Shown: one piece after another, positions 1 through 64,000 of the stretch | How the letters are laid out: each line of letters opens with the position of its first letter | Position numbering within the stretch: the stretch's first letter is position 1 | Notes under the pieces: model-generated | Seen by the model: the letters and a program-made list of their open reading frames with translations, nothing else | Told to the model about the DNA's origin: nothing | Database searches by the model: none | Position numbers and translations under genes: made by a program | NCBI GenBank assembly: GCA_019745775.1 | Contig: JAIESR010000003.1 | Span: 124,001-188,000, forward strand | From: Xanthobacteraceae bacterium | GTDB taxonomy: Bacteria > Pseudomonadota > Alphaproteobacteria > Rhizobiales > Xanthobacteraceae | DNA length: 64,000 bases | Direction of reading: 5' to 3'

Positions 1-73
1 GGGCGCCGCCGCCGACGACGATCAGCATCACCCCGGACCAGAAGTCCTTGCGTTCCAGGAATTCGCGATTCAT
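1..73 (-). CDS. Start of a TctB-like tripartite tricarboxylate transporter subunit (partial)
   Basis: Reading leftwards from an ATG at 73, the frame stays open to the window edge and gives 24 residues beginning MNREFLERKDFWSGVMLIVV, followed by Gly-Gly-Gly-Ala. A short polar start running into a hydrophobic helix is typical of the small membrane subunit (TctB, DUF1468) of tripartite tricarboxylate transporters. An AGGGG lies just upstream of the ATG. It follows five TctC-type binding-protein genes on the same strand, the usual place for tctB. Only the first helix is visible, so the family call leans on context. Confidence 0.55.
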   Translation of the reverse strand, partial: MNREFLERKDFWSGVMLIVVGGGA

Positions 74-204
74 GTCCGCCCCTGTGTGCAGGTCACAACA
101 TAACGGAAGGGGCGGCTCGATACACCGGCGCTTGTCGTCCGGTCTGCGGCTTGCCTCTCCAACCCCTCCCGACAGGCGAGGAAGCCGCCATGGCGCGCTT
201 CACT

Positions 205-1176
205 CTATTCGGCCTTCATCCCGCTGTCTTTGACGACCTGCTGCCATTTCTTCAGCTCCGCCGCAATGAAGTCCGCGAACTCGCCCTGGCTCATCTGCAC
301 GACTTCCGCGCCCTCGTTGGCGAACTGGTCGATGACCGGTTGCGCGGTCAGCACCACGGCGAGCTCCTTGCGGATCCGGTCGACGGCCGCCTGCGGCACG
401 CCCGCCGGCGCGACGATACCCCACCAATTGCTCGCCTCGTAGCCTGGCACGCCGGCTTCATCGATGGTCGGGACGTCCGGCAGGATCGGCACGCGCTTCT
501 TGCTGCCGACGCCGAGCGCCTTGAGCTTGCCGGACTGGATCTGCCCGGTTGTCTGCACCAGCGACGAGAATGCCACCTGGTTGTGGCCCGCCACCACGTC
601 GATCATGGCGGGCCCGCCGCCCTTGAACCGCACGCCGAGGAACTTTACGCCGGCCTGCAACTCGAACAGCGAACCGCCGAGATGCTGGAAGCTGCCGACG
701 CCGGCGGACGCCCAGCCGATCTTGCCGGGCTTCTCCTTTGCGAGTGCGATCAGCTCCTTGACGTTGTTGACCGGCAGCGACGGATTGACTGCCAGCACGT
801 TCGGTCCCGCCGCCAGCATTGCGACCGGGGTGAACGACTTGATCGGGTCGTAGCGACCCCTGAGATCGTAGAGCCAGGGATTGACCGCGAACGCGATCGA
901 GACGACCAGCAGCGTGTAGCCGTCGTTGGGAGCCTTGGACGCGAGCTCGGTGCCGATCATGGTGCCGGCGCCGGCACGGTTGTCGACGATGATCTGCCGC
1001 CCCAGCCGCTCGCCTAGGAAGGTTGCGATCGGGCGGCCCACGACGTCATTGCTGCCGCCGGGGGCCGACGGAATGATCAGCCGGATCGGCTTGGCCGGGT
1101 ATTGCTGGGCGGCAGCCGGGGTGAGCGACGCGGCGAGCAACAGGGTGGCGAGCGGCAGCGCGCGAATGGCCGGCAT
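205..1176 (-). CDS. Bug/TctC family periplasmic solute-binding protein 1
   Basis: A 323-residue protein with a signal peptide (about residues 1-23, cleaved near AAAQQ). It is followed by the Bug-family start YPAKPIRLIIP, the first ligand loop PGGSNDVVGR and the segment GRQIIVDNRAGAG. Bug proteins bind carboxylated solutes in the periplasm and pass them to the TctA/TctB membrane pair. A GGGAGG ribosome site precedes the ATG at 1176. It is the last of five tandem paralogues and the nearest to the TctB-like gene. It shares the GGSNDVVGR and NWWGIVAPAGVPQA segments with the next gene, so the two look like recent duplicates. The ligand cannot be read from sequence. Confidence 0.93.
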   Translation of the reverse strand: MPAIRALPLATLLLAASLTPAAAQQYPAKPIRLIIPSAPGGSNDVVGRPIATFLGERLGRQIIVDNRAGAGTMIGTELASKAPNDGYTLLVVSIAFAVNPWLYDLRGRYDPIKSFTPVAMLAAGPNVLAVNPSLPVNNVKELIALAKEKPGKIGWASAGVGSFQHLGGSLFELQAGVKFLGVRFKGGGPAMIDVVAGHNQVAFSSLVQTTGQIQSGKLKALGVGSKKRVPILPDVPTIDEAGVPGYEASNWWGIVAPAGVPQAAVDRIRKELAVVLTAQPVIDQFANEGAEVVQMSQGEFADFIAAELKKWQQVVKDSGMKAE

Positions 1177-1233
1177 CTGTTGCCCTCCCCGAACCGGCAG
1201 CGGCGTCGGGACGCTCGCCGCCGTCGTCTTGCT

Positions 1234-2205
1234 TTACTCGGCCTTCATGCCGCTGGCCTTGACGACCTTCTCCCATTTGGCCATTTCCGACGCCATGAAG
1301 GCGGCGAACTCGGCCTGGCTCATCTGGAGCACGTCCGCGCCTTCCTTGGCGAACGCTTCCAGCACCGGCTTCGCGGTCTGCACCGCCGCGATTTCCTTGC
1401 GCAACCGGTCGACGACCGCCTGCGGCACGCCAGCCGGCGCTACGATGCCCCACCAATTGGTGGCCTCGTAGCCCGGGACGCCGGCTTCCGCGATGGTCGG
1501 AACGCCCGGCAGGATCGGGCTCGGCTTGGTGCCGCCGACGCCGAGCGGGCGGAGCTTGCCCGACTGGATCTGCGGCGTGGTCTGCACCAGCGAGGAGAAC
1601 ATCACGGGGTTATGGCCGGCGACCACGTCGATCATGGCCGGGCCGCCGCCCTTGAACGGCACGTGCAGGAACTTCACGCCGGTCTGAACTTCGAACAGCG
1701 CGCCGCCGAGATGCTGGAAGCTGCCGACGCCGGCGGAGGCCCAGCCGACCTTGCCCGGGGATTTCTTGGCAAGCTCGATCAGCTCTTTGACGTTCTTGGC
1801 CTGATAGCTCGGATTGACCACCAGCACATTCGGCCCGGAGGCGAGCGCCGCGATCGGCGTGAACGACTTGATCGGGTCATAGCGGCCCTTGAGGTCGTAG
1901 AGCCACGGGTTGACCGCATGCGCGATCGAAATGATCGCCAGGGTGTAGCCGTCCTTCGGTGCCTGCGAAGCAAGCTCGGTGCCGATGACACCGCCGGCGC
2001 CGGCGCGGTTGTCGACGATGATCTGCCGCCCGAGCCTTTCAGTGAGCTGCTGTGCAATGAGGCGTCCGACCACGTCGTTCGAGCCGCCGGGCGGGAACGG
2101 AATGATCAGGCGGATCGGCTTGGTCGGATATTGCTGCGCGGCGGCGGCCGTGGTCAGCGCCAGCAGCGCGGCTGCGGTTTTTACGAGCAGCGAGCGGAAT
2201 GTCAT
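1234..2205 (-). CDS. Bug/TctC family periplasmic solute-binding protein 2
   Basis: A 323-residue protein starting MTFRSLLVKTAAALL. The signal peptide ends near TAAAAQQ and is followed by YPTKPIRLIIPFPPGGSNDV and GRQIIVDNRAGAG. The frame is open further upstream to 2238, but the ATG at 2205 has a GGGAGA ribosome site and gives a normal signal peptide, so I use it. Its closest relative in the window is the 205-1176 gene; the two share long stretches in the ligand-facing loops. It should deliver a carboxylate to a TctAB permease. About 140 bases separate it from the next paralogue upstream, enough room for an internal promoter, though none is recognisable. Confidence 0.93.
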   Translation of the reverse strand: MTFRSLLVKTAAALLALTTAAAAQQYPTKPIRLIIPFPPGGSNDVVGRLIAQQLTERLGRQIIVDNRAGAGGVIGTELASQAPKDGYTLAIISIAHAVNPWLYDLKGRYDPIKSFTPIAALASGPNVLVVNPSYQAKNVKELIELAKKSPGKVGWASAGVGSFQHLGGALFEVQTGVKFLHVPFKGGGPAMIDVVAGHNPVMFSSLVQTTPQIQSGKLRPLGVGGTKPSPILPGVPTIAEAGVPGYEATNWWGIVAPAGVPQAVVDRLRKEIAAVQTAKPVLEAFAKEGADVLQMSQAEFAAFMASEMAKWEKVVKASGMKAE

Positions 2206-2346
2206 CGTGCGTCTCCCGGGACTCCGCGTGGTTACCACCGGCCTGGGAGGCGGCGGCTTCGGATAAGCGGTATACCATGCCCCGGCGAGGGGTTTGTTGC
2301 CAGAGCCACGGAACCGGACGGTCCAAATTGTCGCGTGCCGACGGCG

Positions 2347-3309
2347 TCACTGCGCTTTGATGCCGGCTTCCTTCACGACGCGCCCCCATTTGACTGTCTC
2401 GGACGCGATGAACTTGCCGAAATCGGCGGAGCTCATCCGCAACGCCTCGGCACCTTCGTTCGCGAACTGCTTCTGCGCCTCGGGCGTGTCCTGCATCAGC
2501 GCAATCTCTTTCTGGAGTTTTTCGATGATCGCCGGCGGCGTTCCGGCCGGCGCGACGACGCCGATCCAATTGGCGGCCTCGTAGCCGGGAAGCCCGGATT
2601 CCGAAACCGTCGGCACGTCCGGCAGCGTCGTGCTGCGCGTCGCCGCGCCGACGCCGAGCGCGCGCAACTTGCCGGAGCGCAGATGCGTGATGCTCGAAGG
2701 GATCGAGCCGAACGCCATTTGGGTGCGGCCGCCGATCACGTCGATCATCGCCGGCGCCGCGCCTTTGTAGGGGATATGCAGGATGTCGACGCCGGCCATC
2801 AGCTTGAACAGCTCCGGGCCGAGATGCAGGAAAGTGCCGACGCCGGACGAGCCGTATTGCAGCTTGCCGGGCTGCTTCTTTGCCGCCTCGATCAGATCCT
2901 TCACCGACTTGAACGGAAGGTCCGGATGGATCGCGATCACGTTCGGTGCGGTGGCCACGGGCGCGACCGGCGCCCATGCCTTCGCATGGTCGTAGGGCAG
3001 GGCGTAGAGCCAGGGATTGACGGTGATCGCGAGCGACACGATCAGCAACGTGTGGCCATCCTTCGGTGCATTCGCCACTAGCTCGGCGCCAACCACGCCG
3101 CCGGCGCCGGCCCGGTTTTCGACCAAGAACTGCTTGCCCAGTCGATTGCTGAGATGCGTGGCGACCATGCGCCCGACGGTGTCGTTGATGGCGCCCGGCG
3201 GAAACGGGACGATGATGCGGACCGGCTTGGTCGGATACTCCTGCGCGGTGGCGACCGCCGTCAGCGCCAACAGGACGCCGGCCACCTTGAACAGCAACAT
3301 CGTCCGCAT
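2347..3309 (-). CDS. Bug/TctC family periplasmic solute-binding protein 3
   Basis: A 320-residue protein starting MRTMLLFKVAGVLLAL. Its signal peptide ends near TAVATAQ and is followed by EYPTKPVRIIVPFPPG. The first ligand loop reads PGAINDTVGR, not the GGSNDVVGR of paralogues 1 and 2, which puts it in a different subgroup with paralogue 4. An ATG at 3333 is in frame, but a strong GGAGGA sits between it and the ATG at 3309, so 3309 is the better start. Middle and C-terminal segments follow the family pattern (FKSVKDLIEAAKKQPGKLQY, ANWIGVVAPAGTPPA). The altered loop suggests a different ligand, but that is inference. Confidence 0.92.
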   Translation of the reverse strand: MRTMLLFKVAGVLLALTAVATAQEYPTKPVRIIVPFPPGAINDTVGRMVATHLSNRLGKQFLVENRAGAGGVVGAELVANAPKDGHTLLIVSLAITVNPWLYALPYDHAKAWAPVAPVATAPNVIAIHPDLPFKSVKDLIEAAKKQPGKLQYGSSGVGTFLHLGPELFKLMAGVDILHIPYKGAAPAMIDVIGGRTQMAFGSIPSSITHLRSGKLRALGVGAATRSTTLPDVPTVSESGLPGYEAANWIGVVAPAGTPPAIIEKLQKEIALMQDTPEAQKQFANEGAEALRMSSADFGKFIASETVKWGRVVKEAGIKAQ

Positions 3310-3372
3310 GGGAACGCTTCCTCCACTTCTCATTGGCGCGGACTTTGCGTCACAATCGAGCGCGCGTCGAGG

Positions 3373-4353
3373 TCATTGCGCCGTAATGCCGCCCTCCTTC
3401 ACGACGCGGCCCCACTTCGCCAATTCCTTCTCCATGAACGTGCCGAACTCGGCCGGGGTCATGGATACGAATTCCAGGCCCTGGTTCGCGAGCTGCTTCT
3501 GCATGTCCGGCGTTTGCATGATTGCCGCGATCTCCTTGTTCAGCTTGTCAACGATGGCGGGCGGCGCGCCGGCCGGCGCCACGAGGCCGACCCAGTTGGA
3601 GACGTGGTATCCCGGCAGGCCGGCCTCGTCGGCGGTTGGGACATCGGGCAGCGCGGCCTGGCGCTTGGAAGCACCGACCGCCAGCGCGCGAACCCTGCCG
3701 GCATTCACTTGCGGCGTTGCCGTGGGGATGGTGGCGAATGCCGCATTGGTGTGGCCGCCCATCACGTCGGTCATCGCCGGTCCGCCGCCACGGAACGGCA
3801 CATGCAAGAGATCGACGCCGGCCGAGAGTTTGAACAGCTCGCCGCCAAGATGCATGAAGCTGCCGACGCCGCCCGAGGCGTATTGCACCTTGCCCGGCTG
3901 CTTCTTGGCGAGTGCAATGAATTCGCCGAGCGTCTTCGCCGGCACCTGCGGGTTGACGACCAGGATATTGGGCGAGGAGGCCACGAACGCGATCGGCGCA
4001 AAGGATTTGATCGGCTCGTAATTGAGCCTGTAGAGCCAGGGATTGACCGTGTTTACCAGCGACACGACCAGCAGCGTGTAACCGTCCTTCGGTGCGTTGG
4101 CGGCGAGCTCGGTGCCGACCACGCCGCCGGCGCCGGCGCGGTTGTCGACGATGAACTGCTTGCCCATCCGGTTGGTGAGCTCGGTCGCGATCAGGCGGCC
4201 GACGGTGTCGTTGATGGCGCCCGGCGGGAACGGGATGATCACGCGCACCGGTTTGGTCGGATAGTCCTGTGCGGCGGTAAGCGTCGTCAGCGCGAGCAGG
4301 ATAACCGTGGCCTTGAGTGATGTCGTCGGTAACAGCGAGGCGAGGTTCGGCAT
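3373..4353 (-). CDS. Bug/TctC family periplasmic solute-binding protein 4
   Basis: A 326-residue protein. The signal region MPNLASLLPTTSLKATVILL ends near TLTAAQ and the mature part opens YPTKPVRVIIPFPPGAINDT. An AGGAGG ribosome site precedes the ATG at 4353. The loop GAINDTVGR is the same as in paralogue 3, while GKQFIVDNRAGAG and the lobe-hinge segments match the family. Only 63 bases separate it from paralogue 3 downstream, so the two are probably cotranscribed. Role: periplasmic capture of a carboxylate for a TctAB-type permease; substrate unknown. Confidence 0.93.
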   Translation of the reverse strand: MPNLASLLPTTSLKATVILLALTTLTAAQDYPTKPVRVIIPFPPGAINDTVGRLIATELTNRMGKQFIVDNRAGAGGVVGTELAANAPKDGYTLLVVSLVNTVNPWLYRLNYEPIKSFAPIAFVASSPNILVVNPQVPAKTLGEFIALAKKQPGKVQYASGGVGSFMHLGGELFKLSAGVDLLHVPFRGGGPAMTDVMGGHTNAAFATIPTATPQVNAGRVRALAVGASKRQAALPDVPTADEAGLPGYHVSNWVGLVAPAGAPPAIVDKLNKEIAAIMQTPDMQKQLANQGLEFVSMTPAEFGTFMEKELAKWGRVVKEGGITAQ

Positions 4354-4422
4354 GGTCGCTTCCTCCTGAACATTTCCTCTCCGTGGATTCTTGCGGGCCC
4401 CTTTGCGAGCCTCGTTGCCCTT

Positions 4423-4445
4423 GAGCCTACCAGCTTTTGAGGCTC
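4423..4445 (-). terminator. Weak hairpin after binding-protein gene 5
   Basis: GAGCCT at 4423-4428 and AGGCTC at 4440-4445 form a 6-bp stem with an 11-base loop, beginning five bases past the stop codon of the 4450-5424 gene. There is no T-run, so it may be a partial terminator, an mRNA 3' stabiliser or chance. Confidence 0.25.
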
Positions 4446-4449
4446 TATC

Positions 4450-5424
4450 TCACTGGGCCTTGATGCCGCCTTCCTTCACCACCCGCTCCCATTTCTTCAT
4501 GTCCGCGACCATGTAATCGCCGAACGCGGCGGGCGTCATGCGGATGATGGTGGCACCGTCGGCGTCGAACTGCTTCTGTACCTCAGGCAAGTCTTGCACC
4601 AATGTGATCTCCCGGTGCAGCCGCTCGACGATCGCAGCCGGCGTGCCGGCGGGCGCGACGAGGCCGAACCAGTTGACGGTCTCATAGCCCGGCACGCCCG
4701 CTTCCGCGATCGACGGGACGTCCGGGAAGATCGGGTTGCGCTTGAGCGAGCCCATTCCGATGGCGCGCAACTTGCCCGAACGCACCTGCGGCGTCGTTGC
4801 AAGGAGCCCGCCGAACATCAGGCTGGTATGGCCGGCGACGACATCGATCGTGGCGGGGCCGGCGCCCTTGAACGGCACGTGCAGCATGTCGACCTTGGCC
4901 GTGTATTTGAACAGCTCGCCGGCGAGATGCGTGACGCTGCCGACGCCGGCGGAGGCATATTGCAGCTTGCCGGGCTGCTTTCGGGCGAGCGCGACGAGGT
5001 CGGCGACCGAATTCACCGGCACGTTGGGATTGACCACCAGCACCACCGGGCTCGCGGCGATCATCGCTACCGGCGTGAACGATCTGATCGGATCGTAGCG
5101 GCCCTTGAGATCGTAGAGCCAGGGATTGACGGTGTGCGCGAGCGACACCATCAGCAGCGTGTAGCCGTCCTTCGGTGCGTTGGCGGCAAGCTCCGAGCCG
5201 ATCACGCCGCCGGCGCCGGCGCGGTTGTCGACGATGACTTGCTTGCCGAGGCGATCGCTCAGCGCGGTCGCGACCGCGCGTCCGGTCACGTCGCTGCCGC
5301 CGCCCGGCGGGAACGGAATGATCATACGGATCGGCTTGACAGGATAGTCCTGCGCCGCGGCGACGGTGCTCAGCGCGACCAGGACAGCTGCGGCCTTGAG
5401 CGGCAGCAAAACGAAACGCGGCAT
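4450..5424 (-). CDS. Bug/TctC family periplasmic solute-binding protein 5
   Basis: A 324-residue protein starting MPRFVLLPLKAAAVLVAL, with a signal peptide ending near STVAAAQ and then DYPVKPIRMIIPFPPGGGSD. The frame is open upstream to 5532, but the extra 36 residues are charged and would bury the signal peptide, so 5424 is chosen (AAGGA upstream). Its ligand loop GGGSDVTGR differs from both other subgroups, making three loop types among five tandem copies. It is the first gene of the leftward run and is divergent from the aldolase gene at 5531. The 106-base gap between them must hold both promoters. Confidence 0.92.
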   Translation of the reverse strand: MPRFVLLPLKAAAVLVALSTVAAAQDYPVKPIRMIIPFPPGGGSDVTGRAVATALSDRLGKQVIVDNRAGAGGVIGSELAANAPKDGYTLLMVSLAHTVNPWLYDLKGRYDPIRSFTPVAMIAASPVVLVVNPNVPVNSVADLVALARKQPGKLQYASAGVGSVTHLAGELFKYTAKVDMLHVPFKGAGPATIDVVAGHTSLMFGGLLATTPQVRSGKLRAIGMGSLKRNPIFPDVPSIAEAGVPGYETVNWFGLVAPAGTPAAIVERLHREITLVQDLPEVQKQFDADGATIIRMTPAAFGDYMVADMKKWERVVKEGGIKAQ

Positions 5425-5530
5425 CGGCGGACTGATCCTTCTTCTTTCGCTCACGGCTTCAATTCGCTGCAGCCATTGCGTATGATCCTCGTCACGAAGT
5501 CTTTCATACCTGGAACCGGCGAAGGCATCC

Positions 5531-6322
5531 ATGAACTATTCGACCGATTTTCCATCGATCAAGGACCAGGTCTCGCCGGAGGAATGGCAGGCGCGCGTCG
5601 ATCTCGCCGCCTGCTATCGGCTGGTCGACGCCTATGAGATGACCGATCTGATCTACAACCACATCACGGCACGCATCCCGGGCTCCGACGACCATCTGCT
5701 GATCAATCTCTACGGTCTCCTTTATAAGGAGATCACGGCGTCGAGCCTGGTGAAGATCGACGTCGAGGGCAACATCGTCTGGAAGCCCGATACCGATTAC
5801 GGCATCAACAAATCGGGCTACGTGATCCACGGCGCGATTCACAAGGCGCGCCCGGAAGTCAAATGCGTGCTGCATACGCATACGCGTGCCGGCATGGCGG
5901 TGGCGGCGATGAAATGCGGCTTGCTGCCGCTGTCGCAGACCTCGATCCGTTTCGTCGGCCATATCGGCTATCACGACTACGAAGGGCCGGCGGTCGATCT
6001 CGAAGAGCGCGAGCGCATCGTCAGCGACCTCGGCCCGCACGATGCGCTGATCATGCGCAATCACGGCCTGCTGACCTGTGGCGAAACCGTGCAGCAGGCG
6101 TTCAACACCATGTACCAGCTCGAGATGTCGTGCCGCTCGCAGGTCGACTCGATGGCGGCGCGCACCGAATTGACCATGCCGGGCGAGAACGTGCTCGCCC
6201 ACACCGCGCATCTCTACCAGCCCGGCACGCGGCGTCCTTACGGCGTTCTGGAATGGCCGGCGATGCTGCGGCTGCTCGACGCGCGGCAGAAGACGTCGGG
6301 TTATCCGCCGTATTGGCACTAA
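5531..6322 (+). CDS. Class II aldolase/adducin family protein
   Basis: A 263-residue zinc-dependent class II aldolase/adducin-fold protein. Visible family signatures are the N-terminal YNHITARIPGSDDHLLIN, the metal-binding pair HTHTRAG near residue 117, and a third histidine in LIMRNHGLLTCGETVQQAF. Family members cleave sugar phosphates such as fuculose-1-phosphate, or decarboxylate or cleave hydroxy acids. No phosphate-binding specificity is evident here. A GAAGG lies before the ATG. It opens the rightward catabolic run, divergent from five carboxylate-binding proteins, so a role on a hydroxy-acid intermediate is more likely than on a sugar phosphate. That is inference. Confidence 0.85.
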   Translation: MNYSTDFPSIKDQVSPEEWQARVDLAACYRLVDAYEMTDLIYNHITARIPGSDDHLLINLYGLLYKEITASSLVKIDVEGNIVWKPDTDYGINKSGYVIHGAIHKARPEVKCVLHTHTRAGMAVAAMKCGLLPLSQTSIRFVGHIGYHDYEGPAVDLEERERIVSDLGPHDALIMRNHGLLTCGETVQQAFNTMYQLEMSCRSQVDSMAARTELTMPGENVLAHTAHLYQPGTRRPYGVLEWPAMLRLLDARQKTSGYPPYWH

Positions 6323-6326
6323 CACA

Positions 6327-6388
6327 ATCCGTCATCCTGCGCTGGCCGTGCATCCTTCGAGGCTCGCTTCGCTCTCAGGATGACGGAT
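6327..6388. repeat. Palindromic intergenic repeat, family 1, short copy
   Basis: Perfect 13-bp inverted arms ATCCGTCATCCTG (6327-6339) and CAGGATGACGGAT (6376-6388) enclose a spacer with the second stem CTTCGAGGCTCGCTTCGC. The CATCCTG/CAGGATG core is shared with the repeat at 22536-22648. It lies between two catabolic genes, and its right end touches a possible upstream ATG of the next gene. Confidence 0.8.
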
Positions 6389-6401
6389 GGAGGAGACCGC
6401 G

Positions 6402-7199
6402 ATGTCGCAAGAAGGCGCCCTCACCAATCCATCCAAGGAACGCATGCGTTCTGGCGACGTATCGCTCGGCATGATCGTGCGGCTTGCGCGCTCCGCCGAC
6501 ATTGCGCGCATCGCCAAGGCGACCGGGCACGACTTCGTCTTCATCGACGGCCAGCATTCGCTGTTCTCGCTTGAGACCGTCGGTCACATCGCGCAGACCG
6601 CGCTCGCAATCGGCGTCGCGCCGCTGGTGCGGGTGCGAAGCTGCGGCGATCCGTCGATCTCCGTCATCCTCGACAACGGCGCCACCGGCATCATCTTCCC
6701 CGACGTGAATTCGGACGCCGACGCGCGCCGCGCCGTCGAGGCCTGCAAGTTTCCGCCGGTCGGCAAGCGATCGGTGTCCGGCGGGTATCCGAATTTCGAT
6801 TTCCGTCCGGTCCCGCTGACGCAGGCGGTGCCGGCGCTGAACGACTCGACGCTGGTCGTCTGCATGATCGAGACCGTCGAGGGGCTCGCCAATGTCGACG
6901 CCATCGCCGCGGTCGAGGGCGTCGACGTGCTGCATGTCGGCTGCAACGATCTCCTCACTGCCATGGGCCTGCCGGGCAAGTTCGGCTGCCCGGAGATAAT
7001 CGCGGCGATCGAGCGGGTGATCGCGGCGGCGAAGACGCACGGCAAGTTCGCCGGCCTTGGCGGCGAACGCGACATGGAGCGCCAGCTCGCCTTCATCAAG
7101 AGCGGCGTGCGCTTCGTGACGACCCAGACCGACATCGGCTTCCTGATGGCGGCCGCAAGCCAGCGAACGGCGGAAATCCGGAAGGGGCTCGGGCAATGA
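6402..7199 (+). CDS. HpcH/HpaI family aldolase
   Basis: A 265-residue TIM-barrel aldolase of the HpcH/HpaI/GarL group, which performs metal-dependent retro-aldol cleavage of 2-keto-hydroxy acids, usually releasing pyruvate. Seen: SLGMIVRLARSADIARI, FVFIDGQHS (substrate/base region), the metal glutamate in VCMIETVEGLANVDAI, and a metal aspartate in VDVLHVGCNDL, where the family usually has GPxDLS. An ATG at 6387 is in frame but overlaps the repeat end. The ATG at 6402 has GGAGGAG upstream and is preferred. Its end overlaps the next start by four bases (ATGA), so the two are translationally coupled. The exact substrate is unknown. Confidence 0.87.
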   Translation: MSQEGALTNPSKERMRSGDVSLGMIVRLARSADIARIAKATGHDFVFIDGQHSLFSLETVGHIAQTALAIGVAPLVRVRSCGDPSISVILDNGATGIIFPDVNSDADARRAVEACKFPPVGKRSVSGGYPNFDFRPVPLTQAVPALNDSTLVVCMIETVEGLANVDAIAAVEGVDVLHVGCNDLLTAMGLPGKFGCPEIIAAIERVIAAAKTHGKFAGLGGERDMERQLAFIKSGVRFVTTQTDIGFLMAAASQRTAEIRKGLGQ

Positions 7200-8278
7200 C
7201 CCACCTCGTCGTGATGGAAGGGGACGGCATCGGGCCGGAAATTACGGCCGCAACGCTCGGCGTGCTGAAAGTCGCCGACAAGGCGTTCGGCCTCGGGCTC
7301 CAATTCACACCGGTGACGATCGGACAGGCGTCGCTGCGCACCAACGGCACGACGCTGACCGAAATGGCGTTCGAGGCGGCGCGCGACGCCGACGGCGTCA
7401 TCCTCGGGCCGGTGTCGCATCACGAATATCCGCCGGTGGAGCAGGGCGGCATCAATCCGTCGGGGGCGCTGCGCAAGCGCCTCGATCTCTATGCCAATAT
7501 CCGGCCGGCCAAGACCCGCGCCGGCATACCGCCGAAATGCGGCGTGCCGGTCGATCTCGTGATCGTGCGCGAGAACACCGAAGGCTTCTACGCCGACCGC
7601 AACATGTTCTTAGGTTCCGGCGAATTCATGCCGACGCCGGACGTGGCGCTGTCGGTGCGCAAGATCACGCGGCAAGGCAGCATCAGGATCGCGGAGGCCG
7701 CGTTCGAGCTGGCGATGCGCCGGCGCAAGAAGGTGACGGCGGTGCACAAGGCCAATGTGCTGCGGGTGTCGGAAAACTTCTTCCTCGATTGCGTACGTGA
7801 AGTCGGCAAGCGCTATCCCACGGTGGCGATCGAAGAGGTGATCGTCGATGCGATGGCCGCGCTGCTGGTGCGCGACGCCAGCCGCTACGACGTGATCGTC
7901 ACCACCAATATGTTCGGCGATATCCTCTCCGACCAGGCCTCGGAGATTTCCGGCAGTCTCGGGCTCGCCGCGTCGATCAACCACGGCACCAGGCATGGCG
8001 TGGCGCAGGCGCAGCACGGTTCCGCGCCTGATATCGCCGGACAGGACCGGGCCAACCCGACCTCGCTGATCGGCTCGGCGGCGATGCTGCTCGCCTGGCT
8101 CGGCGACCAGCGCAAGGACAACCGCCTGCATGCCGCGGCGGCCGCCATCGAAGGTGCGCTCGACCGCGCCATTGCCGACCCGCAGGGACGCACCCGCGAC
8201 CTCGGCGGGCCGCTCGGCACCAAGGCATTCGGCGAGCGCGTGGCCGCCATGCTCGACGAGACTGCGGCGCGAAGCTGA
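7196..8278 (+). CDS. Isocitrate/isopropylmalate dehydrogenase family protein
   Basis: A 360-residue beta-decarboxylating dehydrogenase. It has the start LVVMEGDGIGPEITAATLGV, the family segment VIVRENTEGFYADRNM, the catalytic lysine region VTAVHKANVLR (near residue 185), the metal aspartates in NMFGDILSDQASE (near 240) and the cofactor loop HGSAPDIAGQDRANPTS. The family oxidises and decarboxylates 2-hydroxy acids (isopropylmalate, isocitrate, tartrate, malate homologues) with NAD(P) and a divalent metal. Its place beside two aldolases rather than leucine genes argues for a catabolic tartrate- or alkylmalate-type dehydrogenase. Substrate specificity cannot be fixed by eye. Confidence 0.9.
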   Translation: MTHLVVMEGDGIGPEITAATLGVLKVADKAFGLGLQFTPVTIGQASLRTNGTTLTEMAFEAARDADGVILGPVSHHEYPPVEQGGINPSGALRKRLDLYANIRPAKTRAGIPPKCGVPVDLVIVRENTEGFYADRNMFLGSGEFMPTPDVALSVRKITRQGSIRIAEAAFELAMRRRKKVTAVHKANVLRVSENFFLDCVREVGKRYPTVAIEEVIVDAMAALLVRDASRYDVIVTTNMFGDILSDQASEISGSLGLAASINHGTRHGVAQAQHGSAPDIAGQDRANPTSLIGSAAMLLAWLGDQRKDNRLHAAAAAIEGALDRAIADPQGRTRDLGGPLGTKAFGERVAAMLDETAARS

Positions 8279-8358
8279 CGCACCCTGCAAGGCTCCAAAT
8301 CTTTTGACCGCAGTTGCCGGATGGGCGAGTATCCGCCCGCATCCAAGAGAGGTATCCG

Positions 8359-9195
8359 TTGAACGCCGATCTTCGCCGCGCCACCCGTTCCGACGGCAGC
8401 GTCCGTACCCGCGACGGCGTCCGCATTTCCTACACGCTCCATGGCGACGCCGCCTCGCCGCGCCGGGCCGCGCTAGTGCATTCGGTGGCGATGGACCGGG
8501 CGTTCTGGCAGCCGGTGGCGGAGCGGCTGGCGAAGGACACGGCCGTCGTCACCTTCGACTGCCGCGGTCACGGCGCCTCCGACAAGCCGCCGGGGCCCTA
8601 TACGGTCGAGCAGTTCGCCGACGATATTGCCGACATGCTCACCCAGCTCGGCTGGGACAAGACGCTGATCGCCGGCGCCTCGATGGGCGGCATGGTGGCG
8701 CTCGCGTTTGCCGCGCGGCATCCCTCGCGCACATCCGCGCTGGGGCTGATCGACACCACGGCGTGGTACGGCCCCGAGGCGCCGAAGAACTGGGCGGCGC
8801 GCGCCAACCAGGCGATGGAGAAGGGGCTTGCCTCGCTGATCGCGTTCCAGACCACGCGCTGGTTCGGCGACTACTTCCGCGCCAACAACCCGGACGTGGT
8901 GCAGAAATGCATCGACATCTTTCTCAAGAACGACGTGCCGGCCTATGTCGAGGCCTGCCACATGCTCGGCCGCGCCGATCTGCGCGCCGCGTTGCCGGCG
9001 CTGAAGATGCCGACCGCGGTCCTGGTCGGCGAGGAGGACTACGCCGCGCCGGTCGCGATGGCGCAGGCGCTGCACGACGGCATCGCGAACTCGACGTTCA
9101 CCGTACTGCCGAAGGCGCGGCATCTCACGCCGCTCGAAGTACCCGACGTCATCACGGCCGAGCTCGACCGTCTGCTCAAGCGGGCCGCACCATGA
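8359..9195 (+). CDS. Alpha/beta hydrolase, enol-lactonase-like
   Basis: A 278-residue alpha/beta hydrolase reading from a TTG at 8359, which has GAGAGG six bases upstream; another in-frame TTG at 8314 would add 15 residues. Visible elements are the oxyanion-side segment VTFDCRGHGASDKPPGPYT, the nucleophile elbow AGASMGGMVAL near residue 107, an acid-side segment VGEEDYAAPVAMAQ and the terminal histidine in KARHLTPLEVPD. This layout resembles 3-oxoadipate enol-lactonases and related C-C/ester hydrolases used in ring-cleavage pathways. The stop overlaps the next ATG (ATGA). It probably acts on a lactone or ring-opened product of the molybdenum hydroxylase/UbiD steps, by inference. Confidence 0.85.
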   Translation: MNADLRRATRSDGSVRTRDGVRISYTLHGDAASPRRAALVHSVAMDRAFWQPVAERLAKDTAVVTFDCRGHGASDKPPGPYTVEQFADDIADMLTQLGWDKTLIAGASMGGMVALAFAARHPSRTSALGLIDTTAWYGPEAPKNWAARANQAMEKGLASLIAFQTTRWFGDYFRANNPDVVQKCIDIFLKNDVPAYVEACHMLGRADLRAALPALKMPTAVLVGEEDYAAPVAMAQALHDGIANSTFTVLPKARHLTPLEVPDVITAELDRLLKRAAP

Positions 9196-9650
9196 AATTC
9201 ACCGGCGAGCTGTCCGTGAAGGCGCCGCGTGCGGCCGTCTACGAGAAGGTGCGCGATGCGCGATTCTTCGCGTCGTGCGTCGATGGCGTGAAGGATCTCA
9301 CGGAGATCGGCCCGGATCGGTATTCGGCCGTGTTCGAGACCAAGGTCGCTTACATGAAATTCGCGTTCAAGGTGACGGTCGCGGTGACACGCGCCGAGCC
9401 GCCGCGCGAGATCCAGGCGTCGGTCGAAGGCACGCCGCTCGGCATCGTCGGGCGGATGACGGCGACGTCGGTGACCACGCTGACCGAGGCCGGCGACGAG
9501 ACCAAGGTCGCGTACGCGGTCGACGCTACGTTGACCGGCAAGCTCGGCAGCCTGGGTCAGCCGGTGCTGCGATCGAAGGCGCGGGAGATGGAAAAGCAGT
9601 TCGCCGCACGCCTTGCTGCCGCGTTCGCGCCGAGCGGGGCTTCGTCATGA
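9192..9650 (+). CDS. CoxG-like SRPBCC-fold protein
   Basis: A 152-residue protein starting MKFTGELSVKAPRAAVYEKV, with the pattern of carbon monoxide dehydrogenase subunit G (CoxG, SRPBCC superfamily): ARFFASCVDGVKDLTEIG followed by alternating strands and a C-terminal amphipathic helix (SKAREMEKQFAARLAAAF). CoxG proteins accompany molybdenum hydroxylases of the CO dehydrogenase/xanthine dehydrogenase family and are thought to help assembly or membrane association. It overlaps its neighbours by four bases at both ends (ATGA at 9192 and 9647), so it is coupled to the hydrolase and the FAD subunit. Confidence 0.88.
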   Translation: MKFTGELSVKAPRAAVYEKVRDARFFASCVDGVKDLTEIGPDRYSAVFETKVAYMKFAFKVTVAVTRAEPPREIQASVEGTPLGIVGRMTATSVTTLTEAGDETKVAYAVDATLTGKLGSLGQPVLRSKAREMEKQFAARLAAAFAPSGASS

Positions 9651-10498
9651 CGCCGTTCGAGCTGGCCGAGCCGAAGTCGCTCAAGGAGGCCGTCGGGCTG
9701 CTCGACGCCGACGATCCGACCATCCGCCCGATCGCCGGTGGCACCGCGCTGATGCTGATGATGAAGGCGGGCGTGTTCCGGCCGTCGAAGCTCGTGAGCC
9801 TCGGCGGAATCAAGGAACTGCGCTCGATTGCGATCGCGAACGGCGAGCTCAAGGTCGGCGCGACCACGCCGCTCGCCGTCCTCGAGCATTCCGACGAGGT
9901 CCGCAACCACGCGCCGGTGATCACCAGGACGCTGCGGACGCTCTCGAACATCCGCGTGCGCAATGTTGCGACCGTCGGCGGCGCGCTGGCGCATGCCGAC
10001 CCGCACATGGACCTACCGCCGGTGCTGATCGCGCTCGGTGCGCGCGTCGTCGTGCAGGGTAAGAAGGGTGAGCGTACCATCCCGATCGCCGATCTGTTCG
10101 CCGGCTATTACGAGACCGTGCTGGCGAAGGACGAACTGATCGCGTCGCTGATCGTGCCGGCGCAGAACGGCCGGCGCGCGGCCTATCTCAAGTGCACGAC
10201 GCGCGCGGTGCACGACTGGCCGGCGCTCGGCGTCGCGGTGTCGCTCGCGACCGAAGGCAACGGCATCAAGGATGTCTCGATCGTAGTCAGCGCCGCCACT
10301 GAGACGCCACGACGGCTCGCCGGCGCCGAAAAGGCGGCGCAAGGCGCGAGCGATGAAGCAGGATGGCGCCGGGCCGGCGAGGCCGCGGCGGAAGAGGCGG
10401 AGCTGATCACCGACGCGCAAGGCTCGGCCGCCTACAAGAAACAGCTCGTGCGCGTCCATGTGGCGCGTGCGCTGCGTGCGGCGCTGGGAGCGGAGTGA
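9647..10498 (+). CDS. FAD-binding (medium) subunit of a molybdenum hydroxylase, CoxM-like
   Basis: A 283-residue FAD subunit of the xanthine dehydrogenase/CO dehydrogenase family. It has the FAD phosphate loop IAGGTALMLMMKAG near residue 28, the family motif TLRTLSNIRVRNVATVGGAL near 105, HADPHMDLPPVLIALGA, and a C-terminal CO_deh_flav_C domain (from about residue 175). It carries electrons from the 2Fe-2S subunit to the acceptor. The ATG overlaps the CoxG-like stop. The Mo-subunit gene follows after a 235-base gap occupied by a palindromic repeat, so the operon is interrupted but not reordered. Confidence 0.92.
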   Translation: MTPFELAEPKSLKEAVGLLDADDPTIRPIAGGTALMLMMKAGVFRPSKLVSLGGIKELRSIAIANGELKVGATTPLAVLEHSDEVRNHAPVITRTLRTLSNIRVRNVATVGGALAHADPHMDLPPVLIALGARVVVQGKKGERTIPIADLFAGYYETVLAKDELIASLIVPAQNGRRAAYLKCTTRAVHDWPALGVAVSLATEGNGIKDVSIVVSAATETPRRLAGAEKAAQGASDEAGWRRAGEAAAEEAELITDAQGSAAYKKQLVRVHVARALRAALGAE

Positions 10499-10532
10499 TG
10501 GCGACGCTGCAGCAGATCGGATGCGCATTGGT

Positions 10533-10691
10533 GCGCCCTCTCCCCTTGAGGGAGAGGGCAGCGCTGACGTTTCAGCGAATTCGAATGGGTGAGGGGGTCT
10601 CTCCGCAAAATGGTTCTTGCGAAGGGTACCCCTCACCCAAAATCGCCCGCGGATTCTTTCTTGAGCCCTCTCCCGCAAGGGGAGAGGGCGC
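10533..10691. repeat. Palindromic intergenic repeat, family 2
   Basis: Perfect 13-bp inverted ends GCGCCCTCTCCCC (10533-10545) and GGGGAGAGGGCGC (10679-10691) flank inner pairings such as GGGTGAGGGG against CCCCTCACCC. It fills most of the gap between the FAD- and Mo-subunit genes. The C-rich/G-rich design is the same as at 13055-13163 and resembles the two intragenic copies at 29107 and 31831. Confidence 0.88.
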
Positions 10692-10733
10692 AGCAACATG
10701 CGCCCTGCGCGTGGCCATGATGGGATTTCAGTG

Positions 10734-13016
10734 ATGGCGACGCGGACGATCGGAAGCGGGCAGGTCGGGCGCTCGGTGCCGCGCCTCGAAGGCGCGGCCA
10801 AGGTCACGGGACGCGCCGACTACGTGCACAATCTGCGCCTGCCCAAGATGCTGATCGGCAAGATCTTCCGTTCGACCGTGGCGCACGGCCGCATCAAATC
10901 GATCGACGTCTCGGCGGCGAAGGCGCTGCCCGGCGTCTATCGCGTCGTCACGATCGACGACATCAAGGCCGTCATCCCGCATCCGTTCTACGGCCCGGCG
11001 TTCCACGACCAGCCGATCCTAGCCGACGGCAAGGTGCACTATGTCGGCGAGCCGGTGGCGGTGGTGCTGGCGACCGATCCGCACATCGCGGAGGAGGCGG
11101 CGTCGCTCATCGAGGCCGACTATGACGAATTGCCGGCGGTGTTCGACGAGATCGAGGCGATGACCTCGAAGGCGGTCGTGCACGACGAACTCAAGCCGGC
11201 AGGCACGTTCCCCGACCTCAAGCACCTCAAGGGCAAGAAGGACACCAATATCGCGCTCGACTTCCATCTGCGGCGCGGCGATACCAAGAAGGCTTTTGCC
11301 GAGGCCGAGCATGTGTTCGAGCACACCTTCCGCAGCCAGCAGGTGCTGCATGTCCCGTTGGAGCCGTTCGTATCCGTCGCCGAGTTGACCGAGACCGGGC
11401 TCACCATCCACACCGCGTCGCAGTCGCCGTCGTTCGTGCGCATCGAGATCGCGCGGCTGCTCGGCTGGCCGGAGAACAAGGTGCGCGTGAAGGTGCCGTA
11501 TCTCGGCGGCGGCTTCGGCGCAAAACTCTACATCAAGCTCGAAGCGCTGGTGGCGGCGCTGGCGCTGCTCGTGCAGCGTCCCGTGAAGATCTCGCTGACC
11601 ATGGAAGAGCAGTTCTACACGCTGACCAAGCATGCGGCGACGTTCCGCATCAAGAGCGCGGTCAAGAACGGCAAGGTCACGGGCCGCGACTGCGAGGTCT
11701 GGTGGAACGGCGGCGCCTATGCCGACATCGGCCCGCGCATCACCCAGAAGTCGGGCTTCACCGCGCCCGGGCCCTACGACATCGAGAACGTCTCGATCGA
11801 CTCCTATTCGCTCTACACCAACTTGACGCCGGCCGGCGCGCTGCGCGGCTTCGGCATCCCGCAGCTGGTGTGGGCCTACGAGAGCCACACCGACATGATG
11901 GCGCGCTCGCTCAAGCTCGACCCGGTCGACTTCCGCCGCAACAACATCCTGCGGGACGGCAGGGCGCAGGCGACCGGCACCGCGATGAAGGACGCCGCCA
12001 TCGAGGCGGTGCTCGACCGGCTGGCGCTGCGCATGAACATGAAGGCGCCGTTTGACCGCGGCACCGGCACGTTGAAGAAGGGCCGCGGCATCGCGGTCGG
12101 CTTCAAGGCGTCGATCTCGCCGACCACCTCGATCGCGATCGTCAATATCGCCGCCGACGGCAGCGTCACGCTCTATTGCAGCACCGTCGACATGGGGCAG
12201 GGCTCCGACACCGCCAATGCGCAGTTCGTGGCGGAGATCCTCAACGTGCCGGCCGAGTCGGTGAAGGTCGTGCATCCCGACACCGACGTGACGCCCTACG
12301 ACATGGCGACGCTCGGCTCGCGCTCGCTCTATCACATGGGCAACGCGGTGCGGCTCGCCGCCGAGGACGCCAAGGCGAAGCTTGCGGCGCTCGCGCGCGA
12401 GGTCGGCGTGCCGGAAGGCTCGAACGTGCCGGTCGCGGAGCTGTTCCAGAAGAAATACAAGATGCAGGCCGGCAACATCATCGGCACCGGCAGCTACATC
12501 CCGAACTACGTGCCGCCGGACGCCAACGGGCTCACCCCTGACGCGACGCCGTTCTGGATGGTCGGCGGCACCGGCGTCGAGGTCGAAGTCGATACCGAGA
12601 CCGGGCACGTCAAGGTGACGAAGATGATCAACGTCGCCGACGTCGGCCGGCCGGTCAACCCGCGCATCGTGGAGACGCAGCTCTCCGGCGCGGCGACGAT
12701 GCAGTTCGGCTTCACCATGCAGGAGAAGATCGAGTTCGACGGCGGGCAGATCACCAACGCCTCGTTCGCCGACTACAAGATCCCGAGCATCGTCGACATC
12801 CCGCGCACCATGCAGAACGAAGCGGTGGAGTCGGAGCAGGGCACCGGCCCGTTCGGCGCCAAGGGCGTGGGCGAGAGCGGCACCTTCGGCGTGTCGCCCG
12901 CCATTGCCAACGCGATCGAGGACGCCTGCGGTGTGCGGCTGACCGAGCTGCCGCTGACCGCCGAGAAGATCTACCGGGCGCTCCGCACCGCGCAAGGCAA
13001 GCCGCTGGAGGATTGA
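10734..13016 (+). CDS. Molybdopterin-binding (large) subunit of a xanthine dehydrogenase family hydroxylase
   Basis: A 760-residue Mo-cofactor subunit (Ald_Xan_dh_C domain then MoCoBD domains). Seen: the early VGRSVPRLEGAAKVTGRADY, VLHVPLEPFVSVAE, PYLGGGFGAKLYIKLEALVA, the active-site loop LRGFGIPQLVWAYE (near residue 370) and the catalytic glutamate in GAKGVGESGTFGVSP near the C-terminus. CO dehydrogenase carries VAYRCSFR at the loop; the RGFG here is of the xanthine dehydrogenase/aromatic hydroxylase type, so CO oxidation is unlikely. It hydroxylates an electron-poor carbon using water. The start at 10734 is preferred over a GTG one codon earlier. Confidence 0.93.
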   Translation: MATRTIGSGQVGRSVPRLEGAAKVTGRADYVHNLRLPKMLIGKIFRSTVAHGRIKSIDVSAAKALPGVYRVVTIDDIKAVIPHPFYGPAFHDQPILADGKVHYVGEPVAVVLATDPHIAEEAASLIEADYDELPAVFDEIEAMTSKAVVHDELKPAGTFPDLKHLKGKKDTNIALDFHLRRGDTKKAFAEAEHVFEHTFRSQQVLHVPLEPFVSVAELTETGLTIHTASQSPSFVRIEIARLLGWPENKVRVKVPYLGGGFGAKLYIKLEALVAALALLVQRPVKISLTMEEQFYTLTKHAATFRIKSAVKNGKVTGRDCEVWWNGGAYADIGPRITQKSGFTAPGPYDIENVSIDSYSLYTNLTPAGALRGFGIPQLVWAYESHTDMMARSLKLDPVDFRRNNILRDGRAQATGTAMKDAAIEAVLDRLALRMNMKAPFDRGTGTLKKGRGIAVGFKASISPTTSIAIVNIAADGSVTLYCSTVDMGQGSDTANAQFVAEILNVPAESVKVVHPDTDVTPYDMATLGSRSLYHMGNAVRLAAEDAKAKLAALAREVGVPEGSNVPVAELFQKKYKMQAGNIIGTGSYIPNYVPPDANGLTPDATPFWMVGGTGVEVEVDTETGHVKVTKMINVADVGRPVNPRIVETQLSGAATMQFGFTMQEKIEFDGGQITNASFADYKIPSIVDIPRTMQNEAVESEQGTGPFGAKGVGESGTFGVSPAIANAIEDACGVRLTELPLTAEKIYRALRTAQGKPLED

Positions 13017-13054
13017 TTGTGAGATTGGACCTTCAAAGGAGCGGCGTGCACTGC

Positions 13055-13163
13055 TCGCCCCCTCTCCCCAGCGGGGAGAGGGTGGGGGTGAGGGGGGCTA
13101 GCTCTGTTGATAGGCTAGTAAGCCCCTCAATCCACCGCTCTCCCCTGCGGGGAGAGGGAGCCG
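13055..13163. repeat. Palindromic intergenic repeat, family 2
   Basis: Two self-pairing blocks, CCTCTCCCCAGCGGGGAGAG and CTCTCCCCTGCGGGGAGAGG, flank a G-rich/C-rich pair (GGGTGAGGGG with CCCCTCAATCC). It occupies the gap between the Mo-subunit and 2Fe-2S-subunit genes, the second such element inside this operon. Confidence 0.85.
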
Positions 13164-13209
13164 ACCGAGCCTGCGGCGCGGTCGTGTCTCTCACGGCGAT
13201 GGCATCGTG

Positions 13210-13686
13210 ATGCGCACCATCAATTTCACCCTCAACGGCGAGCAGGTCTCGGCGCATGTCGCCGAGCACCAGTCGATCGTCGAAGTTCTGCGCGACCGCT
13301 TCGACCTGTTCGGCGCGCGCGAAAGCTGCGCGCAGGGCCTGTGCGGCTGCTGCACCGTGCTGGTCGACGGCACCGCCGTATCGGGTTGTCTCTATCTCGC
13401 GGCCTTCGCCGACGGCAAGAAGGTGACGACGATCGAGGGGCTCGCCCAGAACGGCAAGCTCACGCCGATCCAGGAAGCCTTCCTCGAAGCCGGCGCGGCA
13501 CAATGCGGCTTCTGTACGCCCGGCTTCGTGCTGATGGCGGGGCAGCTTCTCGAAGCACATCCCGATCCGGACGACGACGAGATCAGGCACTATCTTTCCG
13601 GCAATCTCTGCCGCTGCGCGGCGTATCCCGAGATCATAGCCGCCGTGAAGCTTGCGGCGGGCCGGCTGCGGGCAGGACGGACATGA
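13210..13686 (+). CDS. 2Fe-2S (small) subunit of the molybdenum hydroxylase, CoxS-like
   Basis: A 158-residue iron-sulfur subunit. The plant-type ferredoxin domain has ESCAQGLCGCCTVLVDG with a fourth cysteine in VSGCLYL. The helical second domain carries AAQCGFCTPGF and GNLCRCAAYPEI for the second cluster. It passes electrons from the molybdenum centre to FAD. A GTG at 13207 directly precedes the ATG and could also serve as start. The stop overlaps the UbiD-family ATG (ATGA), which couples the hydroxylase to the decarboxylase. Subunit order here is FAD - Mo - FeS. Confidence 0.93.
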   Translation: MRTINFTLNGEQVSAHVAEHQSIVEVLRDRFDLFGARESCAQGLCGCCTVLVDGTAVSGCLYLAAFADGKKVTTIEGLAQNGKLTPIQEAFLEAGAAQCGFCTPGFVLMAGQLLEAHPDPDDDEIRHYLSGNLCRCAAYPEIIAAVKLAAGRLRAGRT

Positions 13687-15212
13687 CGGCACGACGGAAT
13701 ACGGTTGCCTACGGCGATCTGCGCGGCTGGATCGACGCGCTGCGCAAGGCTGGCGAGCTGCACGAGGTCGATGCCGAGGTCGACACCGACTTCGAGATCG
13801 GCACCATCATGCGGCTGGCGCAGGGTCCGGGCACCGGGCCGGCGATGCTGTTCAACAATCTCAAGGGCTACAACAAGCCGACCAGCCGCTGCCGGCGCCT
13901 GTTCGGCTCGGCGCTCAACAACAACCGCCGCATCGCGATGATGCTCGGCCTGCCGCCGGAGACGCATGCGCGCGATCTGGTGAAGCTCGGCCGGACCATC
14001 CTCCAGGACGCGATCGCGCCGCGTATCGTCAAGACCGGCCCGTGCAAGGAGAACGTCGTCACTGGCAAGGACGTCGATCTCTCCGAGCTGCCGGCGCCGC
14101 ACTGGAACCGCCTCGACGGCGGGCGTTACCTGATCACCTATGCCGGCGTGGTGACGAAAGACCCGAACACCAACGTGATGAACGTCGGCATCTATCGCGG
14201 CATGGTCACCGGCCGCGACACCATCCCGATCCTGATGTGGCGCGCCCAGCATATCGGCCACCACGTCACCGAATGGCGCGCCAAGGGCGCCAAGGAGATG
14301 CCGATCGCGGTGGCGATCGGCTGGGAGCCGTCGATGGGCTTCTGCGCCGGTTCACCGGTGCCCAAGGGCATCTGCGAATACGACGTGATGGGCGCGATCC
14401 GCGGCGAGCCGGTCGATCTCGTCAAATGCGAGACCTCGGACCTCTACGTTCCGGCCTCCGCCGAGATCGTGATCGAAGGCATGCTCGGTCTCGACGAATC
14501 GACCTATCAGATGGAAGGGCCCTATGCGGAGTTCACCGGCTATTTCGCCGGCGACCGCTCGCCCAAGCCGACCATCCGCGTCACCGCCATCACCCACCGC
14601 AACGACCCGATCATGCGCGGCACCATCGAGGGCTGCATGCCCGGCAGCTATTCCGAGAACGCGGTGATCTCATCGATCTTCCGTTCCTCGACCGCCTGGA
14701 ACGTGCTCGACCGCGCCGGTGTGCCGGGCGTCGTCGACGTCTGGGGCCCGCCAGTGCAGGCCGGCATCAACCTGGTGGTGGCGATCAAGCAGAGCTATCG
14801 CGGGCAGGCAAAGCAGGTGGTCAATGCGCTGTGGGGCTCCTCGGCCGCGCATGTGCGTTACAAGCACGTGACCGTGGTCGACGACGACATCGACATCCAC
14901 GACTACGCCGCGGTCGACTGGGCGGTCGCCTACCGGGTGAACGCCGGCGAGAACGACATCGTGATCATGCCGGCGACCTTCGGGCTCGGGCTGGATCCCT
15001 CGACCCGCAAGCGCGACCGCGATCCGACGCTGTTCGGCACCGGCAAGTGGAACCGCGTGCTGATCGACGCGACGATCAATCTCGACTACGACCCCGATCC
15101 GGAATTCGGCGGCTCGCGTTATCCGCCGACGGTGTGGCCGAGCCAGGAAGACGAAAACGCCGCGCGGGCGCGCTGGAAGGAATTGGGGTTGGACAAGCTG
15201 AAGCGGAGTTGA
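13683..15212 (+). CDS. UbiD family decarboxylase
   Basis: A 509-residue UbiD-family enzyme, the usual length for this family. Seen: the start DLRGWIDALRKAGELHEVDA, GTGPAMLFNNLKGYN, a central MNVGIYRGMVTG, the segment SMGFCAGSPVPKGICEYDV and the active-site stretch QMEGPYAEFTGYFAG, corresponding to the family's EGPFGEFTGY. UbiD enzymes use prenylated FMN, made by a UbiX partner not present in this window, for reversible decarboxylation of aromatic, heteroaromatic or unsaturated acids. It is translationally coupled to the 2Fe-2S subunit. I infer a step in heteroaromatic or aromatic acid breakdown rather than ubiquinone synthesis. Confidence 0.92.
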   Translation: MTARRNTVAYGDLRGWIDALRKAGELHEVDAEVDTDFEIGTIMRLAQGPGTGPAMLFNNLKGYNKPTSRCRRLFGSALNNNRRIAMMLGLPPETHARDLVKLGRTILQDAIAPRIVKTGPCKENVVTGKDVDLSELPAPHWNRLDGGRYLITYAGVVTKDPNTNVMNVGIYRGMVTGRDTIPILMWRAQHIGHHVTEWRAKGAKEMPIAVAIGWEPSMGFCAGSPVPKGICEYDVMGAIRGEPVDLVKCETSDLYVPASAEIVIEGMLGLDESTYQMEGPYAEFTGYFAGDRSPKPTIRVTAITHRNDPIMRGTIEGCMPGSYSENAVISSIFRSSTAWNVLDRAGVPGVVDVWGPPVQAGINLVVAIKQSYRGQAKQVVNALWGSSAAHVRYKHVTVVDDDIDIHDYAAVDWAVAYRVNAGENDIVIMPATFGLGLDPSTRKRDRDPTLFGTGKWNRVLIDATINLDYDPDPEFGGSRYPPTVWPSQEDENAARARWKELGLDKLKRS

Positions 15213-15218
15213 ACAAAT

Positions 15219-15333
15219 CTCCGACCTCATGGTGAGGAGCGGCCGAAGGCCGCGTCTCGAACCGTGGACATACGGGGCCGCCCCATCCTTCGAGACGGGT
15301 GCTACGCACCCTCCTCAAGACGAGGCGGAGATA
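15219..15333. repeat. Palindromic intergenic repeat, family 1, long copy
   Basis: Imperfect inverted ends CTCCGACCTCATGGTGAGGA and TCCTCAAGACGAGGCGGAG, with an inner TCTCGAACCGTGG against CCATCCTTCGAGACG. Same build as the copy at 22536-22648 but more diverged. It sits between the UbiD gene and a hydrolase gene. Confidence 0.75.
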
Positions 15334-15348
15334 GGGAGGAAGCCAAAA

Positions 15349-16221
15349 GTGCAGCAGGAATCCGTCACTTTTCCGTCGGCGGGGCTGAAGCTCTCCGGCA
15401 CGGTGCGCGTCCCCGATGACGTCAAAGCGGGCGAGAAGCGCGCGGCGTTCCTGGTGCTGCACGGCTTCGGCAGCAACAAGGATTCCGGCAACGTCAACGC
15501 GCCGAGCAAGGTGCTGGGCGAGCTTGGCTACGTCACGCTCGGTTTCGACATGCGCGGCTGCGGCAAGAGCGAGGGTGAGTTCGGCCGCGTGATCTGCCTG
15601 GAGCAGGTCGAAGACACCCGCAGCGCGCTTACCTTCCTGCAGAAGCACCCCGCCGTGCACCCCGACCGCATCGCGGTGGTCGGCTCGAGCTTCGGCGGCG
15701 CCGTTGCCGTCTATACCGGCGGTGTCGACGAGCGTGTCGCGGCTGTCATCTCCAACGGCGGCTGGGGCGATGGCGAGCGCAAATTCCGCGGCCAGCACAA
15801 GTCGCCGGAGGAGTGGGCGCGCTTCACCAAGATGCTCAACGACGGCCGCGACCATCGCGCCAAGACCGGCAAGTCGCTGATGGTGCCGCGCTACGACATC
15901 GTGCCGATCCCGCCGCACCTGCGGAACAACCTTGCGCAGAATTCGATCCACGAATTCCCGGCCGAGACCGCGCAGAGCATGTTCGACTTCCGCGCCGACG
16001 AGGTGGTGGGCAAGATCGCACCGCGGCCGCTGCTGTTGATCCACGCCTCGAACGATTCCGTCACGCCGACCGAGCAATCCGTCGAGCTGTTCAAGCGCGC
16101 CGGCCAGCCGGCCGAGCTGCACCTGTTCAGCAATGTCGATCACTTCCTGTTCGCGGAGGACAACGCGCGCGTCTGGGGCGTGATGCGCGACTGGCTCGCC
16201 AAGTATTTCCCGGCGCGCTAG
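15349..16221 (+). CDS. Alpha/beta hydrolase
   Basis: A 290-residue alpha/beta hydrolase starting at a GTG at 15349 with AGGGAGGA nine bases upstream. The frame is open further back, but that part is the repeat. Seen: the oxyanion region FLVLHGFGSNKDSGN, FDMRGCGKSEGEFG, the nucleophile elbow VGSSFGGAVAV near residue 111, the acid-side LIHASNDSVTPTEQ and the catalytic histidine in SNVDHFLFAEDN. It most resembles Serine aminopeptidase S33/dienelactone-type hydrolases. It is the last gene of the catabolic run and may share its mRNA, although the repeat upstream could also isolate it. Substrate unknown. Confidence 0.85.
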   Translation: MQQESVTFPSAGLKLSGTVRVPDDVKAGEKRAAFLVLHGFGSNKDSGNVNAPSKVLGELGYVTLGFDMRGCGKSEGEFGRVICLEQVEDTRSALTFLQKHPAVHPDRIAVVGSSFGGAVAVYTGGVDERVAAVISNGGWGDGERKFRGQHKSPEEWARFTKMLNDGRDHRAKTGKSLMVPRYDIVPIPPHLRNNLAQNSIHEFPAETAQSMFDFRADEVVGKIAPRPLLLIHASNDSVTPTEQSVELFKRAGQPAELHLFSNVDHFLFAEDNARVWGVMRDWLAKYFPAR

Positions 16222-16230
16222 GCCCTATTT

Positions 16231-16321
16231 CCTGAGGGGTCCCGTATCTCAGGAGGCAGTACCCCCGGGCGCATACCCCCGTATTGTCGATGCCCGGAAT
16301 CGGGCTTATCTGATGGGGGTA
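16231..16321. promoter_or_regulatory. Structured region between hydrolase and copper-chaperone operon
   Basis: Three pairings are visible. CCTGAG (16231-16236) pairs with CTCAGG (16248-16253), a possible terminator. TACCCCC (16274-16280) pairs with GGGGGTA (16315-16321), with a second TACCCCC at 16260. Inside that stem lies a compact hairpin, GCCCG (16292-16296) with CGGGC (16301-16305). The right arm GGGGGTA runs into AGG, the likely ribosome site of the gene at 16332. Confidence 0.45.
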
Positions 16322-16331
16322 AGGTGCGCCG

Positions 16332-16496
16332 ATGACCGAAGCCGCAACCGTTCCACCCCCTCGAGGCTGGCGACCGCTCGCCGCGATCGCCGGTGTCGTC
16401 GGCGTGCTGATCGGCGGGACGGTGGCGCTCTGGGCCTACTACGGTACCGCGGTGTTCTATGAGATCATCGCCGCCGGCATAGCAATGTGCTTCTGA
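16332..16496 (+). CDS. Small single-helix membrane protein upstream of sco
   Basis: A 54-residue open frame starting MTEAATVPPPRGWRPLAAIA and continuing into one long hydrophobic segment (about residues 17-38), then ending GIAMCF. TAAGG stands about seven bases before the ATG. The stop is four bases before the ATG of the Sco gene, so the two are almost certainly one transcript. A proline-rich cytoplasmic tail with one transmembrane helix fits a small accessory or assembly protein. I do not recognise the family, and the function is unknown. Confidence 0.6.
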   Translation: MTEAATVPPPRGWRPLAAIAGVVGVLIGGTVALWAYYGTAVFYEIIAAGIAMCF

Positions 16497-16500
16497 CGCA

Positions 16501-17100
16501 ATGACCCTCCGCACCGCCCGCATCCTGGTTGCTGCCGGTGCCTTCGTGGCCGGACTGGTGCTTTGCACCGCGGTCATCCTCCTGGTGACCGGACGCGACG
16601 GCGTGCCCACCCTGCCCCAGGTCGCTGCGATCGGCGGGCCGTTCAGCCTGACCGACCAGAACGGCCGCACCGTCACGGAGCAGGACCTGAAGGGCAAGCC
16701 GTTCCTGGTGTTTTTCGGCTACACCAACTGCCCCGATTTCTGCCCGACGACGATGTTCGAGATCTCGGAGGTGCTGAAGAAGCTCGGGCCGGCGGCCGAC
16801 CGCACCCGCGCGCTGTTCATCACCGTCGATCCCGAGCGCGACACCCCGGCGGCGCTCAAGGACTACGTGTCGAGTTTCGACCCCCGCATCATCGCGCTGA
16901 CCGGCGAGCCCGAGGCGATCGCGGCGGTGGCCAAGGCCTACCGGGCCTATTATCGCAAGGTGCCGCTCAAGGACGGCGGCTACACCATGGACCACCTGGT
17001 CCTGGTCTATCTGATGGACAAGGACGGGCGCTTCGTATCGCGATTCAAGCTCGACCGCCCGATCGACGCCTCGGCGGCGGAGCTGCGCAAATATCTCTGA
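16501..17100 (+). CDS. SCO1/SenC family copper chaperone
   Basis: A 199-residue thioredoxin-fold Sco protein anchored by an N-terminal helix (about residues 7-30). It has FSLTDQNGRTVTEQDLKGKP, the copper-binding CxxxC in YTNCPDFCPTTMFEIS (near residue 80), ITVDPERDTP and the third ligand histidine in TMDHLVLVYL. Sco proteins deliver copper to the CuA site of cytochrome oxidase subunit II in the periplasm. The cytochrome oxidase genes lie 44 kb away in the same window. The preceding 54-residue membrane protein gene is four bases upstream. Confidence 0.94.
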   Translation: MTLRTARILVAAGAFVAGLVLCTAVILLVTGRDGVPTLPQVAAIGGPFSLTDQNGRTVTEQDLKGKPFLVFFGYTNCPDFCPTTMFEISEVLKKLGPAADRTRALFITVDPERDTPAALKDYVSSFDPRIIALTGEPEAIAAVAKAYRAYYRKVPLKDGGYTMDHLVLVYLMDKDGRFVSRFKLDRPIDASAAELRKYL

Positions 17101-17202
17101 GAAGGTTTGGGCTGTTCATAAGCCGCTGGCCCCATGGGCCGAGTCGTCTATAAGCGTGCAACGACAAGCGGGCCGGGCGAACCCGCCGCACCACCGCCGG
17201 GA

Positions 17203-18111
17203 ATGATCGTGTCCCATCTTTCTCCACGAATCCTGTGGCCGCTGGTTTTCGGTGCTTTCCTACCGGGCATCGCGCTCGTGGTCGGGCTCGCGGTGGCGGG
17301 TTGCCTGGTTGCCCCCGCCGCGGCGGAGCAAGCGGCCGCGCAGCCGCCGGTCAATGTGCCGGGGTTCTGGGATCCGCGCCGGCGTCCGGAGCGGCCGGAC
17401 CTCTCCCGAATCAAGGTCATCCGCTTCCTGACCGAGACCGATTATCCGCCGTTCAATTTCTCGGCGCCGGACGGTAGCCCGCAGGGCTTCAACGTCGATC
17501 TCGCCCGGCTGATGTGCGAGGAGCTGAAAGCGGGCTGCACCGTGCAGATGCGCCGGTTCGAAACGCTGCTCCAGGCGCTGAATGAGGATCGCGGCGACGC
17601 CGTCATCGCCTCGATCGCGCCGTCGGCCGAGCTACGCGCCAAGGCCGATTTCACCGATCCCTACTATCGCAGCCCGGCGCGCTTCGCGGCGCGGCGCGAT
17701 TCCACGATCGAGGACGTGGCGCCTGAGAAGCTCGAAGGCCGCAAGGTTGCGGTCGTCGCCGGCACCGCGCACGAGGCCTATCTCAAGGCGCTGTTTCCGG
17801 AAGCCGAGCTGCGCCCCTATCCGAATTCCGACCTGGCGCGCCTGGCGCTGCGGCGCGGCGACGTCGATCTCCTGTTCGGCGACGCCATCGCGCTGGCGTT
17901 CTGGCTCAACGGCACCTCTTCGGAGAATTGCTGCGTGTTCCGCGGTGGGCCCTATCTCGACAGCCGCTTCTTCGGCGAGGGGATCGGCATCGCGGTGCGC
18001 AAGGGCAATGACCCGATGCGGCTGGCGCTGAACTGGGCGCTGTTCCGGATCTGGGAGCAGGGGCGTTTCACCGACCTCTGGCTGCGGTATTTCCCAATCA
18101 GCCCGTTCTAG
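17203..18111 (+). CDS. Periplasmic transporter substrate-binding domain protein (SBP_bac_3)
   Basis: A 302-residue protein from the ATG at 17203; an upstream in-frame ATG at 17134 is possible. An N-terminal hydrophobic helix reads VVGLAVAGCLVAPAAAEQ: it could be a lipoprotein site at VAGC or a normal cleavage after AAA. The mature part has the amino-acid-type binding fold, with FLTETDYPPFNFSAPDGSPQ, GFNVDLARLMCEEL, GDAVIASIAPSAELRAKADF and GIAVRKGNDPMRLALNWAL. No permease or ATPase gene is adjacent, so it is an orphan binding protein or a sensor-type domain. Ligand unknown. Confidence 0.85.
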   Translation: MIVSHLSPRILWPLVFGAFLPGIALVVGLAVAGCLVAPAAAEQAAAQPPVNVPGFWDPRRRPERPDLSRIKVIRFLTETDYPPFNFSAPDGSPQGFNVDLARLMCEELKAGCTVQMRRFETLLQALNEDRGDAVIASIAPSAELRAKADFTDPYYRSPARFAARRDSTIEDVAPEKLEGRKVAVVAGTAHEAYLKALFPEAELRPYPNSDLARLALRRGDVDLLFGDAIALAFWLNGTSSENCCVFRGGPYLDSRFFGEGIGIAVRKGNDPMRLALNWALFRIWEQGRFTDLWLRYFPISPF

Positions 18112-18161
18112 GGGTGCAAGACGGTGCGGGAGGCGCTATTTTGACACCAAGGAGATTTGCC

Positions 18162-18446
18162 ATGGGAACAACCGAACGGCTGGTCGTGGATTTGCCCTCA
18201 GATTTGGTGGAAGGCTTACGGGAGTCTGTCAAGGCTGGCGCGTTTTCGTCGGAAAGCGAGGCGATCGAAGTTCTATTGCGAAGTTGGTATGGTCCGGATG
18301 AGGTTGCGGAGCGCGATATCGTGACGCTCCGAGCGTTTGTAGCGAAGGGCATCGCTGAGACAGATGCCGGTCATGTCATCGATGCCGACCAAGTGCATGT
18401 CGAGCTTCGCACACGGATCAAGGCGATTACAGATCGCCGCGGATGA
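18162..18446 (+). CDS. ParD/CopG-like type II antitoxin
   Basis: A 94-residue protein starting MGTTERLVVDLPSDLVEGLR, a ribbon-helix-helix domain followed by SVKAGAFSSESEAIEVLLRS, the usual ParD pattern. The C-terminal half would be the toxin-binding part. AAGGAG stands seven bases before the ATG. It overlaps the following toxin frame by four bases (ATGA), the standard antitoxin-toxin order, but that toxin frame is broken, so the antitoxin may now be an orphan. Confidence 0.8.
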   Translation: MGTTERLVVDLPSDLVEGLRESVKAGAFSSESEAIEVLLRSWYGPDEVAERDIVTLRAFVAKGIAETDAGHVIDADQVHVELRTRIKAITDRRG

Positions 18447-18744
18447 CGCGTATCGTTTATTCACCGACGGCGCGGCGTGATGTGCTTCGCGTCGTTGAAT
18501 ACATTGCGCGTGACGATCCAGCAGTTGCCCGGGCATTGCGAGGCGGCTTGAACATCATTGTTCGCTGCTTGCGAGGACTCCTCAAATGGGACGAGAGCGA
18601 CCAGATGTCGGCCCGGGCGTTCGGTCTCTTGTCGAAGGAAGCTATCTGATTTTCTATAGATTCAATCGTGATATCGACCGCGTCGATATACTTCGTGTAT
18701 GGCACGGCCGACGAAGGCTTCCTCGCCTCAGCGGCCGGCGTTGA
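18443..18744 (+). pseudogene. Frameshifted ParE/RelE-type toxin
   Basis: The first frame reads MTRIVYSPTARRDVLRVVEY IARDD, a good ParE start, but then loses family character and stops at 18649. The missing second half lies in another frame over the same DNA: SLLARTPQMGRERPDVGPG and SYLIFYRFNRDIDRVDILRV, ending at 18744. Both halves together make a normal-length ParE of about 100 residues. The frame change, near 18560-18570, corresponds to one lost base (or two gained). It could also be a sequencing error. Confidence 0.8.
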
Positions 18745-18800
18745 TGCGCGATTGACGGCATGACGTGCGGTTCCTACTGTCCGCGCGCCGGAGTGTCCCT

Positions 18801-20435
18801 ATGTCTGTGACTGATCACCAAGCGCCTGCCACGCTGCGCGACCTTGCCGCCGCCTCGAACGCGTGGCCGTTCGAGGAGGCGAAGAAGATCGTCGCGCGCC
18901 TCAAGAAGCGGCCGAAAGACGAGGTGATCTTCGAGACCGGCTACGGCCCCTCCGGGCTGCCGCATATCGGCACATTCGGCGAGGTCGCGCGCACCACCAT
19001 GGTGCGCCACGCCTTCCGCGTGCTCACCGACGACAAGATCAAGACGCGGCTGATCGCCTTCTCCGACGACATGGACGGGCTGCGTAAAGTCCCCGACAAC
19101 GTGCCAAATCAGGAATTGTTGCAAAAGCATCTCGGCAAGCCGCTGACCCAGGTGCCCGACCCGTTCGGCACCCATCCGAGCTTCGGCCAGCACAACAACG
19201 CCCGTCTGCGGGCCTTCCTGGACGCGTTCGGCTTCGAGTACGAATTCCTGTCCTCGACGGATTGCTACAAGTCCGGTCGTTTCGACCAGGCGCTGCTGAC
19301 CGTGCTCGAGCGATTCGAAGCCGTGATGAAGATCATGCTGCCGTCGCTGCGCGAGGAGCGGGCGCAGACCTATTCGCCGTTCCTGCCGATCTGTCCGCGT
19401 ACCGGGGTCGTGCTCCAGGTGCCGGTCGTCGCGCACGACGCCAAGGCCGGGACCATCAGCTACGACGACCCCGACACCGGCGAGCGGATGGTCACCCTGG
19501 TCACCGGCGGCCGCTGCAAGCTGCAATGGAAGCCGGACTGGGCGATGCGCTGGTACGCGCTCGGCATCGACTACGAGATGGCCGGCAAGGATCTGATCGA
19601 CTCGGTGAAGCTTTCGGCCGAGATCTGCCGCGCGCTCGGTGGCCCGCCGCCGGAAGGCTTCAACTACGAGCTCTTCCTCGACGAGAAGGGCCAGAAGATT
19701 TCCAAGTCGAAGGGCAACGGCCTCACCATCGACGAGTGGCTGCGCTACGCGTCGCCCGAAAGCCTGTCGCTGTTCATGTACCGCGAACCGAAGGCGGCAA
19801 AGCGGCTCTACTTCGACGTGATCCCGCGCCATGTCGACGAGTATCAGCAGTTCCTCGACGGCTATCAGCGCCAGGACGACAAGCAGCGGCTGTCGAATCC
19901 GGTGTGGCACATCCATGCCGGCAATCCGCCCAAGCCCGACATGCCGATCACGTTCACGATGCTGCTGACGCTCGTGTCTTCGTCGAACGCGGAGAACGCC
20001 GAGACGCTGTGGGGCTTCATCGGCCGCTATCGCCCGGGCGTGACGCCGCAGACGCATCCGAAGCTCGACGCGATGGTCGGCTACGCCATCCACTATTTCC
20101 GCGACTTCGTATTGCCGGAGAAGAAGTTCCGGCAGCCGACCGAAGCCGAGCGCGCGGCTTTGCTCGATCTGCGCGACGCGCTCTCGCAGCTTCCGGCCGA
20201 TGCGACCGCCGAGCAGATCCAGAATGTCGTCTACGAGATCGGGCGCCGCGAGCCGTTCCTCGACAAAAAGGTCGCCAAGGACGGCAAGCCCGGCGTGTCG
20301 CTCGACTGGTTCAACATGCTCTACCAGGTGCTCCTCGGGCAGGAGAAGGGACCGCGGTTTGGCTCGTTCGTGGCGGTCTATGGCGTGCAGAGCACCGTCG
20401 AGATGATCGACGGCGCGCTGGCGCGTTCGGCGTAA
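18801..20435 (+). CDS. lysS: Lysyl-tRNA synthetase, class I
   Basis: A 544-residue class I lysyl-tRNA synthetase, the archaeal-type enzyme that replaces the class II form in many alphaproteobacteria. Seen: the HIGH-type motif [20 protein letters not shown] (near residue 50), [16 protein letters not shown], the KMSKS-type motif [18 protein letters not shown] (near 300) and a C-terminal helical anticodon-binding part. It charges tRNA-Lys in the cytoplasm. An in-frame ATG at 18765 lies 12 codons upstream; 18801 fits the family start better. The gene stands alone between the broken toxin-antitoxin pair and a Bug protein gene. Confidence 0.95.
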
Positions 20436-20495
20436 CACGCGCATGAAGCCGCCGCGGCAACGCACCGACTTGCAGCGCTTGCTTAAACCGTAGAC

Positions 20496-20524
20496 GATAC
20501 TCCCGCACGATTGCCGGGAGTATC
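20496..20524 (+). promoter_or_regulatory. Perfect hairpin over the ribosome site of the following gene
   Basis: GATACTCCCG (20496-20505) and CGGGAGTATC (20515-20524) pair perfectly over 10 bp with a 9-base loop, ending two bases before the ATG at 20527. The only Shine-Dalgarno-like stretch, CGGGAG, is in the 3' arm. It may be a terminator for lysS (no T-run) or a structure that hides the ribosome site. Confidence 0.6.
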
Positions 20525-20526
20525 CG

Positions 20527-21567
20527 ATGGCGGGCGTTCAAGCGTTGAAAATCAGCCGCGTTGCCATGGGCCTTCTCCTTTCGCTGGCCACGTCGGCGCC
20601 GTCTGCTTCGGCTCAAGACTCCGAACAGGCTTTCTTCTCCGGCAAGACCGTCCGGTTTGTCGTGGGCTTCGGGGCCGGCGGCGGCTACGACGCCTATGCC
20701 CGCATGCTGGCGCCGTATCTCTCCAAGACCCTCGGCGCGTCGGTGATCGTCGAGAACCGCCCCGGCGCGGGCGGGCTGCTCGCGCTCAACGGCGTCTATA
20801 TAGCGCCACCCGACGGGCTGACGATCATGATCGTCAACGGCACCGCGGCGGTGTACTCGCAACTGACCGATCTGCAAGGCGCGCGTTACGATCTCGGCAA
20901 GATCGGCTACCTCGCGACCCTGAGTGCGCCGCCGTCGCTGTGGACGGTCAGTCCGCACGACAAGACCAGGACGATCGCGCAGGCCCTCGCGACGACGCGG
21001 AAATGGCGGTGGGCCGCCAGCGGGCCGGTCGACAGCCTGTCCGACGGGGCGGCCTTCACCTGCGCGGGGCTCAAGCTCGATTGCCAGATCGTGCTCGGCT
21101 ACAAAGGCAGCAACGACGCCGCGCTCGGCGTCGCGCGCGGCGAAATGGACGCGCTCTACGTCACCGACACGTCGGCCAACACCTACGTTCAGTCGAACGG
21201 GCTCGTGCCGCTCGTGACGATCGGGCAGAAGCGCTCGCGCTTCTTTCCCGAGCTGCCGACCATCTTCGAGGCGGCGAAGCTCGATCCCGACCAGGAATGG
21301 ATCTTCAACTTCCGCCACCTTGCCCAAAGCCTCGGCCGCATTCTCGTGACGCCGCCGGGGATGAGCGAGAGCCGGACGGCGTTCCTCGAAGCGGCGGTCA
21401 AGAAAGCCCTGAGCGATCCCGGTTTCCTCGCCGAAGGCGACAAGCGGCAGCTCTACACCGACTATGTCGACGGCGCCGGCACCCGCAAGAACGCGACCAG
21501 CATCGTGACGACGGTTACGCCCGAGCAAAGGAAGCTCGTGCAGGATATCCTCGCGAGGGCGCGGTGA
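20527..21567 (+). CDS. Bug/TctC-like periplasmic solute-binding protein 6 (divergent)
   Basis: A 346-residue protein with a signal peptide ending near SAPSASAQ. It keeps the Bug framework (KTVRFVVGFGAGGGYDAYAR, SVIVENRPGAGGLLALNGVY, the late ELPTIFEAAKLDPDQEW) but the ligand loop GGGYDAYAR and much of the second lobe differ strongly from the five copies at the left end. It therefore belongs to another branch and was not part of that tandem duplication. No TctA or TctB gene is beside it. A dioxygenase gene follows 82 bases later. Confidence 0.85.
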   Translation: MAGVQALKISRVAMGLLLSLATSAPSASAQDSEQAFFSGKTVRFVVGFGAGGGYDAYARMLAPYLSKTLGASVIVENRPGAGGLLALNGVYIAPPDGLTIMIVNGTAAVYSQLTDLQGARYDLGKIGYLATLSAPPSLWTVSPHDKTRTIAQALATTRKWRWAASGPVDSLSDGAAFTCAGLKLDCQIVLGYKGSNDAALGVARGEMDALYVTDTSANTYVQSNGLVPLVTIGQKRSRFFPELPTIFEAAKLDPDQEWIFNFRHLAQSLGRILVTPPGMSESRTAFLEAAVKKALSDPGFLAEGDKRQLYTDYVDGAGTRKNATSIVTTVTPEQRKLVQDILARAR

Positions 21568-21649
21568 TCCTTGCGGGGCCTTGGAAAATCGCGCAAGATC
21601 AGCCCGTTACGAGGACAAGGAAACGCTGAACAAGAAAAGGAGCCGGCAC

Positions 21650-22522
21650 ATGGCCACTTCAACCAACACTGTGAGAGTGGTTTCGGACTCGGCGATGCCG
21701 GCCGGTGTGCGTGTCTCTCAATTGCAGCCGGCGCTCGGCTCAGTCGTTTCCGGCTTCCGTTTCGACGGCAAGCCGCTGAGCGAGGAGTTCCGTTCCGCAC
21801 TGCGCGACCTGCTGCACAACCGCGGCCTCGTCATCTTCGAGCCCGGCACGGTGACAGCCGAGAATTTCACGAAGTTCGCGGGCTTCCTCGGCGAGTTCTT
21901 CAACTATGCGGGCCCGCATACGCCGCGCGCGCCGGAGAATCCCGACGCGACCATGATCGACTCGCTCAAGGACAAGAACCTGCGCAATCACATCTGGCAC
22001 GCCGACGGCGGCTTCCGTCCGGATGCGCCGGCGTTCACCGCGCTGTTTGCCCATCAGCTGCCGGAGTCGGGAGGCGACACGATCTTCGCCAACGCCGCCT
22101 GGGTGTACGAGAACCTCGATCCGCTGTTCGCGGCCTATCTTGAATCGCTCACCGTCATCCAGTCGGCCGATGCGACCGGCCACATCACCGACCGCTATCT
22201 CGACCCCGAGGAGGCGACCAAGGCGCGCGTGCGCATGCCTCCCTTCGAGATGCCGCTGGTGCGCGTGCATCCGGCAACCGGCCGCAAGTGGATCGCGGTG
22301 AACGAATCATACGTGGCCTACATCAAGGGCGTCAGCCGGGTGATGAGCCAGAACATCCTCGGCATCCTGTTCGACATGATCAAGTCGCCGGAGGCCACCG
22401 CGCGCTTCGCCTGGACCCGCGGGGCGCTCGCGATCTGGGACAATCGCGTCGTGCAGCACAAGGGCATCAAGGATTACGGCTCAGGCCGGCGCATCCTCTA
22501 TCGCGCGACCATGACGGCGTGA
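21650..22522 (+). CDS. TauD/TfdA family Fe(II)/2-oxoglutarate dioxygenase
   Basis: A 290-residue dioxygenase from the ATG at 21650 (AAAAGGAG upstream). The iron facial triad is visible as HADGGF near residue 116 and the distal histidine in VQHKGIKDYG near 268. The 2-oxoglutarate arginine follows in RRILYRATM. The family hydroxylates substrates such as taurine, phenoxyacetates or sulfate esters next to a heteroatom, with decarboxylation of 2-oxoglutarate. The following gene is a TauE-type exporter, which would suit release of sulfite from a sulfonate. That link is inference; substrate unknown. Confidence 0.9.
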   Translation: MATSTNTVRVVSDSAMPAGVRVSQLQPALGSVVSGFRFDGKPLSEEFRSALRDLLHNRGLVIFEPGTVTAENFTKFAGFLGEFFNYAGPHTPRAPENPDATMIDSLKDKNLRNHIWHADGGFRPDAPAFTALFAHQLPESGGDTIFANAAWVYENLDPLFAAYLESLTVIQSADATGHITDRYLDPEEATKARVRMPPFEMPLVRVHPATGRKWIAVNESYVAYIKGVSRVMSQNILGILFDMIKSPEATARFAWTRGALAIWDNRVVQHKGIKDYGSGRRILYRATMTA

Positions 22523-22535
22523 GCGCCTATTCTCC

Positions 22536-22648
22536 GACCTCATCCTGAGGGCCGCGCGAAGCGCGGCGGCTCGAAGGATGGCCGCATACTACGAGCTCGG
22601 GGCCATTTCTTCGAGACGCGCTTTGCAGGCGTTCCTCAGGATGAGGTC
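22536..22648. repeat. Palindromic intergenic repeat, family 1, long copy
   Basis: Perfect 15-bp inverted ends GACCTCATCCTGAGG (22536-22550) and CCTCAGGATGAGGTC (22634-22648), with inner hairpins GCCGCGCGAAGCGCGGC and GAGACGCGCTTTGCAGGCGT. This is the best-preserved family 1 copy in the window. Confidence 0.88.
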
Positions 22649-22707
22649 AGAGCCCTCGTTCGGCGTCTGGTGCGCCGGTCGCTCGCGTCTGTTACCGATA
22701 GCGCGCC

Positions 22708-23460
22708 ATGACTCTCACGGCCTGGATCATCATCGGCGTCTCCATCGTCGCGGGCTCCTTCCTTTCCGGCGTGTTCGGCATGGCCGGCGGGATGGTGGTG
22801 ATCGGTGTGCTGCTGATCTATTTCGACGTCGCTACCGCGATGATCCTGTTCTCGATCATCCAGCTCACCGCCAATGGCTGGCGCGCGTTCCAGTGGTGGC
22901 GCTTTGTGCGGTGGGACATCATCTGGCGCTATTGCGTCGGCGGCGCGGTCGCGTTCGCGATCCTGCGCTTCATCGAGTTCATCCCCGACAAGGCGCTGGT
23001 CTATCTGTTGCTCGGCCTGACGCCGTTCGCGGTCGATCTCTTGCCGAAGTCCTGGCGGCCGAACATCGAGTGGCGCGGCGTGCCGTTCTTCACCGGTGTC
23101 TTCACCACCATCATCCAGTTCATATCCGGCATCGGCGGGCTGTTCCTGGATATCTTCTTCCAGAGGAGCATCCTCGACCGCAAGACCACGCTCGCCACCA
23201 AGGCGATCGCGCAATCGGCCAGCCACGTGCTGCGGCTCGTCTATTTCTTGTCGCTGACGGGGATCGCCGGCGTCGAAACCGTGCCAGCGATCGCCGCGAT
23301 TGCGCTGGCGATCGCTGGGACGATGCTCGCGCCCTATTTCATCGAGCGCATGACCGACGACGGCTTCCGGCAATGGACGCGCTTCGTGATCTACACGATC
23401 TGCACGATCTATCTGATGCGAGCGGCGTGGCTCTATTGGCAGGCGTTCGCGGCCGGTTAG
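22708..23460 (+). CDS. Sulfite exporter TauE/SafE family membrane protein
   Basis: A 250-residue polytopic inner-membrane protein with the TauE/SafE pattern: an opening SIVAGSFLSGVFGMAGGMVV, a mid-protein repeat of the same motif in SGIGGLFLDIFFQRS and about seven to eight hydrophobic helices. The family exports sulfite, sulfoacetate or other organosulfur anions, though many members have unknown substrates. The stop overlaps the convergent glycosyltransferase stop by three bases. There is no clear Shine-Dalgarno before the ATG. Confidence 0.88.
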   Translation: MTLTAWIIIGVSIVAGSFLSGVFGMAGGMVVIGVLLIYFDVATAMILFSIIQLTANGWRAFQWWRFVRWDIIWRYCVGGAVAFAILRFIEFIPDKALVYLLLGLTPFAVDLLPKSWRPNIEWRGVPFFTGVFTTIIQFISGIGGLFLDIFFQRSILDRKTTLATKAIAQSASHVLRLVYFLSLTGIAGVETVPAIAAIALAIAGTMLAPYFIERMTDDGFRQWTRFVIYTICTIYLMRAAWLYWQAFAAG

Positions 23461-24506
23461 GTTCGATCCGCGGACGCGCCGAGCGTGGTTTGCAGCACAT
23501 AGTTCGCGATCGCCGTCATCGTATGGTGCGCCATCACATGGGCCTTGCCCTCGCGGGCGATCGACCGCAGCCGGTCCTTGTCGGCGAGCGCCGCTTCGAC
23601 CGCCTGGGTGAGAAAACCGGGCTCCGGATCGTAGTAGAGCGCGTGCACGCCTTGGACGAGCGGCCGATAGCGTTCGATGGTCGGCTGGTTGATCAGCGGC
23701 ACCGCGCCGCAAGCCAGCGCCTCGTAGTGGCGGAAGCAGTCCCAGCCCAGACCCTCCGGCGACCATACGAGCCACGCCTGTGCGCAACGCAGGTAGAATT
23801 CCTGCCGCGGCAGCCGTCCCTCGGGGATGTCGACGCGCAGCCCGCGGTCTCGCAGGGCGACGATCTCGCGCAGGCCGCTCCGTCGGACGGTCGAGCTTCC
23901 TTCGACCGCGCCGGCATAGAAGATGTCGCTCGTCTTCTCGATGTTGTCCGGCGGATCGATGGCGTCAGGGGGAAGGCCGAGCGAGATCGGACGCAGCTTG
24001 TCGATGTGCGGGCGCAAATTACCTTGCCGGAAGCGCCGGGTCGGATGCTCGCGATGAACGGTCTTGGTGAATAGCCGCCAATGATCCGGCGGCAGCTCGC
24101 GCTTGAAATAGAACCTGCAGCGCTTCAGCAGGAACAGGTCGGCGCGATTGATGTATGGGAAGTCGCCGGTGTCGATCACGGCGATGGGCGCCCGCACCGG
24201 CAGGCGCAGCAGGTGCGGGCCGAGCCCCGGCCCAAAACGCGATTGTCCGGACCAGGAGCGGCGGTCGAACAAGGTGCGCATCAGCATATGCCACGGCGCA
24301 AGCTGGCTCGGTGACGTGACGATCAGCGACAGGCCGGGATCGCGCAACGCGCCGTAAAGCGTCCCGAAATTCGGTACCGACAGCTTGGTCCAGCCCGCGT
24401 CCGGCTTGAGCGGCATGGGCAAGAACGTTTGCGTCTGGTCGGGGAACGCGGCCGCCATGTGCGGCGTATTGATAGCGACGATCCGAAGAGTTGAGAGATC
24501 GGCCAA
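23457..24506 (-). CDS. Glycosyltransferase family 1-like protein
   Basis: A 349-residue protein whose C-terminal third carries the nucleotide-sugar donor region SPEGLGWDCFRHYEALACGA followed by VPLINQPTIERYRPL, close to the exostosin-like/GT1 Glyco_trans_1_2 domain. The N-terminal half (RIVAINTPHMAAAFPDQTQT) would bind the acceptor. The frame begins at a TTG at 24506; the next ATG, 16 codons in, is an alternative. No signal peptide or membrane helix. It stands alone and is convergent with the TauE gene, so the glycan it builds is not indicated. Confidence 0.75.
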   Translation of the reverse strand: MADLSTLRIVAINTPHMAAAFPDQTQTFLPMPLKPDAGWTKLSVPNFGTLYGALRDPGLSLIVTSPSQLAPWHMLMRTLFDRRSWSGQSRFGPGLGPHLLRLPVRAPIAVIDTGDFPYINRADLFLLKRCRFYFKRELPPDHWRLFTKTVHREHPTRRFRQGNLRPHIDKLRPISLGLPPDAIDPPDNIEKTSDIFYAGAVEGSSTVRRSGLREIVALRDRGLRVDIPEGRLPRQEFYLRCAQAWLVWSPEGLGWDCFRHYEALACGAVPLINQPTIERYRPLVQGVHALYYDPEPGFLTQAVEAALADKDRLRSIAREGKAHVMAHHTMTAIANYVLQTTLGASADRT

Positions 24507-24555
24507 ATCGAACCCCGGCGGTGCGCGGACGTGCGAGCCTGACGCCGAGCGGCGG

Positions 24556-25185
24556 CTACTGACTCGCCCACATCACGCGCGCGATCCACTCGACGTCGCG
24601 CACCGGCAGGCTGCGATCGCCGTGCTCGGCATTGACCGAACGAAGCTCCACGGTCTTGGCGGTGCGGCGCTTGAGTTCCTTCACCATCACTTCGCCATCC
24701 CGGGTCTTGACCACCACGCGGTCGCTGCGGCGGATCGAGGCGGCGGGCGAGACCAGGATGATGGTGCCGTCGCGATAGGCCGGCTCCATCGAATCGCCGG
24801 AGATCTCGAGCGCATAGGCATGCTCGTCGTTGATCGCCGGGAACGGGATTTCGTCCCAGCCTTTGCCGACCGGGAAACCCGCATCATCGAAGTAGCCGCC
24901 GCGGCCGGCTTCCGCGAAGCCGATCAGCGGCACCGCTTTGGCTGGCGGTCGCGCCTTCTCGTCGATCAGCTGGACGAAGGCTTCGACGCTGCAGCCGGTG
25001 GCGGCAAGGGATTTCGAGACCGACTCGGTGGAGGGCCAGCGCGGCCGCCCGTCCGGGGTGATGCGCTTCGACTTGTTGAAGGTGGTCGGGTCAAGTCCGG
25101 CTTTCTTGGCGAGGCCGGATGCCGACAGGCCCGCGCGGGCTGCCAGACGGTCGAGGGCGCCCCAGATTTGGGCATGGGTCAGCAT
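24556..25185 (-). CDS. S24 family (LexA/CI-like) transcriptional regulator
   Basis: A 209-residue protein from the ATG at 25185. The N-terminal helix-turn-helix runs through AARAGLSASGLAKKAGLDPT. The C-terminal S24 domain has the nucleophile serine in ALEISGDSMEPAYRDGT (near residue 128) and the lysine in RVVVKTRDGEVMVKEL (near 165). Such proteins repress their own and nearby genes and may self-cleave; whether cleavage occurs here depends on an Ala-Gly or similar site, and AEAGRGGYF near residue 90 is a candidate. An inverted repeat lies 58 bases upstream. No phage genes are nearby, so this is a chromosomal regulator. Confidence 0.88.
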   Translation of the reverse strand: MLTHAQIWGALDRLAARAGLSASGLAKKAGLDPTTFNKSKRITPDGRPRWPSTESVSKSLAATGCSVEAFVQLIDEKARPPAKAVPLIGFAEAGRGGYFDDAGFPVGKGWDEIPFPAINDEHAYALEISGDSMEPAYRDGTIILVSPAASIRRSDRVVVKTRDGEVMVKELKRRTAKTVELRSVNAEHGDRSLPVRDVEWIARVMWASQ

Positions 25186-25242
25186 TGCGAATGTTCTCCA
25201 ATCATCCGTCGCAGAGCGAGGGATTTGGTCAGGATTATAGGA

Positions 25243-25262
25243 ATTGTAACCGAGAGTACAAT
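25243..25262. promoter_or_regulatory. Candidate operator of the S24 regulator
   Basis: ATTGTA (25243-25248) and TACAAT (25257-25262) are perfect inverted arms separated by eight bases, in an AT-rich patch 58 bases before the regulator's start codon. Spacing and position suit a dimeric repressor site; no protein-binding evidence exists. Confidence 0.45.
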
Positions 25263-25394
25263 CCGCCCGGCAACTTATAGGTGCGGACGGCGGCCCGGCA
25301 ACCATAATCTGCCTTAGTCCCCGGCTTGAGACTCACGCGGCCGTCGGGGTTAACTGATCGGGCGCCGCGACGGGCGCCTGGAGTTGGGGGGCGG

Positions 25395-25742
25395 GTGACG
25401 CAGGTTATCTACAAGATTTGTCGCGCCGATCAGTGGCGCGAGGCGGAGCGGTCGGGCGCGTTCCGCGGCGCTGCCATCGATCTTGCCGACGGCTACATCC
25501 ATTTCTCCACCGGCGCGCAGGCGACGGAAACTGCGGCGCGGCATTTTGCCGGTATCGGCGATCTCGTGCTGGTCGCGGTCGCCACCGCCGCGCTCGGGCC
25601 GGCGCTGAAATGGGAACCGTCGCGCGGTGGCGCGCTGTTCCCGCATCTCTATGGTGTGCTGGCGCTGGACGCCGTGCTGTGGGTGAAACCGCTGCCGCTC
25701 GGAGGCGATGGCCGCCACGTGTTTCCGGAACTCGGGCCGTGA
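25395..25742 (+). CDS. DUF952 domain protein
   Basis: A 115-residue protein from a GTG at 25395: MTQVIYKICRADQWREAERS, then GYIHFSTGAQATETAARHF and WEPSRGGALFPHLYG, the DUF952 pattern. The biochemical role of DUF952 is unknown; the fold is related to ADP-ribose-binding or transferase-like proteins only by distant analogy. The gene overlaps the pyrD GTG start by four bases (GTGA). The DUF952-pyrD pair is common in alphaproteobacteria, so cotranslation with pyrimidine synthesis is likely. Confidence 0.85.
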   Translation: MTQVIYKICRADQWREAERSGAFRGAAIDLADGYIHFSTGAQATETAARHFAGIGDLVLVAVATAALGPALKWEPSRGGALFPHLYGVLALDAVLWVKPLPLGGDGRHVFPELGP

Positions 25743-26833
25743 TCGGATTGTTCGAGGCGATCTCGCGGCCGCTGCTGCGCCGGCTCGACGCCGAGGATGC
25801 GCACGGCCTCGCCATCCTGGGGCTGCGCTTCGCGCCGATCTTCCCGCGCGCGCGCGACGACGCGAGCCTCGCGGTGCGAGTCTTTGGGCTCAACTTCCCG
25901 AATCCGGTCGGCATGGCGGCGGGTTTCGACAAGCACGGCGAGGTGCCGGACGCGCTGCTACGCCTCGGCTTCGGCTTCGTCGAGGTCGGCACGGTGACGC
26001 CGCTGCCGCAGCCCGGCAATCCGCGGCCGCGGCTGTTCCGCCTGCCGGCCGACGAGGGCGTGATCAACCGGCTCGGCTTCAACAGCGAGGGCGCCGAGGC
26101 GGTGCTGCGCCGGCTTGCCGCGCGCGCCGACCGCGGCGGCATCGTCGGCGTCAATGTCGGCGCCAACAAGGACTCCGCCGACCGCATCGACGATTATGTG
26201 CGCCAGATCGAGATGTTTGCGCCGGTCGCGAGCTACTTCACCTGTAACATCTCGTCTCCGAACACGCCGGGCTTGCGCGACCTCCAGCAGGGCAGCGTGT
26301 TCGACGAGCTGACTGCGCGCGTGGTCGAGGCGCGCGAGCGCGTCAGCGTCAAGGCCGGCGCCACGCCGGTGCTGATCAAGATCGCCCCCGACCTGACGCT
26401 CTCCCAGCTCGACGAGGTGGTCGCGATCGCGCGCCGCCGCAAGGTCGACGGCATGATCGTCGGCAACACCACGGTGCTGCGCCCGACTTGGCTCAAGGAT
26501 CGGGAGACCGCGAACGAGGCAGGCGGGCTCTCCGGGCGGCCGCTGTTTGCGCTCGCGACCCGCATGCTGGCGGAAACCTATGTGCGGGGCGAGGGCGCTT
26601 TCCCGCTGATCGGCACCGGCGGCATCGATTCCGGCGAGACCGCGCTTGCCAAGATCAGGGCCGGGGCCTGCCTGGTGCAGGTCTATTCGTCGCTGGTGTT
26701 TCGCGGGCTTTCGTTGGTCGCGGCGATCAAGAACCATCTTGCCGAGGAGCTGCGCCGCGGCGAGTACAAGGGCCTCGATGTGCTCGTCGGCGCCGATGCC
26801 GCGGCCATGACCGCGGAGCCGTGGCCCGGGTAG
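25739..26833 (+). CDS. pyrD: Dihydroorotate dehydrogenase (quinone), class 2
   Basis: A 364-residue class 2 enzyme starting at a GTG inside the DUF952 stop. The N-terminal amphipathic membrane/quinone part (IGLFEAISRPLLRRLDAEDA) precedes the FMN barrel: NPVGMAAGFDKHGEVPDALL, VEVGTVTPLPQPGNPRPRLF, the catalytic serine in CNISSPNTPGLRDLQ, KIAPDLTLSQLDEV, the NTT substrate motif in VGNTTVLRP and the FMN-phosphate loop GTGGIDSGE. It oxidises dihydroorotate to orotate at the inner membrane and reduces quinone in pyrimidine synthesis. Its stop is one base from the convergent PsiE-like stop. Confidence 0.96.
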   Translation: MIGLFEAISRPLLRRLDAEDAHGLAILGLRFAPIFPRARDDASLAVRVFGLNFPNPVGMAAGFDKHGEVPDALLRLGFGFVEVGTVTPLPQPGNPRPRLFRLPADEGVINRLGFNSEGAEAVLRRLAARADRGGIVGVNVGANKDSADRIDDYVRQIEMFAPVASYFTCNISSPNTPGLRDLQQGSVFDELTARVVEARERVSVKAGATPVLIKIAPDLTLSQLDEVVAIARRRKVDGMIVGNTTVLRPTWLKDRETANEAGGLSGRPLFALATRMLAETYVRGEGAFPLIGTGGIDSGETALAKIRAGACLVQVYSSLVFRGLSLVAAIKNHLAEELRRGEYKGLDVLVGADAAAMTAEPWPG

Positions 26834-26834
26834 G

Positions 26835-27308
26835 TCAGTGGCGCGCGGCCTCTTGCGCTCCTGCTGGATGGCGGTTCGCCACGGACATCAGCCAGTAGAG
26901 CGCGCCGAGCGCCAGCGCCACGCCGGCGTGTGCCGCGAGCGACTCGACGCTGGCGGTCTTGAAATCGAGCAGGATGATCTTTCGTGCGATCACCAGGATC
27001 GCGATCAGCACCACGATGCGGGCCTGGATGATTCCGGTCTTCTGCTTCAACGAGACCGCGATCGAGTGATTGAACTCGAGCAGGATGAGGATCGTCAGGA
27101 TCGAGCCGAATACGTCCTGCAGAAGCTCCTGTTCGAGGAAGGCCACGCCGAGGCGGAAATCGATGACCAGCTCGATGGCCACCAGCACGACCGAGTAGAC
27201 GATGACTACGGCGATGAACGCCATGACGATGCGGGAGACGACCTGCTCGAACTGCTGGTAGGAGGTGAGCTCTTTCCACTCCTGCCTCAGGGTCTTGATA
27301 TCCAGCAT
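26835..27308 (-). CDS. Phosphate-starvation-inducible PsiE-like membrane protein
   Basis: A 157-residue membrane protein with four hydrophobic helices: VMAFIAVVIVYSVVLVAIEL, a helix around DVFGSILTILILLEF, the helix RIVVLIAILVIARKIILLDF and VALALGALYWLMSV. The short loop FNHSIAVSLKQKTGIIQARI between helices 2 and 3 is characteristic of the PsiE family. The molecular function is unknown; in E. coli psiE responds to phosphate limitation. No pho box was recognised here. Confidence 0.8.
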   Translation of the reverse strand: MLDIKTLRQEWKELTSYQQFEQVVSRIVMAFIAVVIVYSVVLVAIELVIDFRLGVAFLEQELLQDVFGSILTILILLEFNHSIAVSLKQKTGIIQARIVVLIAILVIARKIILLDFKTASVESLAAHAGVALALGALYWLMSVANRHPAGAQEAARH

Positions 27309-27385
27309 GAAGTGTTCCTCGACGAATCGATGCGCGCGGGGACGTCACGCACGAAACGCAACAATACGAAGAGAGCAGGCGCGCC

Positions 27386-27661
27386 TCACCGCCCTTGCGG
27401 CGCGCGCAGGAGCCGCACGATCAGCCAGATCGGGATCACGATCACGGCCCCGAGCAGGAAATAGCGCCACAGCCATTCGATGGCCTCGAAGCCCATGTTC
27501 CAGATGTAGCGGATGATGTCCTCGATGCTGCGCAGGATGTTGAACGGATCGAGCCCGAGCACGCGCAGGACCACGCCGACCAGGATGCACAGCAGCACCA
27601 GGCGCAGGATCACCATCAGCGGCGGTCCGCCGAAGAACCGGGTCGCAGCATTGCCGGCCAT
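27386..27661 (-). CDS. Small two-helix membrane protein, DUF6460-like
   Basis: A 91-residue protein starting MAGNAATRFFGGPPLMVILR, with two hydrophobic stretches (about residues 14-33 and 63-84: WRYFLLGAVIVIPIWLIVRL) joined by LGLDPFNILRSIEDIIRYIW. The ATG at 27661 has GGAGAG seven bases upstream and is preferred over one nine codons earlier. The pattern matches a small rhizobial membrane family (DUF6460, from memory). Function unknown. It is on the same strand as the PsiE-like gene and 51 bases after the end of the DNA ligase gene. Confidence 0.7.
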   Translation of the reverse strand: MAGNAATRFFGGPPLMVILRLVLLCILVGVVLRVLGLDPFNILRSIEDIIRYIWNMGFEAIEWLWRYFLLGAVIVIPIWLIVRLLRAPQGR

Positions 27662-27712
27662 GGGCGGTCTCTCCGTCGGCTGGATCATGGGGTACCTCTT
27701 GAACCCAGTCTA

Positions 27713-29530
27713 TCACCGATTCGGCACGGCCGATGCCGCGCGGGTGTCGAGCAGCGCCTCCAGCGTCTCGAGCCGGTCGGCTTCACCCGGCGGCTTGTCC
27801 CAGCGCAGCCGGCTGATGCGCGGGAAGCGCATCGCAAGGCCGGATTTGTGACGGCTGGAACGCTGCAGGCCTTCGAAGGCGACTTCGAGCACAAGACCCC
27901 GATTGCGCTCGTGCACGACCTCCCGCACCGGCCCGAACCGCTCCACGGTATTGCAGCGGACGAAGCGGTCGATCTCGAGAAGCTCCTCGTCGGTGAAGCC
28001 GAAATAGGCCTTGCCGACCGGCACCAGCACCTCTTCACCGTCGTTCACGGTCCAGACGCCGAAGGTGTAGTCGGAATAGAACGACGAGCGCTTGCCGCTG
28101 CCGCGTTGGGCGTACATCAGCACGGCGTCGACGGTGAAGGGGTCGCGTTTCCACTTCCACCACGGGCCTTTCGGGCGTCCCGGAACGTAGGGCGCGTCGC
28201 GGCGCTTGAGCATGAGGCCTTCGACCGCGTCCGCATCTTCACGCGCGCCGGCCGCAGCAGGGTCGGCGCGCGCGGCGGCGAGCTCATCCCAGGTCGCGAA
28301 CGGGATCAGGGGTGAGATGTCGATGCGCGGATCGTTCCGCCGCTCGATGAAGGCCTCGAGCCGGGCGCGGCGCTCCGCGAACGGACGCTCGCGCAAGTCC
28401 TCCGTGCCGTCGACCAGCAGATCGTAGACACGCAGATGCGCGGGAAATTCGGCGGTGAGCTTGGGCGTCACTGTTTTGCGGTTGAGCCGCTGTTGCAGGA
28501 CGTTGAAGCTCTGCACGCGGCCCTCGCGTACCACCAGCAACTCGCCGTCGATCGAGCCTTCGAAGCGCAACGAATCCAGGAGATCGGGGAAGCTTCTGGA
28601 AATGTCCTCGCCGGTGCGCGAATAGAGCCGGCATTGGCGCCTGCCGCCATGGGTTCCCGCCGAAGCCTGGACGCGGATGCCATCCCATTTCCATTCCGCC
28701 AGATAATCGGCGGGATCGAGCGCGGAGAAATCCGTCTCCTCAACGGCGTGCGCCAGCATCGCCGGGCGGAACGGCGCCGGGTCGCTGCTCGATGGCTTCT
28801 CGCTACGGCCTTCGAGCCAGGCGAACAGCTCCGTGTAAGGTGGCGCGAGGCCGGGCCAGAGCAGCTCGATTTCCTGCACATCCTTGTCGCCGAGCGCGGC
28901 GGCCGCGGTCTTGGCGAGCCGCGCCGACACGCCGACGCGCAGCGCGCCGGTGACGAGCTTGAGCAGCGCCCAGCGGCCGGTCTCGTCGAGCGCGTCGAGC
29001 CAGCGCGCGAGCTGTGCCGGAAGCTGCGCTTTGCCGAGCGTGGAGATGGTGGCGACCACGTCAGCAAGGCTCGGTACGCTTGTGTCGAGCTTTGCATTTG
29101 CCGAGCGCTCGGTGCGCTCCCCTCCACCCATTCGCGGAGCGAATGGCGGGGAGGGGTTGGGGGTGGGGGGCGTTTCGAACAGTACGGGCTCACCCCCCAC
29201 CCCCGACCCCTCCCCACCGCTACGCGGGGTGAGGGCAGCAGACCGAGTGCGCGGCAGCGGCGCCGGCCACATCAGGGCAATCGTTTCCGACGTATCGCCG
29301 ACATAATCGCGCGACAGGCCGAACAGCACCGGATCGGTGCGCTCGGTGATCAGCGTGCGCAACACGTTCGGCTTGGCGAATTGAAACGACAGCGCCCCGG
29401 TGAGCGCGGCGAGCGCATAGCCGCGGTCGGGATCGGGCGTATGCCGGAAATAGTCCGTCATCAGCCGCAGTTTGTTGTTGCGGCCGGGCTCGTAGGACAG
29501 GCGATCGAGCAGCTCGGCGAAGCGCTTCAT
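27713..29530 (-). CDS. ATP-dependent DNA ligase of the ligase-associated DNA damage response module
   Basis: A 605-residue ligase of the type named cisplatin damage response ligase. The N-terminal DNA-binding domain (MKRFAELLDRLSYEPGRNNK to about residue 250) is followed by the adenylation motif EWKWDGIRVQ with nucleophile Lys281, SIDGELLVV, GLMLKRRDAPYVPGRPKGPW WKWK and the OB-fold. It seals nicks after end processing by its partners. The start overlaps the exonuclease stop (ATGA). Oddity: residues 95-141 (TRS to RTE) are encoded by a palindromic repeat inserted in frame between ALMWPA and the SLADVV helix, a linker position in the N-terminal domain. The ligase core is intact. Confidence 0.93.
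   Translation of the reverse strand: MKRFAELLDRLSYEPGRNNKLRLMTDYFRHTPDPDRGYALAALTGALSFQFAKPNVLRTLITERTDPVLFGLSRDYVGDTSETIALMWPAPLPRTRSAALTPRSGGEGSGVGGEPVLFETPPTPNPSPPFAPRMGGGERTERSANAKLDTSVPSLADVVATISTLGKAQLPAQLARWLDALDETGRWALLKLVTGALRVGVSARLAKTAAAALGDKDVQEIELLWPGLAPPYTELFAWLEGRSEKPSSSDPAPFRPAMLAHAVEETDFSALDPADYLAEWKWDGIRVQASAGTHGGRRQCRLYSRTGEDISRSFPDLLDSLRFEGSIDGELLVVREGRVQSFNVLQQRLNRKTVTPKLTAEFPAHLRVYDLLVDGTEDLRERPFAERRARLEAFIERRNDPRIDISPLIPFATWDELAAARADPAAAGAREDADAVEGLMLKRRDAPYVPGRPKGPWWKWKRDPFTVDAVLMYAQRGSGKRSSFYSDYTFGVWTVNDGEEVLVPVGKAYFGFTDEELLEIDRFVRCNTVERFGPVREVVHERNRGLVLEVAFEGLQRSSRHKSGLAMRFPRISRLRWDKPPGEADRLETLEALLDTRAASAVPNR
29107..29247 (-). repeat. Intragenic palindromic element inside the ligase gene
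   Basis: Bounded by CTCGGT (29107-29112) and ACCGAG (29242-29247), with inner pairs of C-rich and G-rich tracts (GGGGTTGGGGGTGGGGGG against CCCCCCACCCCCGACCCC) and the hairpin CCATTCGCGGAGCGAATGG. Read on the ligase strand it aligns along its whole length with 31831-31970. The frame stays open through it. Confidence 0.88.
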
Positions 29531-30597
29531 GGCGTGTCGCCGGCGCTCTTGCCGTCCACTTTGCCGTCGGTGACGCCGTCGCTCTCGTCCTCGTCGCCAT
29601 AGCCGACGATGTCGAGCGGGCGTGCCTTCAGGCCGCGCTGCCGGCACCAATGCACCAGCGCGTCTTCCTGGCCGTGCGTGACCCAGATTTCCGGTGCGCC
29701 GGTCGCCGCGATGGTGGCGGTCAGGCCGTCCCAGTCGGAATGGTCGGAGATGACCAGCGGAAGTTCGACGCCGCGCTGGCGCGCCCGGGCGCGCACCCGC
29801 ATCCAGCCCGACGCGAACGACGACACCGGATCGGGGAAGCGGCGCGACCACACTTCTTGCAGCGCCGACGGCGGGCAGATCGCGATCGCGCCCGCCAGCT
29901 CGTCCTTCTTGGCGTCGCGCACGGCGCGCAATTCACCGAGCGCGATGCCGCGGCGCTCGTAGTAGCGCGTGATCGTCTCCATCGCGCCATGCAGATAGAT
30001 CGGCTGGTCGTACCCGGCCTTGCGGATCAGGGCGATGACGCGCTGCGCCTTGCCGAGCGAATAGGCCCCGATGAGGTGGGCGCGGTCGGGAAACAGCGCG
30101 GCCGAGTGCAGCAGCTTGCCGATCTCGCCGTCGGGATCGCCATGGCGGAACACCGGCAGGCCGAAGGTCGCCTCGGTGATGAACACGTCGCACTGCACCA
30201 GCTCGAACGGCGCGCAGGTCGGGTCGCCAACGTCCTTGTAGTCGCCGGCGGCGACGATCCGCAGGCCGTTGCACTCGACTGCGATCTGGGCGGAACCAAG
30301 CACGTGCCCGGCCGGATGGAAGGTCACGCGTGCCCCGCCGAGCGTGACGGTCTCGCCATAGCTGACGGCCTGGGTCGTACCGGCGAAATTCTCGCCGTAG
30401 CGCAGCCGCATCAGGTCGAGGGTCTCCTGCGTGGCCATGACCGCGCCATGGCCCGCCCGTGCATGGTCGGAATGGCCATGGGTGATCAGCGCTTTCTCCA
30501 CCGGCCGCGTCGGGTCGATGTAGAAACCGCCGGGCTTGCAGCACACGCCCGCGGGCGTCGGCATCAGGATGTCTTCGGGGCGGATGTTCGCAGGCAT
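29527..30597 (-). CDS. MBL-fold exonuclease of the ligase-associated DNA damage response module
   Basis: A 356-residue metallo-beta-lactamase/beta-CASP nuclease. It has the metal motif THGHSDHARAGH (His40, His42, Asp44, His45), HPAGHVLGSAQIAVEC, AAGDYKDVGDPTCAPFE, TEATFGLPVFRHGD and the beta-CASP segments SLGKAQRVIALIRKAGYDQP, ISDHSDWDGL and VTHGQEDALV. It should process DNA ends for the ligase encoded downstream, whose ATG overlaps its stop. The last 25 residues are acidic and probably disordered. It starts 42 bases from the divergent methyltransferase-helicase operon. Confidence 0.94.
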   Translation of the reverse strand: MPANIRPEDILMPTPAGVCCKPGGFYIDPTRPVEKALITHGHSDHARAGHGAVMATQETLDLMRLRYGENFAGTTQAVSYGETVTLGGARVTFHPAGHVLGSAQIAVECNGLRIVAAGDYKDVGDPTCAPFELVQCDVFITEATFGLPVFRHGDPDGEIGKLLHSAALFPDRAHLIGAYSLGKAQRVIALIRKAGYDQPIYLHGAMETITRYYERRGIALGELRAVRDAKKDELAGAIAICPPSALQEVWSRRFPDPVSSFASGWMRVRARARQRGVELPLVISDHSDWDGLTATIAATGAPEIWVTHGQEDALVHWCRQRGLKARPLDIVGYGDEDESDGVTDGKVDGKSAGDTP

Positions 30598-30639
30598 GAA
30601 CCGTTTACATAAGGTCGGCGTGCGCGCTTAGGTACCCCG
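30598..30639. promoter_or_regulatory. Compact divergent intergenic region of the DNA repair module
   Basis: Only 42 bases separate the start codons of the exonuclease (leftward) and the methyltransferase (rightward). Any promoters must overlap or lie partly in the coding regions, which would tie expression of the two halves together. I see no clear SOS box or -35/-10 pair. Confidence 0.4.
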
Positions 30640-31596
30640 ATGCAATACTTCGTTTCCTCCGGCGACCTGACCGCCGACCGGCGTTTTGAGTTCGGCAAGG
30701 ACCTCGAAAAGCGCGGCGACCTCGCCGGCGCCGCCGATCTCTACGCGCAGGCCGTCGAGGTGGCGCCCGACTTCGCATCGGCCTGGTTCGCGCTGGGGGA
30801 AGTGCGGGTGCGGCTCGGCGAGACCGGCGCCGCGGCCGACGCGTTCCGCCGCGCGCTCGCGGCCGAGCCGGAGGACCGCCACGGTGCGACCGTGCAGCTC
30901 GCGCGGCTGACCGGCGCGGCGGCGCCGATGCCGGCCGGCTATGTGCGCGCACTGTTCGACCAGTATGCCAAGCACTACGACCTTTCATTGCTGGAAGGGC
31001 TCGACTATCGCGGACCGCAGCTTCTGTTCGATGCGGTCATCACGGCGTGCAGCGCACTCGGGCGTGTTCCGTGGTTCGGTCGCGCCCTCGATATTGGCTG
31101 CGGCACGGGATTGGCTGGCGCCGCGTTCGCCGCGCGGGTCGATTCGCTCGTTGGCGTCGATCTCTCCGCCGCCATGATCGAGCAGGCGCGCCGCACCGGC
31201 CGCTACGAGGAGCTCCACGTCGCCGACGTGCCCGACTTCCTGGCGCGCGAAAGCGCGCGCAGCGCCAGTCTCGTCGTCGCCGCCGATGTGCTGCCCTATT
31301 GCTCCGATCTTGCGCCGCTGGTGCGTGAGGTCGCGCGCGTGCTCGATGCGGGCGCACTCTTCGCCTTCACGACCGAAACGCACGAGGGCAATGGCGTGTT
31401 GCTAAGGGAAACGCTGCGCTACGCGCACGGCGAGGATCACGTCCGGGCCGCGCTGGGGAGTGCCGGGCTCGCCTGCGTCAGCCTCGCGGCGGCTTCCTCG
31501 CGCCGGGAGAAGAGCGTCCCGGTGCCGGGGCTGGTCGTGGTGGCGGCGAAACCGGCCTCGACCAGGCCCGTTTCGGACACTACTTCTAACGCGTGA
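30640..31596 (+). CDS. TPR-containing class I SAM-dependent methyltransferase
   Basis: A 318-residue protein. The N-terminal part (about residues 15-85) has two TPR-like units (GDLAGAADLYAQAVEVAPDF and ETGAAADAFRRALAAEPED). The methyltransferase domain has the SAM motif RALDIGCGTGLAGAAF (near residue 150), the acidic VGVDLSAAMIEQAR and LVVAADVLPYCSDLAPLV. The region before motif I (ALFDQYAKHYDLSLLEGLDY) is typical of this TPR-methyltransferase group. Substrate unknown. Its stop overlaps the helicase GTG by four bases (GTGA), so it is cotranslated with a DNA repair helicase, although methyltransferases are not among the usual partners of the module. Confidence 0.88.
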   Translation: MQYFVSSGDLTADRRFEFGKDLEKRGDLAGAADLYAQAVEVAPDFASAWFALGEVRVRLGETGAAADAFRRALAAEPEDRHGATVQLARLTGAAAPMPAGYVRALFDQYAKHYDLSLLEGLDYRGPQLLFDAVITACSALGRVPWFGRALDIGCGTGLAGAAFAARVDSLVGVDLSAAMIEQARRTGRYEELHVADVPDFLARESARSASLVVAADVLPYCSDLAPLVREVARVLDAGALFAFTTETHEGNGVLLRETLRYAHGEDHVRAALGSAGLACVSLAAASSRREKSVPVPGLVVVAAKPASTRPVSDTTSNA

Positions 31597-34310
31597 CCGT
31601 TCTCGAACGTCCCGACGCCATCACGCTGCCCGAGCCATTCACACGCTGGTTTGCCCAGCGCGGCTGGCAACCGCGCGCGCACCAGCTCGCATTGCTGGCG
31701 AAGGCGCGCGCCGGCCGCTCGGTGCTGCTGATCGCGCCGACCGGCGCCGGCAAGACGCTGGCGGGATTTCTGCCGAGCCTGGTGGAACTGAGCGGCGCGC
31801 TTTCCGATGGGAGCACGTCCGTGCGGCAGACTCGGTCTGTGCCCCTCCCCCCGCGAAGCGGCGGGGAGGGGTTAGGGGTGGGGGGCGACCTGCTCTCGAT
31901 CGCGCCACCCCCCACCCCCGACCCCTCCCCACCATTCGCTGCGCGAATGGGAGGAGGGGGGCGCACCGAGCCAGCCTCGCGATCAAACGCATCACGCAAG
32001 CTCATCTCCACCGGCCGCGACGTGCGGCGCGAGGGCGGGCTGCACACGCTCTATATCTCGCCGCTGAAGGCGCTCGCGGTCGACATCGCGCGCAACCTCG
32101 AAACGCCGGTCGCCGAGATGAAGCTGCCGATCCGGATCGAGACCCGCACCGGCGACACGCCGGCCTCGAAGCGGCAACGCCAGCGCCGCGATCCGCCGCA
32201 CATTCTGCTCACGACACCCGAGCAGCTCGCGCTGATCCTGGCCTCGCCCGATGCGCCGTTCCTGTTCGGCTCGTTGCGCCGTATCGTGCTCGACGAGTTG
32301 CACGCGCTGGTGACGTCGAAGCGGGGCGATCTGCTTTCGCTTGGCTTGGCGCGCCTGTTCGCGCTGGCGCCTGGCCTCACCTCGGTCGGTCTCTCGGCGA
32401 CCGTCGCCGAGCCTGACGACCTGCGCCGTTACCTGATGCCGCAGCCGCAAAGCGCGCCGCTGCTCGCCGACCTCGTCATCGCCGACGAAGGCGCGCCCCC
32501 GCACGTCACCATGCTCGACACCGCCGAGCGCCTGCCGTGGGCCGGACACTCGGCGCGGCACGCCATCGGCGAAGTTTACGGGCTGATCAGGCAGCACAAG
32601 ACCACGCTGGTGTTCGTCAACACCCGCAGCCAGGCCGAGGCGATCTTCCAGCAGCTCTGGGGCATCAACGACGACAATCTCGCGATCGCCCTGCACCACG
32701 GCTCGCTCGACGTCGCGCAGCGCCGCAAGGTCGAGCAGGCGATGACGGTCGGCCGGCTGCGCGCCGTGGTCTGCACCTCGTCGCTCGATCTCGGCGTCGA
32801 TTGGGGCGACGTCGACCTGGTGATCAATGTCGGCGCGCCGAAGGGGGCGTCGCGGCTCCTGCAACGCATCGGCCGCGCCAACCACCGCATGGACGAGCCG
32901 TCGCGCGGCGTGCTGATCCCCGCCAACCGCTTCGAGGTGCTGGAATGCACCGCCGCGCTCGGCGCGATCGCCGCCAAGGCGCAGGACACGCCGCCGGCCC
33001 GCGTCGGCGCGCTCGACGTCCTTGCGCAGCATGTGCTTGGCCGCGCCTGCGGCGAGCCGTTCCTTGCCGATGAGCTCTACGCCGAGGTGAAGAGTGCCGC
33101 GCCCTACAGCGAACTCGAACGATCGGATTTCGACGCCGTGGTCGATTTCGTCGCCACCGGCGGCTACGCGCTCAAGGCCTATGAGCGCTTCGCCAAGATC
33201 AGGCAGGGCAAGGATGGCCGCTGGCGCGTCGCGCATCCGATGATCGCGCAACGCTACCGGATGAATGTCGGCACCATTGTCGAAGCCGATATGCTGAAGG
33301 TGCGGCTGGTGCGCTCGCGCGCCTCGAGGCTGATCCCGCGCGGCGGGCGGCTGCTTGGCGAGGTCGAAGAATATTTCATCGAGATGCTCACGCCTGGCGA
33401 CACCTTCGTGTTCGCCGGCGAGGTCTTGCGTTACGAGGCGATCGTCGAGGACGAGGTCTATGTCTCGCGCGCGGCGTCCGAAGATCCGAAGGTGCCGTCC
33501 TACGAAGGCGGCAAATTTCCGCTCTCGACCTATCTCGCCGATCGCGTGCGGGAGATCGTCTCCGATGGCAGGCTTTGGGGCGAGCTGCCGCCGCAGGTGC
33601 GCGAATGGCTCGACATCCAGCGCTGGCGCTCGATCCTGCCGGGCCGACGCGATCTGCTGGTCGAGACCTTCCCGCGCGCGAACAAGTACTATCTCGTTTG
33701 TTATCCGTTCGAGGGGCGCCTTGCGCACCAGACGCTCGGCATGTTGCTGACGCGGCGCCTCGAACGCGCGCGACTGCGACCGATGGGTTTCGTCGCCAAC
33801 GAATACGCGCTGGCGATCTGGGGGCTGGGCGACGTTGCGTTGCGTCTTTCGCGTGGTGAGCTCTCACTTGCGGATCTGTTCGACGAGGACATGCTGGGCG
33901 ACGATCTCGAAGCCTGGCTCGCGGAGTCCGCGCTGATGAAGCGCACGTTTCGCAACTGTGCGATCATCGCCGGTCTGATCGAGCGGCGATTCCCGGGCCA
34001 GGAGAAATCGCGCCGCGAGGTGACGATATCCACCGATCTCGTCTACGATGTGCTGCGCAAACACCAGGCCGACCATGTGCTATTGCGCGCGGCGCGCGCC
34101 GATGCCGGTAGCGGGCTGCTGGATATCCGTCGTCTTGGCGAAATGCTCTCGCGCATCCGGGGTCGAATCATCCATAAGTCTCTCGACCATGTCTCGCCAC
34201 TCGCGGTTCCCGTGATGCTGGAGATCGGCCGCGAGATGGTTTACGGCGAAGCGTCCGACGAGCTGCTGAAGGAAGCCGAAGCGGAACTCGTGAAGGAGGC
34301 GATGCAGTGA
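31593..34310 (+). CDS. Lhr-like DEXH-box helicase of the ligase-associated DNA damage response module
   Basis: A 905-residue Lhr-core helicase starting at a GTG inside the methyltransferase stop. Motif I LIAPTGAGKTLAGFLPS (about 47-62), motif Ia TLYISPLKALAVDI (about 152), motif II IVLDELHALVTSKRGD (near 232), motif III VGLSATVAEPDDL, motif V and VI VCTSSLDLGVDWG and QRIGRANHRMDEPSRG, then the winged-helix and Lhr-core C-terminal domains. It unwinds DNA 3' to 5' with ATP. Residues 80-126 come from an in-frame palindromic repeat between motifs I and Ia. All helicase motifs are intact. Confidence 0.94.
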   Translation: MTVLERPDAITLPEPFTRWFAQRGWQPRAHQLALLAKARAGRSVLLIAPTGAGKTLAGFLPSLVELSGALSDGSTSVRQTRSVPLPPRSGGEGLGVGGDLLSIAPPPTPDPSPPFAARMGGGGRTEPASRSNASRKLISTGRDVRREGGLHTLYISPLKALAVDIARNLETPVAEMKLPIRIETRTGDTPASKRQRQRRDPPHILLTTPEQLALILASPDAPFLFGSLRRIVLDELHALVTSKRGDLLSLGLARLFALAPGLTSVGLSATVAEPDDLRRYLMPQPQSAPLLADLVIADEGAPPHVTMLDTAERLPWAGHSARHAIGEVYGLIRQHKTTLVFVNTRSQAEAIFQQLWGINDDNLAIALHHGSLDVAQRRKVEQAMTVGRLRAVVCTSSLDLGVDWGDVDLVINVGAPKGASRLLQRIGRANHRMDEPSRGVLIPANRFEVLECTAALGAIAAKAQDTPPARVGALDVLAQHVLGRACGEPFLADELYAEVKSAAPYSELERSDFDAVVDFVATGGYALKAYERFAKIRQGKDGRWRVAHPMIAQRYRMNVGTIVEADMLKVRLVRSRASRLIPRGGRLLGEVEEYFIEMLTPGDTFVFAGEVLRYEAIVEDEVYVSRAASEDPKVPSYEGGKFPLSTYLADRVREIVSDGRLWGELPPQVREWLDIQRWRSILPGRRDLLVETFPRANKYYLVCYPFEGRLAHQTLGMLLTRRLERARLRPMGFVANEYALAIWGLGDVALRLSRGELSLADLFDEDMLGDDLEAWLAESALMKRTFRNCAIIAGLIERRFPGQEKSRREVTISTDLVYDVLRKHQADHVLLRAARADAGSGLLDIRRLGEMLSRIRGRIIHKSLDHVSPLAVPVMLEIGREMVYGEASDELLKEAEAELVKEAMQ
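31831..31970 (+). repeat. Intragenic palindromic element inside the helicase gene
   Basis: Bounded by CTCGGT (31831-31836) and ACCGAG (31965-31970). Inner pairs are GGGGTTAGGGGTGGGG with CCCCACCCCCGACCCC, and the hairpins CCGCGAAGCGG and CCATTCGCTGCGCGAATGG. It has the same orientation relative to its gene and the same frame as the copy in the ligase gene at 29107-29247. Confidence 0.88.
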
Positions 34311-35020
34311 AAGCGGATGGGGCGCGGCAGTCGGCTGCGATCGGGGGCGATGTGACGGTGGCGGGCGTCGCGCTGGTCGCCGACTGCGCCGGCGCACTCT
34401 ACTGGCCTGACGAAGGTCTGCTGGCCGTCGCCGACCTGCATCTCGAAAAGGGCTCGAGCTTCGCAACGCGCGGCGTGCTGCTGCCGCCCTATGATACCGC
34501 GGCGACGCTGGCCAGGCTTGGCGCCCTCATTGCGCGCTATGCCCCGAGATACGTGGTCGCGCTTGGCGACAGTTTCCATGACGGTGACGGGCCGCAGCGC
34601 GTGTCGGAGGACGATCGCGCCATGCTCGGCGCGCTGCAACGCGGCCGCGACTGGATCTGGATCGCCGGCAATCATGACCCTGAGCCGGTGCGCGATCTCG
34701 GCGGGGTGTCGGCCGCGATGTTTGCGATCGGGCCGCTGGTGTTCCGTCATGCGCCGGAGCGCGAGGAAGCCGACGGCGAGATCGCCGGCCACCTGCATCC
34801 GGTGGCGCGGCTGAACGGCCGCGGCCGGACGGTGTCGCGCCGCTGCTTCGCGACCGACGGCAAGCGCATGGTGATGCCGGCGTTCGGCGCCTATACCGGC
34901 GGGCTCAACATCCGCCACGCCGCCTTCGCCGACGTGTTCGGCACGTTCAAATTCATGGCGCACATGCTGGGCGACGCGCGCATCTACGCGATCTCGGCGC
35001 AACGCTGCCTCGGCGACTAG
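34307..35020 (+). CDS. pdeM: PdeM-type metallophosphoesterase of the ligase-associated DNA damage response module
   Basis: A 237-residue calcineurin-like phosphoesterase, started by a GTG overlapping the helicase stop (GTGA). The metal motifs are in order: AVADLHLEKGSSF (near residue 42), VVALGDSFHDGDG, IWIAGNHDPEPV, AGHLHPVARLNG. The family member in this module is annotated as ligase-associated DNA damage response endonuclease PdeM. With the exonuclease, ligase and helicase it completes the known four-protein set. It probably cuts or trims DNA ends before sealing. Confidence 0.93.
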   Translation: MKADGARQSAAIGGDVTVAGVALVADCAGALYWPDEGLLAVADLHLEKGSSFATRGVLLPPYDTAATLARLGALIARYAPRYVVALGDSFHDGDGPQRVSEDDRAMLGALQRGRDWIWIAGNHDPEPVRDLGGVSAAMFAIGPLVFRHAPEREEADGEIAGHLHPVARLNGRGRTVSRRCFATDGKRMVMPAFGAYTGGLNIRHAAFADVFGTFKFMAHMLGDARIYAISAQRCLGD

Positions 35021-35029
35021 ACGCCGTCC

Positions 35030-35800
35030 TCAATCCCGCCGGAAGATCACCGAGCCGAGCCAGCCGGTGGCCAGCGTCATCATCGCAGTGACCAGCCCGA
35101 ACAGCAGGCCGTGCGTGCGAGCGGTCGTGGTGATGAACTGCTCGAAGCCGGCCTTGTAGACCTCGAACGCCGACGGTGCGCGCGCGACCATGGCGCCGTC
35201 GGCGAACAGCCGCACGTCCACCTCGTAGTTGCCGGTCGATACGCCGGCGGGCAGCGGGATGTCGGCGCGGAACAGGAGCGGCGCCAGGAACGTGATGCCG
35301 TTGCTGGCTTCGCGATAGAGGCCGCGCTGCATGTTGATGCGCACGAAGGCCTGGCGAAACGGGTCGTCGGCGGCCGCATCGGCGATGGTGACGGCGGCAC
35401 GCTGCGTCAACGGAATGTTCGCGAGCCCGATCTGCAGCCGCCGCCGCGTGTCGGCATTGGCGATGGCATCGAGGTCGCGGTTCGCCAGCACCGCGAGATA
35501 GGACGGGACATTGTCGAACTCGCGGGAGTCGACATTGAGCCAGATGCCGACCCGGCGCGCCTTGCGGAAGGTCACCGCGTCCTGGCGTGGCCCGCTGATG
35601 GTCGCGACGATGTCGTAGCCGCCGCGGCGCGGGGTGGCGGTCTCGATGAATCCGAACAAGACGAGTTCGGCGCCGGTGAAGCTCGAGGTCACCATCACCC
35701 GGTGGTTCGAGAGCGACGCGATCAGCCGCTGCGCAGCGGCCGGCGTGGCGGCGCACAGCGCGGATATCGCAAGCAGGATGACAGCAAGGGATCGTGTCAT
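35030..35800 (-). CDS. TIGR02186 family periplasmic/membrane protein
   Basis: A 256-residue protein with a signal peptide (ending near ATPAAAQ), a beta-rich region starting RLIASLSNHRVMVTSSFTGA ELVLFG and one C-terminal membrane helix (LLFGLVTAMMTLATGWLG). This layout, and the overlap with a TauE/SafE exporter gene, match the TIGR02186 family, which almost always travels with such an exporter. It probably provides the periplasmic domain of the transporter complex. Function not established. The ATG overlaps the exporter stop by four bases. Confidence 0.85.
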   Translation of the reverse strand: MTRSLAVILLAISALCAATPAAAQRLIASLSNHRVMVTSSFTGAELVLFGFIETATPRRGGYDIVATISGPRQDAVTFRKARRVGIWLNVDSREFDNVPSYLAVLANRDLDAIANADTRRRLQIGLANIPLTQRAAVTIADAAADDPFRQAFVRINMQRGLYREASNGITFLAPLLFRADIPLPAGVSTGNYEVDVRLFADGAMVARAPSAFEVYKAGFEQFITTTARTHGLLFGLVTAMMTLATGWLGSVIFRRD

Positions 35801-36723
35801 CGGTTCGTATCCAGGGTCCGTACGACATAGAGGTCGTCGGGCTGCAAGACAAGATTGAATGCGAAGCGGATGCCGACCGCAACCACCAGCAGGCCGAGCA
35901 ACAGCCGCAAATGTTCCCCGCGGGTGCGCTGCCCGGTCCGAGCGCCGAACTGTGCGCCGATCACGCCGCCGACGATCAGGATCAGCGCCAGCACCGCGTC
36001 GACCTGATGGTTGGTGGCTGCATGCATGACGATGGCAAAGACCATGGTGACGAGCGTGAGGATCAGCGAGGTCCCGATCACCACCGAGGTCGGTACCCGC
36101 ATGATGTAGATCAGCGCCGGCACCACCAGGAAGCCGCCGCCGATGCCGATGAAGGTCGAGATGAATTCGACCAGAAATCCGATCGCCACCACCGGAATGA
36201 TCGAGCCGTAGATCTTCGAGCGCTTGAAGCGGAATTTCAGCGGCAGGCCGTGAAACCAGGCATGGCTGCCAGGGCGGCGCAGTTCGGTCGGGCGGCCACG
36301 GCGCGCGCGGTCGATGGCGCGCGCGCTTTCCACGATCATCAGCGTGCCGACGACGCCGAGCAGTACGACGTAGGCGATACCAATGGTGATGTCGAGCTGG
36401 CCGATGGCGCGCAGCCGATTAAACATCCACACGCCGCACGCGGCGCCGACGAGGCCGCCGCATAACAACAACACCGCCAGCGCGGGATCGAGCGCGCGCC
36501 GCCGCCAATAGGAGAACGCGGCCGAGAACGTGGTGCCGGCGATGTGGCAGGTGACGGTCGCGGCCGCCACCGCCGGCGGGATCCCGACGAAGATCAAGAG
36601 CGGCGTGGTCAGGAAGCCGCCGCCGACGCCGAACATCCCGGAGATGAATCCGATCGCCAACCCGATCGCCAGAATGACGAAAATGTTGACCGGCAGGTCC
36701 GCGATCGGGAGATAGATCTGCAC
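35797..36723 (-). CDS. Sulfite exporter TauE/SafE family membrane protein, TIGR02186-associated
   Basis: A 308-residue membrane protein starting at a GTG. Two TauE halves are visible: IGFISGMFGVGGGFLTTPLL near residue 28 and EFISTFIGIGGGFLVVPALI near 185, joined by the cytoplasmic stretch ARAIDRARRGRPTELRRPGS. It has about eight hydrophobic helices. Its N-terminal extension differs from the TauE protein at 22708, so the two are separate subfamilies. The likely role is export of a small oxo- or thio-anion together with the TIGR02186 protein encoded just downstream. Substrate unknown. Confidence 0.88.
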   Translation of the reverse strand: MQIYLPIADLPVNIFVILAIGLAIGFISGMFGVGGGFLTTPLLIFVGIPPAVAAATVTCHIAGTTFSAAFSYWRRRALDPALAVLLLCGGLVGAACGVWMFNRLRAIGQLDITIGIAYVVLLGVVGTLMIVESARAIDRARRGRPTELRRPGSHAWFHGLPLKFRFKRSKIYGSIIPVVAIGFLVEFISTFIGIGGGFLVVPALIYIMRVPTSVVIGTSLILTLVTMVFAIVMHAATNHQVDAVLALILIVGGVIGAQFGARTGQRTRGEHLRLLLGLLVVAVGIRFAFNLVLQPDDLYVVRTLDTNR

Positions 36724-36935
36724 GGGCTAAGTCCGTCGGTTCGAGCCTGTCGGTGGCGGCGGCGCACCGGTGAGGACCCGCGAAACGAGAAATGGATCAT
36801 CGACCCTCGGCCGGAGTCGCGGCGTTTTTCAAGCGCAGCAGGGTCGCGGATTCGAAAACTCGGCAGGCAGGCAGGTGTTATTGTAGCGGCGTTCCGCGCA
36901 CGAGGCACGTCCCGGACGGTTTTTATTGTGCAGGA

Positions 36936-39900
36936 TTATTGCGAAGAACGCTTCGACTGCTTCTCGGTCTGCGGGCCGACGGTGCGTTTGGGGGCGGATG
37001 GCGCCGGGACGCTGTCCCAGCCACCCGCCGGGGTCCGCACCTGGATCGCCGCGTCGGGCTGTGGCTGCGCCTGCCAGGACTGCGCGGCCGCCATCGCCGC
37101 TGTCAGCGACTGCTTGTCGAGGCGGGTGGCGATGTCGTCGCGCTTCTTGGCGGCGTCGCGATCGCCTTCGCGGCTCGCCAGCGCGAACCACTTGAAGGCC
37201 TCCGCCAGATTGGCCTCAACGCCGATGCCGCGGGTGTAGAGGATCGCCAGATTGTACTGGCTGTCGATGACGCCGTGGTCGGCGGCCTTGCGGAACCAGC
37301 GAGCGGCGGTCTGGTAGTTGGGCTTGCCTTCGATGCCCTCGGCATAGAGCACCGCGAGATTGTGCATCGCTTTGCCGTGGCCCGCTTCCGCGGCCGACAC
37401 GTACAGGCGGCGCGCGGTCTCGAGGTTTTTTTGGACTCCCATGCCCTTCTCGTAGAGCCCGCCCAGCCGGAATTGCGCGGGCGCCAAGCCCTTGCTGGCG
37501 GCGCGCTCGAACCACGCGGCGGCTTCGGCAAGGTTCTGCGGGATGCCGCGGCCGTCGGCGAGCCGGGTGGCGACCTCGAACTCGGCGGCGGGGTCGCCGT
37601 TCGCGGCGGCGGCGCGCAGGCCGTTGCCGATGCCGGCGGGCAGCCGGTCGGCAGGGGTATTGGACGAGGGCAGGGCCGCCTGGGGTACTGGGGCGCGCGG
37701 TGTGATGGCGGCCTGGATCGCAGGCTGCCGGATCGAGCCCGTGGTCTCGCCGGCGGTGTTGGCCGCGGGAGGCGTTGCAGGTGGCGTGCTGACGCCGAAG
37801 GCGTTCGGCGAATTCGAAATGCCCGGTGGCAGCGCGGTCGATTGTCGCTCCGACGGGGTGGGGGTGGCGACCCGTGGCGGTTCGGCCAAGGGGACGTTCA
37901 AGGGGACGTTCGTGGGGACGTTCTCCTCGCGCGCCGCCTGCGTGGTGGCCTGCTCGGCGGTCGGCGTTGCGCCGGACCAGAACCGCGTGGTCACAAAGTG
38001 CGCCGCACCAAGCAGGAAGGCCACCACGCCGATCCCGACCATGAGCTTGCGGATCGAGCCCGCGAGCTTGCCGGTCGCTGACGTGTGCGGTTCGTCGCCG
38101 GCGGCCTCGCGCTTATCCTTCGCGGGCGGTGCTTCGACAATCGCGGCCTGTGCGGCTCGCCGGGCAGCGGCGATGAAATTCGGTTTGCCGGCAGGATCCG
38201 GGATGACCGGCGGGCGCACGCTTTCGAGCGCCGCCTCGGACGCCGCGATCCGCTCCGCTGGCGAGCCGCCGCGGGAACGGCCGGCCCCGGGCTCGAGCGG
38301 ATGGTCGGGCGGAAGGTCCGGGTCGATCGGGCGGCGTTCCAGCTGCGGTGCCGGATTGGCGCGTGGCGCGGCCGGCGCCTCCCCAACCGGAGCCTCCCGG
38401 AACATGGCCGATTGCGTCGGCGCGGCCGGCGGTGTCGTCAGCATGTCAGGAAGCGGCAGGGTCGGCTCGGTGGGAGACGGTATCAGCGGCGCGTGCGCTT
38501 CCGCGCGCTCGGGCATGGCCGCCGCGCGCGACTGAGGATTGGTGCGGATGCCGGCTTCGATCAGCGCCAGCCGGTCGACGACGTGGCCGAGGGTGCCGTG
38601 CACTGCTTCAAGCGAGTTCTGGGTCCGTTGAACGTCGCGCTTGATCGTATCGGCATCGGGGCTTTCCATGCCGACGCGTGGCGCCGCCATCCGCTGCCCT
38701 TCCATCTGGATGAGCAGGTCGGCAAGTCCGCGCTCGATCGCGCCGAGATGGTCGAACCGCGCATCGGAAGCGTCGAGCTTCTCCACCAGCCGCACGATCC
38801 GATCTTCGAGATATTTGACCGCAGTCTGATCGGCGCGGCTGGTGTGCAGCTGATCGATTTTTTCCGCGAGACTGTGCACCATTGTTTGGAGGCGGGCCGT
38901 ATCGCCGGCTGGGGCGCCGCGCGATTGCTGCAACGCGTCGGCAATCGCCGCGATGCGCTGCTCCATCATCGAGAACGCGTCGGATGAGGCGACCTGATCG
39001 ACCCGTGAGGAGAGCGTCCGCACTTCTTCGGACAGTTGCGCCAATGTGTCGTTCGACGCGACGTGGGAGACTACGCCGCGCAGCGCTACGATCGCGCCCT
39101 CGAGCTGCTTGAGCGCTTCCGGATCCTGACCGACGCTGGCGATGCGGTCGATCTTCTGCGAGAGGCCTTGCAGGGCCTGGTCGAACCCGACCAGGTTTTC
39201 GGCCGGGGTGAGGGCGCGCAGCGCGTCGCGGACTTCGCCGAGCGCGCGTTCGACGCCTGCCATCATCGCGCCGTCGGCGCCGGCATGGCGCTCGTTGTCG
39301 ATGCGCGACGACAGCGAACGGATTTCGGATTCGAGCGCCTCGATCGCCTGCCGCGGCATGGCCTCCTTGAGCATCATGCCGATCTCGGCGAGATCGTCGC
39401 GCAAGGTCTCGACCGCGGCATCGATGCCGCAGGGACGCATGTTGTCGATGCGGGCGTTGATCTCGCGCAGCTGCTGCTCGAGGTCGGGCATGCGCTGGGT
39501 TGGCGCGCGCGGCAGATCCATCGGCGCGGCAACGGGGGCACCGCCATCCAGCATGCGCTGACGGGCTTCGATTTCGGCCAGTGCCTGGTCGACCGCGCTG
39601 TCGGGGGCAATCGAGGGGGCGGCCGGCCGCTCATGGTAGGAGGGTGACGCCGTGCCGCCCATCGTGCCCAGGCGCTCGGCGCCAAGCCGCTCGACCTTCT
39701 GGCCGGGCCGCGCGAGGACGTCGGCGATCGAGCGCGTGTCGTCGCCCATGGCCGGATAACGGGCCGGAGCGCGCGCCGCGCTGGCATGGTTCAGGTGATC
39801 GACTTGCCGGGAGAGTTCGTCGAGCCGGGCGCTGACATCCGCAAAGCTCGTTCCACGTGATCCCGGGCGGTCATCGAAGTCCGAAAGGCGGTGTGCGGCC

Positions 39901-40049
39901 GGGTCGATCCCTGCGTGCCGGGCCGATTCGGCGATGACGGTATCCAGCCACTCCTCCACCGACATTCCGGATCGGCGCGCGGCCTCGCGTGCGGAGTCGA
40001 GTACCTCCGGCCGTACGCCTCGCATGTGCCACGGAACGCCAGAAGTCAT
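36936..40049 (-). CDS. PodJ-like protein with coiled coils, one membrane helix and Sel1 repeats
   Basis: A 1037-residue protein from the ATG at 40049. The N-terminus WHMRGVRPEVLDSAREAARR and SGMSVEEWLDTVI matches the PodJ-type start. Residues about 60-520 are largely coiled coil (repeated LSSRID, LSQKID and LAEKID heptads). A proline/alanine-rich stretch follows, then one membrane helix near 670-690 (LMVGIGVVAFLLGAAHF). The periplasmic C-terminus has four Sel1-like repeats (about 820-980; AAAWFERAASKGLAPAQFRL and similar). No peptidoglycan-binding domain follows the Sel1 repeats, unlike Caulobacter PodJ. Probably a polar organiser. An alternative start at 40157 is weaker. Confidence 0.83.
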   Translation of the reverse strand: MTSGVPWHMRGVRPEVLDSAREAARRSGMSVEEWLDTVIAESARHAGIDPAAHRLSDFDDRPGSRGTSFADVSARLDELSRQVDHLNHASAARAPARYPAMGDDTRSIADVLARPGQKVERLGAERLGTMGGTASPSYHERPAAPSIAPDSAVDQALAEIEARQRMLDGGAPVAAPMDLPRAPTQRMPDLEQQLREINARIDNMRPCGIDAAVETLRDDLAEIGMMLKEAMPRQAIEALESEIRSLSSRIDNERHAGADGAMMAGVERALGEVRDALRALTPAENLVGFDQALQGLSQKIDRIASVGQDPEALKQLEGAIVALRGVVSHVASNDTLAQLSEEVRTLSSRVDQVASSDAFSMMEQRIAAIADALQQSRGAPAGDTARLQTMVHSLAEKIDQLHTSRADQTAVKYLEDRIVRLVEKLDASDARFDHLGAIERGLADLLIQMEGQRMAAPRVGMESPDADTIKRDVQRTQNSLEAVHGTLGHVVDRLALIEAGIRTNPQSRAAAMPERAEAHAPLIPSPTEPTLPLPDMLTTPPAAPTQSAMFREAPVGEAPAAPRANPAPQLERRPIDPDLPPDHPLEPGAGRSRGGSPAERIAASEAALESVRPPVIPDPAGKPNFIAAARRAAQAAIVEAPPAKDKREAAGDEPHTSATGKLAGSIRKLMVGIGVVAFLLGAAHFVTTRFWSGATPTAEQATTQAAREENVPTNVPLNVPLAEPPRVATPTPSERQSTALPPGISNSPNAFGVSTPPATPPAANTAGETTGSIRQPAIQAAITPRAPVPQAALPSSNTPADRLPAGIGNGLRAAAANGDPAAEFEVATRLADGRGIPQNLAEAAAWFERAASKGLAPAQFRLGGLYEKGMGVQKNLETARRLYVSAAEAGHGKAMHNLAVLYAEGIEGKPNYQTAARWFRKAADHGVIDSQYNLAILYTRGIGVEANLAEAFKWFALASREGDRDAAKKRDDIATRLDKQSLTAAMAAAQSWQAQPQPDAAIQVRTPAGGWDSVPAPSAPKRTVGPQTEKQSKRSSQ

Positions 40050-40455
40050 GCCCGCATCCACTATTCGACAAGGCGCGGGAGCCCCGGTGCGGCCCTTGCC
40101 GAACCGCGGCTCTTTAACAGGTGGTGGACGAACTGCGCGGCCCTGTACCCCTGACACGCAGTTTCTGCGGACTACGGTAAATGAACGGTTAAGAATCGAC
40201 GCTGAAGGGCTTGATCAGACAGATCATTTTGGCGCGTAGCGTCGCCGTCACAGGCCCACGGCGAGCGCGGGTCAGCCGCAATTCCGGGTGCGACATGACG
40301 GGCATTGGTGGTATCCATGGATACGAGGCCCGATTCCCGTGGGCGCCAGTCGCCGCCGGGTATTCCGTCCAAAGATCGCCAAACGAGTGATGTGTTGAGC
40401 GTAGCGCGTTGAAGCGGTGCGCACCGCCGCGCCGTTGGCTCAAGGAGAAACTAAC
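40050..40455. other. Intergenic region between PodJ-like and acyl-CoA dehydrogenase genes
   Basis: A 406-base divergent gap with no convincing gene on either strand. It holds the promoters of both flanking genes and one 14-bp perfect palindrome listed separately. Nothing else stands out by eye. Confidence 0.6.
40311..40324. promoter_or_regulatory. 14-bp perfect palindrome, candidate operator
   Basis: GTATCCATGGATAC reads the same on both strands and lies 132 bases before the acyl-CoA dehydrogenase start in a divergent gap. Fatty-acid genes are often controlled by TetR-type repressors binding such palindromes; no regulator gene is adjacent. Confidence 0.4.
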
Positions 40456-42240
40456 GTGCCGATCTACAAGGCCCCCGTCGAAGACGCGATATTCCTGCTC
40501 AACGACGTCTTCCAGATCAGCCGCTACAACAACCTGCCGGGCTTCGCGGACGCGACCCCCGACCTGATCGAGGCGGTGCTGGGCGAGGCGGCAAAACTCG
40601 CCGAAGAGGTGATGCAGCCGGTCAATCAATCCGGCGACGAAGAAGGCTGCATACGCCACGACGACGGCAGCGTCACCACGCCGAAGGGGTTCAAGGAGGC
40701 CTACCAGCAATACGCCGAGGGCGGCTGGATGGGCATTTCGGCGCCGGCGGAATTCGGCGGTCAGGGCCTGCCCGAGACGATGACGACCGTCGTCAACGAG
40801 ATCATGGCGGCTGCGAACATGGCGCTCACCATGTATCCGGGGCTCACGCAAGGTGCGATCGCGGCGATCCTCACCCACGGCACGCCGGAGCAGAAGGCGG
40901 CCTATTTGCCCAAGATGATCGAAGGCAAATGGACCGGCACCATGAACCTGACGGAGCCGCATTGCGGCACCGATCTCGGGCTCCTGCGTACCAAAGCGGT
41001 GAAGCAGAGCGACGGCTCCTACAAGATCAGCGGCACCAAGATATTCATTTCGGCAGGCGAGCACGACCTCACCGAGAACATCGTACATCTCGTGCTTGCG
41101 CGCATCGAGGGCGCGCCCGCCGGCATCCGCGGCACAACACTGTTCATCGTGCCGAAGGTCATGGTGAACCCCGACGGCACGCTGGGCGCACGCAACGCCG
41201 TCAGCTGCGGCTCGATCGAAGACAAGATGGGCATCCACGGCAACGCCACCTGTGTCATGAACTATGACGGCGCGACCGGCTTCCTGATCGGCGAGGAGAA
41301 CCGCGGCATCAACGCCATGTTCGTGATGATGAACGAGGCGCGGCTCGCGGTCGGCGCGCAGGGGCTCGCCCAGTCGGAGGTCGCCTATCAGAACGCCGCC
41401 GCCTATGCGCGCGAGCGCCTGCAAGGCCGTGCGCTCACGGGTCCGAAATATCCCGATAAGCCCGCGGACCCGATCATCGTGCATCCCGACGTGCGCCGCA
41501 TGCTGATGGCGATGCGTGCCTTCAACGAAGGCGCCCGCGCGCTCGTGATCTGGACCGCGCTGCAGGGCGATGTCGAGCATCGCTCGCCCGACGAAAAGGC
41601 GCGGCAGGCGGCGGCCGACCACATGGGCCTGCTCACGCCGGTGATCAAAGGCGTCCTCACCGACCAGGGATTCGCCAACGCGGTGATGGCGCAGCAGGTC
41701 TACGGCGGCCACGGCTACATCCGCGAGTACGGGATGGAGCAGTTCGTGCGCGATGCGCGCATCGCGATGATCTACGAAGGCGCCAACGGCGTGCAGGCCA
41801 TGGACCTCGTCGGCCGCAAGCTTCCGCGCGACGGCGGCCGCGCGTTGCAGGCGTTCTTCGCCGAGGTGCAGGGCTTCATCAAGGAGAACGGCGATGATGC
41901 CGTGAAGCCCTTCGTCGCGCCGCTCGGCGTCGCGCTCGGCCACCTGCAGCAGGCGACCATGTGGCTGATGCAGAATGCGATGGCGAAGCCCGACAATGCC
42001 GGCGCCGCCGCCACCGACTATATGCATCTCTTCGGCCGCGTCGCGATCGGTTACATGTGGTGCCGCATCGCAAAGGCCGCGCAGGCCAAGCTTGCCGCCG
42101 GTGCCGACGCGCGCATGTCGGCGAAGCTCGTCACCGGGCGCTTCTTCGTCGAGCGCATGCTGCCGGAAACGGCGACGCATCTCGCGCGCATCCAGTCCGG
42201 CGCCGGAAGCATGATGGAGCTGCCGGCGGACGCGTTTTAG
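40456..42240 (+). CDS. Acyl-CoA dehydrogenase (long form with C-terminal extension)
   Basis: A 594-residue acyl-CoA dehydrogenase starting at a GTG with AAGGAG upstream ([20 protein letters not shown]). Seen: [20 protein letters not shown], the FAD-proximal segment [31 protein letters not shown], the catalytic-base region [20 protein letters not shown] (near residue 415) followed by [20 protein letters not shown], and an extra C-terminal domain of about 130 residues typical of the 590-residue class. It makes the first beta-oxidation double bond with FAD. The thiolase and FadJ genes that usually follow it lie 5 kb further on. Confidence 0.93.
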
Positions 42241-42271
42241 TTTAGCGCACGATCGATTCAATCGAACCGGA

Positions 42272-43126
42272 TCAGGGCCCTCGCTCAGCGATCATGCGCA
42301 CGAGGCGTCGCGGCTTTGGGCCGCCCCAATCGGGCGTTGCAACGATATCTTGATAGTGCAGCAAGCGGAAATCCCTGAACGCGGCCAGAAGTCGGCCCGG
42401 GTCGATAGCCGTGGCCGCGCGGTTCTTGATCGACTCCTCCTGGCCGAAGCTTTCGATCACGATGATGCCGCCCGGTTTCATCGATTTCTGCAAGCGATCG
42501 ACGTAGGCTGCGGATGTAATCGGGAATGGCTCGTACATGAAGACGATCAGGTCCCATTGGTTGGTGCCGTAGTTGAACGCATCTTCGGTGTGAAGAAGAG
42601 CGTTGATCTTGACGCCCGCGCGTTCGGCGTTCCGCCGTGCAGTCGAGATGCCTTCATCGGACATGTCGAAGCCGGTGACGTCCCACCCCTTCAACCCGAG
42701 GAAGACGGAGTTGCGCCCCTGTCCCATGCCGATGTCCAACGCGCGCCCGGGTTTGCGGCCCTCGACCGCTGACACCAGCAATGCATTGGGCTGCGTCGCA
42801 TAACCGGGCTTGTCGCTCTTGTAGATACTGTTGGACATGATCCGCCAGCCGTCCGGCCGTTCGCGATGGCTGCGTCGGACGATGTCCAGCTGCCGGTCGG
42901 CTTCCTCGGGTGAAGCGCCGTTCTTGATCAGCAGTGCGCGGTAGTTATCGAACAGGATATTAGGGACCTGGCCCGGAGGAGCCTTAGGCAGCCAGTCGAG
43001 AAACTGTTTCCAAATCGCTTCGTTTGACGGCTGTGCGCGTGTCTCTGTCGACGCGATGAAGACGGCGACAAAAGCGAAGACGGCCCCTGAAAAAAAGAAG
43101 CAGACAAGTCGCGCATGCCTTATCAT
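42272..43126 (-). CDS. Class I SAM-dependent methyltransferase with N-terminal signal or anchor
   Basis: A 284-residue protein from the ATG at 43126 (AGAGAGG upstream). Residues about 6-32 form a signal peptide or anchor (FFFSGAVFAFVAVFIASTET then RAQ), unusual for a SAM enzyme. The methyltransferase core has RALDIGMGQGRNSVFLGLKG (near residue 130), VTGFDMSDEGISTARRNAER, WDLIVFMYEPFPIT and KPGGIIVIESFGQEE. SAM is not normally available in the periplasm, so the protein is either membrane-tethered facing inward or the N-terminus is misassigned. It is divergent from a LysR gene. Confidence 0.8.
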   Translation of the reverse strand: MIRHARLVCFFFSGAVFAFVAVFIASTETRAQPSNEAIWKQFLDWLPKAPPGQVPNILFDNYRALLIKNGASPEEADRQLDIVRRSHRERPDGWRIMSNSIYKSDKPGYATQPNALLVSAVEGRKPGRALDIGMGQGRNSVFLGLKGWDVTGFDMSDEGISTARRNAERAGVKINALLHTEDAFNYGTNQWDLIVFMYEPFPITSAAYVDRLQKSMKPGGIIVIESFGQEESIKNRAATAIDPGRLLAAFRDFRLLHYQDIVATPDWGGPKPRRLVRMIAERGP

Positions 43127-43182
43127 GGATGCAATCCTCTCTAGTCTGAATTTCAGTGGCATGGTTGATGTTGCGGTGACAG

Positions 43183-43208
43183 CTCGGTGCTGGTTCGATT
43201 AAACCGAG
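43183..43208. promoter_or_regulatory. Inverted repeat between methyltransferase and LysR genes
   Basis: CTCGGT (43183-43188) and ACCGAG (43203-43208) pair across 14 bases, with an inner GGTT/AACC dyad. It lies in the 140-base divergent gap where a LysR regulator would bind; the match to a T-N11-A box is not clear. Confidence 0.35.
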
Positions 43209-43266
43209 GTGCAGTATGCCCGCATAGATGGCGCGTCCTTTTCGGCTATGCTATTTCGTTATCACC

Positions 43267-44163
43267 GTGAAACTGACCCAGCTGGAAGAGTTCGTTTCGA
43301 TCGCCGACGCCGGCAGCATCCGAGCGGCGGCGCGTTTGCGCGGGTTGTCTCAGCCTGCGGTTACGAAAAACCTTCGCGCGCTCGAACGCGAGCTTGGCGC
43401 GCCGCTTGTGCGGCGCACCGCGCGCGGAGTCGAGCTTACGGCATTCGGCGATCTGTTTCTCATGCGCGCCCGCAATGTGTGCCGCGAGCTCGAGCGCTCG
43501 CGAAACGAGCTGGCCCAAGAGATGAATGGCAAGGCGGGGCAGATCGCTATTGGTGCTGCACCCGGCGCCGCGGCAGTATTGTTGCCAGGCGCAATCGCAC
43601 GGCTGTATAGACACTCGCCGGACGTCGAACTGCGCATAGTAGAAGGGATGCCGCATGCGAGCTTGCCTCGCGTACGAGATGGCACCTTTGACTTCGCTAT
43701 AGGCCCGATGCCTGTTGAACCAATTGCCGCGGACGTTGCGGCGGCCGGCCTCTTTCGGATTGAGATGGCCATCGTCGTGCGCCGCGGCCATCCGCAGGCG
43801 AAGGCCCGTTCGGTCACCGCGCTTGCCGACTATGCCTGGATGACGGCGGGCCTCAGCAGTGAACGCGTGATCGTCGATGAGATGTTCCGTATCGCAAATC
43901 TCCGGCCGCCGCGGTGGCGTATCCGCTGTGAATCGATTTCCGCTCTCATCGCGGTTGCCGCACGCACGGACATGATTGCAACCATTCCAAAGCCGTTGAT
44001 CGAGCTCGGCATTGCCGGCGGGCTGCTTGAAATCGTCAGGCTGAGGGAGAAGAAGTCGGCCGCATCGGAGGTTTATCTATTCACCAAGCGTGATTCTCAG
44101 CTCACCGCGGCAGCAGCAATCCTTGCGAAATTGCTTGAGGATGAGGGGAAGCGGATCCGGTGA
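43267..44163 (+). CDS. LysR family transcriptional regulator
   Basis: A 298-residue LysR protein. The helix-turn-helix is in KLTQLEEFVSIADAGSIRAA and ARLRGLSQPAVTKNLRALER; the effector domain begins near residue 90 (GQIAIGAAPGAAAVLLPGAI). The start is taken at a GTG at 43267, matching the family's MKLxQL start; an ATG at 43228 is in frame, and neither has a good ribosome site. LysR proteins usually control a divergent gene, here the signal-bearing methyltransferase. The effector is unknown. Confidence 0.92.
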   Translation: MKLTQLEEFVSIADAGSIRAAARLRGLSQPAVTKNLRALERELGAPLVRRTARGVELTAFGDLFLMRARNVCRELERSRNELAQEMNGKAGQIAIGAAPGAAAVLLPGAIARLYRHSPDVELRIVEGMPHASLPRVRDGTFDFAIGPMPVEPIAADVAAAGLFRIEMAIVVRRGHPQAKARSVTALADYAWMTAGLSSERVIVDEMFRIANLRPPRWRIRCESISALIAVAARTDMIATIPKPLIELGIAGGLLEIVRLREKKSAASEVYLFTKRDSQLTAAAAILAKLLEDEGKRIR

Positions 44164-44303
44164 CTGACCAGTGACCCGTCAATGCATTTGGACATCGCCG
44201 GGCCGCGAGGCGCTGGTCTGAGTGAGTGCTTCAAGCCGCCGCGCTGGATCATTTGACCGTGTTCGGCGTTATCCCACCGGAAGACTGCATTCGGGACCAC
44301 GCG

Positions 44304-44768
44304 ATGAATTCCTCGTCGCAAACACGCCTCACCGGCGGCTGCCAATGCGGCGCGGTGCGTTACGAGCTTGCGCAGCCCCCGGTGCGGGCCTGCGTCTGTC
44401 ATTGCCGGATGTGCCAGAAGGCCTCCGGCCAGCCGTTCATGGCGTTCGCGACAGTAAAGCAGCATGACCTGAACTGGACGCGCGGCATGCCGGGCGTCTT
44501 CCGCAGCTCCAATCTCGCGCAACGCGGCTTCTGCAAGGACTGCGGCACGCCGCTGACGTTCAAGTTCGAGGGCGAGGAGATTGCTGTCACCGCCGGGAGC
44601 CTGGACGATCCGATGGCGGCGCCGCCGACAGTGCAATACGGCGTCGAGAGTGCGATTGCCTGGTGCGCGACGCTCGGTGATCTGCCGCGCGTGCGCACCG
44701 AAGACGATTTCGGCCCAGAGCTTGTGGCGCGCTTCGCGAACTACCAGCATCCCGACAGCGAGACGTAA
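44304..44768 (+). CDS. GFA family (glutathione-dependent formaldehyde-activating enzyme-like) protein
   Basis: A 154-residue zinc protein of the GFA/CENP-V fold. Cysteine ligands are visible in TGGCQCGAVRYEL, CVCHCRMCQKASG and GFCKDCGTPLTFKF. Despite the family name, most members have no proven formaldehyde activity. The ATG at 44304 removes a 26-residue upstream stretch that lacks family character. It is the only gene between the LysR regulator and the ParDE pair on this strand. Confidence 0.88.
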   Translation: MNSSSQTRLTGGCQCGAVRYELAQPPVRACVCHCRMCQKASGQPFMAFATVKQHDLNWTRGMPGVFRSSNLAQRGFCKDCGTPLTFKFEGEEIAVTAGSLDDPMAAPPTVQYGVESAIAWCATLGDLPRVRTEDDFGPELVARFANYQHPDSET

Positions 44769-44832
44769 CCGTGACGGAGGTGCTGCTTGTTGCTCTGAAA
44801 TCTGTTACTAATTCCTGGCTAGGAGTAAGCCT

Positions 44833-45084
44833 ATGACCAGGAAAACCGATCTTGCCGTCGACGACTATTTTGCCGATTTTATCGACCGCCAGGTAAGGGG
44901 GGGGCGCTACAACTCTGCCAGTGACGTTGTGCAAGCGGGATTGCGCCTGCTTGAAGAGCAAGAAGCTCGACTAGAGGCGCTGCGAGCCGCCCTGATTGAG
45001 GGCGAGAAAAGCGGTCCATCGACAGAATTTAATTTCGACGGATTTCTTGAGCGGAAACGGCGCGAGCGCGCGACATCTAAATGA
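44833..45084 (+). CDS. parD: ParD-type antitoxin
   Basis: An 83-residue ParD antitoxin. The ribbon-helix-helix domain reads YFADFIDRQVRGGRYNSASD followed by VVQAGLRLLEEQEARLEALR, very close to the family consensus. The C-terminal tail (SGPSTEFNFDGFLERKRR) wraps the toxin. AGGAG precedes the ATG. It overlaps the toxin ATG by four bases. The surrounding DNA is less GC-rich than the neighbouring metabolic genes, which suits an acquired module. Confidence 0.93.
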   Translation: MTRKTDLAVDDYFADFIDRQVRGGRYNSASDVVQAGLRLLEEQEARLEALRAALIEGEKSGPSTEFNFDGFLERKRRERATSK

Positions 45085-45371
45085 GCGGTTACGTTCTCTC
45101 GCCGCGTGCGCAAGCGGACCTGGACCAGATTTGGAACTATACCGCTGAGCGTTGGGACGAAGATCAAGCCGATCGGTACGTTCTTGTCATACGGGCCGCG
45201 ATCGAGGCGGTGGTACGCGATCCTCGCCGAGGGCGTGCCTGCGACCATATCCGTTCAGGCTACCGCAAGTACCCGGCGGGCTCGCACATGTTGTTTTTTC
45301 GTGTGATCTCCGACGGAATTGACGTCGTTAGAATTCTCCACCAGAGCATGGATTTCGAACGCCATTTCTAG
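45081..45371 (+). CDS. parE: ParE-type toxin
   Basis: A 96-residue ParE/RelE-superfamily toxin: LSPRAQADLDQIWNYTAERW, a helix hairpin, RSGYRKYPAGSHMLFFRV and the conserved end VVRILHQSMDFERHF. ParE toxins inhibit DNA gyrase. It is complete, in contrast with the broken copy at 18443. It is coupled to its antitoxin by a 4-base overlap, and its stop lies 21 bases from the convergent YeiH-type gene. Confidence 0.93.
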   Translation: MSGYVLSPRAQADLDQIWNYTAERWDEDQADRYVLVIRAAIEAVVRDPRRGRACDHIRSGYRKYPAGSHMLFFRVISDGIDVVRILHQSMDFERHF

Positions 45372-45392
45372 ACTAGACTGGCTGACAAGGAA

Positions 45393-46406
45393 TCACCGCA
45401 GCAGCAGCAATCCGCCGGTCGCCACCGCGAGGATCACGGCCGTCGTGCCTGTCACGGTTGCGACATGGCGCCAGCCGAGCGCCGCGATGGCGGGGAGCGA
45501 GGTGCCGAGCCCGAGCGCGCCGATCGCGATCAGGAGTCCCCAGGTCGAGGCCTCGACCAGCGGCGCCTTGAGCAGCGCGAACGACGGCGTGATCGCCGGG
45601 ATCGCCAGCGCGGCGCTGTTGACGATGCACAGCAGCACGAACACCACCGCGAACATCGGGAACGGGATCTTCGCGGCGTCGGCGGCGACCGCGCGGCGCG
45701 CAAAGAACCATCCGATCGCGAGCACCACCGGCAGCAGCAGGAACACGCGGAAGAGCTTGACGATCACCGCGGTGTTGCCGACCGGCTCCGACACCGCGTA
45801 GCCGGCGCCCACCACCTGGGCGACGTCATGAATGGTGGCGCCGAGCATGATGCCGGTGGCCCGATCGTCGAAGCCGAACGCGGTGCAGATCAGCGGATAG
45901 AGCACCATCGCGACCGTCGACAAGGCATTGACCGCCACGACGACGAAGGCGACGTCGGCTTCCTTGCCCTTGTAGTCCGGCACCACGATCGAGGTGGCGA
46001 GCGTCGCCGAGGCGCCGCACACGGCGGTGCCGGCGCCGGCGAGCGCGCCGTAGCCGGTCTCCTGGTTGAACCAGCGTGCGAACAGGAAGCCGGCAACAAG
46101 GGTGAGCACCATCGCGACGACGACGAGGGTGGCGGTGGCGAAGCCGAGCGCGGCGATCTCATGCAGCGCGACGCGCAAGCCGAGCAACGCCACCGCCCAG
46201 CGCAGCAGCGTCTTCAGGCAGAACACGATTCCGGGCTGAAACAGCGGACGTCGCGCAACGGGATTGAGCGCGATGCCGACGAACAGCGCTATCACCATCG
46301 CGGGGATGGGAACGGCGCGCGCAACGAGCGGTGCGATCGCGACTGCTACGATCGCGACCAGCGCGGACAGCGCCAGCCCGGGCAAAACGTTGCGGGTCGC
46401 CTGCAT
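45393..46406 (-). CDS. YeiH family putative sulfate/sulfite export membrane protein
   Basis: A 337-residue polytopic membrane protein starting MQATRNVLPGLALSALVAIV, with about ten hydrophobic helices. The YeiH/UPF0324 signature is in LLRWAVALLGLRVALHEIAA, AGAGTAVCGASATLATSIVV, the histidine-bearing GATIHDVAQVVGAGYAVSE and GLLIAIGALGLGTSLPAI. The family (Cons_hypoth698) is proposed to export sulfate or related anions; evidence is limited. An upstream in-frame start at 46493 is possible, but the extra residues are arginine- and cysteine-rich. Confidence 0.88.
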   Translation of the reverse strand: MQATRNVLPGLALSALVAIVAVAIAPLVARAVPIPAMVIALFVGIALNPVARRPLFQPGIVFCLKTLLRWAVALLGLRVALHEIAALGFATATLVVVAMVLTLVAGFLFARWFNQETGYGALAGAGTAVCGASATLATSIVVPDYKGKEADVAFVVVAVNALSTVAMVLYPLICTAFGFDDRATGIMLGATIHDVAQVVGAGYAVSEPVGNTAVIVKLFRVFLLLPVVLAIGWFFARRAVAADAAKIPFPMFAVVFVLLCIVNSAALAIPAITPSFALLKAPLVEASTWGLLIAIGALGLGTSLPAIAALGWRHVATVTGTTAVILAVATGGLLLLR

Positions 46407-46560
46407 TATCCTCAACCGCGCCGCGCGCTCATCGGGATGACGGGGCCGGCAGCGGCAGCATGCACCGGATGTCCGGTGCGCCGCCGTCAACAACTGACGA
46501 CCGGTCAGACGGTGGAACAGAAGATTGGCCTACGAGGCCAATCGATCGGGGAACGTCATT

Positions 46561-47109
46561 CTAATATTGGATCGTCGCGCAGAGTGCAATTACTGGCCCG
46601 CGGGAGGGCGATTTCATCAGATCCCGCAGCTCAAGCGGGCCCTCGGGGCTCCGCGGTTCGATCGAAACAAGGATGCGGTCAGCCCGAGCACCGTCGGTGC
46701 TGAATGGCAACAGCAGACGCTCATGGTGGACGATCCGGCCCGTCGGATCGCGCATGTCGGCAACGGTGTAGACCGGTCCCCGGGTGCGTACCACTTCCCG
46801 GTAGGTCGCGACTGCGGAGCCGAGATACGACGGCGGCAGGAAGTCGTCGATGAATTTGCCCTCGCCCTCGATCGACCCCAGCATGATCGCAAGGCGTGGT
46901 CCATGGAAACGCATCAGAAAGCGAGCGGCGCCGTCCTCCCCGACGACTTCCATCCAGGCCAGGTGGTCAAAAGGAACAGCCAAGTCGCCGCTGTTCAAGC
47001 CGCGCCAGATCGGGGGCGACCCGGCCACGCGTTGCGACGCCCAATAATCGAGCAGCCAGCGCTGATGGTCCGACCGGACGATGTCCGGTCCGGATTGCAT
47101 GAACTCCAT
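46561..47109 (-). CDS. PAS_5-type domain protein
   Basis: A 182-residue soluble protein with the alphaproteobacterial PAS_5 (PF07310) pattern: RWLLDYWASQRVAGSPPIWR near the start, FDHLAWMEVVGEDGAARFLM, FRFHGPRLA-like FLMRFHGPRLAIMLG, YREVVRTRGPVYTVADMRDP and ERLLLPFSTDGARADRILV. It is a stand-alone sensor-like domain with no output domain. Function unknown; such proteins are common in Bradyrhizobium relatives. It is divergent from the thiolase gene. Confidence 0.83.
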   Translation of the reverse strand: MEFMQSGPDIVRSDHQRWLLDYWASQRVAGSPPIWRGLNSGDLAVPFDHLAWMEVVGEDGAARFLMRFHGPRLAIMLGSIEGEGKFIDDFLPPSYLGSAVATYREVVRTRGPVYTVADMRDPTGRIVHHERLLLPFSTDGARADRILVSIEPRSPEGPLELRDLMKSPSRGPVIALCATIQY

Positions 47110-47363
47110 CCCCGCGCCCTCCCTCGGCGGCGCGGATTTGCAATAAGCAGCCGATCGATGTCAATGGCCAGCTCCACGGTTGCGGAACTACCGATCTCGC
47201 CACGCCAGTCGCATCCGAAGCGGCCGGGCGATAAGCTGGCGACGGCTCGATTCGCATGCGTAGCCACACGTAGTTTTCGCCCTGTGAGGCCGCTGGTGCC
47301 GCCACATTGAAGTTCCTAGATTTGCGAAGTTGATGCCGTCGCAAGGATCGTCAGGAGAACTCG

Positions 47364-48572
47364 ATGCCGGACGCCTTCATCTACGATCACGTTCGCACGC
47401 CGCGTGGGCGCGGCAAGGCCGATGGCGCGCTGCACGAAGTGACCGCGCTCAATCTTGCGGCGCAGACGCTTGTGGCGATCAAGCAGCGCAACGACCTCGA
47501 CACCGCGCTGGTTGACGACGTTGTACTCGGCTGCGTCGACCCGGTGGGCGAGGCGGGCGGCGACATCGCGCGCGCCGCGGCGATCGTCGCCGACTACGGC
47601 AACCAGGTGCCGGGCATCCAGATCAACCGGTTCTGCGCCTCGGGTCTTGATGCGGTCAATTTCGCCGCCGCGCAGGTGATGTCGGGACAGCACGACATGG
47701 CGATAGGCGGCGGCGTCGAGTCCATGAGCCGCGTCGGCATCGGCGCCTCGGGCGGCGCCTGGCCGGTCGACCCTTCGATCGCGCTGAAATCGTATTTCAT
47801 GCCGCAGGGCATCTCCGCCGATCTGATCGCCACCAAATACGGTTTCACGCGCGCGCAATGCGACGAATACGCGGTCGAGAGCCAGAAGCGCACGGCGGTG
47901 GCGTGGCAGGAGGGCTACTTCGGTAAATCGGTGGTGCCGGTGCGGGATCCGAACGGCCTGACCATCCTGGCGCGCGACGAGCATCCGCGGCCGGATACCA
48001 ACATGCAGTCGCTCGCGCAGCTCAAGCCGTCATTCGTGCAGATGGGCGAACTCGGCGGCTTCGACGCGGTCGCGGTGCAGGCGCATCCCGAGGTCGAGTA
48101 TGTCGAGCACGTTCATCACGCCGGCAATTCCTCGGGCATCGTCGATGGCGCCGCCGCTGTGCTGATCGGCAGCCGCGACGCCGGCCGGGCCGCCAAGCTC
48201 AAGCCGCGGGCAAAAATCAAAGCCTTCGCCAATATCGGCTCCGATCCGGCACTGATGCTGACCGGCCCGATCGACGTCACCGAAAAGGTGCTCAAGCGCG
48301 CCAAGATGAAGCTCAAGGATATCGACCTGATCGAGGTGAACGAAGCGTTCGCCGCGGTCGTCTTGCGCTTCCTGCAGGCGTTCAAGGTCGGTCCGGACAG
48401 GGTCAACGTGAACGGCGGCGCGATCGCCATGGGCCATCCGCTCGGCGCGACCGGCGCGATGATCCTCGGTATCGTCATCGACGAACTCGAGCGCCGCGAT
48501 CTCGAGACCGCGCTGGTGACGCTCTGCATCGGCGCCGGCATGGGCACCGCGACCATCATCGAGCGGGTGTGA
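47364..48572 (+). CDS. Acetyl-CoA C-acyltransferase (thiolase)
   Basis: A 402-residue thiolase. The nucleophile cysteine is in INRFCASGLDAVNFAAAQV (near residue 90), GGGVESMSRVGIG follows, and the C-terminal catalytic histidine and cysteine are in VNGGAIAMGHPLGATGAMIL and VTLCIGAGMGTATII. It cleaves 3-ketoacyl-CoA in beta-oxidation. The N-terminus (DAFIYDHVRTPRGRGKADGA) matches FadA-type enzymes paired with FadJ. A cupin gene starts one base after its stop and FadJ follows, so the three form an operon. Confidence 0.95.
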   Translation: MPDAFIYDHVRTPRGRGKADGALHEVTALNLAAQTLVAIKQRNDLDTALVDDVVLGCVDPVGEAGGDIARAAAIVADYGNQVPGIQINRFCASGLDAVNFAAAQVMSGQHDMAIGGGVESMSRVGIGASGGAWPVDPSIALKSYFMPQGISADLIATKYGFTRAQCDEYAVESQKRTAVAWQEGYFGKSVVPVRDPNGLTILARDEHPRPDTNMQSLAQLKPSFVQMGELGGFDAVAVQAHPEVEYVEHVHHAGNSSGIVDGAAAVLIGSRDAGRAAKLKPRAKIKAFANIGSDPALMLTGPIDVTEKVLKRAKMKLKDIDLIEVNEAFAAVVLRFLQAFKVGPDRVNVNGGAIAMGHPLGATGAMILGIVIDELERRDLETALVTLCIGAGMGTATIIERV

Positions 48573-48573
48573 C

Positions 48574-49044
48574 ATGCCGAAGATCGACATCGCGGGCGTG
48601 AAGGTCGAATCCTCGACCGGGTATCCGGCGCCATACCGGCAGGCGGTGGCGGGACGCTCGCGGCAGCGCCTCGGCAATGTGGTTGGGCTCGATCAGTTCG
48701 GTGTCAATCTCACGCGGCTAAAGGCCGGTTCGCAATCCTCGCAGCGCCATTGGCACGAGAGCGAGGACGAATTCATCTATATGCTCGAAGGCGAGCTTGT
48801 CCTTTGCGAGGATGACGGCGAAACCGTGCTCAAGCCCGGCGACGCGGCAGGTTGGAAGGCGGGCGTGCAGAATGGTCACTGCCTCGTCAATCGCTCCAAT
48901 CGCGACGCAGTGTTTCTCGAAATCGGATCGCGGATGAAGCGCGACAGTGGGGACTATCCCGATATCGACATGAAATTTCGCAAAGACGAGAGCGGCGTCC
49001 AATATCTGCACAAATCCGGCGAGCCCTATCCGAAGGAGCGCTGA
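48574..49044 (+). CDS. Cupin domain protein
   Basis: A 156-residue single cupin. The metal motifs are visible in SSQRHWHESEDEFIYMLEGE (near residue 55) and the second motif around KPGDAAGWKAGVQNGHCLVN. Strand order and length match small cupins of unknown function, often annotated next to acyl-CoA genes. It sits between the thiolase and FadJ genes with gaps of one and three bases, so it is cotranslated with beta-oxidation enzymes. The role is unknown; a metal-dependent hydrolase, isomerase or sensor would all be possible. Confidence 0.87.
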   Translation: MPKIDIAGVKVESSTGYPAPYRQAVAGRSRQRLGNVVGLDQFGVNLTRLKAGSQSSQRHWHESEDEFIYMLEGELVLCEDDGETVLKPGDAAGWKAGVQNGHCLVNRSNRDAVFLEIGSRMKRDSGDYPDIDMKFRKDESGVQYLHKSGEPYPKER

Positions 49045-49047
49045 GCC

Positions 49048-51258
49048 ATGCACATGGTCCATTTCAAGCTCGACGTCGACGCCGACGGCATCGCGCTCGT
49101 CACCTGGGATTCGCCCGGCCGCTCGATGAACGTCATAGACCTCAAGGTGATGGAGGAGCTCGCAAACGTGATCGACAAGGTCGCGGGCGATGCCGCGATC
49201 AAGGGCGCGGTCATCACCTCCGGCAAGGACAGCTTCTGCGCCGGCGCCGACCTCACCATGCTCGACATGCTGAGCCGGGAATTCACCGACGTCATGCGCG
49301 AGCAGGGCGAAGAGATGGGCGTGCACCGGCTCTTTGAGGAGGGCCGCAGGCTGTCGCAGCTCTATCGGCGGCTCGAGACCTGCGGCAAGCCGTGGGTCGC
49401 CGCGATCAACGGCATGGCGCTCGGCGGCGGCTTCGAATTGTGCCTCGCCTGCCACCATCGCGTCGCTTCCGACAATCCAAAATCGCGCGTCGGCCTGCCC
49501 GAGATCAAGATCGGGCTGTTCCCGGGTGCCGGCGGCACGCAGCGCATCGCACGCATGATGATGCCGGGCGACGCCCTGCAATTCCTGCTCAAAGGCGACC
49601 AGATCAGGATTCCGCAGGCCAAGGGCATGAAGATCATCGACGCGGTGGTGCCCGCGGGCGACCTGGTCGACGCCGCCAAGAAGTGGATCAGGGACGGCGG
49701 CAAGCCGACAAATCCCTGGGACGTCGAAGGCTTCCGCCTGCCAGGGGGGCTCGTCTACTCCAAGGCCGGCATGATGACGTTCCCGCCGGCGAACGCGATC
49801 TACCGCCGCGAGACCTACGACAACTATCCGGCCGCGCGCGCGATCATGCAGACGGTCTACGAAGGCCTTCAGCTTCCGATCGATCAGGCGCTGCGGGTCG
49901 AGTCGCGCTGGTTCGCGAAGATCCTGCGCACGCCGGAGGCGGCGGCGATGATCCGCTCGCTGTTCGTGTCCATGCAGGAGCTCAACAAGGGCGCGCGCCG
50001 CCCGAAGGATGTGCCACCCCGGGAATTCAACAAGATCGGCATCATCGGCGCCGGTTTCATGGGCGCCAGCATCGGCTATGTGACGGCACTGGCCGGCATC
50101 GAGGTGGTGCTGATCGACCGCGACCTGGAATCCGCCGACAAGGGCAAGCAGCATTCCCACAAGCTGATGACCGAGCAGGTGAACCGCGGGCGCGCCACCT
50201 CGGCCGAGCGCGACGCGCTGCTCGCGCGCATCACCGCCACTGCCGACTACGGCGCGTTGTCGGACTGCGATCTCGTGATCGAGGCGGTGTTCGAGGACCG
50301 CAAGGTCAAGGCCGAGACCATCAAGAAGGCGCAGGACGTGATCGGCAACAAGACGATCTTCGCGTCCAACACGTCGACCCTGCCGATCACCTCGCTCGCC
50401 GGCGAGTTCAAGGATCCGGCGCGCTTCATCGGCATCCATTTCTTCTCGCCGGTCGAGCGCATGCTGCTGGTCGAGATCATCCTCGGCAAGGAGACCGGCG
50501 ACGTCGCGCTCGCGACCGCGATGGATTTCGTGCGGGCGATCCGCAAGACGCCGATCGTGGTCAACGACTCGCGCGGCTTCTTCGCCAATCGCTGCGTCCT
50601 CAACTACATCCAGGAAGGCCACCTGATGTTCATGGAAGGCGTTCCGGCAGCGATGATTGAGAATGTCGGCCGCATGGCCGGGATGCCGGTCGGCCCGCTC
50701 TCGCTCAACGACGAGGTGGCGCTCGACCTCGGCTGGAAGATCCTCAAGGCGACCGAAGCCGATCTCGGCCCGAAGGCCGTGAACGCCGACCAGAAATGGC
50801 TGCTGCAGGAGCTGGTCGAGAAGCGCGGCCGGCTCGGCCGCAAGAACGCCAAGGGCTTCTACGACTATGCGCCCGGCAGCCCGAAGCGGCTGTGGCCGGG
50901 GCTGGCCGAGTTGCAGAACAAGAAGCTCGATCCCGACAAGATCGATGTCCAGGAGCTCAAATACCGCTTGCTGATGGTGCAGTCGCTGGAAGCCGCGCGC
51001 TGCGTGGAGGAGGGCGTCATCACCGATGTGCGCGAGGCCGACGTCGGCTCGATCCTCGGCTTTGGCTTCGCGCCGTTCACCGGCGGCACGCTGTCCTACA
51101 TCGACATGATGGGAACCAGGCGCTTCGTCGATATCTGCAAGAAGCTCGAGAAGAAATACGGCGAGCGTTTCAAGCCGCCAAAGCTGCTCGTCGAGATGGC
51201 GCAGAAGGGCGATACCTTCTACGGCCGCTTCGCGCCGGGCACCGCGCAGGCGGCGTAG
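49048..51258 (+). CDS. fadJ: 3-hydroxyacyl-CoA dehydrogenase/enoyl-CoA hydratase (FadJ/FadB-type)
   Basis: A 736-residue bifunctional enzyme. The N-terminal hydratase has DSFCAGADLTMLD and the oxyanion segment INGMALGGGFELCLACHHRV with EIKIGLFPGAGGTQR. The dehydrogenase has the NAD-binding IGIIGAGFMGASIGYVTALA (near residue 330), NTSTLPITSLA and the catalytic histidine in GIHFFSPVERMLLVEII. A C-terminal repeat domain ends the protein. It hydrates enoyl-CoA and oxidises 3-hydroxyacyl-CoA in beta-oxidation, working with the thiolase encoded upstream. Confidence 0.95.
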   Translation: MHMVHFKLDVDADGIALVTWDSPGRSMNVIDLKVMEELANVIDKVAGDAAIKGAVITSGKDSFCAGADLTMLDMLSREFTDVMREQGEEMGVHRLFEEGRRLSQLYRRLETCGKPWVAAINGMALGGGFELCLACHHRVASDNPKSRVGLPEIKIGLFPGAGGTQRIARMMMPGDALQFLLKGDQIRIPQAKGMKIIDAVVPAGDLVDAAKKWIRDGGKPTNPWDVEGFRLPGGLVYSKAGMMTFPPANAIYRRETYDNYPAARAIMQTVYEGLQLPIDQALRVESRWFAKILRTPEAAAMIRSLFVSMQELNKGARRPKDVPPREFNKIGIIGAGFMGASIGYVTALAGIEVVLIDRDLESADKGKQHSHKLMTEQVNRGRATSAERDALLARITATADYGALSDCDLVIEAVFEDRKVKAETIKKAQDVIGNKTIFASNTSTLPITSLAGEFKDPARFIGIHFFSPVERMLLVEIILGKETGDVALATAMDFVRAIRKTPIVVNDSRGFFANRCVLNYIQEGHLMFMEGVPAAMIENVGRMAGMPVGPLSLNDEVALDLGWKILKATEADLGPKAVNADQKWLLQELVEKRGRLGRKNAKGFYDYAPGSPKRLWPGLAELQNKKLDPDKIDVQELKYRLLMVQSLEAARCVEEGVITDVREADVGSILGFGFAPFTGGTLSYIDMMGTRRFVDICKKLEKKYGERFKPPKLLVEMAQKGDTFYGRFAPGTAQAA

Positions 51259-51399
51259 CGCAGGACGGTGGCTCACAACAACTTGCGAACGGATTTGTTG
51301 ACGGCTGCCACAAAATGGAAATTATTTGCCCATTCGGTGTTATTGCGCCGCAATCTCCCTTGGCGATAGCGGGGAAGGCGTTTCAGGAACGGGAATAGC

Positions 51400-52833
51400 A
51401 TGACCGATCGATTCACGACCGCAGACGCCACGGGGGCAATTCGGCCGTGGTGGCCTTCCGCCATTGCCAAGCTCGCGGCCGTGGCCGGGCTGGGGGCGCT
51501 GGCCGCGGGGCCGGCTATCGGTGCCGCCGCCCAAAAGGCGCGTCCGGCGCAACCGACCGAGGCGGCGGCGCCGCGCCAGGCGGGCGAGGCGATCATGGCG
51601 ATCGTGTCGATCAAGAGCCAGAAGGTGACCATCTACGACGCCGACGGCTGGATTTTCAGCGCGCCGGTGTCGACCGGGATGAAGGGACACGAAACGCCCG
51701 CTGGCGTCTTCGCCGTGGTGGAGAAAAACAAGGACCACCGCTCGAATATGTACGACGACGCCTGGATGCCGAACATGCTGCGCATCACCTGGAACGGCAT
51801 CGCGCTGCACGGTGGCCCGCTGCCGGGACATCCGGCCTCGAAGGGCTGCGTGCGGCTGCCCTTCGGTTTCGCCGAAAAGCTGTTCGACAGGATACGCATG
51901 AACACCCGTATCATCATCTCGCCGAACGACGCCGAGCCGGTGGCGTTTTCCCATCCGTCTCTGTTCGTGCCGAATCCGGCGGCGCTCGCGGCGGCGCGTG
52001 CGCGTGCCGAAACGCTCGCCCGCGAGGCGGACGAGGCCGCCAAGATGGCCAAACAACCGAAGAAGAAGGCTGGCGCGAAGGGCGAAACGGAGGCGCTGCG
52101 CAAGCTGGAACAGCTCAACACCAAGGCCCGGGCTGATCTGAAGGCCGCAGAGCGAAGGCTCGCCGCGGCCAAGACAGATCAAGCCAAGGCCAAGGCCGAG
52201 GACCAGCAGCAGAAGGCAGCCGCAAGGGCCGAAGAGGTACGTAAGTCGCTCGACGCCGCCAAAGCAGAGCGCGAGGCCAGGCTCGCGCTCGTTCCCGTCT
52301 CGGTGTTCGTCAGCCGCGCGACGCAGAAGATTTACGTTCGACGCAATACGCAAGAACGGCTGCCGGACGCAGGCGAATTGTTCGATGCGATCGAGCTTCC
52401 AGTCACCATCCGCAATCCCGGCCAGCCGGTCGGCACGCATGTGATCACGGCGGTGGCGAGCACCGACGCCGGCCTGCGCTGGACCGCGGTCACCATCGAC
52501 GGCGCGGGCGATGCCAAGAGCGCGCTCGACCGCATCACCATCCCGCAGGAAGTAATCGATCGCTTCGGGCCGACGGCATTGCCACGATCGTCGATCGTCA
52601 TCTCCGATGAACCGCCGCACCGCGAGACCAACTATCGCACGGAGTTCGTCGTCGCACTGAATAACCAGCCGCAGGGGGGCCTCATCACCCGCCCCCGCAC
52701 GCCGCCCGAGGACCGCATTGCGCGCTACGACGACCGCGGCGGCTTCTTCGGCGGCCTGTTCGGCCAACCCAGGTTCGATACACGCCCGCGCGGATACGAG
52801 CAGCAGCAGAGCAGCCCGTTCTACCGGCGGTAG
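51400..52833 (+). CDS. L,D-transpeptidase with coiled-coil insert
   Basis: A 477-residue YkuD-domain protein. The N-terminal hydrophobic helix (about residues 20-45) is a signal or anchor. The catalytic domain has ITWNGIALHGGPLPGHPASK and the active-site run GCVRLPFGFAEKLF, with the nucleophile cysteine near residue 150. Residues about 190-300 are an Ala/Lys/Glu-rich coiled coil (KLEQLNTKARADLKAAERRL). The C-terminal half repeats a weak YkuD-like strand pattern (VSVFVSRATQKIYVRRNTQE). It crosslinks peptidoglycan or attaches proteins in the periplasm. The coiled coil suggests tethering to other envelope proteins. Confidence 0.9.
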   Translation: MTDRFTTADATGAIRPWWPSAIAKLAAVAGLGALAAGPAIGAAAQKARPAQPTEAAAPRQAGEAIMAIVSIKSQKVTIYDADGWIFSAPVSTGMKGHETPAGVFAVVEKNKDHRSNMYDDAWMPNMLRITWNGIALHGGPLPGHPASKGCVRLPFGFAEKLFDRIRMNTRIIISPNDAEPVAFSHPSLFVPNPAALAAARARAETLAREADEAAKMAKQPKKKAGAKGETEALRKLEQLNTKARADLKAAERRLAAAKTDQAKAKAEDQQQKAAARAEEVRKSLDAAKAEREARLALVPVSVFVSRATQKIYVRRNTQERLPDAGELFDAIELPVTIRNPGQPVGTHVITAVASTDAGLRWTAVTIDGAGDAKSALDRITIPQEVIDRFGPTALPRSSIVISDEPPHRETNYRTEFVVALNNQPQGGLITRPRTPPEDRIARYDDRGGFFGGLFGQPRFDTRPRGYEQQQSSPFYRR

Positions 52834-52837
52834 CGTC

Positions 52838-53542
52838 CTACTCCACCACGATGTCCGCGATCACGGGCAGGTGGTCGGAGGCGCGCCAGGCGCGGCGGTC
52901 GACGAAGCTGTGCTTCAGGATATGCGGCGGCCAGCAGAAGATGCGGTCGAGGCGCAGGATCGGGCACCACGACGGAAACGACGCCTGCCGCGTGCGGCCC
53001 GGCAGCTCGTGCTTGAGTGCGTGGCGCAGCGACCCTGGCCAGAACCAGTCGTTGAAGTCGCCGAGCATCACCGTCGGCAGATCGTGAGCACGCGCGATCG
53101 CGACCAGCCGCCTGGCCTGGGTACGGCGTTCGGCGAGGCTCAGTCCGAAATGGGTGGCGACCACGCGGATTTTGCCATGGCCGCATTGCACTTCGGCTTC
53201 GATGGCGCGGCGCGGCTCGCGGTCGGCATGGGTGATGTCGTGGACGTGCGTCCCGTTGAAGGGACAGCGGCTCGCCAGCATCTGGCCATAGTCGCCGTCG
53301 GCGGTGGTGATCGATTTTGCCTCGATGCCGTGCTCGCCGACCGCTTCGCGCAGCAATTCGAACGGCGAGCGCGCGTCTGCGGCGCTGCGGCGAGAGTCGA
53401 CTTCCTGGAGCGCCACCACGTCCGGATTGTGCCTGTTGATCGTTTCGGTGATGCGTTCGAGCGAGAACCGCCGGTCAGGACCGATGCCGCCGTGAATGTT
53501 CCAGGTCATGACGCGCAGCGTGCTGACGGATTGCGCGGTCAC
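52838..53542 (-). CDS. Endonuclease/exonuclease/phosphatase family protein
   Basis: A 234-residue EEP-fold protein starting at a GTG that overlaps the preceding gene (GTGA). Motifs in order: RVMTWNIHGGIGPDRRFSLE, PDVVALQEVDSRR, VVATHFGLSLAERRTQARRL, VMLGDFNDWFW and the terminal ASDHLPVIADI. The acidic residues and the last histidine form the metal site. Members act on DNA, phosphoinositides or other phosphodiesters. Cotranslation with a phospholipase D-type membrane protein favours a lipid or phosphodiester substrate, by inference. No signal peptide. Confidence 0.88.
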   Translation of the reverse strand: MTAQSVSTLRVMTWNIHGGIGPDRRFSLERITETINRHNPDVVALQEVDSRRSAADARSPFELLREAVGEHGIEAKSITTADGDYGQMLASRCPFNGTHVHDITHADREPRRAIEAEVQCGHGKIRVVATHFGLSLAERRTQARRLVAIARAHDLPTVMLGDFNDWFWPGSLRHALKHELPGRTRQASFPSWCPILRLDRIFCWPPHILKHSFVDRRAWRASDHLPVIADIVVE

Positions 53543-55686
53543 GTGGCTTTCCTGCGGCGGCTGCGCGTCACCAGCGCCTGAATGCCGAGCGACGCGCCGA
53601 TCCAGGCGGCGACCGCCAGCACGAACAGCGTCACGTTGAGCGGCGTCGGCGCGGTCAAGACGTTGAAGATCTGATAACCGAGCGCCGACATCAGCACGAG
53701 GCCCGGCAGCATTCCGAGGATGGTGCCGAGCATGTAGTCGATGACCGGAATCCGGCTGGCGCCGGCCGCGAGATTGACGACCGTGAACGGCGCCACCGGC
53801 ACCATGCGCACGGTGGCGATCGCGAGCACGCCGTGCCGCGCGATGGCCCGGCGGATGCGGTTGAGCCGCGGCCCGAGCACGTTTTCGAGCGCCTCTCGCC
53901 CGATCAGCACGCCGACGCCATAAGTGACGATCGCGCTGGCGGCGGCGCCGGCGGCGGCATAGGTAAAGCCGAGCCACGGCCCGAACGTCGCCGCGGTCGC
54001 CGCGATCAGAAGCGTGACGGGGAAGACCAGCAGACCTCCAATCACAAACGCCGCGAGCACGATCGCCGGCGCGGCCGACATGGCGGCGATGTCGGTAAAC
54101 CATTCCTTGATGGTGTGCGGATTGGTCAGGGCCGAGAGCGGGGTCAGCCGCCACGCGAGGATCAGCAGCACGACGAACAGTCCGATCGAGATAATCTTGG
54201 CGAAGCGGCGCAACCGTCGCGCCGGCGGGCGCTCGCCGACAAAGGACTTGGCGAATTCCGGCGCCGCGATCGGGCGCTCGGGATCGGCGAATTCCTCCAA
54301 CGCGGTGGCTTGCTCGGGCGCCGCGTGGTCGACCTCGATCAGCGCCAGGCTGTGGCCGTTGTGCGAGAGCGCTTCCACCGCCTTGATGAGCGAGGCGCCT
54401 TGCGCGGTCGTCGAAGCGACCTCGCTCTCGCTGACGCCGCAGAAATGGGCGACGAGGCGGTCGCGCAAGCTGAGAATCTGCTTGCGATGTGTCGCATTCG
54501 CGGCTTCGAACGTGAGGTCGCATTCGGTGTCGACGCCGAACGAGCGGTTGTTGAGGTTGGCCGATCCGATCCGCAGCAGCCGATCGTCGACGATCATCAC
54601 CTTGGAGTGCACCATGGTGTCGATGCTGCGTCCGTTCTCGACGACCTTCGGATAGAGGAAGCGCACGCGCTCGCCGACGCCCTTGTCGGTGAATACCTGC
54701 ATGAACCGGCCGAGACCGGCCTGCATGGTCTGCTCTTCCAGCCACGAGTGCGCGTTCTTGGGCGTGACCAGCACGGCCTCGAGCTCCGGCCGCTCGATCA
54801 TCCGCTGTGCAAGATGCTCGGCGAAACGCGTCGAGGTAAGATACTGGTTCTCGAGGTAGATGCATCGCTCGGCGCGATCGATCATGTCGAAGAATAGCGC
54901 TTCGACCTCGCGGATCTCGCTTTCGTTGTCGAGAGCGGGGCTGGTACGAGCGATGCCGACGTCGATGTCCGTCAGATCGGGCGTGATGCTTCGCGGCCAT
55001 GGATCGCCGCTGGGGCGGACCGGCGGTGGCCGCTCGCAGGCGCCGTGCGTCCAGCGCACCCGGGCGAGCTCGGCCAGCGCGACGGCGGCCTTGCCGTCGA
55101 CCATCGTCTGTACGTCATGGAACGGCGGATAGGGCGCGCCGGCGAGATCGACGCGGCGCGGATCGTCGAGACGATGCTCGCGCGTGTCCCAGCGCCGGGT
55201 GGTGAGATCGAGCCCGCCCGAGAACGCGAGCGCGTCGTCCACCACGACGATCTTCTGGTGTTGCGAGGCGCCGAACGGCAAGTCGTCGTCGAGGCAGAAG
55301 CGAATTTGCTTTGGCGTGCTCCAATGCACCGACGCGGTGGGAAACAGCTCGCGTTCGCTCGCATAGAGGATCGAGTAGTCCCAGACCAGAACGTGAATCA
55401 GGAGTTCGGGCCGGCGTTTGACGATCGCGGTGAGGAAGTCGACCAGCCCCTCGGGCAGTCCATCATCGGCCCGGCAGTCCTCGCCGACCAGGCGGGTACG
55501 GCTGTCGAGGTCCCAGCCGATGATGAAGACGGTCGATCGTGCGTTCTTGAGCGCCTCGCGTACCGCGCCAAAATACTGGCCGGCGTCAATCAGCACAGCG
55601 GCCCGGGCGGCGCGCTCGCGGCGCCAGGCATTGTGCCCCGGCCTGATCACCGATTCGGATATCCTGGCTAGCGACGCTTGGGTCAT
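53539..55686 (-). CDS. Phospholipase D-like / VTT (SNARE-associated) domain fusion membrane protein
   Basis: A 715-residue fusion. The N-terminal part has two HKD-type motifs: GASQHQKIVVVDDALAFSGG (near residue 140; H-x-K present) and MVHSKVMIVDDRLLRIGSAN (near 365). Residues about 485-700 are a DedA/VTT-type membrane domain (FVIGGLLVFPVTLLIAATAA, ATVRMVPVAPFTVVNLAAGA). PLD enzymes of this class make or cleave phospholipids such as cardiolipin; VTT domains are linked to lipid scrambling or transport. The fusion would couple the two at the inner membrane. The EEP-family gene overlaps its stop. Confidence 0.9.
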   Translation of the reverse strand: MTQASLARISESVIRPGHNAWRRERAARAAVLIDAGQYFGAVREALKNARSTVFIIGWDLDSRTRLVGEDCRADDGLPEGLVDFLTAIVKRRPELLIHVLVWDYSILYASERELFPTASVHWSTPKQIRFCLDDDLPFGASQHQKIVVVDDALAFSGGLDLTTRRWDTREHRLDDPRRVDLAGAPYPPFHDVQTMVDGKAAVALAELARVRWTHGACERPPPVRPSGDPWPRSITPDLTDIDVGIARTSPALDNESEIREVEALFFDMIDRAERCIYLENQYLTSTRFAEHLAQRMIERPELEAVLVTPKNAHSWLEEQTMQAGLGRFMQVFTDKGVGERVRFLYPKVVENGRSIDTMVHSKVMIVDDRLLRIGSANLNNRSFGVDTECDLTFEAANATHRKQILSLRDRLVAHFCGVSESEVASTTAQGASLIKAVEALSHNGHSLALIEVDHAAPEQATALEEFADPERPIAAPEFAKSFVGERPPARRLRRFAKIISIGLFVVLLILAWRLTPLSALTNPHTIKEWFTDIAAMSAAPAIVLAAFVIGGLLVFPVTLLIAATAATFGPWLGFTYAAAGAAASAIVTYGVGVLIGREALENVLGPRLNRIRRAIARHGVLAIATVRMVPVAPFTVVNLAAGASRIPVIDYMLGTILGMLPGLVLMSALGYQIFNVLTAPTPLNVTLFVLAVAAWIGASLGIQALVTRSRRRKAT

Positions 55687-55880
55687 TACAGGGTTGGATT
55701 ATGAAGCAATGGTCCTCAATAACGCGCGAGCCCCCTATTTGTGCCCTCCGGCATCGATTTCGGGCCGGGTGGCACCACGTCCAGGTTGCCGGGACCGTGA
55801 TTGCCCTGCCTGATGGCGCCCGTGTATGGTCGCGACCCTTTGTCCCCGCGGGTGCCGGCGCCCTCAATCGGTTCTGATGA

Positions 55881-57251
55881 ATGGCTCGTGATCAAATCGA
55901 CATGACGCCGATCGAATCGCGCGACGCCCTGGTCGCGTGGTTTGCCGAAGGTGTAAAGCCGAAGACGGAATTCCGCATCGGCACCGAGCACGAGAAATTT
56001 CCTTTCACCGTCGAGGGCCATCGCCCGATTCCGTATGAGGGCCGGCGCAGCATCCGGTCACTGCTCGACGGCATGCAGCATCTGCTCGGCTGGGAGCCGA
56101 TCATCGAGGACGGCAACATCATCGGCATGTTCGACGTCACGGGCGGCGGCGCGATCTCGCTCGAGCCGGGCGGGCAGTTCGAGCTCTCCGGCGCGCCGGT
56201 CGAGACCGTACACCACACCTGCTCGGAGCTGATGTCGCACCTTGCACAGCTGCGGGAGGTCGCGCGGCCGCTTGGCATCGGTTTCCTCGGGCTGGGCATG
56301 ACGCCGGACTGGACGCGTGCGGAAATTCCGATCATGCCGAAAGGGCGCTACCGCATCATGACGGCCTACATGCCGAAGGTCGGCAAGTACGGCCTCGACA
56401 TGATGTACCGGACTTGCACGGTGCAGACCAATCTCGATTTCTCGTCCGAAGCGGACATGGTGCGGAAGCTGCGCGTCTCGCTCGCGTTGCAGCCGGTCGC
56501 GACCGCGATCTTCGCCAATTCGCCGTTCACCGAAGGCAAGCCGAACGGCTTTCTCTCGTTCCGCTCCGAAATCTGGCGCGACACCGACAACGCGCGCGCC
56601 GGCATGCTGCCATGGGCGTTCGAGCCGGGCATGGGTTTCGAGCGGTGGGTGGACTATGCGCTCGACGTGCCGATGTATTTCGTCAAGCGCGGCGACAAGT
56701 ACATCGATGTCGCCGGAAAGTCATTTCGCGATCTGCTCGCCGGCAAGCTCGACGTACTGCCGGGCGAGCACGCCACCCTCTCCGACTGGGCGAACCACGT
56801 CTCGACGATCTTCCCGGAGGTGCGGCTCAAGCGTTACCTCGAAATGCGCGGCGCCGATTCCGGTCCCTGGCGGCGGCTTCCGGCCTTTGCCGCGTTCTGG
56901 GCCGGCATTTTCTACGACGATGACTCGCTTGCTGCGGCCTGGGACCTGGTCAAGGGCTGGAGTGCCGAGGAGCGCCAGAAGCTGCGTGACGATGTGCCGA
57001 GGCTCGGCTTCAAGGCGGAGATCGGCGGCCGCAGCGTGCTCAACCTCGCCAAGGAAACGCTGACGATGTCCGAGCGCGGGCTCGCGCGCCGGCGTCGTGT
57101 CAACGACTGGGGGCACGACGAAACCTGGTATCTGCGCCCGATCCAGGAATTCGTCGCACGCGGCCTGACGCCCGCTGAAGAGCTCCTTGAAAAATTCCAC
57201 GGGCCTTGGGGCGGCAGCGTCGATCCGGTGTACAAGGAGTACGCTTACTAG
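55881..57251 (+). CDS. gshA: Glutamate-cysteine ligase (alphaproteobacterial/plant type)
   Basis: A 456-residue GCS2-type ligase. Seen: FRIGTEHEKFPFTVEG (substrate/ATP region near residue 32), GGGAISLEPGGQFELSGAP, GLGMTPDWTRAEIPIMPKGR, TCTVQTNLDFSSEADMVRKL and RADNARAG-like RDTDNARAGMLPWAFEPGMG. The enzyme joins glutamate and cysteine in the first step of glutathione synthesis in the cytoplasm. Length and motifs match the plant/alphaproteobacterial family, not the E. coli form. It is divergent from the PLD-VTT gene with a 194-base gap. Confidence 0.94.
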   Translation: MARDQIDMTPIESRDALVAWFAEGVKPKTEFRIGTEHEKFPFTVEGHRPIPYEGRRSIRSLLDGMQHLLGWEPIIEDGNIIGMFDVTGGGAISLEPGGQFELSGAPVETVHHTCSELMSHLAQLREVARPLGIGFLGLGMTPDWTRAEIPIMPKGRYRIMTAYMPKVGKYGLDMMYRTCTVQTNLDFSSEADMVRKLRVSLALQPVATAIFANSPFTEGKPNGFLSFRSEIWRDTDNARAGMLPWAFEPGMGFERWVDYALDVPMYFVKRGDKYIDVAGKSFRDLLAGKLDVLPGEHATLSDWANHVSTIFPEVRLKRYLEMRGADSGPWRRLPAFAAFWAGIFYDDDSLAAAWDLVKGWSAEERQKLRDDVPRLGFKAEIGGRSVLNLAKETLTMSERGLARRRRVNDWGHDETWYLRPIQEFVARGLTPAEELLEKFHGPWGGSVDPVYKEYAY

Positions 57252-57283
57252 GGCGCCCCGTGAGATCGCCAATTGGGATCGCG

Positions 57284-57823
57284 ATGGCTCGCAGCTTAGC
57301 TTGGCTTGGCCTGATTGCCGCACTGGTGTTGGCGACGCCGGCTTTCGCACAGGTCGGCTACGACCGCTGGGGGGGCGACTACCGGAGCTTCTCCATGCGT
57401 TCCGGCGATCCCGCGCAATGCGCCGCCGCTTGCGAGCGCGACTCGCGCTGCCGGGCCTGGGCGTTCTCCTATCCGGCGACCGAAAGTCCCAACGCGCAGT
57501 GCTGGCTGAAGTCGCGCGTGACCGCACGCATTGCGGCGCCCTGCTGTGTCTCGGGCGTGCGCGGTGCCGGCGTGATCGAGCCGCAGAGCGGCCCGATCGA
57601 GTTCGCCATCGACCGCACCGGCGGCGACTACCGGCATTTCGAATTGCCCGCCGACCATACCGGCAAGGCCTGCCAGCTCGCGTGCGAGGCGGAGGAGGGG
57701 TGCCGCGCCTGGACCTATGTGCGGCCGGGCTACACGGCCAACACGTCGGCCGTCTGCTACCTGAAGAACCGCATCACGCGGCCGGTACGAAAGCCGTGCT
57801 GCATCTCGGGCGTGGTGCGGTAG
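57284..57823 (+). CDS. Secreted protein with two PAN/apple domains
   Basis: A 179-residue protein with a signal peptide (LAWLGLIAALVLATPAFA) and two PAN-like modules: GDYRSFSMRSGDPAQCAAAC with SRCRAWAFSYP near residue 35, and GDYRHFELPADHTGKACQLA with CRAWTYVRPG near 115. Both end in a cysteine pair (CCVSGV, CCISGV), so disulfides are expected in the periplasm. PAN domains bind proteins or glycans. The ATG at 57284 is taken; a GTG at 57260 is possible. It starts 32 bases after gshA, but no functional link is evident. Confidence 0.85.
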   Translation: MARSLAWLGLIAALVLATPAFAQVGYDRWGGDYRSFSMRSGDPAQCAAACERDSRCRAWAFSYPATESPNAQCWLKSRVTARIAAPCCVSGVRGAGVIEPQSGPIEFAIDRTGGDYRHFELPADHTGKACQLACEAEEGCRAWTYVRPGYTANTSAVCYLKNRITRPVRKPCCISGVVR

Positions 57824-57846
57824 CGGCGGCACGCTAATCGTCGCCA

Positions 57847-58161
57847 TCAGATTCCAGTGAAGAGCAAGTCAATGGCGCCGACGATTTCATAACGTCGACC
57901 TTCGGCTGTTCCTACGACACGGCCAAGTAGGCGACGGGATGCGGTCGCCATTTCTTCAATAAGCACCAAATGCGCTCGCCCCGCTACCTCGATGGCGAGA
58001 TGCAGCCGAGTGCGCGAAGACACCGGACCGACTCGAATCAAGGGCGCCACAACGACGCCTGAAGTAGAGGAAATCCTGTCGTGCTGAAGTACAAGCAATA
58101 AAGGATATTGAACCCGTCCAACTGGGTGAAGATTCTCAACAGTGTCGAATTGCTGTGGCAA
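57847..58161 (-). CDS. ccdB: CcdB-type toxin
   Basis: A 104-residue CcdB toxin: MPQQFDTVENLHPVGRVQYP LLLVLQHD at the start, VVVAPLIRVGPVS, and the conserved C-terminal end EIVGAIDLLFTGI, whose Trp/Gly-Ile tail region contacts gyrase in F-plasmid CcdB. The start is a TTG immediately after the antitoxin stop (TGATTG). CcdB poisons DNA gyrase. Chromosomal copies may act in stress response or be relics. Confidence 0.9.
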   Translation of the reverse strand: MPQQFDTVENLHPVGRVQYPLLLVLQHDRISSTSGVVVAPLIRVGPVSSRTRLHLAIEVAGRAHLVLIEEMATASRRLLGRVVGTAEGRRYEIVGAIDLLFTGI

Positions 58162-58401
58162 TCAGAATTTTCTTAGCCCATCGGAAAAATGTCCGTGGGT
58201 TTCAACGAACTTGTTGTAGGAATCGATGGCTTCCTTGTTTTCTTCATACCACTCACGCGCCATCGCCTCCCTTTCGGCGGCGTGGAGCTTTGGGAGCCGT
58301 CGCCGCAAGGCTTCCACCAAAAGCTGGGATAGGTCGATGCCAGCTTCTTTAGCTGCGGCAATCGATTCGGCGTCAAGTTCTACCGTGACATGTTCTCCCA
58401 T
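58162..58401 (-). CDS. ccdA: CcdA-type antitoxin
   Basis: A 79-residue CcdA antitoxin from the ATG at 58401 (AAGGGA upstream). The DNA-binding half reads EHVTVELDAESIAAAKEAGI DLSQLLVEALR, a ribbon-helix-helix. The C-terminal half carries the toxin-binding EWYEENKEAIDSYNKFVETH and GHFSDGLRKF, close to the CcdA consensus. It is directly upstream of ccdB with no gap. It is the third toxin-antitoxin locus in the window, after the broken ParDE at 18162 and intact ParDE at 44833. Confidence 0.92.
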   Translation of the reverse strand: MGEHVTVELDAESIAAAKEAGIDLSQLLVEALRRRLPKLHAAEREAMAREWYEENKEAIDSYNKFVETHGHFSDGLRKF

Positions 58402-58467
58402 GGTTCGTCCCTTTGGCGCGATGTTGAACAATAGTAGACCAATTCACGCGACTTCATCCGGCAAATC

Positions 58468-59886
58468 TCACCCCGTGCCACCCACCGTGATCCGCTCCAT
58501 CAGCAGCGTCGGCTGACCGACGCCCACCGGCACACCCTGGCCGTCCTTGCCGCAGGTGCCGACGCCGGTGTCGAGCTTGAGGTCGTTGCCGATCATGCTC
58601 ACGCGGTTGAGGTCGGTCGGGCCGTTGCCGATCAGCATCGCACCCTTGAGCGGCGCGCCGAGCTTGCCGTTCTCGATGCGATAGGCCTCGGTGACGTTGA
58701 ACACGTACTTGCCCGAGGTGATGTCGACCTGGCCGCCGCCGAAATTGACCGCGTAGATGCCGTTCTTGACCGATGCGATGATCTCGCCGGGCTCGTGCTG
58801 GCCGGCGATCATGTAGGTGTTGGTCATGCGCGGCATGATCACATGGGCGTAGCTCTCGCGCCGGCCGTTGCCGGTCGGCGCCATGCCCATCAGCCGCGCG
58901 TTCTGGCGGTCCTGCATGTAGCCGGTGAGGATGCCGTCCTCGATCAGCACCGTGCGGCCGGTCGGGGTGCCCTCGTCGTCGATCGACAGCGAGCCGCGGC
59001 GCTTCGACAGCGTGCCGTCGTCGACCACGGTGACGCCCTTCGACGCCACGCGCTGACCCATCAGCCCGGCGAACGCCGAGGTCTTCTTGCGGTTGAAGTC
59101 GCCCTCGAGGCCGTGGCCAACGGCTTCGTGCAGCATCACGCCCGGCCAGCCGGGGCCGAGCACGACGTCCATTTCGCCCGCCGGCGCCGGCACCGCTTCG
59201 AGGTTGACCAGCGCCTGCCGCACCGCCTCTTCGACGGCGTGCTGCCATTTTGTCTCGTCGAGGAACGGGTCGAAGCCTTCGCGGCCGCCATAGCCGTAGC
59301 TGCCGACCTCCTGGCGATTGCCGTCACCCGCCACCACCGAGACGTTGACGCGCACCAGCGGACGCACGTCCCGATAGGCGTCGCCATCGGCGCGCAGGAT
59401 TTCCACCACCTGCCAGGAGGCGCCGAACGAGACCGTCACCTGCCGCACGCGCGGATCCTTGGCGCGCGCATAGGCATCGATCGTCTCGAGCAGCTTGACC
59501 TTGGTTTCGAAAGTCGGGGCACCGAGCGGGTTCTCGTCGCCGTAGAGTTGCACGTTGGTGCGCGCCGGCGCCGCCGCATACTGACCGGAATAGCCGCCCT
59601 TGACCGCGCGCACCGCGTCCGCTGCGCGCGCCACCGCGGCGTCGGAGAGATCGGAGGCGTGGGCATAGCCGACCGCCTCGTCCTTGACGGCGCGCAAGCC
59701 GAAGCCCTGGGCGGTGTCGTAGGTCGCCTGTTTGAGACGGCCATTGTCGAACGTCATCATCTCGGACTGGCGATATTCGAGGAACAGTTCGCCGTCGTCG
59801 GCGCCTTCCAGCCCGCGAGCGAGATGACGGCGGGCCGCGGTCCGGTCGAGGCCGGCGCGATCGAGGAGCGAAAGGGTGGAGGTCAT
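58468..59886 (-). CDS. tldD: Metalloprotease TldD
   Basis: A 472-residue TldD. The zinc motif is HEAVGHGLEGDF (H-E-x3-H, near residue 240). Other family segments are LFLEYRQSEMMTFDNGRLKQ, GAPTFETKVKLLE and GTCGKDGQGVPVGVGQP at the C-terminus. TldD works with TldE/PmbA, not present here, as a protease acting on unfolded peptides such as microcin precursors and CcdA. The ccdAB pair lies 66 bases away, which is notable because E. coli TldD/E affects CcdA stability. No functional link can be shown from sequence. Confidence 0.94.
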   Translation of the reverse strand: MTSTLSLLDRAGLDRTAARRHLARGLEGADDGELFLEYRQSEMMTFDNGRLKQATYDTAQGFGLRAVKDEAVGYAHASDLSDAAVARAADAVRAVKGGYSGQYAAAPARTNVQLYGDENPLGAPTFETKVKLLETIDAYARAKDPRVRQVTVSFGASWQVVEILRADGDAYRDVRPLVRVNVSVVAGDGNRQEVGSYGYGGREGFDPFLDETKWQHAVEEAVRQALVNLEAVPAPAGEMDVVLGPGWPGVMLHEAVGHGLEGDFNRKKTSAFAGLMGQRVASKGVTVVDDGTLSKRRGSLSIDDEGTPTGRTVLIEDGILTGYMQDRQNARLMGMAPTGNGRRESYAHVIMPRMTNTYMIAGQHEPGEIIASVKNGIYAVNFGGGQVDITSGKYVFNVTEAYRIENGKLGAPLKGAMLIGNGPTDLNRVSMIGNDLKLDTGVGTCGKDGQGVPVGVGQPTLLMERITVGGTG

Positions 59887-59959
59887 GCGGGGAACCACCT
59901 TGCTGGGATTCGTCCTATCAAAAGTAGTGGCTTGCGCCCGATCTTGCGAGGGGGCGGGC

Positions 59960-60085
59960 CGCCCTCGCGCTTCGAGACGCCCGCCTGCGGCGGGCTCCTC
60001 AGCGTGAGGGCGGAGCGGGCGCCCTGCATCCTCATGGTGAGGAGGGAGGCCAAAGGCCGACCGCCTCGAACCATGCAGGCCCGGC
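59960..60085. repeat. Diverged palindromic repeat, family 1
   Basis: Contains CTTCGAGACGCCCGCCTGCG followed by GGCTCCTCAGCGTGAGG, then CATCCTCATGGTGAGGAGGG and GGCCAAAGGCCGACC, ending CCTCGAACCATG. These are two half-elements of the family seen at 15219 and 22536. Fills the gap between ialB and tldD. Confidence 0.7.
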
Positions 60086-60098
60086 TGTCGCCCGATCG

Positions 60099-60626
60099 TT
60101 ACGGCAGCTTGTCGAAGCCTTCGCCGAAGCCCTTGAGGCTCATCGGAAAGCCGATGCCTTCTTCCGGCGTCTGGAAGATGATGAAGGTCGCGGTCTGGCC
60201 GGTGCGCATCTGCTTGATCAGGTTGCCGTCCATGACCACCTCGGCGACGCAGCCGTTCGGCAGGCAGCGCACGAAGCCGGCGCGGCCGACGTCCTCATTG
60301 TCGATCTTGAGGCCGAGGCCGGAGGGGAGCAGCACCCCCATCGGGGCGACGATCCGCATCAGCCGCGACTTGTTGTCGGCGGTCTTCAGCACAATCACCG
60401 TGAGCCCGACATTGGCGCGGTCTTCCGCCGTCACGCTTTGGATCAGGGCGCATTGTTCGCCCTGCGCGCCGGGTGGCGTGTCGCAGCGGATCTGCCAGTC
60501 GGCATGGACCGAGCGGACGACGCCCTGAGCCTCCGAAGGGGCGGTTGTGGCGGCCAGAATGCCGAGTGCGCAGGTGAGCGCGGCAGCGAACCTGCCTGTA
60601 AGCCTTCCGGGCGAAAGAGAAGCCAT
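60099..60626 (-). CDS. ialB: Invasion-associated locus B (IalB) family protein
   Basis: A 175-residue secreted protein with a signal peptide ending near TAPSEAQ, then HADWQIRCDTPPGAQGEQCA, the typical IalB opening, and paired cysteines (IRCDTPP, EQCALIQ, VRCLPNGCVAEV). The ATG at 60626 has GAGG upstream and gives a normal signal peptide. IalB was named from Bartonella invasion; in free-living relatives it is an envelope or periplasmic protein of unknown role. The order tldD-ialB-ctaC is conserved in Bradyrhizobium-type genomes. Confidence 0.9.
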   Translation of the reverse strand: MASLSPGRLTGRFAAALTCALGILAATTAPSEAQGVVRSVHADWQIRCDTPPGAQGEQCALIQSVTAEDRANVGLTVIVLKTADNKSRLMRIVAPMGVLLPSGLGLKIDNEDVGRAGFVRCLPNGCVAEVVMDGNLIKQMRTGQTATFIIFQTPEEGIGFPMSLKGFGEGFDKLP

Positions 60627-61007
60627 GGTTGCCTCGAATTGCCGGTACCTCCCCAGGTATCCGGACCGAATCACGCGTGCCCGACCTGTGGAGCCCCGCA
60701 TGGTCAGGCTGACCCGTCAAGGACCGGTAAAACAGCCCATTGTGGCCGAGTTTGGAACCCCGGAATGGCCGGCGCGGCCGTGTCATCCGCGGGTCGCCAG
60801 CGGACGCCAAATATCGCATGGGACCCAACACCAAGGTGCATTGCGACAGGCTCTAAAGTGTGGTTTTGAATGACTGGGAATCCCCAAAGGTTCCCGCCCG
60901 CACCTGCCGAGGAGCCGCCCTTGATCGGGCGACGCACCCGAAGGCACCAAGCCTCAGCAACCTGCATAATGAGGCCCGGCGGGCATGACGGCTTCATCGA
61001 AGGAGCG
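60627..61007. other. Intergenic region between ialB and ctaC
   Basis: A 381-base divergent gap. No gene is supported. It should hold the promoter of the cytochrome oxidase operon and of ialB; I see no clear regulator box by eye. Confidence 0.55.
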
Positions 61008-61907
61008 ATGACGACGATGCTCGGTTTCAAGCGGCTGGCCGCCTTGGCGGTGGTGATGGGCACGCTCTTCGTGGGCGCGGGGGTGGCTCTGGCTCAGTCC
61101 GCGCAGCCGCCCGGGCTTGGACAGCCGGTCCCCTGGCAACTGGGCTTGCAGCCCGCAGCGACGCCGGTGATGGAATGGATCAACTGGTTCCATAATGGTC
61201 TGCTGATCACGATCGTCCTGATCAGCGCGTTCGTGCTGGCGCTGCTGATCTACGTGATGGTGCGCTTCAATGCGCGCGCCAATCCGACACCGTCGCGCAC
61301 CACGCACAATACCTTCATCGAGGTGGTCTGGACCTTGGTCCCGGTGATCATCCTGGTCGCCATCGCGATCCCGTCGTTCCGGCTGCTGTTCTATCAGCTG
61401 ACGATTCCGGCGATGAGCGCCGAGCAGGGCGACGTCACGATCAAGGCGGTCGGCCGGCAATGGTACTGGGTCTACAGCTATCCCGACCACGGCAACTTCG
61501 AATTCGAGTCGCGCTTGGCTTGCGACGCAGCGCGCAAGGAATGCAAGGCGCCGCGCCTGCTGGCGGTCGACAACGAAGTGGTCGTGCCGGTGAACAAGAA
61601 CGTGCGCGTCATCACCACCGGCGGCGAGGTGATCCATGCGTTCGCGGTGCCGGCGTTCGGCATCAAGATCGATTCGATCCCCGGCCGCATCAACGAAACG
61701 TGGTTCCGGGCGACGCGCGTCGGCATCTATTACGGGCAATGCTCGGAACTGTGCGGCAAGGACCACGCCTATATGCCGATCGCGGTCCGGGTGGTGCCCG
61801 AAGACGAGTTCAAGACCTGGGTTGAGGGGGCGCGCAAGAAGTTCGCGCGCGACGACGCCGTGCCGGCCACCACCGTGGCAACGGCGGAGCAATCCGCCGG
61901 GCGCTGA
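61008..61907 (+). CDS. ctaC: Cytochrome c oxidase subunit II
   Basis: A 299-residue CuA subunit. A signal peptide (ending near GVALAQS) is followed by two membrane helices (NWFHNGLLITIVLISAFVLA and VVWTLVPVIILVAIAIPSF). The periplasmic domain has the aromatic GRQWYWVYSYPDHG and the CuA ligands in VIHAFAVPAFGIKID and YYGQCSELCGKDHAYMP. AAGGAG at 61000 is only two bases from the ATG at 61008 and 11 from a second ATG at 61017, so the true start may be 61017. It passes electrons from cytochrome c to subunit I. Its copper would come from a Sco protein. Confidence 0.96.
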   Translation: MTTMLGFKRLAALAVVMGTLFVGAGVALAQSAQPPGLGQPVPWQLGLQPAATPVMEWINWFHNGLLITIVLISAFVLALLIYVMVRFNARANPTPSRTTHNTFIEVVWTLVPVIILVAIAIPSFRLLFYQLTIPAMSAEQGDVTIKAVGRQWYWVYSYPDHGNFEFESRLACDAARKECKAPRLLAVDNEVVVPVNKNVRVITTGGEVIHAFAVPAFGIKIDSIPGRINETWFRATRVGIYYGQCSELCGKDHAYMPIAVRVVPEDEFKTWVEGARKKFARDDAVPATTVATAEQSAGR

Positions 61908-61966
61908 CCGCCACCCATCCCTCCGCCGCTTGCGGGGGAGGTTAACGGACGGGGCACGGCACGACT

Positions 61967-62005
61967 AACGACTGCGCGGGTAACAACTGCGCGGGTAACG
62001 ACTAG
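61967..62005. repeat. Short tandem repeat between ctaC and ctaD
   Basis: The 15-base unit AACGACTGCGCGGGT is repeated as AACAACTGCGCGGGT, with a third partial copy AACGACTAG, just ahead of the ctaD ribosome site. A half copy of the C-rich/G-rich repeat family (CCTCCGCCGCTTGCGGGGGAGG) lies 40 bases further upstream. Confidence 0.7.
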
Positions 62006-63667
<1,662 letters not shown>

Positions 63668-63678
63668 GCGATTGATCG

Positions 63679-64000
63679 ATGACCATGATCGGCGACATCG
63701 CGAAGCTGCCGGCGTCCGCTGCGGACGCCGCGCCTGCACGCCCGCAGGCGAGCGTTGCGACCGCCGGAGACTATGCGGCGCTGATGAAGCCGCGGGTCAT
63801 GTCGCTCGTCGTGTTCACGGCGCTGGTCGGGCTCGTGGCGGCACCCGGCACGATCCACCCCGTGCTCGCGTTCACGGCGCTGCTCTGCATCGCGGTCGGC
63901 GCCGGTGCCTCGGGCGCGCTCAACATGTGGTACGACGCCGACATCGATGCGCTGATGTCGCGCACGTCGGCGCGGCCGGTCCCCCGCCGCCGGATTGCTC
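63679..64000 (+). CDS. ctaB: Protoheme IX farnesyltransferase (partial, runs off the window)
   Basis: The frame opens at 63679 ([20 protein letters not shown]) and continues to the window end with 107 codons. After a variable N-terminus it has [20 protein letters not shown], a second helix [20 protein letters not shown] and the prenyl-diphosphate motif [19 protein letters not shown], diagnostic of CtaB/CyoE. It makes heme O from protoheme as the first step to heme A for subunit I. It begins 11 bases after the ctaD stop. Confidence 0.93.

Follow-up and report, generated by a model that had tools for sequence, protein, structure and literature searches.

In Alphaproteobacteria, genes of the DUF559 family, which encode Vsr-like nucleases, are generally paired with inverted hairpin repeats, and the number of such hairpins in a genome follows the presence of DUF559. 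Two copies of a repeat composed of C/G-rich hairpins of this kind lie in frame within a helicase gene and a DNA ligase gene of a Xanthobacteraceae bacterium, in a window of 64,000 nucleotides (the whole stretch of DNA analysed). We regard it as probable, though by no means strongly so, that they represent a MITE/REPIN-like repeat, tolerated by the host proteins as a disordered loop, which also has a gene-bearing form with a DUF559 nuclease by which it would be mobilised. The wider proposal is that DUF559 nucleases and paired C/G-rich hairpins make up a type of bacterial mobile element not described before: the hairpins would be spread by the nuclease, and copies lacking the gene would insert in frame, time and again, into the same surface linkers of proteins. 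We put it forward tentatively, its chances being a little short of even. One class of palindromes is here linked, against controls, to a gene for a small nuclease; this gene occurs in Escherichia coli (ycjD), in Neisseria and widely in Alphaproteobacteria, and current annotations give it a repair function or an unknown one. If correct, the proposal would name the mover of a class of alphaproteobacterial palindromes and would explain a likely annotation puzzle, the PPTPNPSPP-type proline/glycine-rich segments inside conserved proteins.

The inserts and the repeat family to which they belong

Between positions 27713 and 35020 the window carries, in order, a ligase, a metallo-beta-lactamase-like exonuclease, a methyltransferase-like gene, an Lhr-type helicase and a phosphoesterase-like gene, an arrangement that we take to resemble the known Lhr-Core repair neighbourhood. 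The features considered here are the following.

13025..13170 (approximate limits), plus strand: related, more divergent hairpin repeat (CCCCTCTCCCCAGCGGGGAGAGGGTGGGGGTGAGGG; CCCTCTCCCC..GGGGAGAGGG type) with 3 mismatches to the core
27713..29530, minus strand: ATP-dependent DNA ligase, 605 aa from the ATG at 29530 (Pfam DNA_ligase_A_M and DNA_ligase_A_C)
29108..29248, minus strand: in-frame palindromic element in the ligase gene, 47 codons, TRSAALTPRSGGEG...MGGGERTE, folding z-score -9.2
29194..29247, minus strand: left half-element (gene orientation) of the ligase copy
29107..29169, plus strand: right half-element (inverted relative to the gene) of the ligase copy
31593..34310, plus strand: Lhr-type DEAD/H helicase, 905 aa (Pfam DEAD, Helicase_C, WH_Lhr, DEAD_assoc)
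31830..31970, plus strand: in-frame palindromic element in the helicase gene, 47 codons, TRSVPLPPRSGGEG...MGGGGRTE, folding z-score -7.9
31831..31884, plus strand: left half-element of the helicase copy, hairpin CCCCTCCCCCCGCGAAGCGGCGGGGAGGGG and core
31909..31970, minus strand: right half-element (inverted) of the helicase copy, with the longer apical stem ATTCGC...GCGAAT

An initial annotation had described the helicase and ligase segments as two copies of one element, and DNA alignment bears this out: they can be aligned over about 140 bp, in matching orientation and reading frame, between CTCGGT and ACCGAG, and their 47 codons each align without gaps to give 33 of 47 identical residues, as it had counted (maximum of 15 in 20,000 shuffles of one insert peptide). 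The hexamers do bound both copies, but they are not the exact limits of the element, since among 63 aligned half-elements conservation runs about 12 bp past CTCGGT and stops about 18 bp outside the C-rich arm; CTCGGT thus lies near the element end. Each element consists of two half-elements set face to face, in each of which a C-rich/G-rich hairpin precedes sequence of the GGGGTGGGGG type (both together forming the core, GGGGAGGGGTNNGGGGTGGGGG), with a short apical stem in the left half (CCGCGAAGCGG) and a longer one in the right (ATTCGC..GCGAAT). Both inserts are predicted to fold into a single long double hairpin (-108.8 and -104.4 kcal/mol for the ligase and helicase copies), and Rfam returned for these elements weak microRNA models, far under cut-offs and attributable to the long C/G hairpin alone.

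Neither insert has a stop codon within its reading frame. Two of the three forward frames are stop-free in each window copy, the frame in use being the sole one open in both, and a frame preference is suggested, if not proven, by the sequences. That one frame is kept open, as had been claimed, agrees also with the sister species, whose ligase insert is longer by whole codons, and with the reading of the right half as PPTPxPSP or TPTPxPSP in all five genes known to carry it (those for the helicase, the ligase, HrpB, ThiC and a UbiH-like protein). Constraint on the helicase insert is, by the measure of pN/pS (0.46 versus 0.10 downstream), relaxed. An AlphaFold2 model of the helicase, made with 21 orthologues as input and of modest to low overall confidence (mean pLDDT 61), places the insert between the Walker A helix (residues 54-68, model numbering) and the next strand (151-155), in a loop whose residues 71-145 are unstructured (pLDDT about 30); the corresponding linker mostly has about 17 residues among 72 measurable helicase loci.

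The repeat is genome-wide, a search of the host genome (G000; 6.3 Mb, 147 contigs, 99.99% complete) giving 53 matches to the core and none to a reversed control pattern. The 37 further loci examined there hold mostly intergenic copies; the earlier idea of a protein-coding mobile repeat therefore stands as regards a dispersed palindrome that enters genes in frame, but not as regards any special protein-coding character. Additional in-frame copies occur within or between the conserved domains of HrpB (L183), ThiC (L205) and a UbiH-like FAD monooxygenase (L173), and several other genic copies reach no further than putative N-terminal extensions, where the start codon was probably misassigned. Two genes of one repair module do both have the insert, but coincidence and tolerant linkers may account for it. 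The thiC gene of L205 (1429-3513) has near its C-terminal end a second repeat-like segment, GPSPHPEEGARAPVSKDEAERGM, seemingly an in-frame repeat of another sort. When plasmids were searched with the element, a single distant copy came to light and nothing more.

DUF559 genes between inverted hairpins

When the loci gathered from the host genome were scanned for facing pairs (a plus-strand core followed by a minus-strand core), every pair more than 120 bp apart (5/5) enclosed DUF559 sequence and nothing else: two intact genes (L177 and L199), with their half-elements 375-414 bp apart, and three internally deleted ones (L184 and two in L202). Gaps of less than 120 bp held no DUF559. The same halves thus surround intact and internally deleted genes, and the short copies fit non-autonomous derivatives of the gene-bearing unit. 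The enclosed protein matches 3hrl, an endonuclease-like protein of solved structure, with an E-value of 2.8e-20. Pfam PF04480 gives 10 matches over its curated cut-off in the host genome, which correspond to nine genes (one being split by a frameshift), and by inspection and BLAST inverted hairpins stand around seven of the nine, the flanks of another, L210, being partly visible near a contig start; a 505-aa DUF559 frame (L217) had no inverted hairpins around it.

The pairing extends well past this genome. With inverted repeats required within 400 bp on both sides at an E-value of 1e-4, 61 of 77 DUF559 loci in the host family lie between inverted hairpin repeats, against 0/77 for outer windows (790-1200 bp away) and 0/160 for other small coding-like Hyphomicrobiales open reading frames, and in other alphaproteobacterial families 19 of 39 DUF559 genes are so flanked (outer windows 0/36); some DUF559 genes have no detectable flanking repeats. 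Arms match in 26 of 38 comparisons within a locus versus 24 of 116 between loci, so that each DUF559 gene appears to travel with its own hairpin subfamily. In Neisseria gonorrhoeae (L289, 3315 bp) a DUF559 gene also stands between inverted CCCTCTCCCTGTGGG repeats, so that Betaproteobacteria may share the pairing. In E. coli the DUF559 gene ycjD, flanked by sapF and fabI (L291, NZ_CP014269.1 2151900-2154100), has CCCTC-type hairpins downstream, and of 5426 E. coli genomes 3330 retain the query region at a level of at least 80%.

Hairpin number was compared with DUF559 presence in 241 alphaproteobacterial genomes, some of them drafts, by counting the generic palindrome CCCTCYCCN{3,26}GGRGAGGG and seeking PF04480 at an E-value of about 1e-11 or better, the tallies being combined by hand from two tables. 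At least 10 hairpins were found in 40 of the 63 genomes with DUF559 versus 5 of the 178 without it (Fisher 8e-24, a value to be read with the genomes being related and not independent), and the median number per genome was 19 versus 0. Within families holding both kinds of genome, the mean with DUF559 was higher in 20, lower in 4 and tied in 2 (p 0.0015). A reversed-pattern control for composition was near zero in nearly all genomes, the main exception being G161 with 94.

In the explanation that we prefer, the inserts would be copies of a mobile repeat made of two facing hairpin half-elements, the DUF559 nuclease would nick or cut the hairpin ends or a target, and host repair or replication would then copy the element into a new site, a mobilisation analogous to that of REPINs by RAYT but with another enzyme. 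Inserts within genes would persist only if their length were a multiple of three, one frame were open and the loop were tolerated, and they probably bring the host no benefit. Alternatively, DUF559 may merely ride along with the hairpins, or they may serve it as repair substrates without being moved by it. Were another enzyme, such as a transposase acting in trans, to mobilise the palindromes, with DUF559 as cargo between repeats or using the hairpins for its own expression, it would be natural that DUF559 genes are far fewer than hairpins and that several repeat-rich genomes have no strong DUF559 match (G138, G231, G294 and G327; gene loss, incomplete assembly or another mover are possible reasons in G138, G294 and G327). 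We consider such a passenger role rather unlikely, given that, of the wide half-element pairs examined in the host genome, none encloses anything but DUF559, that arms match within loci while control frames are never flanked, and that hairpins track DUF559 within families.

Insertion sites in relatives

A sister species (G004; L039/L206), assembled independently, has both window inserts at identical sites and in identical frames, and both were therefore most simply present in the common ancestor. Both are absent from L032, L034 and L037, and the helicase insert also from L030 and L033. The ligase site has a full element in L033, a right half in L036 and a scar in L030, and the helicase site has other repeat-like inserts in G006, in L031 and in Xanthobacter (L040/L041). 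At a single site in HrpB the host and its sister species have different element types, G006 has one hairpin and G007 another palindrome; in the G007 linker (L345, around 1280-1340) the sequence CAACCCGGGCTTGCCCGGGTTG occupies the place of the C-rich elements of G000 and G004. The ThiC insert, which stands in place of about seven residues of the empty site, is absent from G004 and G006 (one flank being 93-94% identical), and G007 has another repeat there. The DUF559 units vary as well, L177 being absent from G004 and G006, and L199 being present in G004, reduced to a solo hairpin in G006 and absent from G002 and G005. Different palindromes at the same sites across relatives indicate that the same tolerant linkers were struck repeatedly. 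No clean target-site duplication was seen at the helicase, ligase, L177, L199, HrpB or ThiC sites by comparison with insert-free relatives, whose empty sites are diverged or altered. E. coli ycjD was considered as a source of a clean empty site and set aside, since an efflux operon replaces it in the three ycjD-less genomes inspected and no simple empty site is thus to be had from that species.

Instead of transposition, such recurrence at one site might reflect dispersed repeats converting one another, or errors of replication at C-rich linkers that are prone to form hairpins. The differing palindrome types at the HrpB, ThiC, helicase and ligase sites of relatives are in keeping with this, and the solo hairpin of G006 resembles the internal collapse of a pair; these processes leave the spread to new loci and the enclosed DUF559 genes unexplained, and we hold them improbable. 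A classical REP/REPIN system moved by a RAYT (Y1) transposase is very unlikely: the elements look REPIN-like in being inverted pairs of short, mostly intergenic palindromes, and intragenic REPs in DNA repair genes have been described (PMC3733652), but the Y1_Tnp family (PF01797) has no match in the 99.99%-complete host genome, where RAYT is accordingly rejected as mover, while 5 of 14 control genomes score, and the GTAG tag is absent from the hairpin foot, the aligned ends giving instead a (C)TCGGTCTG-like foot. Hardly credible is an ancestral or functionally selected protein segment common to ligase and helicase, to which the identical frame and similar peptide in both proteins and the similar segment at the same place in the L033 ligase might point, since most orthologues lack it, its DNA is a genome-wide and mostly intergenic repeat, other genera have other palindromes at the same sites, and constraint is relaxed. 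Absence from most orthologues and presence in an independent sister assembly together leave the inserts as neither an ancestral segment nor an assembly artefact, the two outcomes against which the initial annotation was to be checked.

Comparison with known systems

The preferred reading, a hairpin repeat with a DUF559-bearing form, shares traits with several known systems. Rickettsia palindromic elements (RPE) are about 100-150 bp long. The present element resembles them as a dispersed palindrome found in frame within unrelated conserved genes (helicase, ligase, HrpB, ThiC, UbiH-like) and translated as a tolerated segment, but copies in the host genome are mostly intergenic and a DUF559-bearing form exists; RPE are set apart here by description, with a difference in sequence to be expected, and the named organisms closest to the host belong to Hyphomicrobiales, not Rickettsiales.

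The CGTC-tagged REPs, found mainly in Alphaproteobacteria, where they predominate, and apparently without a dedicated transposase (Di Nocera et al. 2013, PMC3733652), are likewise palindromic and sometimes lie within genes. They are short, however, with stems of 8-9 bp and loops of 4-5 nt (PMC3733652), and the host units are longer C/G-rich hairpins that differ from them in stem and loop and have no CGTC tag. To REPINs the likeness lies in inverted palindrome pairs, seen here also, of high copy number and non-autonomous, which are akin to the sequences on either side of a small gene for a nuclease (PMC3116915, PMC3733652), the gene in this case being for a Vsr-like PD-(D/E)XK DUF559 protein and not for a Y1 HUH transposase.

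The enclosed protein belongs, over the curated cut-off, to the same family (PF04480) as Vsr, YcjD and 3hrl. YcjD has been placed with Vsr in the PD-(D/E)XK superfamily (PMC1189080), and recent work connects a DUF559 protein of Caulobacter with DNA damage (PMC12907096). Known or proposed roles concern mismatch repair and DNA damage, not palindromic repeats, in the literature searched. That search covered open-access papers, most subscription journals lying outside its scope, and found none that joins DUF559, Vsr or ycjD with palindromic repeats; the novelty of the link is provisional. Finally, as in MITEs, short inverted-repeat derivatives and internally deleted forms accompany a gene-bearing unit, and the short copies share their terminal inverted repeats with the gene-bearing units of the host genome, both intact (L177, L199) and deleted (L184, L202); the difference is that the gene product is a nuclease of a type with no established transposase role, and no target-site duplication was seen in comparisons with empty sites that are diverged or altered.
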